Below are positions 1 to 64,000 of a stretch of 64,000 nucleotides of DNA, one piece after another (the first letter of the stretch is position 1; the number at the start of each line of letters is the position of its first letter). A model generated the notes under the pieces. It ran no database searches. It was given only the letters and a program-made list of their open reading frames with translations, and had not been told where the DNA came from. Source of the DNA: Diplonema papillatum (taxonomy: Eukaryota > Euglenozoa > Diplonemea > Diplonemida > Diplonemidae); contig JAPJBO010000737.1 of the NCBI GenBank assembly GCA_030068145.1, positions 1 to 64,000 of the forward strand. The letters are read 5' to 3'. The translations under genes and the position numbers were made by a program.

Positions 1-1530
1 ACTATCACATAAGGTCAATCCAAATCAGAAAATAACGCAGAGGATCACAAAACAACGCAAAATGCAGGATTCCTTCAAACCTGGCTACCCTGCTGTACAT
101 GTTCACCGACGGGCTCATGCGACGGGCCCGTCGCGTCACAGTTTTTGAGCCGAGTTGTCCTCAGACATCGAGGAACTTTTGGCTTTTCGTTGCTGCGCAG
201 TTTGCTGCAGCTGCTTCCGCGCCAGGGGACTTCTGCAGTGAGCGGCAACTCGTGCGGGACATGTTCGGTGATGAACCGGCGCGAGATCTCGATGTGATGA
301 AAGGGGCGAATAACTTGTTGCATGCTATGGCGTACAACAACGACAATTGTGCGACAGAGCGTAGCCTCACCTGGGTTGACGAAAAAGTGTCCCTGGCAGT
401 TATCCCCAAAGGCGAAGAAAAGACTTCGAGACGAGGGCAAAGAAGCAGGCGCCAAAAGACAGAAGTCGCCGGCCACTCAGCAGACGAGCAAAGGAACCAG
501 CATCCGCAAGTAGCAGATACCGTAAACAGAAATAAGTTGGACCGGACAAAACGCCAACTCACCTATTTTGGGCTCTCGCGGTCCAACTTTTTTCGGGGGG
601 CCTGTGTACTTAGTGAAATCTCGCGGCTGGCCACTGAACAGCACTCGCTTCACCTCCGTAGTTTGATATCGTCGCGCATGAGCCCGCCACCGGTGTTCTA
701 GAACACTGCGCGGCACTGCGTACCCCGCCGTGTCCCATCAAGCACCAACCATTGGTAGCCATGGCCCTGTGGTAGGTAATCACAAGCGAAAGGATGCTTG
801 ATCGCGATCGGTTGTGGTTGTCGTGCCGAGGGCCCATTGCTTTGGTAGAGCAAACGCAAAAATGCAGAGTGTAAACGAGGTGGATCAAGGTTGGCTGACA
901 GTGAAGGAAAAAGTATGAGCCCTGCTTCTTTGTCACCGCGCCGTTTCCTGCCACGGCTTGTTCGAGTGCTTCGCATCTCTCGCGTTCGACTACCCATTTG
1001 GCAAGGGACATTTCTTATTTCACCTGATGCCCCTCGGCCCAACCCCGACTAAGTGGAAACGTGCCCGGGCGGAAATAAGGTGGGCCGGACAAAATGGTCC
1101 AATTGGTTTGTCGTCGTGCGGTCCAACTTTTGTCCGGTCCGATGCTAGCATCAAGTCTTTTTGGGTGAAAGGGGCTAAAGGGAGAGTAAACCTGGCAAAA
1201 TCTGTCCCGAACACTAAACTACGACTTTTCCTCCGAGTACTAATTTCGGGTTGGATTGAACCAGCCGTCAGCCTGCCAGCCAGAACGCCTCCGATTGCGT
1301 CACTATCGGCGCAGTCATCCTCTGTGACAGGGCCGCGGTTCGCGCCGCGCCTCCGACGTAGCGACTTCCGCCCGCCGTAGTCGCGCTTTCTTCGTGTTTA
1401 CTCTGTCGTCCCCTCCTGTGTCTTCACATTAAACTGCATCTTCCCTCATCCACCGAAAGAAGAAAATCCGCGATCTGTCCTGCTAGTCAAGAATTCGAGA
1501 GTTTCGTGCCGCTTATCTTTCCCCTTCCTC
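1..1530. other. Gene-free left edge
   Basis: I see no supported gene here. Both strands have only short ORFs without a recognisable domain or a convincing exon. The first 60 bases and 3.6-3.8 kb share a loose ATCAC/AAATCA-rich texture. A pyrimidine-rich stretch near 1510-1535 could be a 5' untranslated region or a polypyrimidine tract for the possible exon that follows. Confidence 0.4.
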
Positions 1531-1534
1531 TTTG

Positions 1535-1705
1535 TCTGACTTGCACTACTACTTCGCCAAGGCCGATGTGCCCGAAGGAATGCGAAGAGTTCAGCCTTAC
1601 ATAGACGCCCCAGTCATGTCGTCTCGTGCCCAGAAAGTTGCGTTTCTGCACGCCCACTATGCCTGCTGCGTGAGCAGTCTACACTTCTTGCAACGTCACA
1701 ACGTG
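1535..1705 (+). CDS. Possible plus-strand exon, function unknown
   Basis: An open frame of about 57 codons ends exactly before a GTAAGC donor-like site at 1706. It is rich in His, Tyr and Cys towards its end and has in-frame Met codons near 1580 and 1616. No family is recognised. The frame has no ATG at its left end, and a downstream acceptor would fall inside the minus-strand ORF at 1.7-2.7 kb, which argues against it. It may be chance; kept because of the good donor and non-repetitive composition. Confidence 0.2.
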
Positions 1706-2696
1706 GTAAGCCACAACTGACAGGTGATAGATACAGTAGATGAGGCTCAAAACGTGGTTCACGCGGTCTGCAAAAAACTTTTGCAGCGCAGGCACAGACT
1801 TACCTCGTGCGCCACTGACAGCAATCCACGACAAAGCCCATTCAAACATGCGCTTGTCCCCGACAACACGTGTGAGCGCGTAGGCTGCAGCCGTCAGTCC
1901 ACCGAACCGAATGCCGCTCACTTTCTCCCAGAACAAGGAACCTTGCAGAACAACGGACTTTTTACGCAGCCACTGCGTGAAAGCCGCGTTGTCGTGGATG
2001 TAGCCGGACAGCTGCTTTAGCTTTGAAGCGAAGTCGCTGTCGCTGCCCCTGTCTACCTCCGTGCCGCACCCCAGCCCTGTAGAGCGGGTACGACATGCTT
2101 TTGCCGGTCTTGGCATCGGTCCAAGTGGCAGTACTGCGGTACCCGCTTTTGCTCCAGCTCAGAGGAGTGGCAGCTGTTTCCAGTCCAAGAACTGCCGTTC
2201 CGACAAGGCGGGAGAAGAGCGCGTCTCGCAGGTACAGCTCTCGCAGGCAGAGAGCTCGTGCGGTGTGCCGCGTCAGGCTTTGTATTCTTATCGGGATACC
2301 TTCGTCTGCGCATTCCTGCGCCAAATAATCTGCTGCGCGTACAGCTTGTCGTGTGCTGAGGGGACATGCACTGAGGAGACTCCGACCGAGAACGTCTGCA
2401 GGAAAGGGGACAACGGGAATCGTAGATGCTGAAGCTGCACGAGAGTGCACAGGGTCCTGCAATACGACGCGGCTGAAGCAGGAGAAGGGAATACCGGATC
2501 CCAACAATACCCACTCGTCACCGTTGTAACCGAATACAGTCCCAGAAGAAAGCTCCATCCCCAACAATTCGAGCTTGGAGAACAGATCTGCCAAATCCAT
2601 GCACCCCACACTCATCTGGATACCGTTGCACGTGACCGCGACGTGCGTAACCGGTTCGGCAGGGGGCGCGACAGCTGCGACTTTGGCTGGGTCCAT
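1679..2696 (-). CDS. Unrecognised protein, interrupted by one apparent frameshift
   Basis: The ORF starts at the ATG at 2694-2696 (MDPAKVAAVAPP...) and reads for about 205 residues of normal-looking globular sequence. Near 2075-2090 sensible coding moves to the next frame, which stays open to 1679 and carries an aromatic- and Ala-rich helical stretch (SDFASKLKQLSGYIHDNAAF, later MFEWALSWIAVSGARG). A single-base indel in the G-rich segment around the switch explains this; an intron does not fit the spacing. Seen: two abutting frames with protein-like composition. Inferred: one gene of about 330 residues, perhaps spliced further downstream, since the last 20 residues look less convincing. I recognise no domain. 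It lies downstream of the pyrophosphatase gene on the same strand, with no evident functional link. Confidence 0.45.
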
Positions 2697-2736
2697 CGTG
2701 CTGAAATCATCCTCTTTTTTCCAAAAGTGGTTGTGT

Positions 2737-3560
2737 TACTGGGGGGGGTCGAATACAGGAGGTACCTTGAATAGAAGAGGTACCTTGAATACAAGAGGCA
2801 TTTTGGAAATCTGGCAAAAAGTTGGATTTTTTCTTGGTCCGCATAACAGACCTTTTTCGACGGTTTTCTGATCGCGATGAGCTCCGATGAAGAGAACCGT
2901 GAAAAATAGACCCGGGGACCAAAAGTTATGTGCATGATTCGTGGGTCTTTACCAGATGCGGGGCACCGGGCGTGGAACCCACAGGTTTTCAATGGAAAGG
3001 ACGGGAATCGACCCACTGGTCGGTGACATTTCTTTGCTGGCCCGTGTAGCAGACCTTTTTCGGCGAATTTGTGCTCGCGTTCAGCTCCGATGAAGAGAAC
3101 TGTGAAAAATAGACCCGGGGGCCACAAATTACGTGCGTCTTTCAAGAAGAAGGGAGTTCCCGCGGGTGTACTTTTTTCCGTTTCTTTTTCGGGAAAATTG
3201 CAGGATCGGCACGCCGAATACAAGAGGTACCTACCCTCCCCCGTGTTTAAGATCGCGTTTTTCCGTGTTTAAGATCCCCCCCCCAAAAAACCGATCTTAT
3301 ACAAGGGGGGGGACGATCTTAAACACGGGGGGGACAAAAAACACCCCAAAAAAAATTCCGCTGCGCGGGGCCCTGAACCCCCCCCCACAGTAAAAACGCC
3401 CAAAAAAGATTTCCGCTGCGCGGGACCCCACCCCACTCCCCCCCCGTGTATAAGATCACCCTCATTTCTCAAAAAACCGATCTTATACACGGGGGGGGAG
3501 GGCGCGATCTTAAACACGGGGGGTGATAGGTACCTCTTGTATTCGACCCCCCCCCAGTAA
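2737..3560. mobile_element. Fold-back element with TTACTGGGG/CCCCAGTAA ends
   Basis: The 824-bp unit begins TTACTGGGGGGGGTCGAATA at 2737 and ends with the inverted equivalent at 3560. The inverted ends, about 32 bp, include the motif TCGAATACA-GAGGTACCT. The inside holds repeated AGGTACCT/TTGAATA blocks on the left and a cluster of inverted GATCTTAAACACGG motifs with G/C homopolymers on the right (3240-3520). A shorter relative sits at 44.77-45.0 kb. No transposase ORF is present, so this is non-autonomous. No clear target-site duplication was seen. Confidence 0.65.
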
Positions 3561-3604
3561 CACTCTCTAAAAAAAACTGCCCACAGGTAAACTGCTAAAA
3601 CAGG

Positions 3605-3790
3605 TGCACTACGGCATCTGCTTGCTGACGACCTCACAGAAAATCGTTCTAGATCACGAGAAATCAGTAAAAATCACAAAAAATCGTCGTCTTGTTGCGT
3701 TAGTGGGGAGAAAAGGGGAGTGGGCAAAAAATCGTTCTAAATCACAAAAAATCAACAAAAATCACACGGAATCACAACAGATCACATGAC
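3605..3790. repeat. Degenerate ATCAC/AAATC-rich stretch
   Basis: AAATCAC, AGATCAC and AAAATCGTTCTA motifs recur loosely here; AAAATCGTTCTA-AATCAC occurs twice about 85 bp apart. No gene is visible. Confidence 0.4.
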
Positions 3791-3849
3791 AGCCCATGAT
3801 AATTTGTGATCCTCCCCCGTCGACCCGATGACCATGACCACCCCAACAC

Positions 3850-4105
3850 AATCTGATTTGTTCTTCGCTTCCCTCTCCCATGGACTCGTTCCAGATCCGA
3901 GAGTTTTTGTTCTTCGCTTACACCACCGTGTGTTGCTTTCTCACTCAGGAACTTTGACCTGTTGTGTTTGTGTGATTTGTCGTGTCGGGGTAGACCCGCA
4001 TGACCTCACGTCCGTTCAACACGTGGTTCGGTAGTTACAGCACTTGGGTTCCCTTCTGTTCTTTGTCGGGCAGCATGTCGAGCATTTCCTTCCAAGCCGG
4101 CGCGT
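3850..4105 (+). repeat. Dispersed element, family C (copy 1)
   Basis: A block of about 250 bp contains TTCTTCGCTTACACCACCGT, a TTGACCTGTTGTGTTTGTGT segment and CGTTCAACACGTGGTTCGGT, ending near GAGCATTTCCTTCCAAGC. Near-identical copies lie at 19.32-19.53, 37.83-38.04 (inverted), 43.88-44.06, 51.78-51.99, 56.88-56.97 and 63.02-63.21 kb. Most are preceded by a variant of ACTCGACGTAGCTGCTTCGA. The copies are non-coding and probably non-autonomous transposons. Confidence 0.7.
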
Positions 4106-4224
4106 ATGTAAAACAAAAACGGGGCGGGCGGGTTCGGGCAAGCCCAGGGGACAAAAGGGGACGGTGCCTGCGAATGCGGGCTGGCGGACGTACGGAAGAT
4201 TCGGTGGAAGGTGGGGGTCGTTTG

Positions 4225-4372
4225 AGGGGGAAAATGTTTCTTGGGTTTGAAGAGCGCGTCACCACTGAGGCCAGGTTATTCAACCGCGGATTTTAGTGAA
4301 GGATTGTTCAGGAAACGGTCGCGAGCGAAACCCGACCAGGTAACGACCATTTCACTGTCTTCTTGCGAACAT
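4225..4372 (+). repeat. Dispersed element, family B (copy 1)
   Basis: The core runs from CTTGGGTTTGAAGAGCGCGT through CCAGGTTATT and GAAGGATTGTTCAGGAAACG to ACCATTTCACTGTCTTCTT. Other copies lie at 19.61-19.77 and 39.25-39.39 kb. In the copies near 4 kb and 19 kb it follows family C. Confidence 0.65.
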
Positions 4373-4489
4373 CGGGGGAGAGTGCAGAGAAGAGCAACCC
4401 CCTGCCGAGCAACGGGAAAGCTTGGCGGGGCGCGCATCGTGAGGGGGCGGTGATCTTCTTCATGTCGGTGCCTCTTACAAGACTGGCCA

Positions 4490-4820
4490 TGGGTGTCTAG
4501 AGTAGAAGTCAGACCCATACGAAGTCTTTTTCTTAGGATCCAGAAGCGGAAGACTGGCCTTGGAGTCTAGTAGGAGTCGGACCTAGAGCAATAGAAGTCA
4601 GACCCGTAGAAGTCTTTTCCTCAGGATCTAGAAGCGGAAGACTGGCCTTGGGAGTCTAGAAGTAAAAGTCAGACCCATGGAAATCTTTTTCTCAGGATCT
4701 AAAAGCGGAAGACTGGCCTTGGGAGTCTAGAGCAGTACAAGTCAGCAGACCCATAGAAGTCTTTTCCTTAGGATCTAGAAGCGGAAGACTTGGCTTCGGA
4801 GTCTAGAGTAAAAGAACAGA
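4490..4820. repeat. Tandem repeat, 72-87 bp unit, about 4.5 copies
   Basis: The unit contains GGATCTAGAAGCGGAAGACT, then GTCTAGAGTAGAAGTCAGAC and AGTCTTTTCCT. The GGATC start points fall near 4537, 4624, 4696 and 4771, so unit length varies. Non-coding. Confidence 0.75.
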
Positions 4821-5149
4821 CCCGTGGAAAAACTTTCCTCAAGCGGCGCTCGGACTACTTTTTTCTTCCACACGACATGTTCGTGCGTTGCTTGAAGTGC
4901 AACAAAAAAAGTAACTCAACGCCCCGCCGACCCACTTTGTACTTGCTTGTTTCTCCCCCCTCTAGCCTCCGTCGATACGAGCACCGGGCGGCCCTCGATT
5001 ATTTTCGAGTTACCGGTTAAGGGGGGTGGTCCTTTAAGTTGGACCTCTTAAGGTGGGGTCAAGCAAGGTTGCAGAACGTGTCGCCAAACTGGCGGGGACC
5101 ATACACCCCGGACTCCCACTCCGGTGGTTTTGCGGTCGTTTGTGCGGGC

Positions 5150-5431
5150 CCTCACTCCCTCAATGCGGGAGTGGCACTCTTTCAATGCGGGAGTGGCACT
5201 CTTTCAATGCGGGAGTGGCACTCTTTCAATGCGGAAGTGGCACTCTTTCAATGCGGGAGTGGCAGTCTTTCAATGCGGGAGTGGCACTCTTTCCATGCGG
5301 GAGTGGCACTCTTTCAATGCGGGAGTGGCACTCTTTCAATGCGGGAGTGCCACTCCCTCAATGCGGGAGTGCCACTCCCTCAATGCGGGAGGGGCACTCC
5401 CGCAGTGCAGGAGTGGCCACTCCCGCACTTT
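5150..5431. repeat. 22-bp tandem repeat, about 13 copies
   Basis: The unit is GGCACTCTTTCAATGCGGGA followed by GT. Towards the right it drifts to CACTCCCTCAATGCGGGAGTG, so neighbouring units can pair through CACTCCC/GGGAGTG. All plus-strand frames are open only because the unit lacks stops. There are no unique spacers, so this is not a CRISPR array. Confidence 0.85.
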
Positions 5432-6034
5432 TTTACTCCGGCTGAAGTCCGGGGTGGATGTGCATGAAGCCTTCGACGCAAGCTTTTGCAAGCTGTGGTT
5501 GACCGTCACGTTCCTGGACCCGGAGCGGCCTTTTTCTTCTTCTTTGCTCCGCACCGACGGGCCATCCTCCAACACAGTGGGGACATGCTCAGAGGAGGAT
5601 TGATGGCACTGAGTGTGAGGGATTCTTAAGTCGTCAAAACGGATTGTTTGCCCTTCTGCAATGACTGGCTGAAGGCTCACAGGTCACACGATGCAGATGA
5701 GAAACGGGTGTTGAGCAGGTTTACAACGTTTGAAAGAGGGGGTAAACGCCTCCCAGCAACAAGATAATCTGATTTATCTGTGCAGTGTTGGGGCAGTGCA
5801 GCCCAGCCACTTGGCCCACCCCCGTGTGACAAGACGAGGCTCTTCGTGCAGGCGCGAACGTTCTCACGAACGACGCGCCTGCATGCTTGTGATGTTGCTG
5901 TGCAGTGCTCTTTGAGCAGAACCTCGATGCACTTCTGCCAGCGCTCGATCGCTAGCGGCATGCTGCTGGCGGAAGAACGTGGGATACCAGTTTTCCTTCC
6001 CAGCTTGACAGCTTGGGTACCAGGGAAAGCCTGC

Positions 6035-6262
6035 TACACGGGAGCCAAGCTTCACGTGTTCGGCGGTACTGGGCCTACGGATCAAGTGGCTACCGACTTC
6101 ACAAACTAAAGCATGGGCTTGGCGCTCGCGCTGAACACAAGCTCGTCGAGACGGTCGGCCACAGGGCAGAGCGGACGGGGTTGTAGCACTGTGCTGCCTC
6201 CGACTCAAGCTTTGCAAGCTGTGGTTGACCGTCACGTTCCTGGACCAGGTGCGGCCTTTTTC
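6035..6262 (+). repeat. Dispersed element, family F (copy 1)
   Basis: The block runs from GAGCCAAGCTTCACGTGTTC through GAACACAAGCTCGTCGAGAC to CTCAAGCTTTGCAAGCTGTG and GACCGTCACGTTCCTGGACC. Further copies at 9.31-9.58 and 18.91-19.16 kb also end in pyrimidine-rich tracts after the CGTCACGTTC motif. Non-coding. Confidence 0.65.
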
Positions 6263-6289
6263 TTTTTCTTTCTTCGTCTTCTTCTTCTT

Positions 6290-6960
6290 CCAGCTTGACG
6301 GTGACGTGGGGCAGAAGAGTTACTTGCCCTTCTACGTGGCCGAAAGCTCGTGCTGCTTCTGCCACTACTCGATCGGAGGTGGCATGCTGCTGTGGAAAGA
6401 GAGACCATTTCTCCTTCCCAGCTGGACAGCAACGTAGGGCAGAGACCTTGCTTGCCCCTTTTACGTGGCTGTGCGTGAGAGCAACCCAACCCCTGCTGCA
6501 ATCCCAGCCTTCTGCCAGCACTCGATCGGAGGTGGCATGCTGCTGTGGAAAGAACGTCGCGAGAAACTATTACTTCTTCCCACCTTGACGGTGACGTGGG
6601 GCAGAAGAGTTACTTGCCCCTTCTACGTGGCTGAAAGTTCGTGCGTGAGAGCTAACCCTGCTGCTTCTGCCACTACTCGATCGGAGGTGGCATGCTGCTG
6701 TGGAAAGAGAGACCATTTCTCCTTCCCGCTGGACGGCAACGTAGGGCAGAGACCTTGCTTGCCCCTTTTACGTGGCTGAGTGCTCGTGCGTGCGTGAGGG
6801 CAAACCCTGCTGCAATCCCAGCCTTCTGCCAGCACTCGATCGGAGGTGGCATGCTGCTGTGGAAAGAGAGACCATTTCTCCTTCCCAGCTGGACGGCAAC
6901 GTAGGGCAGAGACCTTGCTTGCCTCTTCTACGTGGCTGAAAGCACGCGAGTGGGAGAGAG
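6290..6960. repeat. Tandem repeat, about 155 bp unit, four or more copies
   Basis: The landmark GGAGGTGGCATGCTGCTGTG recurs near 6377, 6531, 6685 and 6845, and GACGTGGGGCAGAAGAG or AACGTAGGGCAGAGACC alternates with it. A degenerate unit extends left to about 5945. It ends about 100 bp before the stop codon of the pyrophosphatase gene, on its 3' side. Confidence 0.75.
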
Positions 6961-7057
6961 TCCTGCCGCAACCAAGCCCCCTGCCAGCACTCGTCGAAGC
7001 GAGCCGCTGTGGAAAACATGCCGAGGGAACCCGCCTCATCCCCAGCTTCTTGGCGGC

Positions 7058-7177
7058 TTACTCTGCGACAGTTGCGGATCCAATAAACATGGGGCAGAGA
7101 ACGAGGATAGTAGTCGACATGGTGGTGATGACCACATGCAGCGACGGTCCACTGGTGTCCTTCGCTGGGTCGCCAAC
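7058..7177 (-). CDS. VP2: H+-pyrophosphatase exon 8 (C-terminal)
   Basis: It follows an AACAG acceptor, encodes [17 protein letters not shown] and a last membrane helix, and ends at TAA (7058-7060). [12 protein letters not shown] is the family's conserved C-terminal signature. Phase 0 with exon 7. Confidence 0.93.
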   Translation of the reverse strand, partial: VGDPAKDTSGPSLHVVITTMSTTILVLCPMFIGSATVAE

Positions 7178-10100
7178 CTGTTTTTTAGCATTTTCTTTTG
7201 AGGCGTGAAAGTCCGGCGTTTACTCACACAGACAGAGTCTCTGGCTTATCATCGCAGGGAGCCGACATACGTTCGTACTAAAAAAGAAAGCAGATACCGT
7301 GTCTCCTGTGATGGCTGCTTTGTGTGCGTCGCTGCCCTTTCCTCCGTGCTCGCCGGATTCGATGTACTTCTTCGCGTTGTCCCAAGCTCCGCCCGCGTTG
7401 TCCAGCATCGACGCTAGCAGCAGCGCCGTCACAGACCCGAACATCATGAAGCCCGCCAACGCTTGCGCTGCCAACAGCCGGTCGTTTCTGTAGTAACCGA
7501 TCTGCATATGGTGGTAGAAAGCTTAGTTTGATGTGTATGGTCGACACACAAGAGCACGCCATGTGTATGGTCGACACACAAGAGCACGCCATGTGTATTG
7601 GTCGACGCACAAGAGCACGCCATGTGTATGGTCGACACACAAGAGCACGCCATGCGTCTGGTCGACACACAAGAGCATGCCATGTGTATGGTCGACAAGA
7701 GCACGCCATGTGTATGGTCGACACACAAGAGCACGCCATGTGTATGGTCGACACACAAAAAGCGCGCCGCATTGACTAGGGCCGTGGCACCCATAGGGTG
7801 GTTGGTGTGATACGTGCGACTACGGATTACGTATCAAAAATGTATCACGTATCAAGATCAAGAATGGAGGCGACCGTTGATAATGGTGCTTGTTTTGTGG
7901 AAAACCTATCTCATTCACTCGGCCACTCGCGGCACACTGGAAAACTACTCGCGCAGAAAACCACCTTTTTTCTCGAGAATGAATAGCTTTTTGTAGCGTT
8001 ATTTGTGCCTTGTTTATGTTCATGTTGTTCTGCTGACATGCTGTGAGCTGATGTAAAGCCGCCCACTGAGCCGGTCCGTCCCGATCTCTTGAAAGCCGTT
8101 GTTTGTCACAGTGAATCACGGTCCACCGCGGTCTATCAGGTCCATCCCTAGTCCCTAGAGCTGCATCGAATTGCCCGGTATCAAGAGGGGATGGACCGGC
8201 TCATAGCCATGGTTTAAATGCGCAAAAAATGGGTGCCAGCTGAAGCGAAAAGCGCGCGTGCATACCACTCTGAAGATGAGGCCCACGACTACGGGGGAGG
8301 CCAACGCCAGAATGACGGGCGCTGCTGCCTGTTTCAGCGCCGCCTTCGTTACGATCGATGTGCATTGCGTGTATTGCGGTCGCTGCGTGCCATCCCTACA
8401 CAGTTTGTTTGATTCTCGCGGTGTGTTTTACGTTTCCGATGATCCCTGGCCACGTTTTTAGAGGTATAGCGTTATTTGTGGATTAGAAGGTCGTTATTTT
8501 AAAGTTTCTGGTTGACCGTAGAGGCTTGGGTATGGAGGGGGTTGAGAAAAGTGAGAGGGTGCCGCTCGTTTCGGGTGATGTGTCATTCGTTGTGGAACCT
8601 TGTGAAGTCCCTAACGCGTTTCGTTGAATGGGTTCTTTTAAAGCTAATACGTACTGGGTGGGTTTGGGGGGGGGGGGGCATGGCTTCTTTCGTGTACACT
8701 TTACTTGCTTGCTTTGGCAAGTCAGGTTCGAAACAATTTGACCGACACCAAGTTCTCACCAGGATGGTGACGCTCCTCACCCCAGGCCACTTTTAGCGTT
8801 TAGTATCGTGGTTTAGAGGTTCGGTGTTTTAGGGTCTCCGGTTGACCAACCACTGGGGTTGGGAGGTAGTGAAAGGGACGTAGACATAACTGATGCGACC
8901 GACATCAAGAAAAAATGCGTAGTTTTGGCTTATTATTTTACTTGTTAGTTGTCAGATGTAAATCCAAAGCCGCCCACGTCAAATTTTGTTAAGCATTGAG
9001 TTCTTTTAAGTACATGAACCACATGGATTAGCATGCACTGTTGTTACTTTCTTAAGCAGCGCTGCCAAAACTTGCCGTGACACCTATGATGAAATTCTTC
9101 TTTTTTTGGCTCTGTTCGTAACAAACAACCGAGTGGCAACTCGACAGGTCGGGCGCGGTGAGCAGGGTGAAGAAGGCGGGCGGGACTGATGTGCGTAAGC
9201 GTTCATTCACTTCAACAAAAAAGACCCTTTGTAGTTGTATTGTTGTTGTTTCTCCCCCTAGCCTCCTTCGAAGTAAGCACAAGGCAGCCCCTCGAGTATT
9301 TGTTTTCAGGTACACGGGAGCCAAGCTTTCCGTGTTCGGCGGTACTGCAGAGCCACGGGCCTACGGGTCAAGTGGCAACCCGATTTCCCAAACTAAAGTA
9401 CCAAGGCTTGGCGCACCTTGGGGCTTGGCGCTCGCGCTGAACACAAGCTCGTCGAGACGGTCAGCCACAGGGCAGAGCGGACGGGGTTGCAGTACTGTGT
9501 GCTGCCTCCGACTCAAGCTTTGCGAGCTTTGGTTGGCTGTCACGTTCCTGGACCCGGAGCGGCCTTTTTCTTTTTTTCTTAAAAGTATGCCAACACTGCA
9601 GGGAATAGTTGACTAGACCTCTTGAGTTTGTGCTAACCACGAATTGGGGAGTCGGGAGAACCTACAAAGCCAAAAGCAGGACCGACCCCCCCGTTCGTGA
9701 GAAAGCGAAGAATAAAAACACCTTCTTTTTTCCATCTGTCTTTGTCAAGAGCTGCAACTCAACTATTCCCGACGACAGCAAGTGTCAGACTAGCTAGCCC
9801 ACCCGACGGCAGTTGTTTTCTTTAGGCAGGTTTACTCTACCGGCGGAAGTTGTTTAACTCATGCCTAGGATGCCCACTCTGCTGCCTTTCCGCTGGTCCC
9901 TTGGTAGCAGACCCGCTCGCATAAACTTCTCATAACGGTGGCGTTGCGCGCTGCTAAGTCATCCATAATGTGCCAGCCCTTTTTTTCCTTGTATAAGCAC
10001 CTGCTTTGTAGGAAATACTTGAGGAGGCTGCCAGCTGCAAAAGATCAAAGGAGGGTAATGTGCTGTAGCCCGCACGAAACACAGGTGAATCTGGGTTCAG

Positions 10101-13100
10101 TGGTGGGCGTAAGCGTTCAACAAAAACGACCCACTTTGTAGTTGTACTGTTTCTCCCCCTCTAGCCTCCTGAAGTAAGCACAAGGCAGCCCCTCGAGTAT
10201 TTCCGACGACAACTAGTGTCAGACAAAGCCTACCCGAAAGCAGTTGGTTCTTTAGGCAGGCTTTATCCTACCGGCGGATGTTGTTTGGGTTAGCGATTGT
10301 TTCTTTTTCTTCTTCACTTGTTCGAGCTGCGGAATAGCCCTTCTTTTTTTTTTTTTTTGGAAGGAGCAGGGGTTTTTCTAATCCCCGAAATTCTGAAAAA
10401 TCCCGGTTAAAAAATCTTTGATATGTCCAGAAAATTCTTTTATTTCTGGACGGCACTTTTCATACTGGCCTCGCAAGCAAAAATCCGTTCTATAAAAAAG
10501 CCTTTATTTCCTGCCAGGACTATAATTTTTTTTATTCCTAGGTGGTGTGATCCCACCCTGGAGTTTTTCCGGGTTTGTGCCGGGTTTGTGCCGGGTTTGT
10601 ACCGGGGGGGGGGTCCGGGTTTTTATTTTTGTCTCCCCAGCACCCGCTAGCACCCTTGGTCGTGGAGATTTCAGGCTTCGCGGTGGAGTTTGCCACGTTT
10701 CATGATCGTCTGGTGCTCGTGGGGGTTTGTCCCGCACTTTGCGGTCCCTCGCCCTTCTGTCATAATCAGCCTACGGGCTTCGGTATCGTGTATATTTTGT
10801 CGGTTTGAGGCCCCTTCCGTAGCTTGGAAAACGGAAAGAGAAGCAAGCATCTCCATCGATTCAGAACGAGGGACAGAAGTTCCCACGCTCAACCCGCTCG
10901 GCTGTGCCATCGGAACAGAAGTCGGCAACAAGCGGTTCGGACGGGCGGGTTCCCCGCCCATCAAGTACAACCGGTTTTCCCTCTCGCCTAGAAGGTGCTG
11001 TCGGATGGCTTAAGATGGCCTGAGCAGACTGCTACCTTTGGTTCCGCATCCTTTCAAACTGTGGCTGACCAAGCCGCTGTTTGAGCTCTGCAGGGGTTTC
11101 GATGCACTCCAAAATGCGGGTACCAACAACCCCGGCAGCTGGGAGGAATGGCTACCGAGCATGGGTGCGTGGCGTTCGTGGACGCGCAACTGCATGCAAA
11201 CAAGCGTCACGCAATTAGCAGAGACAGGTCACCACTCGTTCTGCAGTGGAGTTAGCATTAGCTCAATGTGTCGGGAGCAGTAGTTGTCGACTGAAAAGTA
11301 CCGCGGATGCAGAACATCGATGCAGACGATGATGCCGCAAATGCAGCTTTCTGCGAGCAGGCAAGATGGCAAGCGAGAGAGCGTGCCGTACCCCAGGCAG
11401 GTCGCTCGAAAACGGCGACCCGAAATGGAAAATTCACCCCCAGGAACAATACCCAGCGGACTGGAAGCGCAGGCAGGCCCGGATGGAAGCATGAGGTGAA
11501 GCAGATGGGACAGAGGAGCGGAAAAACGGGGCCGCACCAGTGGCAGACCCGGACGTTGGGGTTAAACAATCGAAGAAGAAGTGTAAAGACGAGGAAACAC
11601 CGACTCGGGCACACCGGCCGAGAACAGCCAATCATGGAACCCAGGGCACAATGGAGGCTACGGCGCGGTGGTGAAGTAACGAAGCTCGCTCGCTAGCATC
11701 CGGCAAGAGCCAGCATGACACATGAATTTGGAATTGATGCTTCATTTGGAAACAGCGAGGGCAGAGGGTTAATCTGCTTGTACTAGGCTCCTCGGTTCCC
11801 GTAGTATCGGGGGAGTTTGAGGCAATTGCTGGCTGGTGGTCGGTTGTAGTCCGTTGCGTCAAGCACAACCGGGCTTGCCCTCTGGAGGCTTTGGAAAATA
11901 GTGGTTCCTGTCTGTCAGAGATGTGCATTCAGCGCTGCAATGGCAAAGCATTCCAGGTACCTTCTGCGGTGGACCTACATATTAATTGGTGTTGGTTTGT
12001 ACTCGACAGGACCCTGGTGCCGTCGGTTTAGCTTGATTGCAGCGATCACCTGCCATAACCTGAAGGGGTAGTGCAAAATAAAAAATCGGACCCCCTTGAG
12101 TTTTTCCGGGTTTGTGCCGGGTTTGTGCCGGGTTTGCACCGGGCATATGGATCACACCACTAGGAATAAAAAAATTTATTTCCTGGACATTCTAATGCAC
12201 TAAACTGGCAAAGGTGATACACCCAGTGCACCCATGATGGTACTGGACCCCTACAAAAACATGTTTTGAGGCCGTTGCGCTACTCAAAATTCGTCGGAAC
12301 TACCTCAATGGCTCGCATTTGCTGTAAAACTCCTCAAAAACGTCGACAAAAATCAAACATATTACCAGGTTGCAGAGACTATCAAACCGGCCTCATTGCT
12401 AAGTCACCACCGCCACCCACACCGACAGTTGCTGCTCTGGTCGCATCCGCTGCAACTCAGACAGTAGCTGTGCCGGCAGCACCCTGTGCAACACAACCAT
12501 TTGCTGCACCGGTCACATTCTCTGCACTCAGACAGTTGCTTTGCCGGTTGCACCTTGTGCAACACACAGTTGCTGCACTGGTCGCAACCTCTGCAACTCA
12601 GGAGTTACCGTGTAGGTTGTACCCTGTGCAACACAGACATTTGCTGCACCAGTCGCCTACCATGCAGCTCAGGCAGCTGCTACACACCAGTCACGCACCA
12701 CGCTACGTCAACATCAAGATGGAGTAGAAAAATACCCATTCTGCACGTTAGCTTGTGAATCTGACCCCTTTACTAGATTATACCTTGGAAGTTTGTGCTC
12801 AGAAGTACAAAAGGTCTAATTTCCCTCTCACTTCGGCTCACGGTGTGTTTTTGCCTCGTCCCTCGGCTGCGCCTCGGGGCTCGGCGCCGTCCAGAAGACC
12901 CTGGAGTCGGCACAGCGGGTGCTCCAGGGCGCCTCCCGGGACTAGCCAACCCGCCTCTCTTTGACAGCCGTTTCCCGACGCGACAGAAACACCCCATGCC
13001 CGACGCCGGCTCTTTGCCTCGGCAGGTCGTGGGCCTGAAATCGCGGAGATTCAGGTTGCTGAGGCTTTTTCTACGGCTTCACCCACACTTCTACGACCCT

Positions 13101-16100
13101 CCCACCACAGTCTCCCTCGGATACCTTCCGCCAGAAACCAGAGGTCTCGTCCCGGCGGTCGGTGCTCCGAGGTCGGCGAAGCCGCTTGACGTCACGGCGG
13201 TACCTCCGATCGACCTCCGTGCGCTCCGGGATCTCGCCAGGCCCGGAGCCCGGTTGCACAGCCTGCTCGACCTCCTCACGGACGGACACGCTTTCCGACG
13301 GAAGCTACTGGGCACGCCGCTCGTGCCGGGTCGGAAGAGCGACGCGTTTGCGCACCATGCGGTGACGCTGGAGGGCGTCGGCTTTGTGGAACGCGTTCCC
13401 CGCTCGGAGCCGCTGAAGTGCGTACTGCCGGCGTTCGCTGTCGAGAAGGGGGAGCACCACTCCCGTGCCATCGTCGATGGCCGCCCGCTGAACGAGCTGA
13501 TGGAGCCTCCGCCGAAGTTCAGCCTCTTGCGTGTCGACGAGGTCATCGCCAAGATGATGTCGAAGTCGCACGCAGTCGTCGTCGACCTGAAGTCCTACTT
13601 CTTCCAGTTCCCAGTGGGACGGTCGACGTCGGCTTTCTTCGGGCTCCGGACCAGGAGGCCCGACGGGGGCGTGGCTCTGTATCGGTGGCGCCGGCTTACG
13701 ATGGGCTGGTCGTTCTCGCCCGTGATCGCACAGGACTCTGCGCTGGTCATCACGGAAACCGCCGGGGACGATAGGATAGTCTGGTACGACGACTGGGCCC
13801 TCGTCGGTGACTGTCCGGACGCGCTTCGCGCTGTGCGCGACCGAGTCCTGCGACGCGCCCGCAAGGTGTGCATGACGGTCAACGACGAGAAGTCCGTCCT
13901 CGAGCCCAGCTCGACGCCGGTTGTCTTGGGAGTCGAGTTCGACCTCGCGGCGAAGAGATACCGGCTGAAGCAAGAGTGGGCGAGGAAGGCGCACCTCCTC
14001 TTTTGCTCGGTCGATTCGACGCGGATGACTTTGCGTGGCGTTTGGAAGGTCGTCGGGACCGCTATTTGGGCGTGGACGGTGTGGGGCACGCCGCTCTGCA
14101 GGGTGAGCCCGGTGCTTGCGTGGATGGGAACCCTGGCGCACCAGGTCCTGACCGGTTCCCTGGGCTGGGAGTCGCTGGTCCGCGTGAGCGACGACGTTTT
14201 TCCGTTCCTTGCGGGAGTGAGACGGCGTCTGTCGGGCAACCGGTGGGTCGTTTTCGACTCGAAGCAACGGGACACCCTCGTGGAGGCGTGGTCCGACGCC
14301 AGCATGCAGGGATGGGCCTGGCTGGTGGGTTCCATGGCGATGTGGGGCCCGTGGAGGGATGTCCCGCAGCACATCTTCTTCGCTGAGCTGACGGCGGCGA
14401 AGTTCGCGATTGCGTACGCGGCTTCTCGCTCTCCGCTGTCGACGATCAGGATCTTCGTCGACAACTTGCCCGCCGTCAACTGCTTGAGGAACTGGAAGTC
14501 GAAGACCCAGCTCGGGAACTTCATCCTGTGCCAGGTCCGCGACGTCTTGGAGGAACACCAGTGCGTCCTCGAGACTGTATGGGTCCCGACTGCTGAGCAA
14601 CTGGCAGACGTCTGGACGCGGGACCCATACAGGCAGGGCATCCAGCCGCCCCGGACCCCGTTCTGCGTTGCATGAGGATCTTTACCTCGGAAGTTTTGTA
14701 TTTGCGCTCCTGATAGCGCTATTCTTTGCGAGACCCGGAGGCAGCGGGATCTCAGCTCTTTGAGTTTCACGTCCAGGGATTTTTATTCCACATTCTCGCT
14801 TTCATTTCACCAACCCTGTGACAATTATCATCTTCACCGTTTCTGCCAACGCGACCTTTTCCGAGTTTGAATAGAGCATCTATTTGGTATCGGAAAGTAG
14901 GTGCGAGATCAGGCAAACCTTGTGCGCTAGCTTCGTTTAACCGTGAATCTAATAATCAGGGCTTACCCCACATTCTCGCTTTCATTTCACCAACCCTGTG
15001 ACAATTATCATCTTCACCGTTTCTGCCAACGCGACCTTTTCCGAGAGAGAGAGAGAGAGAGTGCATACATGATGCCGGGGAACTCGGCAAACTGCCTGCG
15101 AACCTCTTCGACGACAGCCTGCGCAGTCACTCCGACTGAGGTCATCGTCCAGCCGGTGAACACAAAGATCATCGCCACACCGAGCAGACCTCCAATGAGT
15201 ACCTATGGTGTTGGATTGCGCGGATAGATCAAAGAACAACCGGCGATCTGCACCAAACTGGGTGTACGGTCAGGGGAAACAGTCGCCTTCTCCGCGCGCG
15301 TTGTAGCGTCTGTACAGAAGTTTGCCTCCCACGCATGTTTGGTGCTGTGTGGGAACTGGTAGCTGGTTTCTGGCTGCGGGCTGGCCATGGGACTTGCCCT
15401 GAATGTGCAGTCTCGAGGGCAAGACGGCGGTGCATCTCGTCTTGGACTGCCGGGGGGAAGATCTTAGCTTAATGTTTAGGCAGGACACACTGCCTCTCAT
15501 GCATGTTTGATGCTGGCATCAAGTCTTCTTCGTAGTAGTATAGTAGTATGTGTCGTCCTAATCTTTACAAACAAACGAGTGACTTAAGGTGGCCGCTTGA
15601 GCGGCGCCAATCCGAGAGAGCACACAGCAGCAGTGACGCGTCGGCAGTGTTTGCACTTCAGGATGGGTCGCACGAGGTCTTCTTCGAGGAAAACGGAAAC
15701 TGATAAAGGAAGTTAAAGTATGGCTAAAGAAAGTGGTGTCACCTGAGGGGGTAATAATGACGTCATCATCGCCTGCCGTTGCGTTCTCATGATAACCAAC
15801 TACATAAAAGGTCTTACGGGATAAGTCGGCAGCCGCTGCTTAACGATAAGTGCATGCTGATCCGTGTGGTCCGTGTACTAAAAAGTTCCCAGTGCTTAAC
15901 GGCTCTCGAAAGGTGGAAACGAGACTCGGACATTGAATCAGACTCGACAGATCACCTAGCCCCGTTTACACCGCAAGTACTCAGAGTACATTATAGAAAG
16001 AGTAGCGTTGGCACCCTTACAGGTTCGTTCCCTCGTAGCTCGCCGGGAACGGGCGCTCCAGTGAAACTAGGTATGTTACCGTTTCAGGTTCGGGTTTCGG

Positions 16101-19100
16101 GAGCAATGCCTCGTGTGGATTTCGAGACCTATTTCTCCCACGAATGGTGAACCTGCTGTGGTGACCGCTGAAAAGGGACCCGAGAGTGTGAAAGAAATGC
16201 GTAGTTTTGATTTTATTCTTTTACTTGTTAGTTGTCGACAACTTTTTTTGTATTGAGGTGTCATTCAGATGTAAATTCAAAGCCGCCTACGTAAAAATGT
16301 GAAAGAAACGCACCTCTATCTTAGCCAAGTTGACCTCCTTGAACTCCTCGCCAGAATACGCTTCGACGTCGTCCATGAAGGCGCGGAACAGCAGGAAGAA
16401 GGCCATGGCAGACGCCCCCACGGAGTAACCTTTCGTGGCCGCCTTCGTCACGTTGCCGACAGCGTCGAGGGAGTCGGTCGTGGTCCTTGCCTCCTCGCTC
16501 TGCCCGCTCATCTCGACGATTCCGCCTGCGTTGTCTGCGATGGGACCGAAGTTGTTCATCGACAAGATGAACACTGCCGTGCACAGGATACCCATCGTGG
16601 CCACAGCCGTTCCCTGTGTGTGTGCGTGTGCTCAAGTTCAGGGCTTCGAGTGGGTAACGTCTGAATCAAAGTATAGCCCACTTGTCACTTTCACCAGTCG
16701 GCTTTGAGTTTCCGACACGCTGCTTTTGTGTCCTGTGACTCCTCTCCGAAGGGTGGGGCGGTCCTTCGGGGGACGGATAGAGTGTGGGAGGCTGACAGTT
16801 TCTCCATCCTGCACTCGGCTCAAGACTTCTGTTTTCATCTTCACGGGGTTTTTTGCCCCGTGCAACAGCTGAGTGTCTTTACACAGGCGGCACATCTCCA
16901 CCCGAGGAAGTGGCAAGCTCTCTCTGTGCAATGAGCTTGGCCTGACTAGCTGTTCCAAGCTCCTGGTGCAAGCGCCCGTCATGGTCGGCAGTCGCCACCT
17001 GGGTCGCAGTTTTGAGTCTTGTTCCGAGCTCGCACGGGGAAGTGGCGCGTCACTTGTCGCCAAGCATTTTGCGATGCTGGCGACTGTCTGTTAGAATCCC
17101 TCCTTCCTCGCTGTTCCTGGGAAGTCCGGAGTACCAGCGCCCGAATCCGAGCAATGTTTCTTGGCCGAACTAACTTTGCTTCACCAGAACTTAGCTTCGC
17201 CCGAACTTTGTTTCGCCCGAACTTAGCTTCGCCCGAACTTTGCTTCACCCGAACTTAGCTTCGCCCGAACTTTGCTGTTTCCCGAACTTTAACTGCTGCC
17301 TCCAGTCTCGCCCCGCGCCGGCCTTTAGCCGAGCGCACGTACTTGCAGTGAACGTTTTTATGTCTACGGTCGACAGTAAAACCGGCTTGGGGTTCGTTCC
17401 TTGGGTGTGGGTATGGCTGGTATGCCTAGGCATAGTGGTCGAACGATTCGCAATATCGCATACATCTTATCGCATTTGGGATTTTGGCGCCAGTTGTCGC
17501 ATTTTCATGCGCATTATCGCGCGCTTAAATTCTGGGCAAATACAGTACTATGGTATATCGCATATAATCGCACGCCGAGTATATTATATGCGTTAATTGT
17601 GGGCGACAATGCGATAATTATTCTCGCATGCGAATCGTTTGACCACTGTGCCTAGGGGGAGCTAATTCTCGCCAAACGACTCGTATTCTCGTGCCAAATA
17701 GTTTCAACTCGTATCATTCTCGTCAAAGCTCGTCTAAACTCGTATCATTCTCGGCAAAACTCGTCTAAACTCGTATCATTCTCGTCAAAACTCGTCTAAA
17801 CTCGTATCATTCTCGTCAAAACTCGTCTAAACTCGTATTGACGAGTTTAGACGAGTACGCGCTATGTTCACGCATCGGCCGACACCACGGCCACATTCAT
17901 GATGAACGTGGCCCTGTGCCCCCAACGCGCATACTCTAGCGTTATTTGTGGATTAGAAGGTCGGTATTTTAAAGTCTCCGGTTGACCGTAGAGGCTTGGG
18001 TATGGAGGCTCAGTGGATAAAGCGGGTCTTTTTCTCGCGCGTATTAGGGTTTAGAGGTTCGGTGCTAGGTTTTCGTTAAACGCTGACGCCCGCCAGATAT
18101 ACCTGCGTATCGTGTGTGGGCTCTACAGCACATTTACCTCCTTTGGCATTGGAAATGTTGTTGCGATAGTGGCATGCTGACGAGTTCCACACTATTTTAT
18201 TTTTTTGGGATTTCGCAACTGCAGGGACTTATATGGGACTGAGAGATTTGGCGGGAAAGTTGGGAGTGCAGTGGGTGAAACTTGGGCAGTTGGAATGTTG
18301 CCTTTTGGCAGAAGTTTCCGACGCTTCTCGTCCCACGTTGGACACTGCTGTGTCATGCTCGCCCATCCAGGTGCCAACTTGGCAGTCAGAACGCGCTGCG
18401 GCAAGAAGATCGGGTAAAGGCGTTGGGGCAACAGGGTCTGTTTGTGTTCCAACTGAGAACGTTAGCCCCGATCTAGTTTCCTGGCGCCTGCACCTGCTCC
18501 GGTCAATACAAGACAAAAAGGTGTCGAGGTCTACGTAATCTAGACTTCTCTGCGATTGCAAAATTCCCGCACATAGTTCCTGCATGCGTCGATTGGTATG
18601 CGAATCCTCTGGGAGCGAGTTGTTGTTTCATGAAGTCGGCTAGAGTGGTCCGATGACCCGAATATTGGCTGATGTTGTGCTTTCGACTTGAGCTGCTGAC
18701 ACTTCTCCTTCCTGGCGCACTCGAGCATGCCCAGCAGGTTCTGCATTTGGAGCTAAAAAGCCAGCGAGTGTGCCATCAATTCTCGCCCGCTTCTTCGGTG
18801 GCATGGTGCCCTGACTGACCCTGGCCAACACGCAAAAAAAGAACTGCCTGTTCAGAAGATTATCTTCTTTTTTTTTTTTCCCCCGCCCGGCCCCGCAGTT
18901 AGGTACGAGTTAAAGCCTGCTACACGGGAGCCAAGCTTCACGTGTTCGGCGGTACTGCAGAGCCACGGGCCAAGTCACGTGGCTACCGATTTCCCAAACT
19001 AAAGCATCAAGGCGTGGCGCACCTTGGGGCTTGGCGCTTGCGCTGAACACAAGCTCGTCGAGACGGTCAGCCACAGGGCAAAGCGGACGGGGTTGTGGCA

Positions 19101-22100
19101 CTGTACTGCCTCCGACTCAAGCTTTGCAAGCCGCGGCTGACCGTCACGTTCTTTTTCTCTTCTTCTTCTTCTTCCCCCGCCCGCCCTTTTTTTCGGGTAA
19201 ACAGTAAACTTGGGAGACGGCCCAAGTTTGCTATTCCCTGCGCAACTGGCCTCCCCAAGTACTCCTACAGAGCAGGTGCTTGTACAAAATACTCGACGTA
19301 GCTGCTTTGACTCCGAATGGAAGGGACAATCGGATTTGTTCTTTCGCTTACACCACCGTGTGTTGTTATCTCACTCAGGACTTTGACCTGTTGTGTTTGT
19401 GTGATTTGTCGTGTTGGGGAGACCCGCGTGACCTCACGTCCGTTCAACACGTGGTTCGGTAGTTACAGCACTTGGGTTCCCTTCGGTTCTTTGTCTGGCA
19501 GCATCGTCGAGCATTTCCTTCGAAGCTGGCGTTTATAGCGTTATTTGTGGATTAGAACGTCGGTATTTGAAAGTCTCCGGTTGACGGTTTATGTAAAACA
19601 AATCAGCCGGGGGGAAATGTTCCTTGGGTTTGAAGAGCGCGTGGTGCTGCACCACTGAGGCCAGGTTATTTAACCGCGGATTTAGTGAAGGATTGTTCAG
19701 GAAACGGTCGCGAGCGAAACCCGACCAGGTAACGACCATTTCACTGTCTTCTTCGTTTTGTGATGCGAACATCACGAGGTGCTGTCCGAAGACACCGCCC
19801 ACGTGAGCACTGTTAAGCATTGAGTTCTTTTAAGTACATGAACCACATGGATTAGCATGCACTAAGTTAAGCAGCGGTTGCCAGATACTCCCGTAGCACC
19901 TATTCACGGGTTTGCAGGGGTAAAAGGAAGCCCGGGTTGGGAGGGTGGTGGGTTTGGTGCGTAGTATTCTTCTTTTTTTGTTCTTTCTCGGTTCTGGTGG
20001 TGCTGCTCCTTCCTTCTCGTCCTGTGTTGGGTTACGACTTTTTTTGTTCTTTATCGGTTCTGAGCATTTCGGGGGGAAAATCTTAGTTTCGTGTTTAGGC
20101 GCTTGCCTCTCATGTGTTTGATGCTAGCATCAAGTCTTCTTCGCAGAATGCAGAGTCTTATTTTCTGTTCTTTTCTTTCTTTCGTTGTCGACAACTTCTT
20201 TTTTCTCCTTCTACTTTCTTTACCATGGTTTTTTTGGACTTTCTGGTGCCGTAGGGGGGGGAGGCTAGCATACGAAGAGGCCCGACGTCACCGCGCTGGC
20301 AGGGAAGGCGGATTCACCCAAGTAGTAGGCGGCAGCCAGGTTGCAAGAGACTACGATGGCTGGAGGGCCGGTCGACTCAAATCCCACAGCCAGCCCTTGG
20401 ATCACGTTGGTGCCGTGTCCCGAGAGACTCGCGGCGGCGATGGCACGAACAGGGGGGTACGCGTAATCCGTGTAGTACTGGCAGACGAACAGCAGCACGA
20501 AAGACGTCAGAATACCGATCATGCCGCACATCCAGAAGCTGAACCACGCGGAGGGAGCAGACTCTGTGTACAGCATCACGCGGCACGTGCCCGTGAAGAA
20601 CCCGATAGCCAGCACGGCTGTAACGGCGTATCTGTGACGAATGTGCAAATTTGTACGTATATCAGGACCATATCTACACCATACTCGTGGGTGTGTACAC
20701 ACAACCCACTATCCACTAGCACCTTCTTGGTATCGTGGTGGAGTTTTTCGAACCACGGGATTGTTTCTGGTTCTTTACCCCCTTTCTCTTCGAGCTGCAT
20801 CCAATTGCCTGGATCGGTCTACACGGCTACGCGCGAAGGCGATGATGCGAACGAGCAAGAGACTGACTGATAGTGTTTAGGACTCAAACCAGACTGGACC
20901 GAGGAAATACTCGAGGGCTGTCTTGTGCTCATTTCGAAGGAGGCTAGAGGGAAACAATACAACTACAACGTGGGTCTTTTTTGTTGAACGCTTACGCCTG
21001 CCACTAAACCCAGATTCACCTGTGTTTCGTGGGTGGCTACAGCACATTTACCTCCTTCGATCTTTCGCAACTGGCAGTCTCCTTAAGCATTTCCTACAAA
21101 GCAGGTGCTTATACAACGAAAAAGTGTGCAACCCTCTTTCATCGCCGACAGCGGGCTCGAGTCTGTGTCTCGGTGGTGCACAAAGTGGACGCCGACCGAC
21201 GAGACGAGGATGTCGAATGCGTGGACCACCAGCGGGAAGAACACGAAGCGCTCGGCCTCCCCTTCCGTGAGCTTCACCTCGCTGGCGAGGGCGCCTGCGA
21301 GGATCATCGTGCCCAGGATCTCGGCCGCGATTGACTCGAAAACGTCGGCCATGGACCCGGCGCAGTCGCCGACGTTGTCTCCCACCAGGTCCGCGATGAC
21401 CGCCGGGTTTCGAGCGTCGTCTTCGGGGATGTTCTTGTCGATCTTCCCGACCATGTCGGCTCCCACGTCCGCCGCCTTGGTGTAGATCCCGCCTGCGACC
21501 TGCATGAACAGCGCCACGAACGACGCGCCGAACCCATATCCGGTCAGCAGCAGCGGCACCCGCGTCGTGCCGGCACCGCCACCAACACCGGCAAGGAACC
21601 GGAATATCGCGTACAGCAGGGCCAGGCCCATGACGCAAGTGCACGCACTGATGATCGCGCTGAAGGCGCCGCCTTTGAAGGAGATGGCGAGGGCGCCTGA
21701 CACGGAGTGGTGCACGGCTTGCGTGGCGACCCTGAGGTTTGCCCGGACGGAGATCCAGACGCCGACGAACCCGGCGAGGGCTGAGCAGAAGGCGCCGATG
21801 GAGAAGCTGACGAGCGTCATGCACGCCAGGGACACAGGACCGACGGAAACGCCGGGGGACGAGCCTCGGAAGGAGTAGCCGAAGAACAGGGCGGCGGCCA
21901 CGACTGCGGCCATGCGGGCAATCGCGCCGTATTGCACGGACAAGAACCCCTCCGCGGCCTCTCGGATCGCGGCCGCGATGCTTTGCATGCCGGCGTCGGC
22001 CGACGTCTGCGGTGAGGATGTCGCGGGCAAGCCACGCGCTGAACCCGAGGCCGCACGTGCACGCGAGGTGCACGAAGCACAGGTACACCCCGGCGTCCCA

Positions 22101-25100
22101 CCCCACGAGGGAAAACCATGAGCAGGCACCCGACCGCGCCGCAGCCGACGACGCCTTGGGCGATCGTCGAGTCGTCAACCGTTCCACCAACCGGTCGCAC
22201 GCCTCGTCCAACGCCGACAGCGCCCCGTGGCCGTTCGTTGTAGGCGAAGACGACAGGTATTCCCTGCGATGGGGTGAAGGTACCGTAAAGTAGGGGGGAA
22301 ATACTCGAGGGGCTGCCTTGTGCTTTCTTCGAAGGAGGCTAGAGGGGGAGAAACAATACAACTACAAAATGGGTCATTTTTTGTTGAACGCTTACGCCCC
22401 AGATTCACCTGTGTTTCGTGTGGGCTACAGCACATTTACCTCCTTTGATCTTTTGCAGCTGGCAGCCTCCTCAAGTATTTCCTACAAAGCAGGTGCTTCT
22501 ACAAAAATACTCGAGGGGCTGCCTTGTGCTTACTTCGAAGGAGGCTAGAGGGGGAGAAACAATACAACTACAAAATGGGTCTTTTTGTTGAACGCTTAGG
22601 TGCTTATACAAGCAGGTGCTTATACAAAAAAAACTTAGTTTAACGTTTAGGCAGGGCACTGCCTCTCATGCATGTGTGATGCTAGCTGGGGGGGTTTGCA
22701 AGAACATGCTTGGAATCGATATGTGCTCTACACCGCGGGGCTGGCATCGTCTGCGCCGTGTTTCGGTTCTTTAAGCCACGGAACATCATCAGTGCAATAG
22801 CTGAGTGCCTGCAGACAGGACAGCGGTGAGTCTGGTTTGTCAGGCGGCTGTTCGCAGCTCGTCACAGCCAGGACCACCCGTGCTACCAGAGCACAGGCGA
22901 ATCCGTCACTTACTTTAATGCTTAGGCAGAGCACTGCCTCTCACGAATGGTTGATGCTAGCATCAAGTCTTCTTCGAGGAAGATGTTGTCTAGGAAAGGG
23001 ATGCAAAATAGAAAGAGGTAAATAGGGAGTGTACGGCTTCCAAAGTGAGGTATAAAACCTTGAGGAACTAGCCCCCTGTGTTTTTTCACCGCGGTGTTGT
23101 GTGCACCTCGTTCTTCGTCTCAGGGTTCGCTCTTGAACGCAGGACCAATCCAACGTCAGAGCTCATCAGTGGGTCCTTTGGATGGGGATTTTCAGACCTG
23201 TTCCGGTGCGAGCACAACTTGGTTCCATTGGGTTCTCCTTCCTTCATTCGTTTTTTTTTTTTTTAAGGGCGGGGGGAAATCTTATTTCAATGTTTAAGCA
23301 GGGTGCTGCCTCTCATGCATGTTTGATGCTGGCATCAAGTCAAGGGGGGGGTCGTTGTTATTGATGCTGGTTTTGAGGGATAATAGATAGCCGAGCGCAC
23401 GTACTTCTGGTCAACAGGCACACTTACCCATTCGCTAGTTGGCAAACAAAGACGATTTTGCTTAAATTTGCTAAGGAGATTTGCTTCAGACTACGAGCAA
23501 ATAAAAGCAAATTTAATGGTGTGGTCGGTATAGCCAGGGGAACTACGGGGGAACTACGGGGAACTGACCTTGGGGTGTCTTTTTTTTTTTTGTAGTGGAC
23601 TTTTCAAACGCCACCAAACCGGGAGCTTTGGAGTGAGCAAAACGGTTCCTCTTGCTTGGGCTTTCCACAGAAGGGCCAAGCCTTTTGAAAAATGGAGCCT
23701 TCGGGGTGTCGGGGGTGGTGCTTTCGTGACGCCGTGGCATGAAGGATTCGTTAGTAACGGAAAGTAGACTCGAACGCTCCCGTAGGACTCGCAGATGTCG
23801 GTTGGCTCACGCTCGCAGGAACCTAAGTAATGCTCGCTACCGGGCCCTTCAACGTTCCCCAAGAGGACTGAACGAAAAGCTCAGTTGCCACCATTGCGTG
23901 CTTGTACTGGTCCTTGAAAATAATCGCGTTATCGTGACGGATGGCAGAGGCCTGGCCGATCGAAATCTGCAGGATATCTTGGACAGCCCACAGATAAAAT
24001 TGGCAGCACGCAATCAAGAGTCCGGTGATAGACGGAAATATGTGCTTGAGTCCAACTGCATGCCCTCAGCATGTCATTCAAGGCTAATGTTGTTGTCGGC
24101 AAACTGCTCTACGATCTCTGGATGCAGAGCTTGAAACCCCAAGGCTTTGCCGTGTCCGAAGTCTCCCTCTCGCCAGCGAAAGAAGCAAACAAGCCAGAGC
24201 CTCTCCTTGCGCGCCATTCCGACACTCCAACCCCTCTTGATTTTGGGCAAGAAGGTGATCTGCAATCACGTTCAGAAGCCCAGGTGGCGTTTGCATCAGC
24301 TCCTCTACTCTGGGAGAACCCGGAAGCTCTCCGGAGATGGTACCTGCATTCCAATTCGTCCTCTTGGGAAAGGCCAGTCGACGGCTGTACGCAAGTGGGC
24401 GGGAGGTCCTGGGACTGCGAAGGCGTGACTACCCCACAAGAAGGACTCGCTGTCTCTCTGTTCTGCCCCTGCCGCCAATAGCCATCTTATCCTCGGCCAA
24501 GCACCAGTTTCTCCTCCTGCAACGCAACCTTGTCTTCAGCATGGCCATTATTATTATGACCTGTCATTCTGGTTATCAACCTTACTCCTCGCTCGGGTTG
24601 CCGTCTTCGACCTCCTCTGATAGTTTGGGTTAGAATGCAAATAATCTGTGGCGATTTGCGGTGTCGCGGTTATCTCTTCGTACGTGATGTGTCATTATTT
24701 CGCCTCTTTCGCTCGACTTGATCGTCGCGCTCAGCGCGTTTGGTGCCTTCGCTTCTTCTTCGATTGCTCGTTCCAGGTTCATCGGTTGCTGCACCGGCGC
24801 TTTCACACGCCACACTTCACTTTCTGGTGCTCGTGGCACACCCGCTCACTCCACTTTTCGTGTTCCGTAGCGTTGAACACCGCCCATCTCGCCGCACGCT
24901 CTGCCCTTCCACCTCCGTACGTAGGGAAAAGATCCATCCCCCACGCCTCGTCGCTGAACTCGTGCCGTCGTCAGCTGTGTCTCGAGCACTTCCATCGTCT
25001 CCGTACTACCACGGAAGATCGGCCTCATCTCGTACCCCGTGAGGCACGGCGGAGCTCCCACCGTTCTCAGCGACCCTATCTTCTCCAGTTTCCTGTCTGG

Positions 25101-27184
25101 CAGAAGCGGTCCGTCGCCGTTTCGCTCCAGCGCATCCCCGACGGTTTTTAAACGTTTTCCGAGAACCCTCGCACGCATGCTCAACGGTGTCCCGTCCGTC
25201 GTCGCTACGACACAGCCCGGAAGATCCAGTTTGGTGCACACTTCAAAGTCGACGGCGAGCTCCGCCATCGAGACGTCACCCGCCACCGACCAGCACATCC
25301 CATCCAGCCAATACTGCAGAGCCCGGAACCACCTCTCTCCTCCGACCGCCGCGAATGTCTCCGGTCCCGCGATCGCTTCGAAACCCGGCGGGCGCGGGGC
25401 CTCTGGTAGAACATTTCCTGCTCTCCTTACCGCAGCTGATCCTGTCACTACCTCAAACCGTGACTCCCAGTCTGTCCTTCCGTCTCATCCTATTCCTTCC
25501 GCTTCGGGGCACGCATAGCACATGGCCGCTCTGCGCAAGTTGGGGCCGTAATACTGCACCTTTGTAGCTCTTCCGCCCCAGTTTCTTCGCCAGGGCCGAC
25601 TGCAGAAAGTGATCGCCACAAAGGAATTACCCCCCGAAATTCACCGATTTTGGCCTGGACCAGGTGGCTTGTTTCCTGGGGTCTTTGATCTTGATACGCT
25701 CGAATTACCCGAAATTGTCCTTATTTTGTGACGAAAAAGTGCAAAGTAGCTCAGAAATGCTCTCCAGGACCCAAGGCCGCATCCCTGAAGCACTCAGCAA
25801 AAAAACAAGAAACGAAAAAAAAAAAGACACCCCCCCCCATGTTGAACTACGGGGGAACTACGGGGAACTGGCCCACCGACCACACCATTTAAGCAAAGAA
25901 AAGCAAATTTAAGCCAATTTGAGCAAAGTAGGCATCATGCACTAGGGACGGCAAGTAAGGCCGGTGACAAGGTGCAAGCTGTACCGCAGGCAGGGCTTCG
26001 CAAAGCTGCGACACTGAACGGCAGGTTTCGTCATACCCGTAGGCCCGGTGGAAGCAAGGAGTCAGGCAAGAGAGAAGAACCGCAGAATGAGCGCAGGGAC
26101 GCTGGGCCGTGCTGTTGAAGAAAGAGTTCAACACCGGCAACCCAAGGACAGCCAAACAGACCTTCAGGCAGGGTACAGCCTTCGGCGGTGAAGTAACGAA
26201 CTTCATCCGAGTGTCGGATGAAACCCCTTGCTACAACGACTGGAACACACATGCACAATGCCGGACGCTAGCGTCTGTCAAGAGCATGCGTGACACAGCC
26301 GTGTCTTGAAGGTGAGATGGGACCACAAAGAGACCAAGGGAAATTAAAATACCGACCTTCTAATCGCGAATAGCGTTGGAAAGAGCAGAGCGAGCAACCG
26401 GAGACTGCGGCGAACCGGGAGGTAAGGCAGAGGGTTCGAAAAACGACGCTGGGGACGAACAGCATAGATGACGCATTGGTGTGTGTTTGTGGTTTGCGCG
26501 ACAACATGACTTTCTTGAAGGGACTCAAGGTAGGGGTTGTCGGTCACGTGCTGAACATTGGACGAAAGGGATACTGCAGAATGTCCCATTCGCTATGAAG
26601 AACAGTGCCCGCATGCAACGCTGGATTCACCATTCCTGCCGAAACTTTGCTTAAACTTGCTTCAATTTTGCTTGAGCAAATTTAAGCAAATTCGAGCAAA
26701 GTTAAGCAAATTTAAGCGAATCTGAAGCAAATCTGAAGCCAATCGACTTTGATTTTTTCGGGGGGCTCCAACATTGCTTGAATTTGCTTTGCTTGCCAAC
26801 TGGTAAGCAAGTTATCAGGCTTCTGTCAGACTTCTCTCCTTCCTTGTGAAGAATGAACTCGATGGCCCAAGCCGAGACGGAGTGCGATGAGGCCAGAAGC
26901 TAGCTGCCAATTTATGTATGTACTCTTTCACTCTTTTACTCACTTTGGCAAGTCAAGGGGAGGCATCGCAGAAAGAAGGCACACCGCGGGTTGTCCCTGA
27001 CATCAGGTTGCGCCGCCGCTCCGTACGCACCCATCGCGGACGGGGGCTCTCGGTAGCTGCCGTACGCGGAGCCGGACTTCCCGAGGGACGACATGTCGAG
27101 GCTCACGCCGCATGCCACGTCTTCGACGGGGCTGGTAGCGTATCCACCTCGCTGCCGCGGACCGGCCGCTCGCCAGTCGCTCAT
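7058..27184 (-). CDS. VP2: Membrane H+-translocating pyrophosphatase, K+-independent type II (8 exons)
   Basis: This integral membrane pump couples PPi hydrolysis to H+ transport, normally into acidic vacuole-like or Golgi compartments. Exons on the minus strand: 26985-27184 (probable start), 21133-22263, 20274-20631 (or from 20617), 16314-16613, 15069-15202, 8266-8395, 7298-7501 and 7058-7177. Conserved PPi/Mg sites are visible: [18 protein letters not shown] and [11 protein letters not shown] in exon 2, [14 protein letters not shown] in exon 4 and [16 protein letters not shown] in exon 7. The [11 protein letters not shown] form and the Lys in [14 protein letters not shown] point to the K+-independent class. 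Total is near 850 residues, slightly longer than usual because of a soluble N-terminal extension. Two features are odd: exon 2 needs at least one frameshift near its start, and its junction with exon 3 fits no GT-AG pair without loss or an indel. Family assignment is secure; functionality of this copy is not. Confidence 0.93.
7298..7501 (-). CDS. VP2: H+-pyrophosphatase exon 7
   Basis: Exactly 68 codons lie between a TGCAG acceptor and a GTATCT donor. They include [16 protein letters not shown] and HKAAITGDT, the conserved region before the last helix, which carries cation- and substrate-binding residues. Confidence 0.94.
7526..7766. repeat. 30-bp tandem repeat inside a pyrophosphatase intron, about 8 copies
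   Basis: The unit is GTATGGTCGACACACAAGAG plus CACGCCATGT, with small indels in some copies. It lies 25 bp upstream (gene sense) of exon 7, so it occupies the branch-point and acceptor region of that intron. The unit is open in several frames; the resulting ORFs are not genes. Confidence 0.85.
8067..8203. mobile_element. Short inverted-repeat element, TGAGCCGGTCC family (copy 1)
   Basis: It begins TGAGCCGGTCCGTCCC and ends GGGGATGGACCGGCTCA. It is internally related to the 35-37.5 kb satellite (GTGAATCACGGTCCACC, GTCCATCCCTAG). It directly follows GTAAAGCCGCCCAC of family E, as does the copy at 32.09 kb, so it is nested in that element. Confidence 0.75.
8266..8395 (-). CDS. VP2: H+-pyrophosphatase exon 6
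   Basis: The exon runs from a TGTAG acceptor to a GTATGC donor and encodes [18 protein letters not shown] followed by a helix ending VVVGLIFRV. It restores the split Met codon of exon 5 (AT|G). A donor one codon earlier (GTGGTA) is also possible. Confidence 0.9.
8461..8545 (+). repeat. Dispersed element, family D
   Basis: TAGCGTTATTTGTGGATTAG, GGTCGGTATTTTAAAGTCTC and GGTTGACCGTAGAGGCTTGG recur at 17.94, 19.54 and 42.69 kb, with looser copies at 8.80 and 31.00 kb. Non-coding. Confidence 0.6.
8955..9062 (+). repeat. Dispersed element, family E
   Basis: The core is AGATGTAAATCCAAAGCCGC, then TAAGCATTGAGTTCTTTTAA and GTACATGAACCACATGGATT, ending near AAGCAGCG. Copies or pieces lie near 8.05, 16.26, 19.81, 32.06, 33.60, 41.69 and 44.06 kb. 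Two copies carry a nested TGAGCCGGTCC element. Confidence 0.6.
9180..9302 (-). repeat. Truncated family A element
   Basis: This is one end of the GGAAATACTCGAGG-type element (see 10011-10204), reading TTCTCCCCCTAGCCTCCTTC to CCCTCGAGTATTTG. It is immediately followed by a family F copy. A more degraded piece lies at 4.92-5.02 kb. Confidence 0.6.
9312..9575 (+). repeat. Dispersed element, family F (copy 2)
   Basis: It has the same order of blocks as 6035-6262 and adds the internal segment AGCCACGGGCCTACGGGTCA, which is reduced at 6 kb. It lies in the intron between pyrophosphatase exons 5 and 6. Confidence 0.65.
10011..10204 (-). mobile_element. Short inverted-repeat element, family A
   Basis: The 194-bp element starts GGAAATACTTGAGGAGGCTG and ends in the inverted form CCCTCGAGTATTTCC. 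Internal marks are GTGCTGTAGCCC, ACACAGGTGAATCTGGGTT and AGCGTTCAACAAAAACGACC. Full copies also flank pyrophosphatase exon 2 (20903-21094 and 22297-22482). No ORF; a typical MITE-like layout. Confidence 0.75.
10495..10615. repeat. Paired segment: TTCCTAGGTGGTGTGATCC plus CCGGGTTTGTG array
   Basis: TATTCCTAGGTGGTGTGATC is followed by GAGTTTTTCC and three CCGGGTTTGTG copies. At 12.09-12.18 kb the CCGGGTTTGTG array recurs in the same orientation, while the TATTCCTAGTGGTGTGATCC half recurs inverted. The two copies frame a 1.5-kb stretch upstream of the reverse transcriptase. Confidence 0.55.
12085..12185. repeat. Second copy of the paired segment at 10.5 kb
   Basis: GAGTTTTTCCGGGTTTGTGC with two more CCGGGTTTG copies is followed by GGATCACACCACTAGGAATA and ATTTATTTCCTGG, the reverse complement of the left half of the 10.5-kb copy. 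See that entry for layout. Confidence 0.55.
12400..12720. repeat. Imperfect tandem repeat, about 63 bp unit
   Basis: Units read roughly CAGTTGCTGC(AC)CTGGTCGC followed by CTCTGCAACTCAG and CACCCTGTGCAACACA, four to five times. An ORF spans it, but its Ala/Val/Gln-rich translation follows from the repeat and I do not call it a gene. Confidence 0.55.
12996..14675 (+). CDS. Retroelement reverse transcriptase-RNase H (DIRS-like?)
   Basis: The frame is open from 12795, but the first ATG is at 12996, giving 559 residues; the upstream part looks like leader. Seen (numbered from that ATG): RT motif [13 protein letters not shown] with Asp197, motif [14 protein letters not shown], motif C WYDDW (Asp265 and Asp266). 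An RNase H domain follows with the four acidic positions Asp434 (SDAS), Glu464 (AELTAA), Asp489 (VDN) and Asp538 (LADVW). There is no protease, zinc knuckle or DDE integrase in the frame. RT fused directly to RNase H is the arrangement of DIRS/Ngaro-type tyrosine-recombinase retroelements, and a recombinase fragment occurs at 34.2 kb, but the two are not contiguous. The frame is intact, with strong GC bias. It lies in a pyrophosphatase intron, opposite to that gene. W at the first position of motif C is unusual. Confidence 0.85.
   Translation: MPDAGSLPRQVVGLKSRRFRLLRLFLRLHPHFYDPPTTVSLGYLPPETRGLVPAVGAPRSAKPLDVTAVPPIDLRALRDLARPGARLHSLLDLLTDGHAFRRKLLGTPLVPGRKSDAFAHHAVTLEGVGFVERVPRSEPLKCVLPAFAVEKGEHHSRAIVDGRPLNELMEPPPKFSLLRVDEVIAKMMSKSHAVVVDLKSYFFQFPVGRSTSAFFGLRTRRPDGGVALYRWRRLTMGWSFSPVIAQDSALVITETAGDDRIVWYDDWALVGDCPDALRAVRDRVLRRARKVCMTVNDEKSVLEPSSTPVVLGVEFDLAAKRYRLKQEWARKAHLLFCSVDSTRMTLRGVWKVVGTAIWAWTVWGTPLCRVSPVLAWMGTLAHQVLTGSLGWESLVRVSDDVFPFLAGVRRRLSGNRWVVFDSKQRDTLVEAWSDASMQGWAWLVGSMAMWGPWRDVPQHIFFAELTAAKFAIAYAASRSPLSTIRIFVDNLPAVNCLRNWKSKTQLGNFILCQVRDVLEEHQCVLETVWVPTAEQLADVWTRDPYRQGIQPPRTPFCVA
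14788..14865. repeat. 78-bp direct repeat, left copy
   Basis: From CCACATTCTCGCTTTCATTT to GCGACCTTTTCCGAG this is identical to 14968-15045. It lies 113 bp after the reverse transcriptase stop codon. The 102 bp between the copies hold no gene. Confidence 0.95.
14968..15045. repeat. 78-bp direct repeat, right copy
   Basis: Identical to 14788-14865. It runs straight into a short (GA)n tract and then the donor of pyrophosphatase exon 5, so it is the exon-proximal copy. Confidence 0.95.
15069..15202 (-). CDS. VP2: H+-pyrophosphatase exon 5
   Basis: The exon runs from a CATAG acceptor to a GTATGC donor. It encodes [20 protein letters not shown] and [15 protein letters not shown], which matches the family's VEEVRRQF signature. 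It ends in a split codon completed by exon 6. The (GA)n tract and the 78-bp repeat start about 20 bp beyond the donor. Confidence 0.92.
16314..16613 (-). CDS. VP2: H+-pyrophosphatase exon 4
   Basis: Exactly 100 codons lie between a CACAG acceptor and a GTGCGT donor. They contain [30 protein letters not shown] and a helix. Lys in GNVTKA, where K+-dependent pumps have Ala, indicates the K+-independent class. Phase 0 at both ends. Confidence 0.94.
17160..17292. repeat. 14-bp tandem repeat, CGCCCGAACTTAGCTT type
   Basis: CCGAACTTAGCTTCGCCCGA and its variant with TTTG alternate about nine times, giving a 28-bp higher-order unit. Non-coding; in the intron between pyrophosphatase exons 3 and 4. Confidence 0.8.
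17426..17655. mobile_element. Inverted-repeat element, CTAGGCA-AGTGGTC family (copy 1)
   Basis: The 27-bp ends CTAGGCATAGTGGTCGAACG... and its inverted partner differ at two positions. The inside is AT-rich with repeated TATCGCAT/ATGCGATA words, so the whole 230 bp can fold back. A shorter copy is at 52530-52685. No ORF. Confidence 0.85.
17690..17850. repeat. 31-bp tandem repeat, about 4.5 copies
   Basis: The unit is CTCGTATCATTCTCGTCAAA plus ACTCGTCTAAA. The last copy is followed by its inverted form (TTGACGAGTTTAGACGAGTA), closing the array with a hairpin. It directly follows the inverted-repeat element at 17.43-17.66 kb. Confidence 0.85.
18229..18804 (-). CDS. Possible small gene or gene fragment, function unknown
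   Basis: A Met at 18804 begins [17 protein letters not shown], a basic nuclear-signal-like start. Coding-like sequence then moves to neighbouring frames ([20 protein letters not shown]; later [20 protein letters not shown] and a Ser/Thr-rich tail to 18229). At least two frame changes would be needed. No domain is recognised. It lies in the intron between pyrophosphatase exons 3 and 4, same strand. It could be a decayed insertion; it could also be chance. Confidence 0.25.
18915..19160 (+). repeat. Dispersed element, family F (copy 3)
   Basis: It matches 9.31-9.58 kb block for block (GAGCCAAGCTTCACGTGTTC to GACCGTCACGTTC), then continues into a T/C-rich tract. Confidence 0.65.
19320..19535 (+). 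repeat. Dispersed element, family C (copy 2)
   Basis: It has the same order of motifs as 3850-4105. Here a family D fragment is inserted near its end, followed at 19.61 kb by a family B copy. The C-then-B order repeats that at 4 kb. Confidence 0.7.
19612..19768 (+). repeat. Dispersed element, family B (copy 2)
   Basis: This is a close copy of 4225-4372 with an extra GTGGTGCTGCACCACT hairpin after GAAGAGCGCG. The 39.25-kb copy has the same hairpin with one change. Confidence 0.65.
20274..20631 (-). CDS. VP2: H+-pyrophosphatase exon 3
   Basis: It encodes [15 protein letters not shown], several membrane helices and [20 protein letters not shown], ending GLF before a GTATGC donor; exon 4 continues GTAVATMG without a gap. 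The acceptor is ambiguous. CACAG|A at 20631 keeps the conserved GY-VT segment but is out of phase with exon 2's GT donor; TTACAG|CC at 20617 is in phase but loses five residues. Confidence 0.9.
20903..21094 (+). mobile_element. Family A element downstream of exon 2
   Basis: It starts GGAAATACTCGAGGGCTGTC and ends with CCTTAAGCATTTCC. In gene sense it begins about 40 bp after the exon 2 donor. It has the same orientation as the copy at 22297-22482 on the other side of the exon. Confidence 0.75.
21133..22263 (-). CDS. VP2: H+-pyrophosphatase exon 2 (large; frameshifted near its start)
   Basis: This exon carries the N-terminal third of the pump: [17 protein letters not shown], several helices, [29 protein letters not shown] and [14 protein letters not shown]. 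These are the type II forms of the PPi-binding loop. The reading frame that carries these motifs starts only at about 22010. Upstream, ARDILTADV lies in a different frame, and removing one G near 22009 joins them. Farther upstream a hydrophobic stretch ([16 protein letters not shown]) is in a third frame, so a compensating indel pair is also possible. Probable acceptor: GCAG at 22264-22267. Confidence 0.9.
22297..22482 (+). mobile_element. Family A element upstream of exon 2
   Basis: It runs from GGAAATACTCGAGGGGCTGC to CCTCAAGTATTTCC and lies 34 bp beyond the presumed acceptor of exon 2. A truncated third copy follows at 22506-22640, missing the middle. Confidence 0.75.
22506..22640 (+). repeat. 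Truncated family A element
   Basis: The left end (AAATACTCGAGGGGCTGCCT to AACGCTTA) is joined directly to the outer AGGTGCTTATACAA motif, which is present twice. The middle of the element is deleted. Confidence 0.7.
22705..22920 (+). repeat. Dispersed element, family I (copy 1)
   Basis: The marks are TTTCGGTTCTTTAAGCCACG, GTGAGTCTGGTTTGTCAGGC and AGAGCACAGGCGAATCCGTC. Copies: 29.37-29.56 and 41.97-42.20 kb. Non-coding. Confidence 0.6.
22910..22982 (+). repeat. Dispersed element, family G
   Basis: The core is AATGCTTAGGCAGAGCACTG, CCTCTCACGAATGGTTGATG and CTAGCATCAAGTCTTCTTCG. It recurs at 15.47, 20.08, 22.64, 23.28, 29.32, 38.45 and 51.31 kb. Each copy holds the palindrome GATGCTAGCATC or a variant. 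Confidence 0.65.
22983..24329. other. Non-coding part of pyrophosphatase intron 1
   Basis: There is no supported gene. Minus-strand ORFs at 23823-24017 and 24074-24265 have protein-like stretches but no family I recognise, and stop codons separate them. AAGCAAATTT-type words near 23.46-23.52 kb recur at 25.89-25.93 and 26.64-26.73 kb. Confidence 0.4.
24330..24620 (+). repeat. Dispersed element, family L (copy 1)
   Basis: CAGTCGACGGCTGTACGCAA, CCTGGGACTGCGAAGGCGTG, CCTCGGCCAAGCA and TCGCTCGGGTTGCCGTCTTC appear in this order. The same series occurs inverted at 63.47-63.67 kb. It could be the remnant of a larger transposon. Confidence 0.6.
24846..25448 (-). CDS. Probable retroelement ORF fragment
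   Basis: A 200-codon GC-rich ORF reads [20 protein letters not shown] then [20 protein letters not shown]. Trp-rich blocks followed by an ELA-DFE motif are reminiscent, from memory, of the region outside the RT in protist retroelement polyproteins. I cannot name the family. There is no RT, RNase H or recombinase motif in it. Codon composition resembles the 13.0-14.7 kb reverse transcriptase more than the surrounding intron. It lies in pyrophosphatase intron 1 on the gene's strand. The left end runs on to 24846 without a clear domain limit. Probably a truncated copy. Confidence 0.45.
   Translation of the reverse strand: MTGSAAVRRAGNVLPEAPRPPGFEAIAGPETFAAVGGERWFRALQYWLDGMCWSVAGDVSMAELAVDFEVCTKLDLPGCVVATTDGTPLSMRARVLGKRLKTVGDALERNGDGPLLPDRKLEKIGSLRTVGAPPCLTGYEMRPIFRGSTETMEVLETQLTTARVQRRGVGDGSFPYVRRWKGRACGEMGGVQRYGTRKVE
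26985..27184 (-). CDS. VP2: Probable H+-pyrophosphatase exon 1 (N-terminal extension)
   Basis: It begins [19 protein letters not shown] and runs 66 codons of hydrophilic Gly/Ser/Tyr/Ala-rich sequence. A GTGTGC donor (phase 2) fits the phase-2 option at the exon 2 acceptor 4.7 kb away. Soluble N-terminal extensions occur in some protist pumps. The join is inferred; the exon could instead belong to another gene. Confidence 0.5.
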
Positions 27185-27479
27185 TGTGTCACCCCCCCGT
27201 GGATTTATCCTTTGACTGGTGCGATCAGTGTCAGGTCATGTTGGAGTTGTGCCAGGTTCTTGCCAGGTTTGCAAAGTCCAGAGTAGTAGTAGTAGTTTGA
27301 ACTTGATATGCAGCAACAATCTGTGGACGATAGACTGCACAAGCCGCAACAGACTATCTCTTTGCACGCGTCGTGTCATGCTTCGGTCGCTTCTTGCCCC
27401 GTGTACTGTTTGTCTCCGGTGCGCGCTTCGTGTCCGGTGTGCAGTTTGACGACGAGCTCGAGGAATCACGTCTGCCGAA

Positions 27480-27835
27480 GCAGCCGGAGACAGCAGGAAG
27501 GCAGCCCGCAGTGCTGTGAACCTCGGCCGGCTGAGCTGAGAAGACAGCCTGCAATGCTGTGAACCTCAGCCCGCAGTGCTGAGAAGGCAGCCCGCAGTGC
27601 TGTGAACCTCGGCCGGCTGAGCTGAGAAGACAGCCCGCAGTGCTGTGAACCTCAGCCTGCAGTGTTGTGAACCTCAGCCCGCAGTGCTGAGAAGGCAGCC
27701 CGCAGTGCTGTGAACCTCGGCCGGCTGAGCTGAGAAGACAGCCCGCAGTGCGTGTGAACCTCAGCCCGCTGTGCTGAGAAGACAGCCCGCAGTGCTGTGA
27801 ACCTCAGCCCGCAGTATGTTCTACCAAACGGACCT
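27480..27835. repeat. Tandem repeat, 20-45 bp composite unit
   Basis: AGCCCGCAGTGCTGTGAACC alternates with CAGCCCGCAGTGCTGAGAAG and CTCGGCCGGCTGAGCTGAGA. Non-coding. Confidence 0.8.
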
Positions 27836-28164
27836 CGGCTACGTTCCTTGGCCGGACTGCTGACGCTACGGGATCCTCGGTTGTGCTAGGCGCAGCGACA
27901 GGAGCACGCCAGGAAACAGAGCTGCGCCGCCGGACGGGCCAGGCCGTCACAGCGCGGCAGTACTTCGCAATGGAAAAGTGCACATCGCGGACCAGGCGCG
28001 CGCGCCGGCGCCGGGGCGTCTACCACCCCACCGGGCTGGCGATCGTCGCACCTCGGTCTCTTCCCTTCACAGCCTGGGAAGCTCATGGCCCCCCGGCCCC
28101 CTCTCCAAGCTGGGAAGACGCGAGAGAAACGCAAAGAAACGGCAGACCCGGCTAGAGAGGGTAG

Positions 28165-28925
28165 CCAGAGAGTGCGAAGCAATGCCTCCCGCAGGGGTCA
28201 GCACGAGGCAGAGCAGTCCTCTTCCAACGCAATCGGAGCCAAAGCGAATCACAGTTAATGGATATTCAGAGAGTGCCAACCAGCGTCCCTCTTCCAAAGC
28301 AGTCGACGCCGAAGCGCTGCTGGGTATGCAGAGAGGTGCCAAGCAGTGTCTCTTGCGGGGCAGATCAGCACGAAGCGAGCAGTCCCTCCAAAGCAGTCAG
28401 CGCCCAATAGGTATTCAGCGAATGCCAAGCAGTGTCCTCTTCCAAAGCGGTCGCCGCAGTCAATGGGTATGCAGATGCCAAGCAGTGTCTCTTGTAGGGC
28501 AGATCAGCACGAAGCGAGCAGTCCCTCTGAAGCAGATCATAGCTCTTCCAAAGCGGTCGTCGCCGAAGCGGATCATAGGCAGAGAGTGCCAAGCAGTGTC
28601 TCTTGTAGGGCAGGTCAGCACGAAGCGAGTCCCTCTTCCAAAGCGGTCGTTGCCGAAGCGGATCAGCCAATGGGTATTCAGAGGGTGCGAAGCAGTGTCT
28701 CTTGTAGGGCAGATCAGCACGAAGCGAGCAGTCCCTCTGAAGCAGATCATAGCTCTTCCAAAGCGGTCGTCGCCGAAGCGGATCATAGGCAGAGAGTGCC
28801 AAGCGGTGTCTCTTGTAGGGCAGGTCAGCACGAAGCGAGTCCCTCTTCCAAAGCGGTCGTTGCCGAAGCGGATCAGCCAATGGGTATTCAGAGGGTGCGA
28901 AGCAGTGTCTCTTGTCAATCAATTG
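28165..28925. repeat. Complex tandem repeat, 210-bp higher-order unit
   Basis: The words GCAGTGTCTCTTGTAGGGCA, GATCAGCACGAAGCGAGCAG and CTTCCAAAGCGGTCGTCGCC recur. The block from 28581 repeats at 28791 (210 bp) almost unchanged; left of it the copies are more divergent. A 374-codon plus-strand ORF covers it, but its translation follows the repeat and is not called a gene. Confidence 0.75.
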
Positions 28926-29374
28926 CTACAGATTACCAGGAGGTATCATGTAGATGATTGGCTTGAGACGTCGCTGCCACCCAGCACTGTGCGACAGTCG
29001 CACACCTGTAAGAACGTATCTCTGCAACTCGCAAGGGGGAGGTGGCGTTCATTCGACGCCGCAGGCGGCCTAAGCAGTGCTGAGCACCCGCCCGCACACT
29101 GAGACGCAAGAGAGAAGAAAAGTCCGAAATTTGGAAGCTGTTCACCTTCAGGTCAGAAAATCAGGCTAGATTGGGAGTTAGCCTCGTCAGCGATTGCCAC
29201 TCACCCGCGGTGTTCCCAGCATTGCTACTGCGCTGACGATACGAGAAGGCGGTAGCTAGAAAAAAACGCGAAGCACGCCCCCTGGAACGGGTTAGTGCTG
29301 GCTTCGGGGGGAATTGTTAGTTTCGTGTTTGGGCAGAATCCTCACCATGTATGTTTGATGCTTGCATCAGTCAG

Positions 29375-29560
29375 GGCAAGAACGTGTCTTACCATCGCAC
29401 CGGTCCCATCTGCGCCGTGTTTCGGTCCTTTAAGCCACGGACACGTAATCAACAGCGCAGTGTCTGAGGCCAGAACCCATGCTCGCAGAGCACAGGCAAG
29501 CCCGTCTCTATCGTGTCCGAGCAATCAGCTACAAAACTCAGATCAACCGCCAGCTTGTTG
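29375..29560 (+). repeat. Dispersed element, family I (copy 2)
   Basis: This is a shortened version of 22705-22920 with TTTCGGTCCTTTAAGCCACG and CAGAGCACAGGCAAGCCCGT. It is preceded by a family G core. Confidence 0.55.
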
Positions 29561-29729
29561 ACTGCGACTCACTAGGACGCACTGACCTGATATACAGTAT
29601 AAGCTCTTTTGACACACCTCACAGAGCACAGTGGGGCATGTGCAGCGCCAACGGTTGCTGTAGTAAAGGAAGGACAGTGCGAGGAAGCGGGGTTTCCGAA
29701 CCGCGCATGGGCACGTTTGGACCTGTGTG

Positions 29730-38930
<9,201 letters not shown>

Positions 38931-39249
38931 GTTCGCCCGCTACCCCCCCCCCAGCCCTCCGCAGCCCAGCCCCACCTGCGATGCCGTGTGTGCGCTCGGG
39001 AGGTATTACAGTGTCAGTGTTCGCTGAAACGCCGGTATGCGAGGCTGTCGGCGAGTGGCAAGACGGTCGGGGGCGCACTCGAAACGAAAACGGTGTTCCG
39101 CCGCACACCGTGATGATTTGAGGTTAGAACGCAGAATATCTGTCGCGATGACCTGCATTGCCGTGCTGTGGTAGACTAAACAGTTCGATGCAGCTTTACA
39201 GTGTCACTGCGGGAATGCTGCTACGCAGTCATCAAGCCGCCCAAGAACC

Positions 39250-39395
39250 AGGTGGTTGCAGGGGAAATGTTTCTTGGGCTTGAAGAGCGCGTGGTGCTTG
39301 CACCACTGTTGGCCAGGTTATTTAACCGCGGATTTAGCGAAGGATTGTTGAGGAAACGGTCGTGAGCGAAAACCCGACCATGTCTTCTTTGTTTT
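39250..39395 (+). repeat. Dispersed element, family B (copy 3)
   Basis: Close to the 19.61-kb copy, including the GTGGTGCTTGCACCACT hairpin. Confidence 0.6.
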
Positions 39396-40050
39396 GCTAA
39401 CACGTACTGGGGTGCGTGGCTTCTTTCGTGTACACTTTACATGCTTGCTTTGGGCAAGTCAGGTTCAAAACAATTTGTGACCGATGCGGAGGACCCTTCC
39501 GTCCCACGCACCCCCCCGGCGCACTCCAACTAAACTCCGGGCCAGCACCCAAAGCAACGCAGCCCCCCGGCTGCGTCCACCCGGCGCGCCAACCGACGCA
39601 AACGCGAAAGAAACGAGCGAAGGGTCATCCAACGATGGCTCCTGCCGGGAGGCCACAACGATACCCACTCGTAGGCCGCCCCCGCGGCGGCGCAACAAAC
39701 GCGTTCCATCTGCTGTGACGTAGACACGGAGTGTGCACAGTGCGTTGCTCAGGGTGGTCGAAGGCCTGACAATCACACTAATGCAACGAATTCTGGGTGG
39801 TGACCCCTCCGAACAGCCTACCTAGCCCTGGCCCACGCCTGATGCCGCAACCCCTTAACCCGGGCGGCGGCGCTTTGGCATGAGCCAGGAACCTCAAGGG
39901 GAGCAGCGCGAGAGGCATCATCCCACGCTTCAAAGGCCCACCCACACTAATGCAACAAATTCACGTTGATGCTGGCGATTGGGGGATCGGCGACTGCAAC
40001 TCAACTGCTGGTGCGGTCAACAGTGCCGCCTCGTGTGACGGCATGGAAAA
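39396..40050. other. Gene-free stretch with two copies of a CACTAATGCAAC motif
   Basis: GTGCGTTGCTCAGGGTGGTC with CACACTAATGCAACGAATTC (39.74 kb) is repeated in part at 39.95 kb and again at 52.31 kb. ORFs on both strands at 39.4-39.8 kb are high-GC shadows of each other; no family is recognised. Confidence 0.35.
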
Positions 40051-40218
40051 AAGGTTTCCCTCTCAGTGACTAGGACCGGCCCCCTCAGCATCGAAAGTCG
40101 AGAATCCTTGAGCAAACCCTCGCCACGCGGGAAATACTCGGTGGACCTCGCGATCTCAGATGCGTCCTCGCTTAATCCTTGAAACAAGCATATGACTACT
40201 GGCAGGATCAACCAGGTT
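40051..40218 (-). rRNA. Small-subunit rRNA fragment, 5' end
   Basis: On the minus strand it starts AACCTGGTTGATCCTGCCAG and continues TAGTCATATGCTTGTTTCAA and GGATTAAGC, the universal 5' end of eukaryotic SSU rRNA. After about 50 nt it diverges, though GTCACTGAGAGGGAAACC at the far end is compatible with rRNA. It ends near 40051. No adjoining rRNA domains, 5.8S or LSU sequence are seen, so it is a fragment or pseudogene. Confidence 0.82.
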
Positions 40219-41002
40219 TCTTGTCACTCAAACCAGACTGGACCGAGGAAAATCTGACGAACCAGAGATTCCCCGATACCAGAGATTGTATCGTGTCAAG
40301 CCTAGATTGATGCATTGATCATTCTATTCATTCTTCAGCTTTCAAAAGGGGCTGTCCTCGATCGTATCTCTACGACCGATAGCTTTCCGCGATTGCCTTT
40401 TTTGTTTTTCACCATCGTGTCTCCCCGATTACCTTGACCATTTGATCGAGCGCCTACGAGTATGCTAACTCGGTCCTGCTCCGTCGAGTTCGCTCGTTGA
40501 TCTGCGGTTGCGAAGGCAAGAAAGGAAAGGAGGAGAGGAGGATCAAACAATGGGGTGGACGGCTACATTGGACGAGCACGCTTTTCCACAAGACTTCGTC
40601 TTCTTGTTGCGTTTGTGGTATGGCCCTTTGACAGAGTGAGCCGATGCCTCTCGTCTCACCTTTAAAACACGGCTGAGTCGCGCATGCTCTTGACAGACGC
40701 TAGCGTCCGACATTTGACACGCGCGTCGCAGTCGTTGGGTGGTATTGACAAGGGGTTTCATCGGACACTCGGATGAGCTTCGTTACTACACGGCTTCGTG
40801 TTGCGTTGGTCCAGAAGGGTCGCTCTTGGTTCCACTTTCTTGCACAAGTTGTCCCAAGAGCGACTGGTGATTTCATGTGAAAGACATGGGAACTTGTGAA
40901 ATTTGGTGTGTCTCCAACGGGCCACCCACAGCAATCAATTTGTGAGAGGCAGTCGGGTCGGAAAGGCATTTGTGAGAGGCAGTCAGGTCGGAAAGGCAGT
41001 CG

Positions 41003-41100
41003 GTGGAGTCGAGCCCTCAGAAGCTGGCATTGAAGCTGGTTGTATAAAAGGGCGGGGTGTTACACCCCGCTTTTCGGGCGTGGATTCACACGCGTTGTGG
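41003..41100. repeat. CAGAAGCTGG element with GGGGTGT hairpin
   Basis: GGTGGAGTCGAGCCCTCAGA, AGCTGG, then AAAGGGCGGGGTGTTACACC and CCGCTTTTC, an inverted pair. Same family as 34.80-34.89 kb. Confidence 0.6.
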
Positions 41101-41178
41101 TCGTAGCACACCGTCTGCGGTGGTATGCATATGCGGGGCTGTGTGAGGCCTCTGGCTGCTGCACGACGGGCCTATGAG

Positions 41179-41312
41179 TGTACACGGTGGAGTTCAGAGC
41201 CCCGGAAGCTGGAGATAAAGCTGGAGTGGAAAAGGCGGGGGTCCACGCTTTTTAGGCGTGACTCGCGCCCTCTTCGACTGCAGTTTCTGGAGGCTGGACC
41301 TCACCGTGCAAC
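41179..41312. mobile_element. Complete CAGAAGCTGG-family element with inverted ends
   Basis: It starts ACACGGTGGAGTTCAGAGCC and ends TTTCTGGAGGCTGGACCTCA followed by CCGTG. The inside has a GGAGATAAAGCTGGAGTGGA stretch and a GCGGGGGTCCACGC hairpin. About 134 bp, no ORF. Another right end lies at 41390-41435. Confidence 0.65.
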
Positions 41313-41964
41313 AATGCAACGTACTGCGCCCCGTTCGCTGAAGTCCTGCAGCACCGACGGTGGTGTGCTACGAGCCACAACTCGGGCGAACGCCCTCTTT
41401 AACTCTTGCTTCTGAGGCGGGACCTCGCCGTGTGTTGAGGGAATCAGGAAGATGAGAATGGTTCCGCTGGTGAACAACAAGGTTCCTCTGGATTCGCAAA
41501 GGGGTGGGCACCACAGGTTTATTACAAACTGCACATGGTTCCCCCTTCCCCCGAAACGTTGGGTTTTGTGAAACGGCGAGAGCTACATTATCTAAGGGTG
41601 CTGGACTTTTTCCGCCGCATGTGGCAAGTTCTGCAAGCTCTGTCAGGACCGTTTGGACACTCACAGTTAGCCCCCAGCTGATAAAAATGTATCCCTTGAG
41701 TACACGAACTTATCATTAGCATGCACCAGTTTAGCAGCGGCTACCAAATTATGCCGTGGCACCGTCCTTCGTGCTTCTACTTTGCAGAAGAAGCGATGGA
41801 AAGGAAGCCAGTGTGTTATTGTGGGGAGGGAGCAAGGACAAGACCCGGCGGCCACCCTTTGGAGCCCGGGAACGACAAAAGGTTTGCTGGCAACGGGTAC
41901 GGGGGTATTTCGCTCAGGTAGGAAACTGGCTGGCCAACACAATTCACCCATTATCGCGGCGACC

Positions 41965-42200
41965 GGGGGGGATTGCAAGAACGTGCTTGGAATGGGTATG
42001 TGCTCAACACCACACTGGTCCCATTCGTTCCTTTAAGCCACGGACACATAAGGCGGACCGTCATCAGCGCGGAACCTGAGTGTCTGCAGACAGGACTGCG
42101 GTGTGAGTCTGGTTTGTCAGGCGGCTGTTCGTGCTAGGACCCACCCGTGCTACTAGAGCACAGGCGAATCCGTCACGGGGAGAAGGCCCCTACAACCGTG
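41965..42200 (+). repeat. Dispersed element, family I (copy 3)
   Basis: Matches 22705-22920, with GTCTGGTTTGTCAGGCGGCT and AGAGCACAGGCGAATCCGTC. Confidence 0.6.
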
Positions 42201-42289
42201 TCTGAGCAATCAGTTGGAAAACTCAGGGCACTCGCCCTGATTGTGGCTGCGATTCGCTAGGCAGCCACTGACTGTCTTCTTTTTACGGT

Positions 42290-42615
42290 GGCAATCTGCG
42301 AGGTAGGCTCTGCAGAGCACAGTGGACATGGGGTTGCCGTGTGCAGCACCAATGGTTTGCGGCGAGGGCGTAGTAGTATGTGTCGTCTGCCGAAGACAGC
42401 AGACGCGGGGGTGGACTTGCTTTAGTTTCCTCTTCTTCATGGAGACCCGCCCCCAGCAATCCCGACTGGCCGAACACCCGCAAACCCAACGGGTTGTGCC
42501 TATTGTGATGAGGTGGTTGACCAGGCCCCCACGAAGCCTTATACACAACACGAGGATGCAGCCCTGCGTAGGTGTGTCCTCAGCCATCACAGGGCCTACA
42601 CAGCTGCCCACTCTG
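42290..42615 (+). repeat. Dispersed element, family J (copy 2)
   Basis: Same ends as 33060-33310, with an internal inverted segment (GATGAGGTGGTTGACCAGGC against the reverse complement in copy 1). Confidence 0.65.
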
Positions 42616-43259
42616 CCGGCGTCAGCAACCTTCGCAATGAAGGTGCGCACAGCTGGAGTGTATCACAACTGACTGCTGCCCCATTTTTTAGCGTTATTTG
42701 TAGATTAGAAGGTCGGTATTTTAAAGTCTCCGGTTGACCGTAGAGGCTTGGGTATGGAGGGGATTGAGAAAAAGGAGAGGGTGCCGTTCGTTTCGGGTGA
42801 TGTGTCGTTCCGTTGTGAAACCTTGTGAAGTCCCCTAACGCGTTTAGGGGGTGTTTGGGATTGGGTAGGGTGTGGTCGTTCTGCTACGGCGTGAAAAGCC
42901 AGGAAGTTTCGACGATAATCTTCGACTCTCGATTAAGTTCACCGGGTTGCGAGCTCGTCAGGAAGATCCCGGTGCCTGGCTTTTCTTAGAGTTAAAGTTC
43001 GCTTGAAATTCCGGGGTTTTAGGGTCTCCGTGTGACCGTTCATGAATGGGTTCTCTTAGAGCAAGAAAGGGCTATGTGGTTACGGGTTGTATATTTAGAG
43101 CACGCTTTCGTTATGGGTTATGGCTAGCCATGTCCGGGACTGTTTGTGACCGACACCAAGTACATTCCTTCGTGGAGTGTAGTCTTGGGCCCCCCACGTT
43201 CTACAAGTTGAGCATTGAGTTCTTTAAGGTGCAAGTGCCATCAAGGCAGGCGAGCACAG

Positions 43260-43368
43260 TTGAGCAGGGGTTGCCTTGTAGTCCGTACCGGTCTGTTGTC
43301 CGCGTTTATATGTATTTTCTCGCAGTGTGGTGCTTGGGTTTCGCGGCACTTGCGGTGCTTCACGTGGT
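43260..43368 (+). repeat. Dispersed element, family K (copy 1)
   Basis: GGGGTTGCCTTGTAGTCCGT, TGTTGTCCGCGTTTATATGT and GGGTTTCGCGGCACTTGCGG recur at 54675-54775 almost unchanged. Confidence 0.65.
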
Positions 43369-43884
43369 GCGGGTTGTTTCCGTCCTAAAATAAGGTTTGT
43401 TTTGGGTAGATTTGCAGGGTAAGACTGTTCGTTGCTCGCCACAGTTAAGGCACTCTGGGCACACTGGGTACCCGTGGTTAGTGAGGTTATTCGTCTGATG
43501 GAGCCGTCGTTGCTGTGCGTCGTTCACAGTGCTTCTTTTTGCACCAACTTCTTCTGGGTGGTTTCGTGTTGTTCGGCGGCTGTATGTTACGCGGCACGGA
43601 TTAGGGGAGGAAAAAAGGAGAAAGTTGGGGGAGAACATTTCCGGAGTTGGGGCTTGCACTGACAAACGAAGCAACGGACGATCAGCATCAACTGACCAGG
43701 TGATGAAAATGATAAGGCAAAAGTTTCTTGTTCTTCGCGTGTACAGGGTATAAACCTCTCTGGGAGGGGTTTCCTGTATTAGCACTTTTCGTTGGCTTCG
43801 TTTTCTCTTTCATGTGCAACCGTTGTTCCGGAAATGTTCCCGTCAGTACAGCTGTACTATTAAGGAATATCGTATCCACGGGCT

Positions 43885-44060
43885 TTTCTCACTCAGGATT
43901 TTTTGACCTGTTGTGTTTGTGTGATTTGTCGTGTAGGGGTAGACCCGCATGACCTCACGTCCGTTCAACACGTGGTTCGGTAGTTACAGCACTTGGGATC
44001 CCTTCTGTTCTTTGTCGGGCAGCATCGTCGAGCATTTCCTTTCAAGCTGGCGGTCATTCA
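43885..44060 (+). repeat. Dispersed element, family C (copy 4)
   Basis: Starts within CTCACTCAGGATTTTTTGAC; the left part is missing. A family E copy follows. Confidence 0.65.
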
Positions 44061-44767
44061 GATGTAGATCTAAAGCCGCCCACGTTTAATTTTGTTAAGC
44101 ATTGAGTTCTTTCAAGTACATGAACCACATGGATTAGCATGCACTGTTGTTAAGCAGCGGCTGCCATTTGATGCAAGTGAAGAAAAGAACTTGACATGAT
44201 CTTCAGTTTGGTGCTGGTTTGCTCATTGCTCAGGCTTACATTTTTGGAACACATTGCTGTTTGTTGAACGCTTACGCCCGCCACTAAACCCAGATTAACC
44301 TGTGTTTCGTGTGGGCTACAGCACATTTACCTCCTTTGATCTATCGCAACTGGCGGTCTCCTCAAGCATTTCCTACAAAGCAAGGGCAACTGGATTACGA
44401 CAAAGTGGATTATAAGTCACTTTGTCGCCTAATCCACTTCGTCCGGTATGGGGCATTTGTGGGGGGTCACAAGGGGGGCCTTCCGTGGGGGTCACGCGTA
44501 CAACGAGTAAGATGCTAGCCCCAGCTTCTGGGGCTCGACCTCCACCGTTGTCAGTTTGCTTTGCTTTTTCAGCGTTACATGGTAGAAGTCGTTTGAGACG
44601 TTGATTGCTTGTTTTTCCTTGCTTCTCATGCCGACGGGTCGTTTGAGACGTTGATTGCTTGTTTCCCTTGCTTCTCTTGCCGACGGGTTATTCTCTCAGG
44701 TTGAGAATAAAAAGAAGGGGTCCGCCGTGTCGTTTGATGGGAGTTGGGTGGGACTAGGAACACCTTC

Positions 44768-45006
44768 TGGGGGGGGGATCGAATACACGAGGTACTTTGA
44801 ACAGAAGAGGCATTTTGGAAGTCTGGAAAAAAAGTTGGGGTTTTTCTTGGTCCGCACAGCAGCCCTTCTTTGACGGTTTTTTCTGATCGCGATGAGCTCC
44901 GATGAAGAGAACTGTGAAAAATAGACCCGGGGACCATATTTCTTTTTCGGGAAACTTGCAGGATCAGCAGAGGTCCCTCTTGTATTCGACCCTGCCCCGC
45001 CAGTAA
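44768..45006. mobile_element. Short TCGAATACA fold-back element (relative of 2.7-3.6 kb)
   Basis: GGGGATCGAATACACGAGGT on the left and CCTCTTGTATTCGACC with CCAGTAA on the right. The GATCGCGATGAGCTCCGATG and AAAATAGACCCGGGGACCA inside match 2870-2930. About 240 bp. Confidence 0.65.
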
Positions 45007-45318
45007 AAGTCCCCTGCTTGCAGCTGAGACCACAAAACATGCTGGTTATGTGAAGGTGGGCTAGATCGGGCGATGATATCTCTGGAATGATTTCGGTTTG
45101 GAAATCAAACCTGTTGGAGAGCAGAGCTAGATGAAGGTGGGCTAGATCGGGCGATATCTCTGAAGGAAACTTGCTTGGTTTCTCAAATCAAGAGCAACAA
45201 TTTAAAAATTTGAAGGTCGCTACTGACCGAGAGGTTTGCTTGACTACATATTGTGGTTGAGGAGTCGTTCAGATGTAACCCTGATCCAAACCTGGCCCCT
45301 CAGCGAAAGAATGGTGAA

Positions 45319-47529
45319 TCACGGAACTCTGGTTGAGTCGCTTTCGCTTCCACTTCCACTGAAACTGCCACTGGTTGCGTCGCTTCCACTTCCACTGAAA
45401 CTTCCGTTGGTTGCGCCGCTTCCACTTCCCCTGAAACTGCCGCTGGTTGCGTCGCTTTCACCTACACTGAAACTGCCACTGGCTGCGTCGCTTCCACTTC
45501 CACTGAAACTTCCGCTGGTTGCGTCGCTTCCACTTCCACTGAAACTGCCGCTGGTTGCGTCGCTTTCACTTACACTGAAACTGCGACTTGTTGCGTCGCT
45601 TCCATTTCCGCTGGAGCTGCCACTGTTTGAGTCGATTTCACTTCCACTGAAACTGCCGCTGGTTGCGTCGCTTCCACTTCCACTGAAACTACCGCTGGCT
45701 GCGTCGCTTCCATTTCCGCTGGAGCTGCCACTGTTTGAGTCGATTCCACTTCCACTGAAACTACCGCTGGCTGCGTCGCTTCCACTTCCACTGAAACTGC
45801 CACTGGTTGCGTCGCTTCCACTTCCACTGAAACTGCCGCTGGTTGCGTCGCTTCCATTTCCGCTGGAGCTGCCACTGTTTGAGTCGATTTCACTTCCACT
45901 GAAACTGCCGCTGGTTGCGTCGCTTCCACTTCCACTGAAACTACCGCTGGCTGCGTCGCTTCCATTTCCGCTGGAGCTGCCACTGTTTGAGTCGATTTCA
46001 CTTCCACTGAAACTGCCGCTGGTTGCGTCGCTTCCACTTCCACTGAAACTACCGCTGGCTGCGTCGCTTCCATTTCCGCTGGAGCTGCCACTGTTTGAGT
46101 CGATTTCACTTCCACTGAAACTGCCGCTGGTTGCGTCGCTTCCACTTCCACTGAAACTACCGCTGGCTGCGTCGCTTCCATTTCCGCTGGAGCTGCCACT
46201 GTTTGAGTCGATTTCACTTCCACTGAAACTGCCGCTGGTTGCGTCGCTTCCACTTCCACTGAAACTACCGCTGGTTGCGTCGCTTCCATTTCCGCTGGAG
46301 CTGCCACTGTTTGAGTCGATTCCACTTCCACTGAAACTACCGCTGGCTGCGTCGCTTCCACTTCCACTGAAACTGCCGCTGGTTGCGTCGCTTCCACTTC
46401 CACTGAGACTGCCGCTGGCTGCGTCGCTTCCACTTCCGCTGGAGCTGCCACTGTTTGAGTCGATTCCACTTCCACTGACACTGCCGCTGGTTGCGTCGCT
46501 TCCACTTCCACTGAAACTACCGCTGGCTGCGTCGCTTCCATTTCCGCTGGAGCTGCCACTGTTTGAGTCGATTTCACTTCCACTGAAACTGCCGCTGGTT
46601 GCGTCGCTTCCACTTCCACTGAAACTACCGCTGGTTGCGTCGCTTCCATTTCCGCTGGAGCTGCCACTGTTTGAGTCGATTCCACTTCCACTGAAACTAC
46701 CGCTGGCTGCGTCGCTTCCACTTCCACTGAAACTGCCACTGGTTGCGTCGCTTCCACTTCCACTGAAACTGCCGCTGGTTGCGTCGCTTCCACTTCCACT
46801 GAAACTGCGACTTGTTGCGTCGCTTCCATTTCCGCTGGAGCTGCCACTGTTTGAGTCGATTTCACTTCCACTGAAACTGCCGCTGGTTGCGTCGCTTCCA
46901 CTTCCACTGAAACTACCGCTGGCTGCGTCGCTTCCACTTCCGCTGGAGCTGCCACTGTTTGAGTCGATTCCACTTCCACTGACACTGCCGCTGGCTGCGT
47001 CGCTTCCACTTCCACTGAGACTGCCACTGTTTGCGTCGCTTCCACTTCCATTGAAGCTGCCGCTGTTTGAGTCGGTTCCACTTCCGCTGAAACTGCCGCT
47101 GTTTGAGTCGCTTCCTTCGTCACCGTTTGAGCAGGGATACTCGTAAACAACGACGGGAAATTCCGTCGCATTTCGTTCCGACGGTCGCGCGAGGGTGCGC
47201 AGGATATCTGCGGGGAGCTCCACGAAGAAGGCAGACGACGCTTCCTCATCATACGCTACCTCCGATATGTGCATAGAAAAGCCGTAATTGCGACATTCGC
47301 TGCCATCGACGCACAAGATGCCGTAGCAGGCGTTGCAGGAGACGGGTGTTTCTGTCTCGTTCCTAACGATGACTCGCACCATGATCACATCGGCATGTGT
47401 TTGTGGACACGGCGGTTCCGTTGCAACGAACGGTGCTTCGAACGAGGTTCCAGCAACGCCTTCTACCATTCCCGGCGGCAGAAAAGCCCCGAGAGCTGCT
47501 GCGGACGCGAGAAACAGTGCCGCAGCCAT
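45319..47529 (-). CDS. Secreted Ser-Gly-rich protein, paralogue 1
   Basis: The 736-residue ORF begins MAAALFLASAAALGAFLPP, a typical signal peptide. A domain of about 120 residues follows with TSFEAPFVATEPPCP, VRVIVRNETETPVSCNAC, ISEVAYDEEASSAFFVELPA and a final Cys. The remaining 580 residues are SGSGSDA-SGSFSG repeats from 36-bp units. I recognise no named family; the domain looks like an extracellular beta-rich fold with paired cysteines. It differs from paralogue 2 (57.0-60.6 kb) in having one domain copy and no transmembrane tail; it ends soon after the repeats (SDSTRVP). It is therefore either secreted or truncated. Repeat units are multiples of three, so other frames and the opposite strand stay open; the SG frame is preferred because it alone is joined to the signal peptide and domain. 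Confidence 0.7.
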   Translation of the reverse strand: MAAALFLASAAALGAFLPPGMVEGVAGTSFEAPFVATEPPCPQTHADVIMVRVIVRNETETPVSCNACYGILCVDGSECRNYGFSMHISEVAYDEEASSAFFVELPADILRTLARPSERNATEFPVVVYEYPCSNGDEGSDSNSGSFSGSGTDSNSGSFNGSGSDANSGSLSGSGSDAASGSVSGSGIDSNSGSSSGSGSDAASGSFSGSGSDATSGSFSGSEIDSNSGSSSGNGSDATSRSFSGSGSDATSGSFSGSGSDATSGSFSGSGSDAASGSFSGSGIDSNSGSSSGNGSDATSGSFSGSGSDATSGSFSGSEIDSNSGSSSGNGSDAASGSFSGSGSDATSGSVSGSGIDSNSGSSSGSGSDAASGSLSGSGSDATSGSFSGSGSDAASGSFSGSGIDSNSGSSSGNGSDATSGSFSGSGSDATSGSFSGSEIDSNSGSSSGNGSDAASGSFSGSGSDATSGSFSGSEIDSNSGSSSGNGSDAASGSFSGSGSDATSGSFSGSEIDSNSGSSSGNGSDAASGSFSGSGSDATSGSFSGSEIDSNSGSSSGNGSDATSGSFSGSGSDATSGSFSGSGSDAASGSFSGSGIDSNSGSSSGNGSDAASGSFSGSGSDATSGSFSGSEIDSNSGSSSGNGSDATSRSFSVSESDATSGSFSGSGSDATSGSFSGSGSDAASGSFSVGESDATSGSFRGSGSGATNGSFSGSGSDATSGSFSGSGSESDSTRVP

Positions 47530-47585
47530 TTTGATTACTTTCGGACGAGGAGGGGACTATTTTACTCCCTGTAGCATGGCGAGGT
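47530..47585 (-). promoter_or_regulatory. Upstream region of paralogue 1
   Basis: The sequence before the ATG (GTCCTCGTCCGAAAGTAATC then AAA-ATGGCTGC) resembles the one before paralogue 2 (CCCAAAGCAAATCAAA-ATGGCTGC) in the last 12 bases. No TATA box is evident. Confidence 0.25.
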
Positions 47586-50190
47586 TAAGTTAGCCTCAGA
47601 AGCTGGGTGGAAGAAAGCGGATGTGTAGCCACCGAAACGCGCTTGCAAATGCACTCCAGAAAGCGGGTGCGACGCCCGCTTACAGATCCAGCTTTAGATC
47701 CAGCTTTAGATCCAGCTTTAGGTCCAGCTTTAGATCCAGCTTTAGGTCCAGCTTTAGGTCCAGCTTTAGGTCTAGCTTTAGGTCCAGCTTTAGGTCCAGC
47801 TTTAGGTCCAGCTTTAGGTCCAGCTTTAGGTCCAGCTTTAGGTCCAGCTTTAGGTCCAGCTTTAGGTCCAGCTTTAGGTCCAGCTTTAGGTCCAGCTTTA
47901 GGTCCAGCTTTAGGTCCAGCTTTAGGTCCAGCTTTAGGTCCAGCTTTAGATCCAGCTTTAGGTCCAGCTTTAGATCCAGCTTTAGGTCCAGCTTTAGGTC
48001 CAGCTTTAGGTCCAGCTTTAGATCCAGCTTTAGATCCAGCTTTAGATCCAGCTTTAGGTCCAGCTTTAGGTCCAGCTTTAGATCCAGCTTTAGATCCAGC
48101 TTTAGGTCCAGCTTTAGGTCCAGCTTTAGATCCAGCTTTAGATCCAGCTTTAGGTCCAGCTTTAGGTCCAGCTTTAGGTCCAGCTTTAGATCCAGCTTTA
48201 GGTCCAGCTTTAGGTCCAGCTTTAGGTCCAGCTTTAGGTCCAGCTTTAGGTCCAGCTTTAGGTCCAGCTTTAGGTCCAGCTTTAGGTCCAGCTTTAGGTC
48301 CAGCTTTAGGTCCAGCTTTAGGTCCAGCTTTAGGTCCAGCTTTAGGTCCAGCTTTAGGTCCAGCTTTAGGTCCAGCTTTAGGTCCAGCTTTAGGTCCAGC
48401 TTTAGATCCAGCTTTAGGTCCAGCTTTAGGTCCAGCTTTAGGTCCAGCTTTAGGTCCAGCTTTAGGTCCAGCTTTAGGTCCAGCTTTAGGTCCAGCTTTA
48501 GGTCCAGCTTTAGGTCCAGCTTTAGGTCCAGCTTTAGGTCCAGCTTTAGGTCCAGCTTTAGGTCCAGCTTTAGGTCCAGCTTTAGGTCCAGCTTTAGGTC
48601 CAGCTTTAGGTCCAGCTTTAGGTCCAGCTTTAGGTCCAGCTTTAGGTCCAGCTTTAGGTCCAGCTTTAGGTCCAGCTTTAGGTCCAGCTTTAGGTCCAGC
48701 TTTAGGTCCAGCTTTAGGTCCAGCTTTAGGTCCAGCTTTAGGTCCAGCTTTAGGTCCAGCTTTAGGTCCAGCTTTAGGTCCAGCTTTAGATCCAGCTTTA
48801 GGTCCAGCTTTAGGTCCAGCTTTAGATCCAGCTTTAGATCCAGCTTTAGGTCCAGCTTTAGGTCCAGCTTTAGATCCAGCTTTAGGTCCAGCTTTAGGTC
48901 CAGCTTTAGGTCCAGCTTTAGATCCAGCTTTAGGTCCAGCTTTAGGTCCAGCTTTAGGTCCAGCTTTAGGTCCAGCTTTAGGTCCAGCTTTAGGTCCAGC
49001 TTTAGGTCCAGCTTTAGGTCCAGCTTTAGGTCCAGCTTTAGGTCCAGCTTTAGGTCCAGCTTTAGGTCCAGCTTTAGGTCCAGCTTTAGGTCCAGCTTTA
49101 GGTCCAGCTTTAGATCCAGCTTTAGGTCCAGCTTTAGATCCAGCTTTAGGTCCAGCTTTAGGTCCAGCTTTAGGTCCAGCTTTAGATCCAGCTTTAGATC
49201 CAGCTTTAGATCCAGCTTTAGGTCCAGCTTTAGGTCCAGCTTTAGATCCAGCTTTAGATCCAGCTTTAGGTCCAGCTTTAGGTCCAGCTTTAGATCCAGC
49301 TTTAGATCCAGCTTTAGGTCCAGCTTTAGGTCCAGCTTTAGATCCAGCTTTAGATCCAGCTTTAGGTCCAGCTTTAGGTCCAGCTTTAGGTCCAGCTTTA
49401 GATCCAGCTTTAGATCCAGCTTTAGGTCCAGCTTTAGGTCCAGCTTTAGATCCAGCTTTAGGTCCAGCTTTAGGTCCAGCTTTAGATCCAGCTTTAGGTC
49501 CAGCTTTAGGTCCAGCTTTAGGTCCAGCTTTAGGTCCAGCTTTAGGTCCAGCTTTAGATCCAGCTTTAGGTCCAGCTTTAGATCCAGCTTTAGGTCTAGC
49601 TTTAGGTCCAGCTTTAGGTCTAGCTTTAGGTCCAGCTTTAGATCCAGCTTTAGGTCCAGCTTTAGGTCTAGCTTTAGGTCCAGCTTTAGGTCCAGCTTTA
49701 GATCCAGCTTTAGGTCCAGCTTTAGGTCCAGCTTTAGGTCCAGCTTTAGGTCCAGCTTTAGGTCCAGCTTTAGGTCCAGCTTTAGGTCCAGCTTTAGGTC
49801 CAGCTTTAGGTCTAGCTTTAGGTCCAGCTTTAGGTCCAGCTTTAGGTCCAGCTTTAGGTCCAGCTTTAGGTCCAGCTTTAGGTCCAGCTTTAGGTCTAGC
49901 TTTAGGTCCAGCTTTAGGTCCAGCTTTAGGTCCAGCTTTAGGTCCAGCTTTAGGTCTAGCTTTAGGTCCAGCTTTAGGTCCAGCTTTAGGTCCAGCTTTA
50001 GGTCTAGCTTTAGCTTTAGGTCCAGCTTTAGGTCTAGCTTTAGGTCCAGCTTTAGGTCCAGCTTTAGGTCTAGCTTTAGGTCCAGCTTTAGGTCCAGCTT
50101 TAGGTCCAGCTTTAGGTCCAGCTTTAGGTCCAGCTTTAGGTCCAGCTTTAGGTCCTAGACTCGTGGTCGACCCACGGTGTCTTTGAATTC
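47586..50190. repeat. 12-bp satellite (about 205 copies) inside a CAGAAGCTGG element
   Basis: The unit is GGTCCAGCTTTA with GATCC and GGTCT variants, from about 47684 to 50150. On the left stand CCTCAGAAGCTGG and AAAGCGGGTGCGACGCCCGC, and on the right CGACCCACGGTGTC, matching the ends of the dispersed CACGGTGGAG/CAGAAGCTGG elements. One 6-bp slip occurs near 50010. Plus-strand ORFs of 859 (GPAL/DPAL) and 845 (RSSF) residues arise because the unit lacks stops in those frames; neither is called a gene. Confidence 0.95.
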
Positions 50191-50359
50191 TAACTCAACC
50201 TAACCTCGAAGAAAGCGAAGACGAGAGTCGACGAACCCCAACGGAAGAAGAAGCCCAGCGCTGCCCGTAAAAGCGAAGGCAAAGGCCGCAGAAGCATGCA
50301 AACCGGCAAGGAAGGGAAGAGTCGCAAAGCGACCACGCGAGGACGATGATTCGAATGAG

Positions 50360-51265
50360 TGCAAACGCCAGAAGCACGACACGGTACGATCGAAGAGGTA
50401 GTCATCCAGTGGCTAATGCAGGCCATCGCTACAGATATTCTGCATTCTAACATCAAACTAACCTCAACGATCACGGGACACCTCGTCCAGGTGGGGAGCG
50501 TCACCTCCCGGATACGAGGTGATTGCCGGATGGATGACGGCAACTGCACCTTTTAACCACCGACACCCTTTCGTGCTTGCGCAATCGGGGGTTCGAAACA
50601 TGATGATTAATATCAAAAGCCCGCGCCCACGCGGCGTTGACTGTGGCTGGTCTTTGTAAGGGCTGCCTTAATGTTACTTTGATCGAACTCACACGAAGCT
50701 GAAACTGACCTCAAAACGATGGGGCGAACGCCAGAAGCACGACACGGTACGATCGAAGAGGTAGCCGTCCAGTAGCTAATGCAGAGTATGGCCACAGATT
50801 CTTTGCATTCTAACCTAAAACTAACCTCAACGATCACGATACATCATGGTCAATCAGGAGGGATGAACAGGCTGACCTCCCGAACACCTGGCCTTGTTCG
50901 GATCCCCTGCTTCCACCTTGTTGCCGACGAACCTGGTTACAGCCACAGATATTCTGCATTCTAACCTCAACTAACCTCAACTAACCTCAACGATCACGGT
51001 ACATCATCCTAGCCTTGTTCGGATCCCCTGCTTCCATCTTGTTGCCGACGAACCTGGTTACAGCCACAGATATTCTGCAGTCTAACCTCAACTAACCTCA
51101 ACTAACCTCAACGATCACTGTACATCATCCTAGCCTTGTTCGGATCCTACAGCGACAGATATTCTGCATTCTAACCTCAACTAACCTCAACTAACCTCAA
51201 CGATCACGGTACATCATCCTAGCCTTGTTCGGATCCCCTGCTTCCATCTTGTTGCCGACGAACCT
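50360..51265. repeat. CTAACCTCAACGATCAC repeat cluster
   Basis: AACTAACCTCAACGATCACG with TACATCATCCTAGCCTTGTT, CGGATCCCCTGCTTCC and ACAGATATTCTGCATTCTAA recur about every 90-115 bp from 50.94 to 51.26 kb. Two older units lie at 50.37-50.52 and 50.73-50.87 kb, where CAGAAGCACGACACGGTACG also repeats. A related piece is at 63.37-63.44 kb. Non-coding. Confidence 0.75.
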
Positions 51266-51779
51266 GGTTAAACAACCGTACAAGCGACGTGCAGCATGCA
51301 CCCAGCGGAAACTCTTAGTGTTGTGTTCAAGCAGAGTACTGCCGCGCACGCAAGTTTGATGTTGACATCAAGTCTTCAACGAATAAACGAGATCGCGGAA
51401 AAGGCAAGCAGGGAACGGAATAGTGCCAAAGAAAAACCCGTTTGGGACCCTCCGTTTCTCCTTTTTTTCTCTCGGGGCAGGAGGGGGGAGGAGCAGTTTG
51501 AAGCTTGGAATGGTTTCGTTCGGAAATCGATACTGTTGACGAGCGAGGAGAAGGTGAGGTAGATCGGGTGATATCTCTTGAAAGGAAACTTCCTTGGCTT
51601 GTTGGACGAGCATCAGTATTAAAAATTCGGAGATAGTGGTAGTGGATAGTTGGAGGCGCTAGATCGGGCGAAACTCGGTGTTTACGCCACTTTCCAGGAG
51701 AGAGAAAATACTCGACGTAGCTGCTTCGACTCCGAATGGAAGGGGGGAAATATAGAGGTAAGGGGCAAATACAATACAA

Positions 51780-51992
51780 ACACAATCTGATTTGTTCTTC
51801 GCTTACACCGCCGTGTGTTGTTTTCTCACTCAGGACTTTTGACCTGTTGTGTTTGTGTGATTCGTCGTGTAGGGGTAGACCCGCATGACCTCACGTCCGT
51901 TCAACACGTGGTTCGGTAGTTACAGCACTTTGGATCCCTTCTGTTCTTTGTCGGGCAGCATCGTCGAGCATTTCCTTTCAAGCCGGCGCTTA
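51780..51992 (+). repeat. Dispersed element, family C (copy 5)
   Basis: Complete copy preceded at 51.71 kb by ACTCGACGTAGCTGCTTCGA. Ends at CTTTCAAGCCGGCGCTTACG. Confidence 0.7.
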
Positions 51993-52124
51993 CGTAAAAA
52001 ACTAATGCGCCTAGAGTGTCATTAACACCGCCTGCTTCGTGCACGCAGAGGTGCGTGGAGAGACTTCACACGGTGAGAGACTACCGCCGTGTCTGATCTG
52101 GCTCTACTCTACCACACTGCGCAG

Positions 52125-52314
52125 GGGACGACAAAGAAACAACCCGTCTGCTCCTCGAGTCTGGTAGTGTTGCAATGGACGCAATCGACTGCTTCGGACG
52201 CACACCATTCCACGGCATGGCAACGCAAGAGCTGTGCAACTTTTCCTGAGGTACGGTGCTTCACTTGACTCGGAGGACACGAGAGGCTGCAGACCGATTG
52301 ACTACTTACTTATA
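52125..52314 (+). pseudogene. Solitary ankyrin-repeat exon, frameshifted
   Basis: After a GCGCAG acceptor it reads (phase 1) GDDKETTRLLLESGSVAMDA and FGRTPFHGMATQEL; then a stop is met. One frame over it continues QLFLRYGASLDSEDTRGCRP and IDYL before a GTGCGT donor at 52315. A single small indel near 52240 would restore two consecutive ankyrin units. Opposite strand to the ankyrin gene at 29.7-38.9 kb. Either an exon of a gene whose other exons I cannot find or a relic. Confidence 0.6.
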
Positions 52315-52529
52315 GTGCGTTGCTCAGGGTAGTCGAAGGCCTCATTCACACTAATGCAACAAATTCACGATTGACGTCGAGGGGAGACGTGAAGGAGATG
52401 TTGCGTACCGAGATGCAGCGACGGATCTGGCGTGCGCCCCTATTGCGAGCACAAGTGCACCGGAAAAAGCGTGTAGCAACTTCGGGGCGAGTTGGGTGTG
52501 GTCAAAAGGCGAGTTTGGGGGCTCGAGGG

Positions 52530-52685
52530 CCTGGTCAAACGATTCGCATTATCGCACGCTTAAAACCTGGGCAAATACAGTGGTATGGTCTATCGCATAT
52601 TATCGCACGCCGATTATATGCGATAACCTTGTGCGATAATGCGATAATTATTATCGCATGCGAATCGTTTGACCACTATGCCTAG
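52530..52685. mobile_element. CTAGGCA-AGTGGTC inverted-repeat element (copy 2)
   Basis: CTGGTCAAACGATTCGCATT at the left pairs with ATGCGAATCGTTTGACCACT and CCTAG at the right. The left terminus is worn; the inside has the same TATCGCAT words as copy 1 (17426-17655). Confidence 0.8.
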
Positions 52686-52689
52686 GGTG

Positions 52690-52805
52690 AGTCTGGGGCC
52701 AGTCGTGACTCGCCCGCCACCTATATATGCCTAGGGGGGAGGGGGCAGTGCTGATACTAAGCCTGAGACCCAAAACGAAGTTGCTAACCCTGGGTGGGGG
52801 TGGGT

Positions 52806-52839
<34 letters not shown>

Positions 52840-53570
52840 TGGTGCAACCCACTGTGGACCTACTGTGGGACCCACCTTAGCTAAATTCTCTAAGGTGAAA
52901 TGGTGGAAAAAGTGGGTCAAAATTTTTTTTTTCGAGTGCTTTTTTGGGAGGATTTGGGCCAAAAAAAAAATTTTTTTTTCTTGGTCGCTGCTGAGGAAAC
53001 CACCTTAGAGCGGTCACCACCCTGCTGCACACAGGCCCTGCAGGAGGGGGGGGGTTTAGGGGGGGGGGGTACCCACCCACCCCTCGTTGCCGTCCGGCTG
53101 ACAACGATGCCGAGTTTAGGGGCCTTAGCATCAGCACTGGGAGGGGGGTCCCTTGCAAAGTCGTTGGGGGCTCTCAGGGTAGTGGCAGCACTGCCCCCCC
53201 CCAGGCATCTTGTTAAGAACCATCCATCCATCCATCAGCCGGCTGACCCCCCCCCCCCCCCCCCCTATTTTCACTGTGGAGGGGGGAGACGCTACCTGTC
53301 ACACTCTAAGGTGGTCACCACGGTGGGCGGTCAGAAAAAAAAAATTTTTTTTTTGCCCCAAATACCCCAAATACCACACTTTGGAAAATTTTTGTGGGCC
53401 CACTTTTGGCAGGGAATTTTGACCATTTCACCTTAGAGAATTTGACCACCCAGCCTCCAAGGCAACTGCACTGTAGAGGGGGGGGGGGGTCTGGTTTATC
53501 CGGCCATCCGGCCAAAGTGGCTGATCCTTAACAAGAGCGCTGCCCCCCCCCCCCCCCCTTCCCTAACAAA
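52690..53570. repeat. Large imperfect fold-back with G/C and A/T homopolymers
   Basis: AATTCTCTAAGGTGAAATGG (52.88 kb) is inverted at 53.42-53.45 kb. From there both arms run inward through AAAATTTTTTTTT blocks and GGTCACCACC-like segments with CTAAGGTG. C or G runs of up to about 38 bases stand at 52808-52846, 53047-53072, 53249-53264 and elsewhere. No ORF is credible. Homopolymer lengths may be assembly-dependent. Confidence 0.75.
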
Positions 53571-54998
53571 AAACATCAAGGCGTGGCGCAGCTTGAGGGG
53601 GGGCAGGAGCAAGGACAAGGCCAGCGGCCTTGTCCATACAGAATGGTCCAACAACCATTACTGCGAGAGTGGGAGGAACAAGGTCAAAGTACGAATCAAT
53701 ATGTATCAGGGGTAATCTCCAGCCCGCCCACGTGAAAAAGCAGTTGAGCTACCGCTGCTTATCCTGTGACACGTTTTTCGGGTTTGCGGGTCTGATTACC
53801 TACTGTTCCTGTTGAGTTTGCTCGTAGCTCGCCAGGAATGGGCACCCAGAAACTGGGTATCATACCGTCTTAAGTTTGGGTTCAGAAAACTAGACTTTTC
53901 ATGCCACCTTCTTCACACGGGCGATGGCATCAGTTCGTTCGAACGACATGGATACGTTTGCTTATCTTCGGGAGAAATGTTAACGCGGAGGAGTCCAACC
54001 TCCGCGTTCTCAGAAATCTTGGAGCTAGCAGCTTTAGGCCAGTCCCTCCAGAAAAGTTGGCCCACATCAAAGTTTCAAAAAGCCAGTCCCTCCAGAAAAG
54101 TTATTCGGAGCTAGCAGCTTTTCGCGCGTATAGGTACACGCATTTTGGTTCTTGCCGCCTTGACTCGGGCTCTTGCCGGGTTGTGCAGGTTGTCCTGTGT
54201 TTGAGGTGTGAGAGTGCCTACCTTGATCCCCCTTGAGTAGGGAGCCGACATCCCGTGGACGGCACACATATCGGACTCCAGGGATCCCAAAGCGGTTCAC
54301 AGGCCCACCTGCCCACAGCTCTTGCCGGGTTTGTGCCTGGTTCTTCCCGGGTTTTGTTGTAGCGCACGCCGTGTTTCGGGTGTGTCTCTTCATCTCCAGC
54401 TTCGGAGGCTGGACTCCGCCGTGTGGGGTTGCTTTGGTTTCAGCGTTTTTTTTGGTTTGAGACCGATTGTTTTCCGGATGGCTTATTGTGCTTGGTCGAA
54501 GAATAAAACAAGACGCGGGTCTGTCGTGAAGCCTTGCGTTTTGGATCCGCGAACGCGTTTAGAGGGTGCTACGGATTGCGTGGGGTGATGGTCCTTCTGC
54601 TTCGCTAAATACAGGCGGTGACGCCCGCTGCTCTTTACGTAGATTCTGAAGACGGGACACCATATTATTACCAGTACCGGGGGTTGCCTTGTAGCCCGTA
54701 CCGGTCTGTTGTCCGCGTTTATATGTATTTTCTCGCAGTGTGGTGCTTGGGTTTCGCGGCACTTGCGGTGCTTCTTATTACCAGTACCGTGACCGAATGA
54801 ATACAAGACGCGAGATGGCTATGTTCTGCGGTGCGAAATGGAAGAAAGGAATTGGACACAGACCAACTGCCGTGTCCGGCCAACTAAGCCCTGCTTGCAG
54901 ACATCACCATTGCCAAGATAAGCAACAAACACACGCCCTCCATCATGAGCACAAACCCGCACACCTGGACAAGACCAAAACCAGAACAAGAAGTCCGC
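53571..54998. other. Gene-free stretch with element pieces
   Basis: It contains a GCCAGTCCCTCCAGAAAAGTT direct repeat (54.04 and 54.08 kb), a CTCCAGCTTCGGAGGCTGGA hairpin of the CAGAAGCTGG family (54.40 kb), a family K copy (54.68-54.78 kb) and the motif TATTACCAGTACCG twice (54.66 and 54.78 kb). No supported gene. Confidence 0.4.
54675..54775 (+). repeat. Dispersed element, family K (copy 2)
   Basis: Nearly identical to 43260-43368. It is bracketed by the direct repeat TATTACCAGTACCG, possibly its target-site duplication. Confidence 0.65.
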
Positions 54999-56419
54999 GA
55001 CATGGGAAGCGATGGGCATCCTACACTGCCCGACAAACATTCGACGCGACATGGGAAGCGATGGGCATCCTACACTGCCCTACAAACATTCGACGCGACA
55101 TGGGAAGCGATGGGCATCCCACACTGCCCGACAAACATTCGACGCGACATGGGAAGCGATGGGCATCCTACACTGCCCGACAAACATTCGACGCGACATG
55201 GGAAGCGATGGGCATCCTACACTGCCCGACAAACATTCGACGCGACATGGGAAGCGATGGGCATCCTACACTGCCCTACAAACATTCGACGCGACATGGG
55301 AAGCGATGGGCATCCTACACTGCCCGACAAACATTCGACGCGACATGGGAAGCGATGGGCATCCTACACTGCCCGACAAACATTCGACGCGACATGGGAA
55401 GCGATGGGCATCCTACACTGCCCTACAAACATTCGACGCGACATGGGAAGCGATGGGCATCCTACACTGCCCGACAAACATTCGACGCGACATGGGAAGC
55501 GATGGGCATCCCACACTGCCCGACAAACATTCGACGCGACATGGGAAGCGATGGGCATCCCACACTGCCCGACAAACATTCGACGCGACATGGGAAGCGA
55601 TGGGCATCCTACACTGCCCGACAAACATTCGACGCGACATGGGAAGCGATGGGCATCCCACACTGCCCGACAAACATTCGACGCGACATGGGAAGCGATG
55701 GGCATCCTACACTGCCCGACAAACATTCGACGCGACATGGGAAGCGATGGGCATCCTACACTGCCCGACAAACATTCGACGCGACATGGGAAGCGATGGG
55801 CATCCTACACTGCCCGACAAACATTCGACGCGACATGGGAAGCGATGGGCATCCCACACTGCCCGACAAACATTCGACGCGACATGGGAAGCGATGGGCA
55901 TCCTACACTGCCCGACAAACATTCGACGCGACATGGGAAGCGATGGGCATCCTACACTGCCCGACAAACATTCGACGCGACATGGGAAGCGATGGGCATC
56001 CCACACTGCCCGACAAACATTCGACGCGACATGGGAAGCGATGGGCATCCTACACTGCCCGACAAACATTCGACGCGACATGGGAAGCGATGGGCATCCT
56101 ACACTGCCCGACAAACATTCGACGCGACATGGGAAGCGATGGGCATCCTACACTGCCCGACAAACATTCGACGCGACATGGGAAGCGATGGGCATCCTAC
56201 ACTGCCCTACAAACATTCGACGCGACATGGGAAGCGATGGGCATCCCACACTGCCCGACAAACATTCGACGCGACATGGGAAGCGATGGGCATCCTACAC
56301 TGCCCTACAAACATTCGATGCGACATGGGAAGCGATGGGCATCCCACACTGCCCGACAAACATTCGACGCGACATGGGAAGCGATGGGCATCCTACACTG
56401 CCCGACAAACATTCGACGC
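54999..56419. repeat. 49-bp satellite, exactly 29 copies
   Basis: The unit is GACATGGGAAGCGATGGGCA, TCCTACACTGCCCGACAAAC and ATTCGACGC. The span of 1421 bp is 29 x 49 with no length variation. Only two positions vary regularly (TCCTACAC/TCCCACAC and CCCGACA/CCCTACA). Because 49 is not a multiple of three and no frame has a stop, three plus-strand ORFs of 499-592 codons encode the same peptide cycle; none is called a gene. Confidence 0.97.
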
Positions 56420-56814
56420 GACACGCACAGGTTACGAGCGGTAGTGCGACACCATTTTTTTCGCGCTGCCAAACTCGGACATCCAGGCGGTACGAATGCA
56501 GACACCGCCACAACGTGAATAGTGTCGTCAGTTGGCGACATCATGGGCGGTGTCATGATGGGGCAAAAACGCATTGTCTTCATCCCACAGCAGCCGGGCG
56601 GCTCGCCGGATATAGTACGACTGGGATGGTATTCCAATCTACGTTCGGTAGGTCCATTTGTTCTATGGTAGGCACACGCGGCAAATCTTTTGTTTGTGCG
56701 TACGTGTGGAAACCCTGTTTTGAGTGATTTAGCACAGCACGCCCATCCGACCCTTTTTGATATCGACACGCAAGCTTTGTTTGTACCATAAGAAAGTTAT
56801 CCTACGGGGAGAGA

Positions 56815-56970
56815 TACTCGACGTAGCTACTTCGACTCCGAATGGAAGGGACGAAATATAGAGGTAAGGGGCAAATGCAATACAAACACAATCTGCTTTG
56901 TTCTTCGCTTACACCACCGTGTGTTGTTATCTCACTCAGGATTTTGACCTGTTGTGTTTGTGTGAGTTTA
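56815..56970 (+). repeat. Family C, left part only (copy 6)
   Basis: ACTCGACGTAGCTACTTCGA to TTGACCTGTTGTGTTTGTGT; the rest is absent. It ends just before the stop codon of paralogue 2 (56979), so it lies in or next to its 3' untranslated region. Confidence 0.65.
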
Positions 56971-56978
56971 CTGTGTGC

Positions 56979-59900
56979 TTACGTTGTGTGGTAACCTGAT
57001 ACGTGATTCGTTTGCGACAATAAAACCATGTCTTCTTCCCATCCATTGTCGGTCTGCACCGTAGCGCCTCTGCTTGACCAACGTGCGATTGCGTTTCTCT
57101 TCACGAAGGCAAACCCTACCACAGCAGCAGCGACAACAAGGCCCAAGGCGTAGCCTGTGTAAACCAGCGCTTGCCGCACTTTGTCATCATGCAGGTAGGT
57201 CGCGCTGCGTTGACTTCTTCCATCACCACCACTTCCGCTGAAACTGCCACTGTTTGAATCGCTTCCACTTCCGCTGAAACTGCCACTGTTCGAGTTGCTT
57301 CCACTTCCGCTGAAGCTGCCACTGTTTGAGTTGCTTCCACTTCCGCTGAAACTGCCACTGCTGGAGTCGCTTCCACTTCCGCTGAAGCTGCCGCTGTTGG
57401 AGTTGCTTCCACTTCCGCTGTTTGAGTTGCTTCCACTTTCGCTGTTTGAGTTGCTTCCACTTCCGCTGAAACTGCCACTGCTGGAGTCGCTTCCACTTCC
57501 GCTGAAGCTGCCGCTGTTGGAGTTGCTTCCACTTCCGCTGAAACTGCCACTGCTGGAGTCGCTTCCACTTCCGCTGAAGCTGCCGCTGTTGGAGTTGCTT
57601 CCACTTCCGCTGAAACTGCCACTGCTGGAGTCGCTTCCACTTCCGCTGAAGCTGCCGCTGTTGGAGTTGCTTCCACTTCCGCTGAAACTGCCACTGCTGG
57701 AGTCGCTTCCACTTCCGCTGAAGCTGCCGCTGTTGGAGTTGCTTCCACTTCCGCTGTTTGAGTTGCTTCCACTTTCGCTGTTTGAGTTGCTTCCACTTCC
57801 GCTGAAACTGCCACTGCTGGAGTCGCTTCCACTTCCGCTGAAGCTGCCGCTGTTGGAGTTGCTTCCACTTCCGCTGAAACTGCCACTGCTGGAGTCGCTT
57901 CCACTTCCGCTGAAGCTGCCGCTGTTGGAGTTGCTTCCACTTCCGCTGAAACTGCCACTGCTGGAGTCGCTTCCACTTCCGCTGAAGCTGCCGCTGTTGG
58001 AGTTGCTTCCACTTCCGCTGAAACTGCCACTGCTGGAGTCGCTTCCACTTCCGCTGAAGCTGCCGCTGTTGGAGTTGCTTCCACTTCCGCTGTTTGAGTT
58101 GCTTCCACTTCCGCTGAAACTGCCACTGCTGGAGTCGCTTCCACTTCCGCTGAAGCTGCCGCTGTTGGAGTTGCTTCCACTTCCGCTGAAACTGCCACTG
58201 CTGGAGTCGCTTCCACTTCCGCTGAAGCTGCCGCTGTTGGAGTTGCTTCCACTTCCGCTGAAACTGCCACTGCTGGAGTCGCTTCCACTTCCGCTGAAGC
58301 TGCCGCTGTTGGAGTTGCTTCCACTTCCGCTGTTTGAGTTGCTTCCACTTTCGCTGTTTGAGTTGCTTCCACTTCCGCTGAAACTGCCACTGCTGGAGTC
58401 GCTTCCACTTCCGCTGAAGCTGCCGCTGTTGGAGTTGCTTCCACTTCCGCTGAAACTGCCACTGCTGGAGTCGCTTCCACTTCCGCTGAAGCTGCCGCTG
58501 TTGGAGTTGCTTCCACTTCCGCTGAAACTGCCACTGCTGGAGTCGCTTCCACTTCCGCTGAAGCTGCCGCTGTTGGAGTTGCTTCCACTTCCGCTGTTTG
58601 AGTTGCTTCCACTTCCGCTGAAACTGCCACTGCTGGAGTCGCTTCCACTTCCGCTGAAGCTGCCGCTGTTGGAGTTGCTTCCACTTCCGCTGAAACTGCC
58701 ACTGCTGGAGTCGCTTCCACTTCCGCTGAAGCTGCCGCTGTTGGAGTTGCTTCCACTTCCGCTGAAACTGCCACTGCTGGAGTCGCTTCCACTTCCGCTG
58801 AAGCTGCCGCTGTTGGAGTTGCTTCCACTTCCGCTGTTTGAGTTGCTTCCACTTCCGCTGAAACTGCCACTGCTGGAGTCGCTTCCACTTCCGCTGAAGC
58901 TGCCGCTGTTGGAGTTGCTTTCACTTTCGCTGTTTGAGTTGCTTCCACTTCCGCTGAAACTGCCACTGCTGGAGTCGCTTCCACTTCCGCTGAAGCTGCC
59001 GCTGTTGGAGTTCCGCTGTTTGAGTTGCTTCCACTTCCGCTGAAACTGCCACTGCTGGAGTCGCTTCCACTTCCGCTGAAGCTGCCGCTGTTGGAGTTGC
59101 TTCCACTTCCGCTGTTTGAGTTGCTTCCACTTCCGCTGTTTGAGTTGCTTCCACTTCCGCTGAAACTGCCACTGCTGGAGTCGCTTCCACTTCCGCTGAA
59201 GCTGCCGCTGTTGGAGTTGCTTCCACTTCCGCTGTTTGAGTTGCTTCCACTTTCGCTGTTTGAGTTGCTTCCACTTCCGCTGAAACTGCCACTGCTGGAG
59301 TCGCTTCCACTTCCGCTGAAGCTGCCGCTGTTGGAGTCGCTTCCACTTCCGGTGAAACTGCCACTGCTGGAGTCGCTTCCACTTCCGCTGAAGCTGCCGC
59401 TGTTGGAGTTGCTTCCACTTCCGCTGAAACTGCCGCTGTTTGAGTGGCTTCCAATTTCGCTGTTTGAGTTGCTTCCACTTCCGCTGTAGCTTCCACTGTT
59501 TGAATCTCCACTTCCGCTGAAACTGCCGCTGTTGGAGTTGCTTTCTTCATCACTGTATGAGCAGGGAAGCTCGAACAGAGTGACGGCAGCTTTCGTCGAA
59601 GGTTCCGCCGATTCGTCAAGCGTGATGGCGCGCAGGAGATCTGCGTGAAGCTCCACGAAGAAGGCAGACGACGCTTTCTTATCGTACGCTACCTCCGATA
59701 TGCGGATAGTAATCCAGCCCTTGCCCACGATCACAAGGCCGTAGCAGGCGCTGCAGGAGAGGGGTGTTTCTGTTTCGTTCCTGACGATGACTCGCACCTT
59801 GAATGGATCGACATCTTTACTTGGACACGGCGGTTCCGTTGCAACGAACGGTGTTTCGAACGAGGTTTCAGCAATGCCGTTTACCCACCATTCCGGGCCA

Positions 59901-60628
59901 GTTCCGCTGGTTGAGTCGCTTCCACTTTCACTAAAACTGCCGCTGTTTGAGTTGCTTCCACTTCCGCTGTAGCTTCCACTGTTTGAATCTCCACTTCCGC
60001 TGAAACTGCTGCCGCTGAAGCTTCCCCTGTTTGAATCACTTCCACTTCCGCTGAAACTGCCGCTGTTTGAGTCGCTTCCGCTGATGCTTCCACTTCCGGT
60101 GTAGCTGCCGCTGTTTGAGTTGTTTCCACTTCCGCTGAAACTGCCACTGTTGGAGTCGCTTCCACTTCCGCTGAAGCTGCCACTGTTTGCGTTGCTTCCT
60201 CCGTCACTGTCTGAGCAAGAATTCTCGAACAGAACGACGGTAGCTTTCGTCGAAGGTCGTTCCGCCGATCCGTTAAACGTGAGGGTGCGCATGAGATCTG
60301 CGGGTAGCTCCAGGAAGAAGGAAGACGACGCTTGCGCATCGTACGCTACCTCAGATATGCGGATAGCAACGTAGTTGTGCGGTGACAGCTTTTTTGCGCA
60401 TTCACTTCCACGGACGCACATGATGCCGTAGCAGGCGTTGCAGGCGAGGGGTGCTTCTTCTTCGTTCCTAACGATGGCTCGCACCATGATCGGATCGGCA
60501 TGTGTTCGTGGACACGGCTGTTCCGCTGCAACGAACGGTGCTTCGAACGAGGTTCCAGCAATGCCGAGCATCCACGGTCTCGCCGAAAGACCGAGAGCTG
60601 CGGACGCGAGAAACAGTGCCGCAGCCAT
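56979..60628 (-). CDS. Ser-Gly-rich type I membrane protein, paralogue 2 (frame-disrupted)
   Basis: The start at 60628 (MAAALFLASAALGLS) matches paralogue 1; an in-frame Met at 60694 is less likely. Order seen: signal peptide, cysteine domain 1 (to about 60190), short SG linker, cysteine domain 2 (SFETPFVATEPPCP to about 59530), and a long SGSGSDSSSGSF linker. In the SG frame the far end reads SGSGGDGRSQRSATYLHDDK, then the helix ALVYTGYALGLVVAAAVVGF and a basic-start tail KRNAIARW ending at 56979. At 59010/59011 a 10-bp deletion (TTGCTTCCAC of the unit) shifts the frame. The ORF stays open as AEVEATPAVAVS repeats and stops near 57116 without the helix. Known principle: the linker resembles stalks of surface proteins. 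Inferred: a surface adhesin- or receptor-like protein; this copy needs checking. Confidence 0.72.
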
Positions 60629-61045
60629 TTTGATTTGCTTTGGGACGAGGTGGGGATTATCCGAGTCTAGAGGTTGGTAATTTGAAATTCTCAAATTTAG
60701 CTCTCTAGCGAGCTATCCCACTTTTCTGGGGCAGGCCGTGGGGGTACCCCCACCCCGGACATTTCGCTACCGTTTTTTTTTTTTTTTTGGTATGTTTGAG
60801 AATTCACAATTCGTCGAAAAAATTTCGAGCGGCGGACAACGGCGTGGCACAGTCGTCAGTTGACGACGTTCCTTACCTACGGGTGGGAGGTTCGGTTCCC
60901 GCCGGTGGACTTTTTTCCGGGTCTCCACTCAGCATCAAAGGTTCACCAGGGGCGGTCCGGAGGGGCCCTCCCCCCTGGATAAGGGCCCCCAACTTGCCAT
61001 CATCCGAACTTAGCATCAGGGTTTTCCGGGGGGGGTCTATCAGGG
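60629..61045. other. Upstream of paralogue 2, no gene seen
   Basis: It contains TTTGAGAATTCACAATT and a T-run at 60774-60789. GGGGGTACCCCCACCCC at 60741 is a strong palindrome. No supported gene. Confidence 0.4.
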
Positions 61046-61049
61046 TTCA

Positions 61050-61440
61050 ACGGGTTCGGATTTTCACAAACGCCGAACTGGACAAAAAGATTCGGTTTGC
61101 GCAAACGCCGGTCTGGGCAAAAAGGTTCGGGTTTCCACCAACGCCGGACTGTGCAAACGGTTCGGGTTGCACAAACGCCGGACTGGGCAAAAAGGCTCGG
61201 GTTTGCGCAAACGCCGGACTGGACAAAAAGGTTCGGGTTTGCACCAACGCCGGACTGGGCAAACGGTTCGGGTTGCACAAACGCCGGACTGGGCAAAAAG
61301 GCTCGGGTTTGCGCAAACGCCGGACTGGACAAAAAGGTTCGGGTTTGCACAAACGCCGGACTGGACAAAAAGGTTCGGGTTTGCACAAACGCCGGACAGG
61401 GCAAAAAGGTTCGGGTTGCGCAAACTCCGGACTGAGCAAA
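61050..61440. repeat. Tandem repeat, about 30-36 bp unit, eleven copies
   Basis: GCAAACGCCGGACTGGGCAA, AAAGGTTCGGGTTT with small gains and losses of 1-3 bases. ORFs on both strands (CTNAGLDKKVRV and similar) follow the repeat and are rejected. Confidence 0.85.
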
Positions 61441-61504
61441 AGGTTACCTCTAGACTCGCTAAGGGTGTTCCTAACACCCATGTACTTTGACACGCTGGGC
61501 ATAA

Positions 61505-61640
61505 GTTATACGGTGCTCGGAAGCTGCGTAAAGAGGGCGGACGTGCAGCCAAAACGCGTGTGCCAAAGCACTCCCGAAAAACAGCGGCTGCGACGCCCGC
61601 TTTTAGCTCCAGCTGTAGACTTAGGAGGTGGTATTGTGCT
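61505..61640. repeat. Degenerate CAGAAGCTGG-family element
   Basis: CTCGGAAGCTGCGTAAAGAG, GGCTGCGACGCCCGCTTTTA, GCTCCAGCTG; same order as the left flank of the 12-bp satellite at 47.59-47.68 kb. Confidence 0.55.
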
Positions 61641-61649
61641 GGTACGCAC

Positions 61650-61970
61650 CTAGGACTACGTACTGCATACCGTGTACTGCTAACTGTGTAGTGTATGCAC
61701 ACACACTGTACCATGGGTATACACAGTACGTATGCATAGTAGGAGTACTACGTACTGCATACCGTGTACTGCTAACGGTGTAGTGTATGCACACACACAC
61801 GTAGCGTGTACCATGGGTATACACAGTACGTATGCATAGTAGGGGTACTACGTACTGCATACCGTGTACTGCTAACGGTGTAGTGTATGCATACACACGT
61901 AGCGTGTACCATGGGTATACACAGTACGTATGCCTAGTAGGAGTACTACGTACGTACCTACATGCAGTAC
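61650..61970. repeat. Tandem repeat, about 95-100 bp unit, three copies
   Basis: TACTACGTACTGCATACCGT, GTACTGCTAACGGTGTAGTG, GTGTACCATGGGTATACACA and GTACGTATGCATAGTAG repeat. The unit is full of short palindromes (TACGTA, CCATGG, GTATAC, ATGCAT). Confidence 0.85.
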
Positions 61971-62084
61971 TGCTAGGTGGTACTGCTGTGTAGAGCACGA
62001 GCTGAGTTGACATTCAGCGCGTGGAAGCTTTCTACACCCAGTTAACGACGGGGTTTGCCTTCACGATGGAGTCCAGTCACATAA

Positions 62085-62215
62085 GTTTGAGTTGAAGCTG
62101 GAGGTAAAAGCGGGTGACATTCGCTTTTCGGGTGTACGTGTTTTGGTTACCTTATGCTGCTTGTCGGGTGCAACCCGAACTCCAGCTTCTAAGGCGGGTT
62201 TTTGCCATGTTCAGA
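62085..62215. mobile_element. CAGAAGCTGG-family element
   Basis: GTTGAAGCTGGAGGTAAAAG with CGGGTGACATTCGCTTTTCG on the left and CCCGAACTCCAGCTTCTAAG on the right, forming a fold-back of about 130 bp. Confidence 0.6.
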
Positions 62216-63010
62216 CCTTTTTGCAGGGCATTGGCTTGTCCGGACTCCGTGATTCCAACGAAATGCGGACTGGCATGCTCCAGCGCTCCGACTGGGGACA
62301 ATGGCAGCTTTTACTCGGCTCCCTTCAGTATCCCACCCCGCACCGACGTTCCTCGCCGCGGCTACCAGCCGCGCTGCAGCAGTGATCCTTGGCATTGTCC
62401 TCGAACCAGTCGTATGATCACTGTCGGGAGTAAGAATGACTACTGTAGTCGTTAGAATGACGCAGTAGTCATGCTTACAAGTGAAGGAGTCCACTTTTGT
62501 GGAAAAAAAAGTGCGCCTTATAAAGGGATTCCTTCACAAAATGCAGTAGGAATGAAGGCAGTCCATCCCTATCCCCTGGAACTGCATCGAATTGTCAGCC
62601 GCTGTGACTGCCACCGTGCAAAGAGGCGCGGACCTGCGGAGCCGGAGTCCGGACATGCTGTCGGAAGGGAGAGGGAGAGAGAGAGGAGAGCAGCGCGAGA
62701 GTCACCCGGCAACGACGCACCCACCTGATATCCCTGCTCCTGAGCGCAACACCTCCATCTCCATTCTTCTCCGCGCCGGGAAGCTCCCGCACCGGCCCAG
62801 AGCACCTTTTTTCAAAGGGAGCCGAGGGCCAGAACAGGAACTTTGACGCGAAAAAAAATGGCGAGGGGGTGAGGGCCTGAGAGGGGGTATTTTAGCGGGC
62901 GAGGGGTCACCTCGCGACGAAATCTCAAAGCTTGTCTCTCCTTGATCTCGGGCGGGACCCTCCCTCCCCGAGACGAGATAGAGTGTAGGGACTATCTCTC
63001 CGGGAAGTTT
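62216..63010. other. Gene-free stretch
   Basis: It holds a CATCCCTATCCCCTGGAACT fragment of the TGAGCCGGTCC family (62.56 kb), a short GA-rich tract (62.67 kb) and AGTGTAGGGACTATCTCTCC (62.98 kb), which resembles 30.62 kb. No supported gene. Confidence 0.4.
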
Positions 63011-63014
63011 CCGT

Positions 63015-63215
63015 CTCCTTTTCGTTCTTCGCTTACACCACCGTGTGTTGCTTTCTCACTCAGGGCTTTGACCTGTTGTGTTTGCGTGATTTGTCGTGTG
63101 ACGTGGGGTAGCCCCGCATGATCACGTCCGTGCAACACGTGGTTCTGTAGTTCCAGCACTCGGAATCCCTTCGGTTCTTTGTCTGGCAGCTATTGTCGCA
63201 AGCCGGCGTCAACAC
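63015..63215 (+). repeat. Dispersed element, family C (copy 7)
   Basis: Matches 3850-4105 but is more diverged on the right (ACGTGGGGTAGCCCCGCATG). Confidence 0.6.
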
Positions 63216-63469
63216 CGCCATCGAGAACGCCGCAGAAGGCGACAACACCAGGACGGCCGCTGGCAACGAAGCGGAGACGGAAGGAGTCGCCATCATCGAA
63301 GACAGAGACGTGCACTCCGCGGCGGGCAGAGGTGCAAGATAAGGTACCACTGACGAAGAGAGGTGGCGCGAAGAGGTAATCACAAAAGACAGCAGATGCA
63401 GATTATCGCCACAGGTTCTTTGCATGCTAACCCTTACCACCAGGACCAGGGGCAGTTACGGTCGAAGAC

Positions 63470-63740
63470 GGCAACCCGAGCGAGAATTAAGGCTGATAAC
63501 CAAAACGTGAGGCACGATGGCCATCCTGAAAGCATGATGCTTGGCCGAGGATAAAGTTGCGATGGCGACTGGGACAGAGAGATGGTGAGTCCTTGTGTGG
63601 GGTAGTAACGCCTTCGCAGTCCCAGGGCCTCCACCCACCTGCATACGATCGTCGACTGACCTTTCCCGGGTACCATCTTTCCGGTTCCGCCCGTACTCTA
63701 CAACTCCCCACATAAGTGAACGTGGACTCCGAAGTGTGAC
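63470..63740 (-). repeat. Dispersed element, family L (inverted copy)
   Basis: Read on the minus strand it gives CTCGGGTTGCCGTCTTCGAC, CCTCGGCCAAGCATCATGC and CCTGGGACTGCGAAGGCGTT in the reverse order, as in 24330-24620. Confidence 0.6.
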
Positions 63741-64000
63741 ACACCCTTCTACCGGGTGCACGAATTCAGAATTCCGGGATGGGTTGGCCCACTCTTTCCG
63801 ATGCGGCCTTCCAATCATCGAAGGCTAACCTGGTGAGCTGGCCTTGTTTTCGCATTCTGCAGCCATTATTTCAGCCTAAACGAGCGTCTGGCCACTTTTC
63901 CCGCCGTTTGGGGCACCTGAGTGGTAGGTTTCGAGTTTTGGATTTCTGGTGACGCCCGGCTTGGGTTTTCTGATGTTTTCCTTAACGCGGGTGCAAGAGT

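Follow-up and report, generated by a model that had tools for sequence, protein, structure and literature searches.

A gene in the genome assembly of Diplonema papillatum contains a long repeat that can be read in more than one frame, and it raises the question of whether its product alternates between a membrane-bound and a secreted form or whether a membrane-anchored protein has been broken by an accident in its repeat. We analyzed a window of 64,000 nucleotides, part of a 114,853-bp contig in a genome of 271 Mb and 2910 contigs, with the focus on a minus-strand gene running from 60628 to 56979. The initial annotation had described this gene as a surface-protein paralogue and had proposed that indels in its repeat would act as a slippage-driven switch between the two forms, should they arise in living cells.

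The assembled open reading frame (57116..60628, minus strand) encodes 1170 amino acids from an ATG at 60628 and stops within the stretch that codes for a transmembrane (TM) helix in the Ser-Gly frame. Its product comprises, in order, an N-terminus, two domains with Ser-Gly linkers, and an Ala-Glu-Val repeat. All of the following parts lie on the minus strand. The N-terminus is a hydrophobic, signal-peptide-like segment of 25 residues (60554..60628), recognized by eye and by hydropathy (best 19-residue mean 1.37). It precedes the first copy of an orphan domain of approximately 110 residues, which has six cysteines in this copy, counted by eye (60215..60553). A first Ser-Gly linker (59905..60214) separates this copy from the second (59561..59890), which is followed by the main Ser-Gly minisatellite array (57229..59543), for which Tandem Repeats Finder reported periods of 36 and 336 bp. 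The array consists of blocks of 24, 36, 48, and 60 bp, plus single blocks of 33 and 50 bp, and perfect self-matches within it reach 501 bp. In the Ser-Gly frame, the gene ends with a TM helix, basic residues, and a short tail (56979..57228; stop codon 56979-56981). The protein of this frame is probably a type I surface protein, its location at the cell surface being predicted from this domain order.

The single 50-bp block (58989..59038, minus strand; junction 59010-59013) is the site of the lesion. The two-unit combination of 24 and 36 bp is intact, at 60 bp, in four places (59134, 58856, 58616, and 58112), and the block at 59038 is this same combination minus one contiguous 10-bp stretch, confirming the loss that had been annotated there. 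The missing stretch has three equivalent placements, with a 2-bp microhomology, 59010/59011 being one of the three, and such a loss was found in this array block only.

The two endings also proved to be as the annotation had described them, one with a helix and tail and the other without a helix. Translation from 60628 follows the Ser-Gly frame to approximately 59011; past the lesion, the assembled frame is Ala-Glu-Val, which stops at 57116 and toward whose end the best 19-residue segment has a mean hydropathy of 0.53. The Ser-Gly frame remains open past the lesion for 676 codons, to the stop at 56979, and its end includes a 19-residue segment with a mean hydropathy of 2.11, followed by Lys-Arg.

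The repeat is indeed open in several frames, the three minus-strand frames over 57229-59010 holding 1, 0, and 0 stops. In the Ser-Gly frame, the array past the lesion encodes 593 residues, drawn from just six amino acids (S, G, N, D, F, and E). A stop in the +1 frame can begin only in a codon for Ile, Leu, Met, or Val, and none of the 324 codon pairs formed from the six residues creates one. When a two-unit peptide was recoded at random, the +1 frame was open in all 20,000 of 20,000 recodings under each of two codon weightings, while for the +2 frame the open share was 6% with uniform codons and 23% with local codon use; the actual array past the lesion has one stop in the +2 frame. The second frame is thus open because of amino-acid composition and does not need selection. 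Selection for an open second frame was therefore rejected as unnecessary, +1 openness being no greater than chance. Since this openness is automatic, the open frames are no evidence of dual coding. A simple rule follows, in that a linker lacking Ile, Leu, Met, and Val never meets a +1 stop, and long open second frames are to be expected in Ser-Gly arrays.

The spacing of the units bears on the proposed switch. Measured with an exact 8-bp anchor, 95 of 96 spacings across the two genes of the family are divisible by three, the sole exception being the lesion; by region, these are 61 of 62 in the main array, 5 of 5 in the first linker, and 29 of 29 in the paralogue, where some spacings cover several units. 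Block lengths of 24, 36, 48, 60, and 33 bp are all divisible by three, so that gain or loss of a unit leaves the frame intact and slippage by whole units cannot toggle it. Toggling by slippage was rejected on these unit lengths.

In bacterial phase-variable contingency loci, repeat length gives on/off control, and loss of a unit shifts the frame. The switch proposed for the present locus follows the same principle, but the units here are multiples of three; gain or loss of a unit leaves the frame unshifted here, and the lone exception is not of unit length.

Arrays on the same contig that were taken as non-coding served for comparison. Off-register spacings numbered 1 among 157 anchors in a 12-bp array and 21 among 38 in a 229-bp array (86868-95485), with none in a 49-bp array (29 anchors) or a 22-bp array (9 anchors). 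The 229-bp array therefore shows that non-unit indels do occur in the arrays of this assembly.

To ask which frame the array had been using, we connected the 36-bp units past the lesion (41 units of 5 distinct kinds) by a minimum spanning tree, leaving out blocks of other lengths. In the Ser-Gly frame, 7 of the 10 unit changes were silent (expected fraction 0.185, binomial p 0.0005), against which the Ala-Glu-Val frame had 2 of 10 silent changes (expected 0.296, p 0.84). This set of changes is small and its members are non-independent, and the tree is one of possibly several. With the upstream units of the same gene included, 7 of 12 changes fell at third positions (p 0.07). The paralogue showed no Ser-Gly bias in its third-position changes (8 of 29, p 0.80), nor did both genes pooled (16 of 42, p 0.31). 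The unit variants past the lesion appear to fit a history of coding in the Ser-Gly frame, for which they provide modest support, and the open helix and tail past the lesion likewise point to Ser-Gly as the frame that was used.

The claim of a paralogue was correct, a second gene of the family lying at 45319..47529 on the minus strand. It encodes 736 amino acids with one copy of the domain and an in-frame Ser-Gly array of 36-bp units, which leads into a short tail and a stop. No TM helix was found in it, and its tail showed no similarity to that of the other gene. The paralogue may be a secreted or truncated member of the family, or one with a missed exon. Its domain is 67% identical to domain copy 1 of the other gene, to which copy 2 is 63% identical.

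A whole-genome search with the domain returned three real copies, all on this contig, plus two further rows no better than chance (E 1.0 and 4.9). A DNA search of the assembly revealed no second allele or haplotig among the best candidates scored, with 19 of 19 matches on this contig, and a search by unit pattern (up to 3 mismatches) revealed no second locus among the best candidates scored, with 34 of 34 matches on this contig. Searches of the assembly with the domain or the tail likewise gave no second allele among the best-scoring candidates; the tail search did find a fragment on another contig, C24. This fragment (C24:175455-175571) is a 117-bp copy, at 98% identity, of the piece coding for the TM helix and tail (window 57028-57144). 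It belongs to a stretch of approximately 186 bp that breaks up a dispersed repeat, whose copies at C737:83757-83935 and 107296-107460 are almost continuous. From its sequence context, the copy looks like a captured gene fragment.

We consider it highly probable that the locus carries a single recent accident of non-unit length in the stalk of a surface protein, be it real or an error of assembly, and not a reversible switch. The stalk would be encoded by a homogenized minisatellite in which length variation preserves the frame. A non-unit event, the 10-bp loss at a 2-bp microhomology in one block, would have broken that frame, after which the remaining stalk would be read as an Ala-Glu-Val repeat and the anchor would be lost. 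The loss could have arisen in assembly, or it could be genuine, as an allele or as a fixed mutation; the lesion is presumably recent and the new frame presumably without function. The clean absence of 10 bp in comparison with four intact blocks of the same array favors this reading. Against it, splicing could skip the lesion, and non-unit indels do occur in the contig's 229-bp array, so that a single event of this kind is by itself unremarkable. Within the accident reading, an error in the assembly or its consensus at a difficult repeat, with the gene itself intact, is a real possibility, although we lean against it. The site lies inside a 2.3-kb array of near-identical units, and the remaining coding array, including the stretch past the lesion, is in frame; however, collapse of a repeat would usually drop whole units, a 10-bp loss does not resemble a homopolymer slip, the contig contains no N, and the array of the paralogue has no off-frame spacing.

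The truncated product, with its Ala-Glu-Val tail, might instead be secreted, functional, and fixed. Since no TM helix is recognizable in the paralogue (45319-47529) either, an unanchored member may be tolerated, but this reading is improbable, as past the lesion the stretch coding for helix and tail has stayed open and most unit changes are silent in the Ser-Gly frame alone. The reversible switch by slippage, with a membrane-bound and a secreted form, draws on the three nearly stop-free minus-strand frames past the lesion and on the presence of a helix at the end of one frame and its absence from the other. With ordinary slippage keeping the frame, a single frame-changing spacing among 96, and composition accounting for the open frame, the switch is not supported and we regard it as very improbable. 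Equally doubtful is a switch by recombination, in which unequal exchange or gene conversion among near-identical blocks would lose or multiply the lesion block. If true, membrane anchoring would depend on how many lesion blocks there are, counted modulo three, and the state would be heritable, with no further non-unit slippage needed once the lesion exists. It is hardly credible that the cell bypasses the lesion by splicing out the block or by translational frameshifting, although the array is rich in GT and AG dinucleotides.

The accident reading has counterparts among known repeats. The gene has a coding repeat whose unit length is a multiple of three, and the assembly carries a single indel not divisible by three, past which the shifted frame is open through the remaining repeat, as in other frameshifted coding minisatellites. 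Among the closest cases are the repeat frameshifts of MUC1 and DSPP, which the present locus resembles in kind and not by homology.

According to the available text on ADTKD-MUC1 (PMC5843638), a small indel in one unit of the MUC1 VNTR opens another frame, and a premature stop shortly past the repeat removes the TM and cytoplasmic parts. The human disease allele has a 1-bp insertion within a stretch of 7 C in the 60-bp unit, and the frameshift product is reported to stay inside the cell (PMC5843638). The likeness lies in one indel in a coding repeat that opens another frame and removes the TM part; the proteins are unrelated, and the change seen in the present assembly is a 10-bp loss. In dentin phosphoprotein (DSPP), the accessible portions of two reports describe an acidic, Ser-rich repeat that is also open in the −1 frame, where its chemical character differs, and whose length varies within species (PMC10115861, PMC2803795). 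The shifted form of DSPP is longer and hydrophobic, whereas the shifted form here is shorter and composed of Ala, Glu, Val, and Thr; those portions mention no membrane anchor (PMC10115861, PMC2803795), in contrast to the TM helix of the present Ser-Gly frame.

The AGL surface proteins of arbuscular mycorrhizal fungi include putative orthologues that differ in frame, as far as the available text describes them (PMC8786786); these are Pro/Gly-rich fungal proteins with a C-terminal GPI-anchor signal in place of the TM helix seen here. Frameshifts in protein tandem repeats have also been surveyed in silico across 50 proteomes (FEBS J 2025; PMC12871928), and in the accessible part of that survey we noticed no locus resembling the Ser-Gly/Ala-Glu-Val case. 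If the loss is real, the locus would represent a MUC1-type event outside human disease, in which one small repeat indel alters the stalk of a surface protein and also how that protein is anchored.

The orphan domain may weakly resemble double-psi barrels of the expansin/barwin type in fold. With E allowed up to 1, two longer pieces had no Pfam match; with the limit set at 10 for the three copies, one of them gave a lone sub-threshold match, to MBG_3. DPBB_1 was absent from the matches of all three in the latter search, in which HMMER's filters can lose weak matches. Against solved chains, a single-sequence search found no match to the domain, and a profile search with the domain returned one row at E 1. 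Relatives elsewhere were sought by pattern, and none was confirmed among 25 viral-contig or 24 prokaryote-genome matches. The single record from a search of plasmids was a gene for an S-layer protein, with 13% of the query covered at 70% identity.

Another contig of the assembly, C76, carries an expansin-like open reading frame (940-2103, minus strand) that scores 24 bits against DPBB_1, for which the cut-off is 28.8, and has a weak Expansin_C match; its end is Thr-Pro rich, with a hydrophobic C-terminus. A short cysteine stretch seems similar in this gene and the orphan domain. Kinship between the two was rejected, as 33, 123, and 564 of 2000 shuffles did as well in local alignment for the three copies, and a profile comparison paired other residues at a probability of 0.3%.

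Other features of the window include further tandem arrays. A 12-bp unit repeated ~206 times (47687-50155) adjoins the paralogue and leaves two plus-strand frames open, of 845 amino acids each, and a 49-bp unit is repeated ~29 times at 54996-56423. As 49 is 1 modulo 3, the latter array cycles through all frames and yields mechanical open reading frames of ~500-590 amino acids. A 174-bp tandem array at 35027-37472 has ~14 copies with 98% matches. Scans of the window for tRNA genes and Rfam families found nothing. An open reading frame of 559 amino acids at 12996-14675 resembles, by eye, a retroelement reverse transcriptase, and another, of 301 amino acids (21083-21988), aligns with a portion of proton pyrophosphatases of solved structure (best E 5.6e-36).
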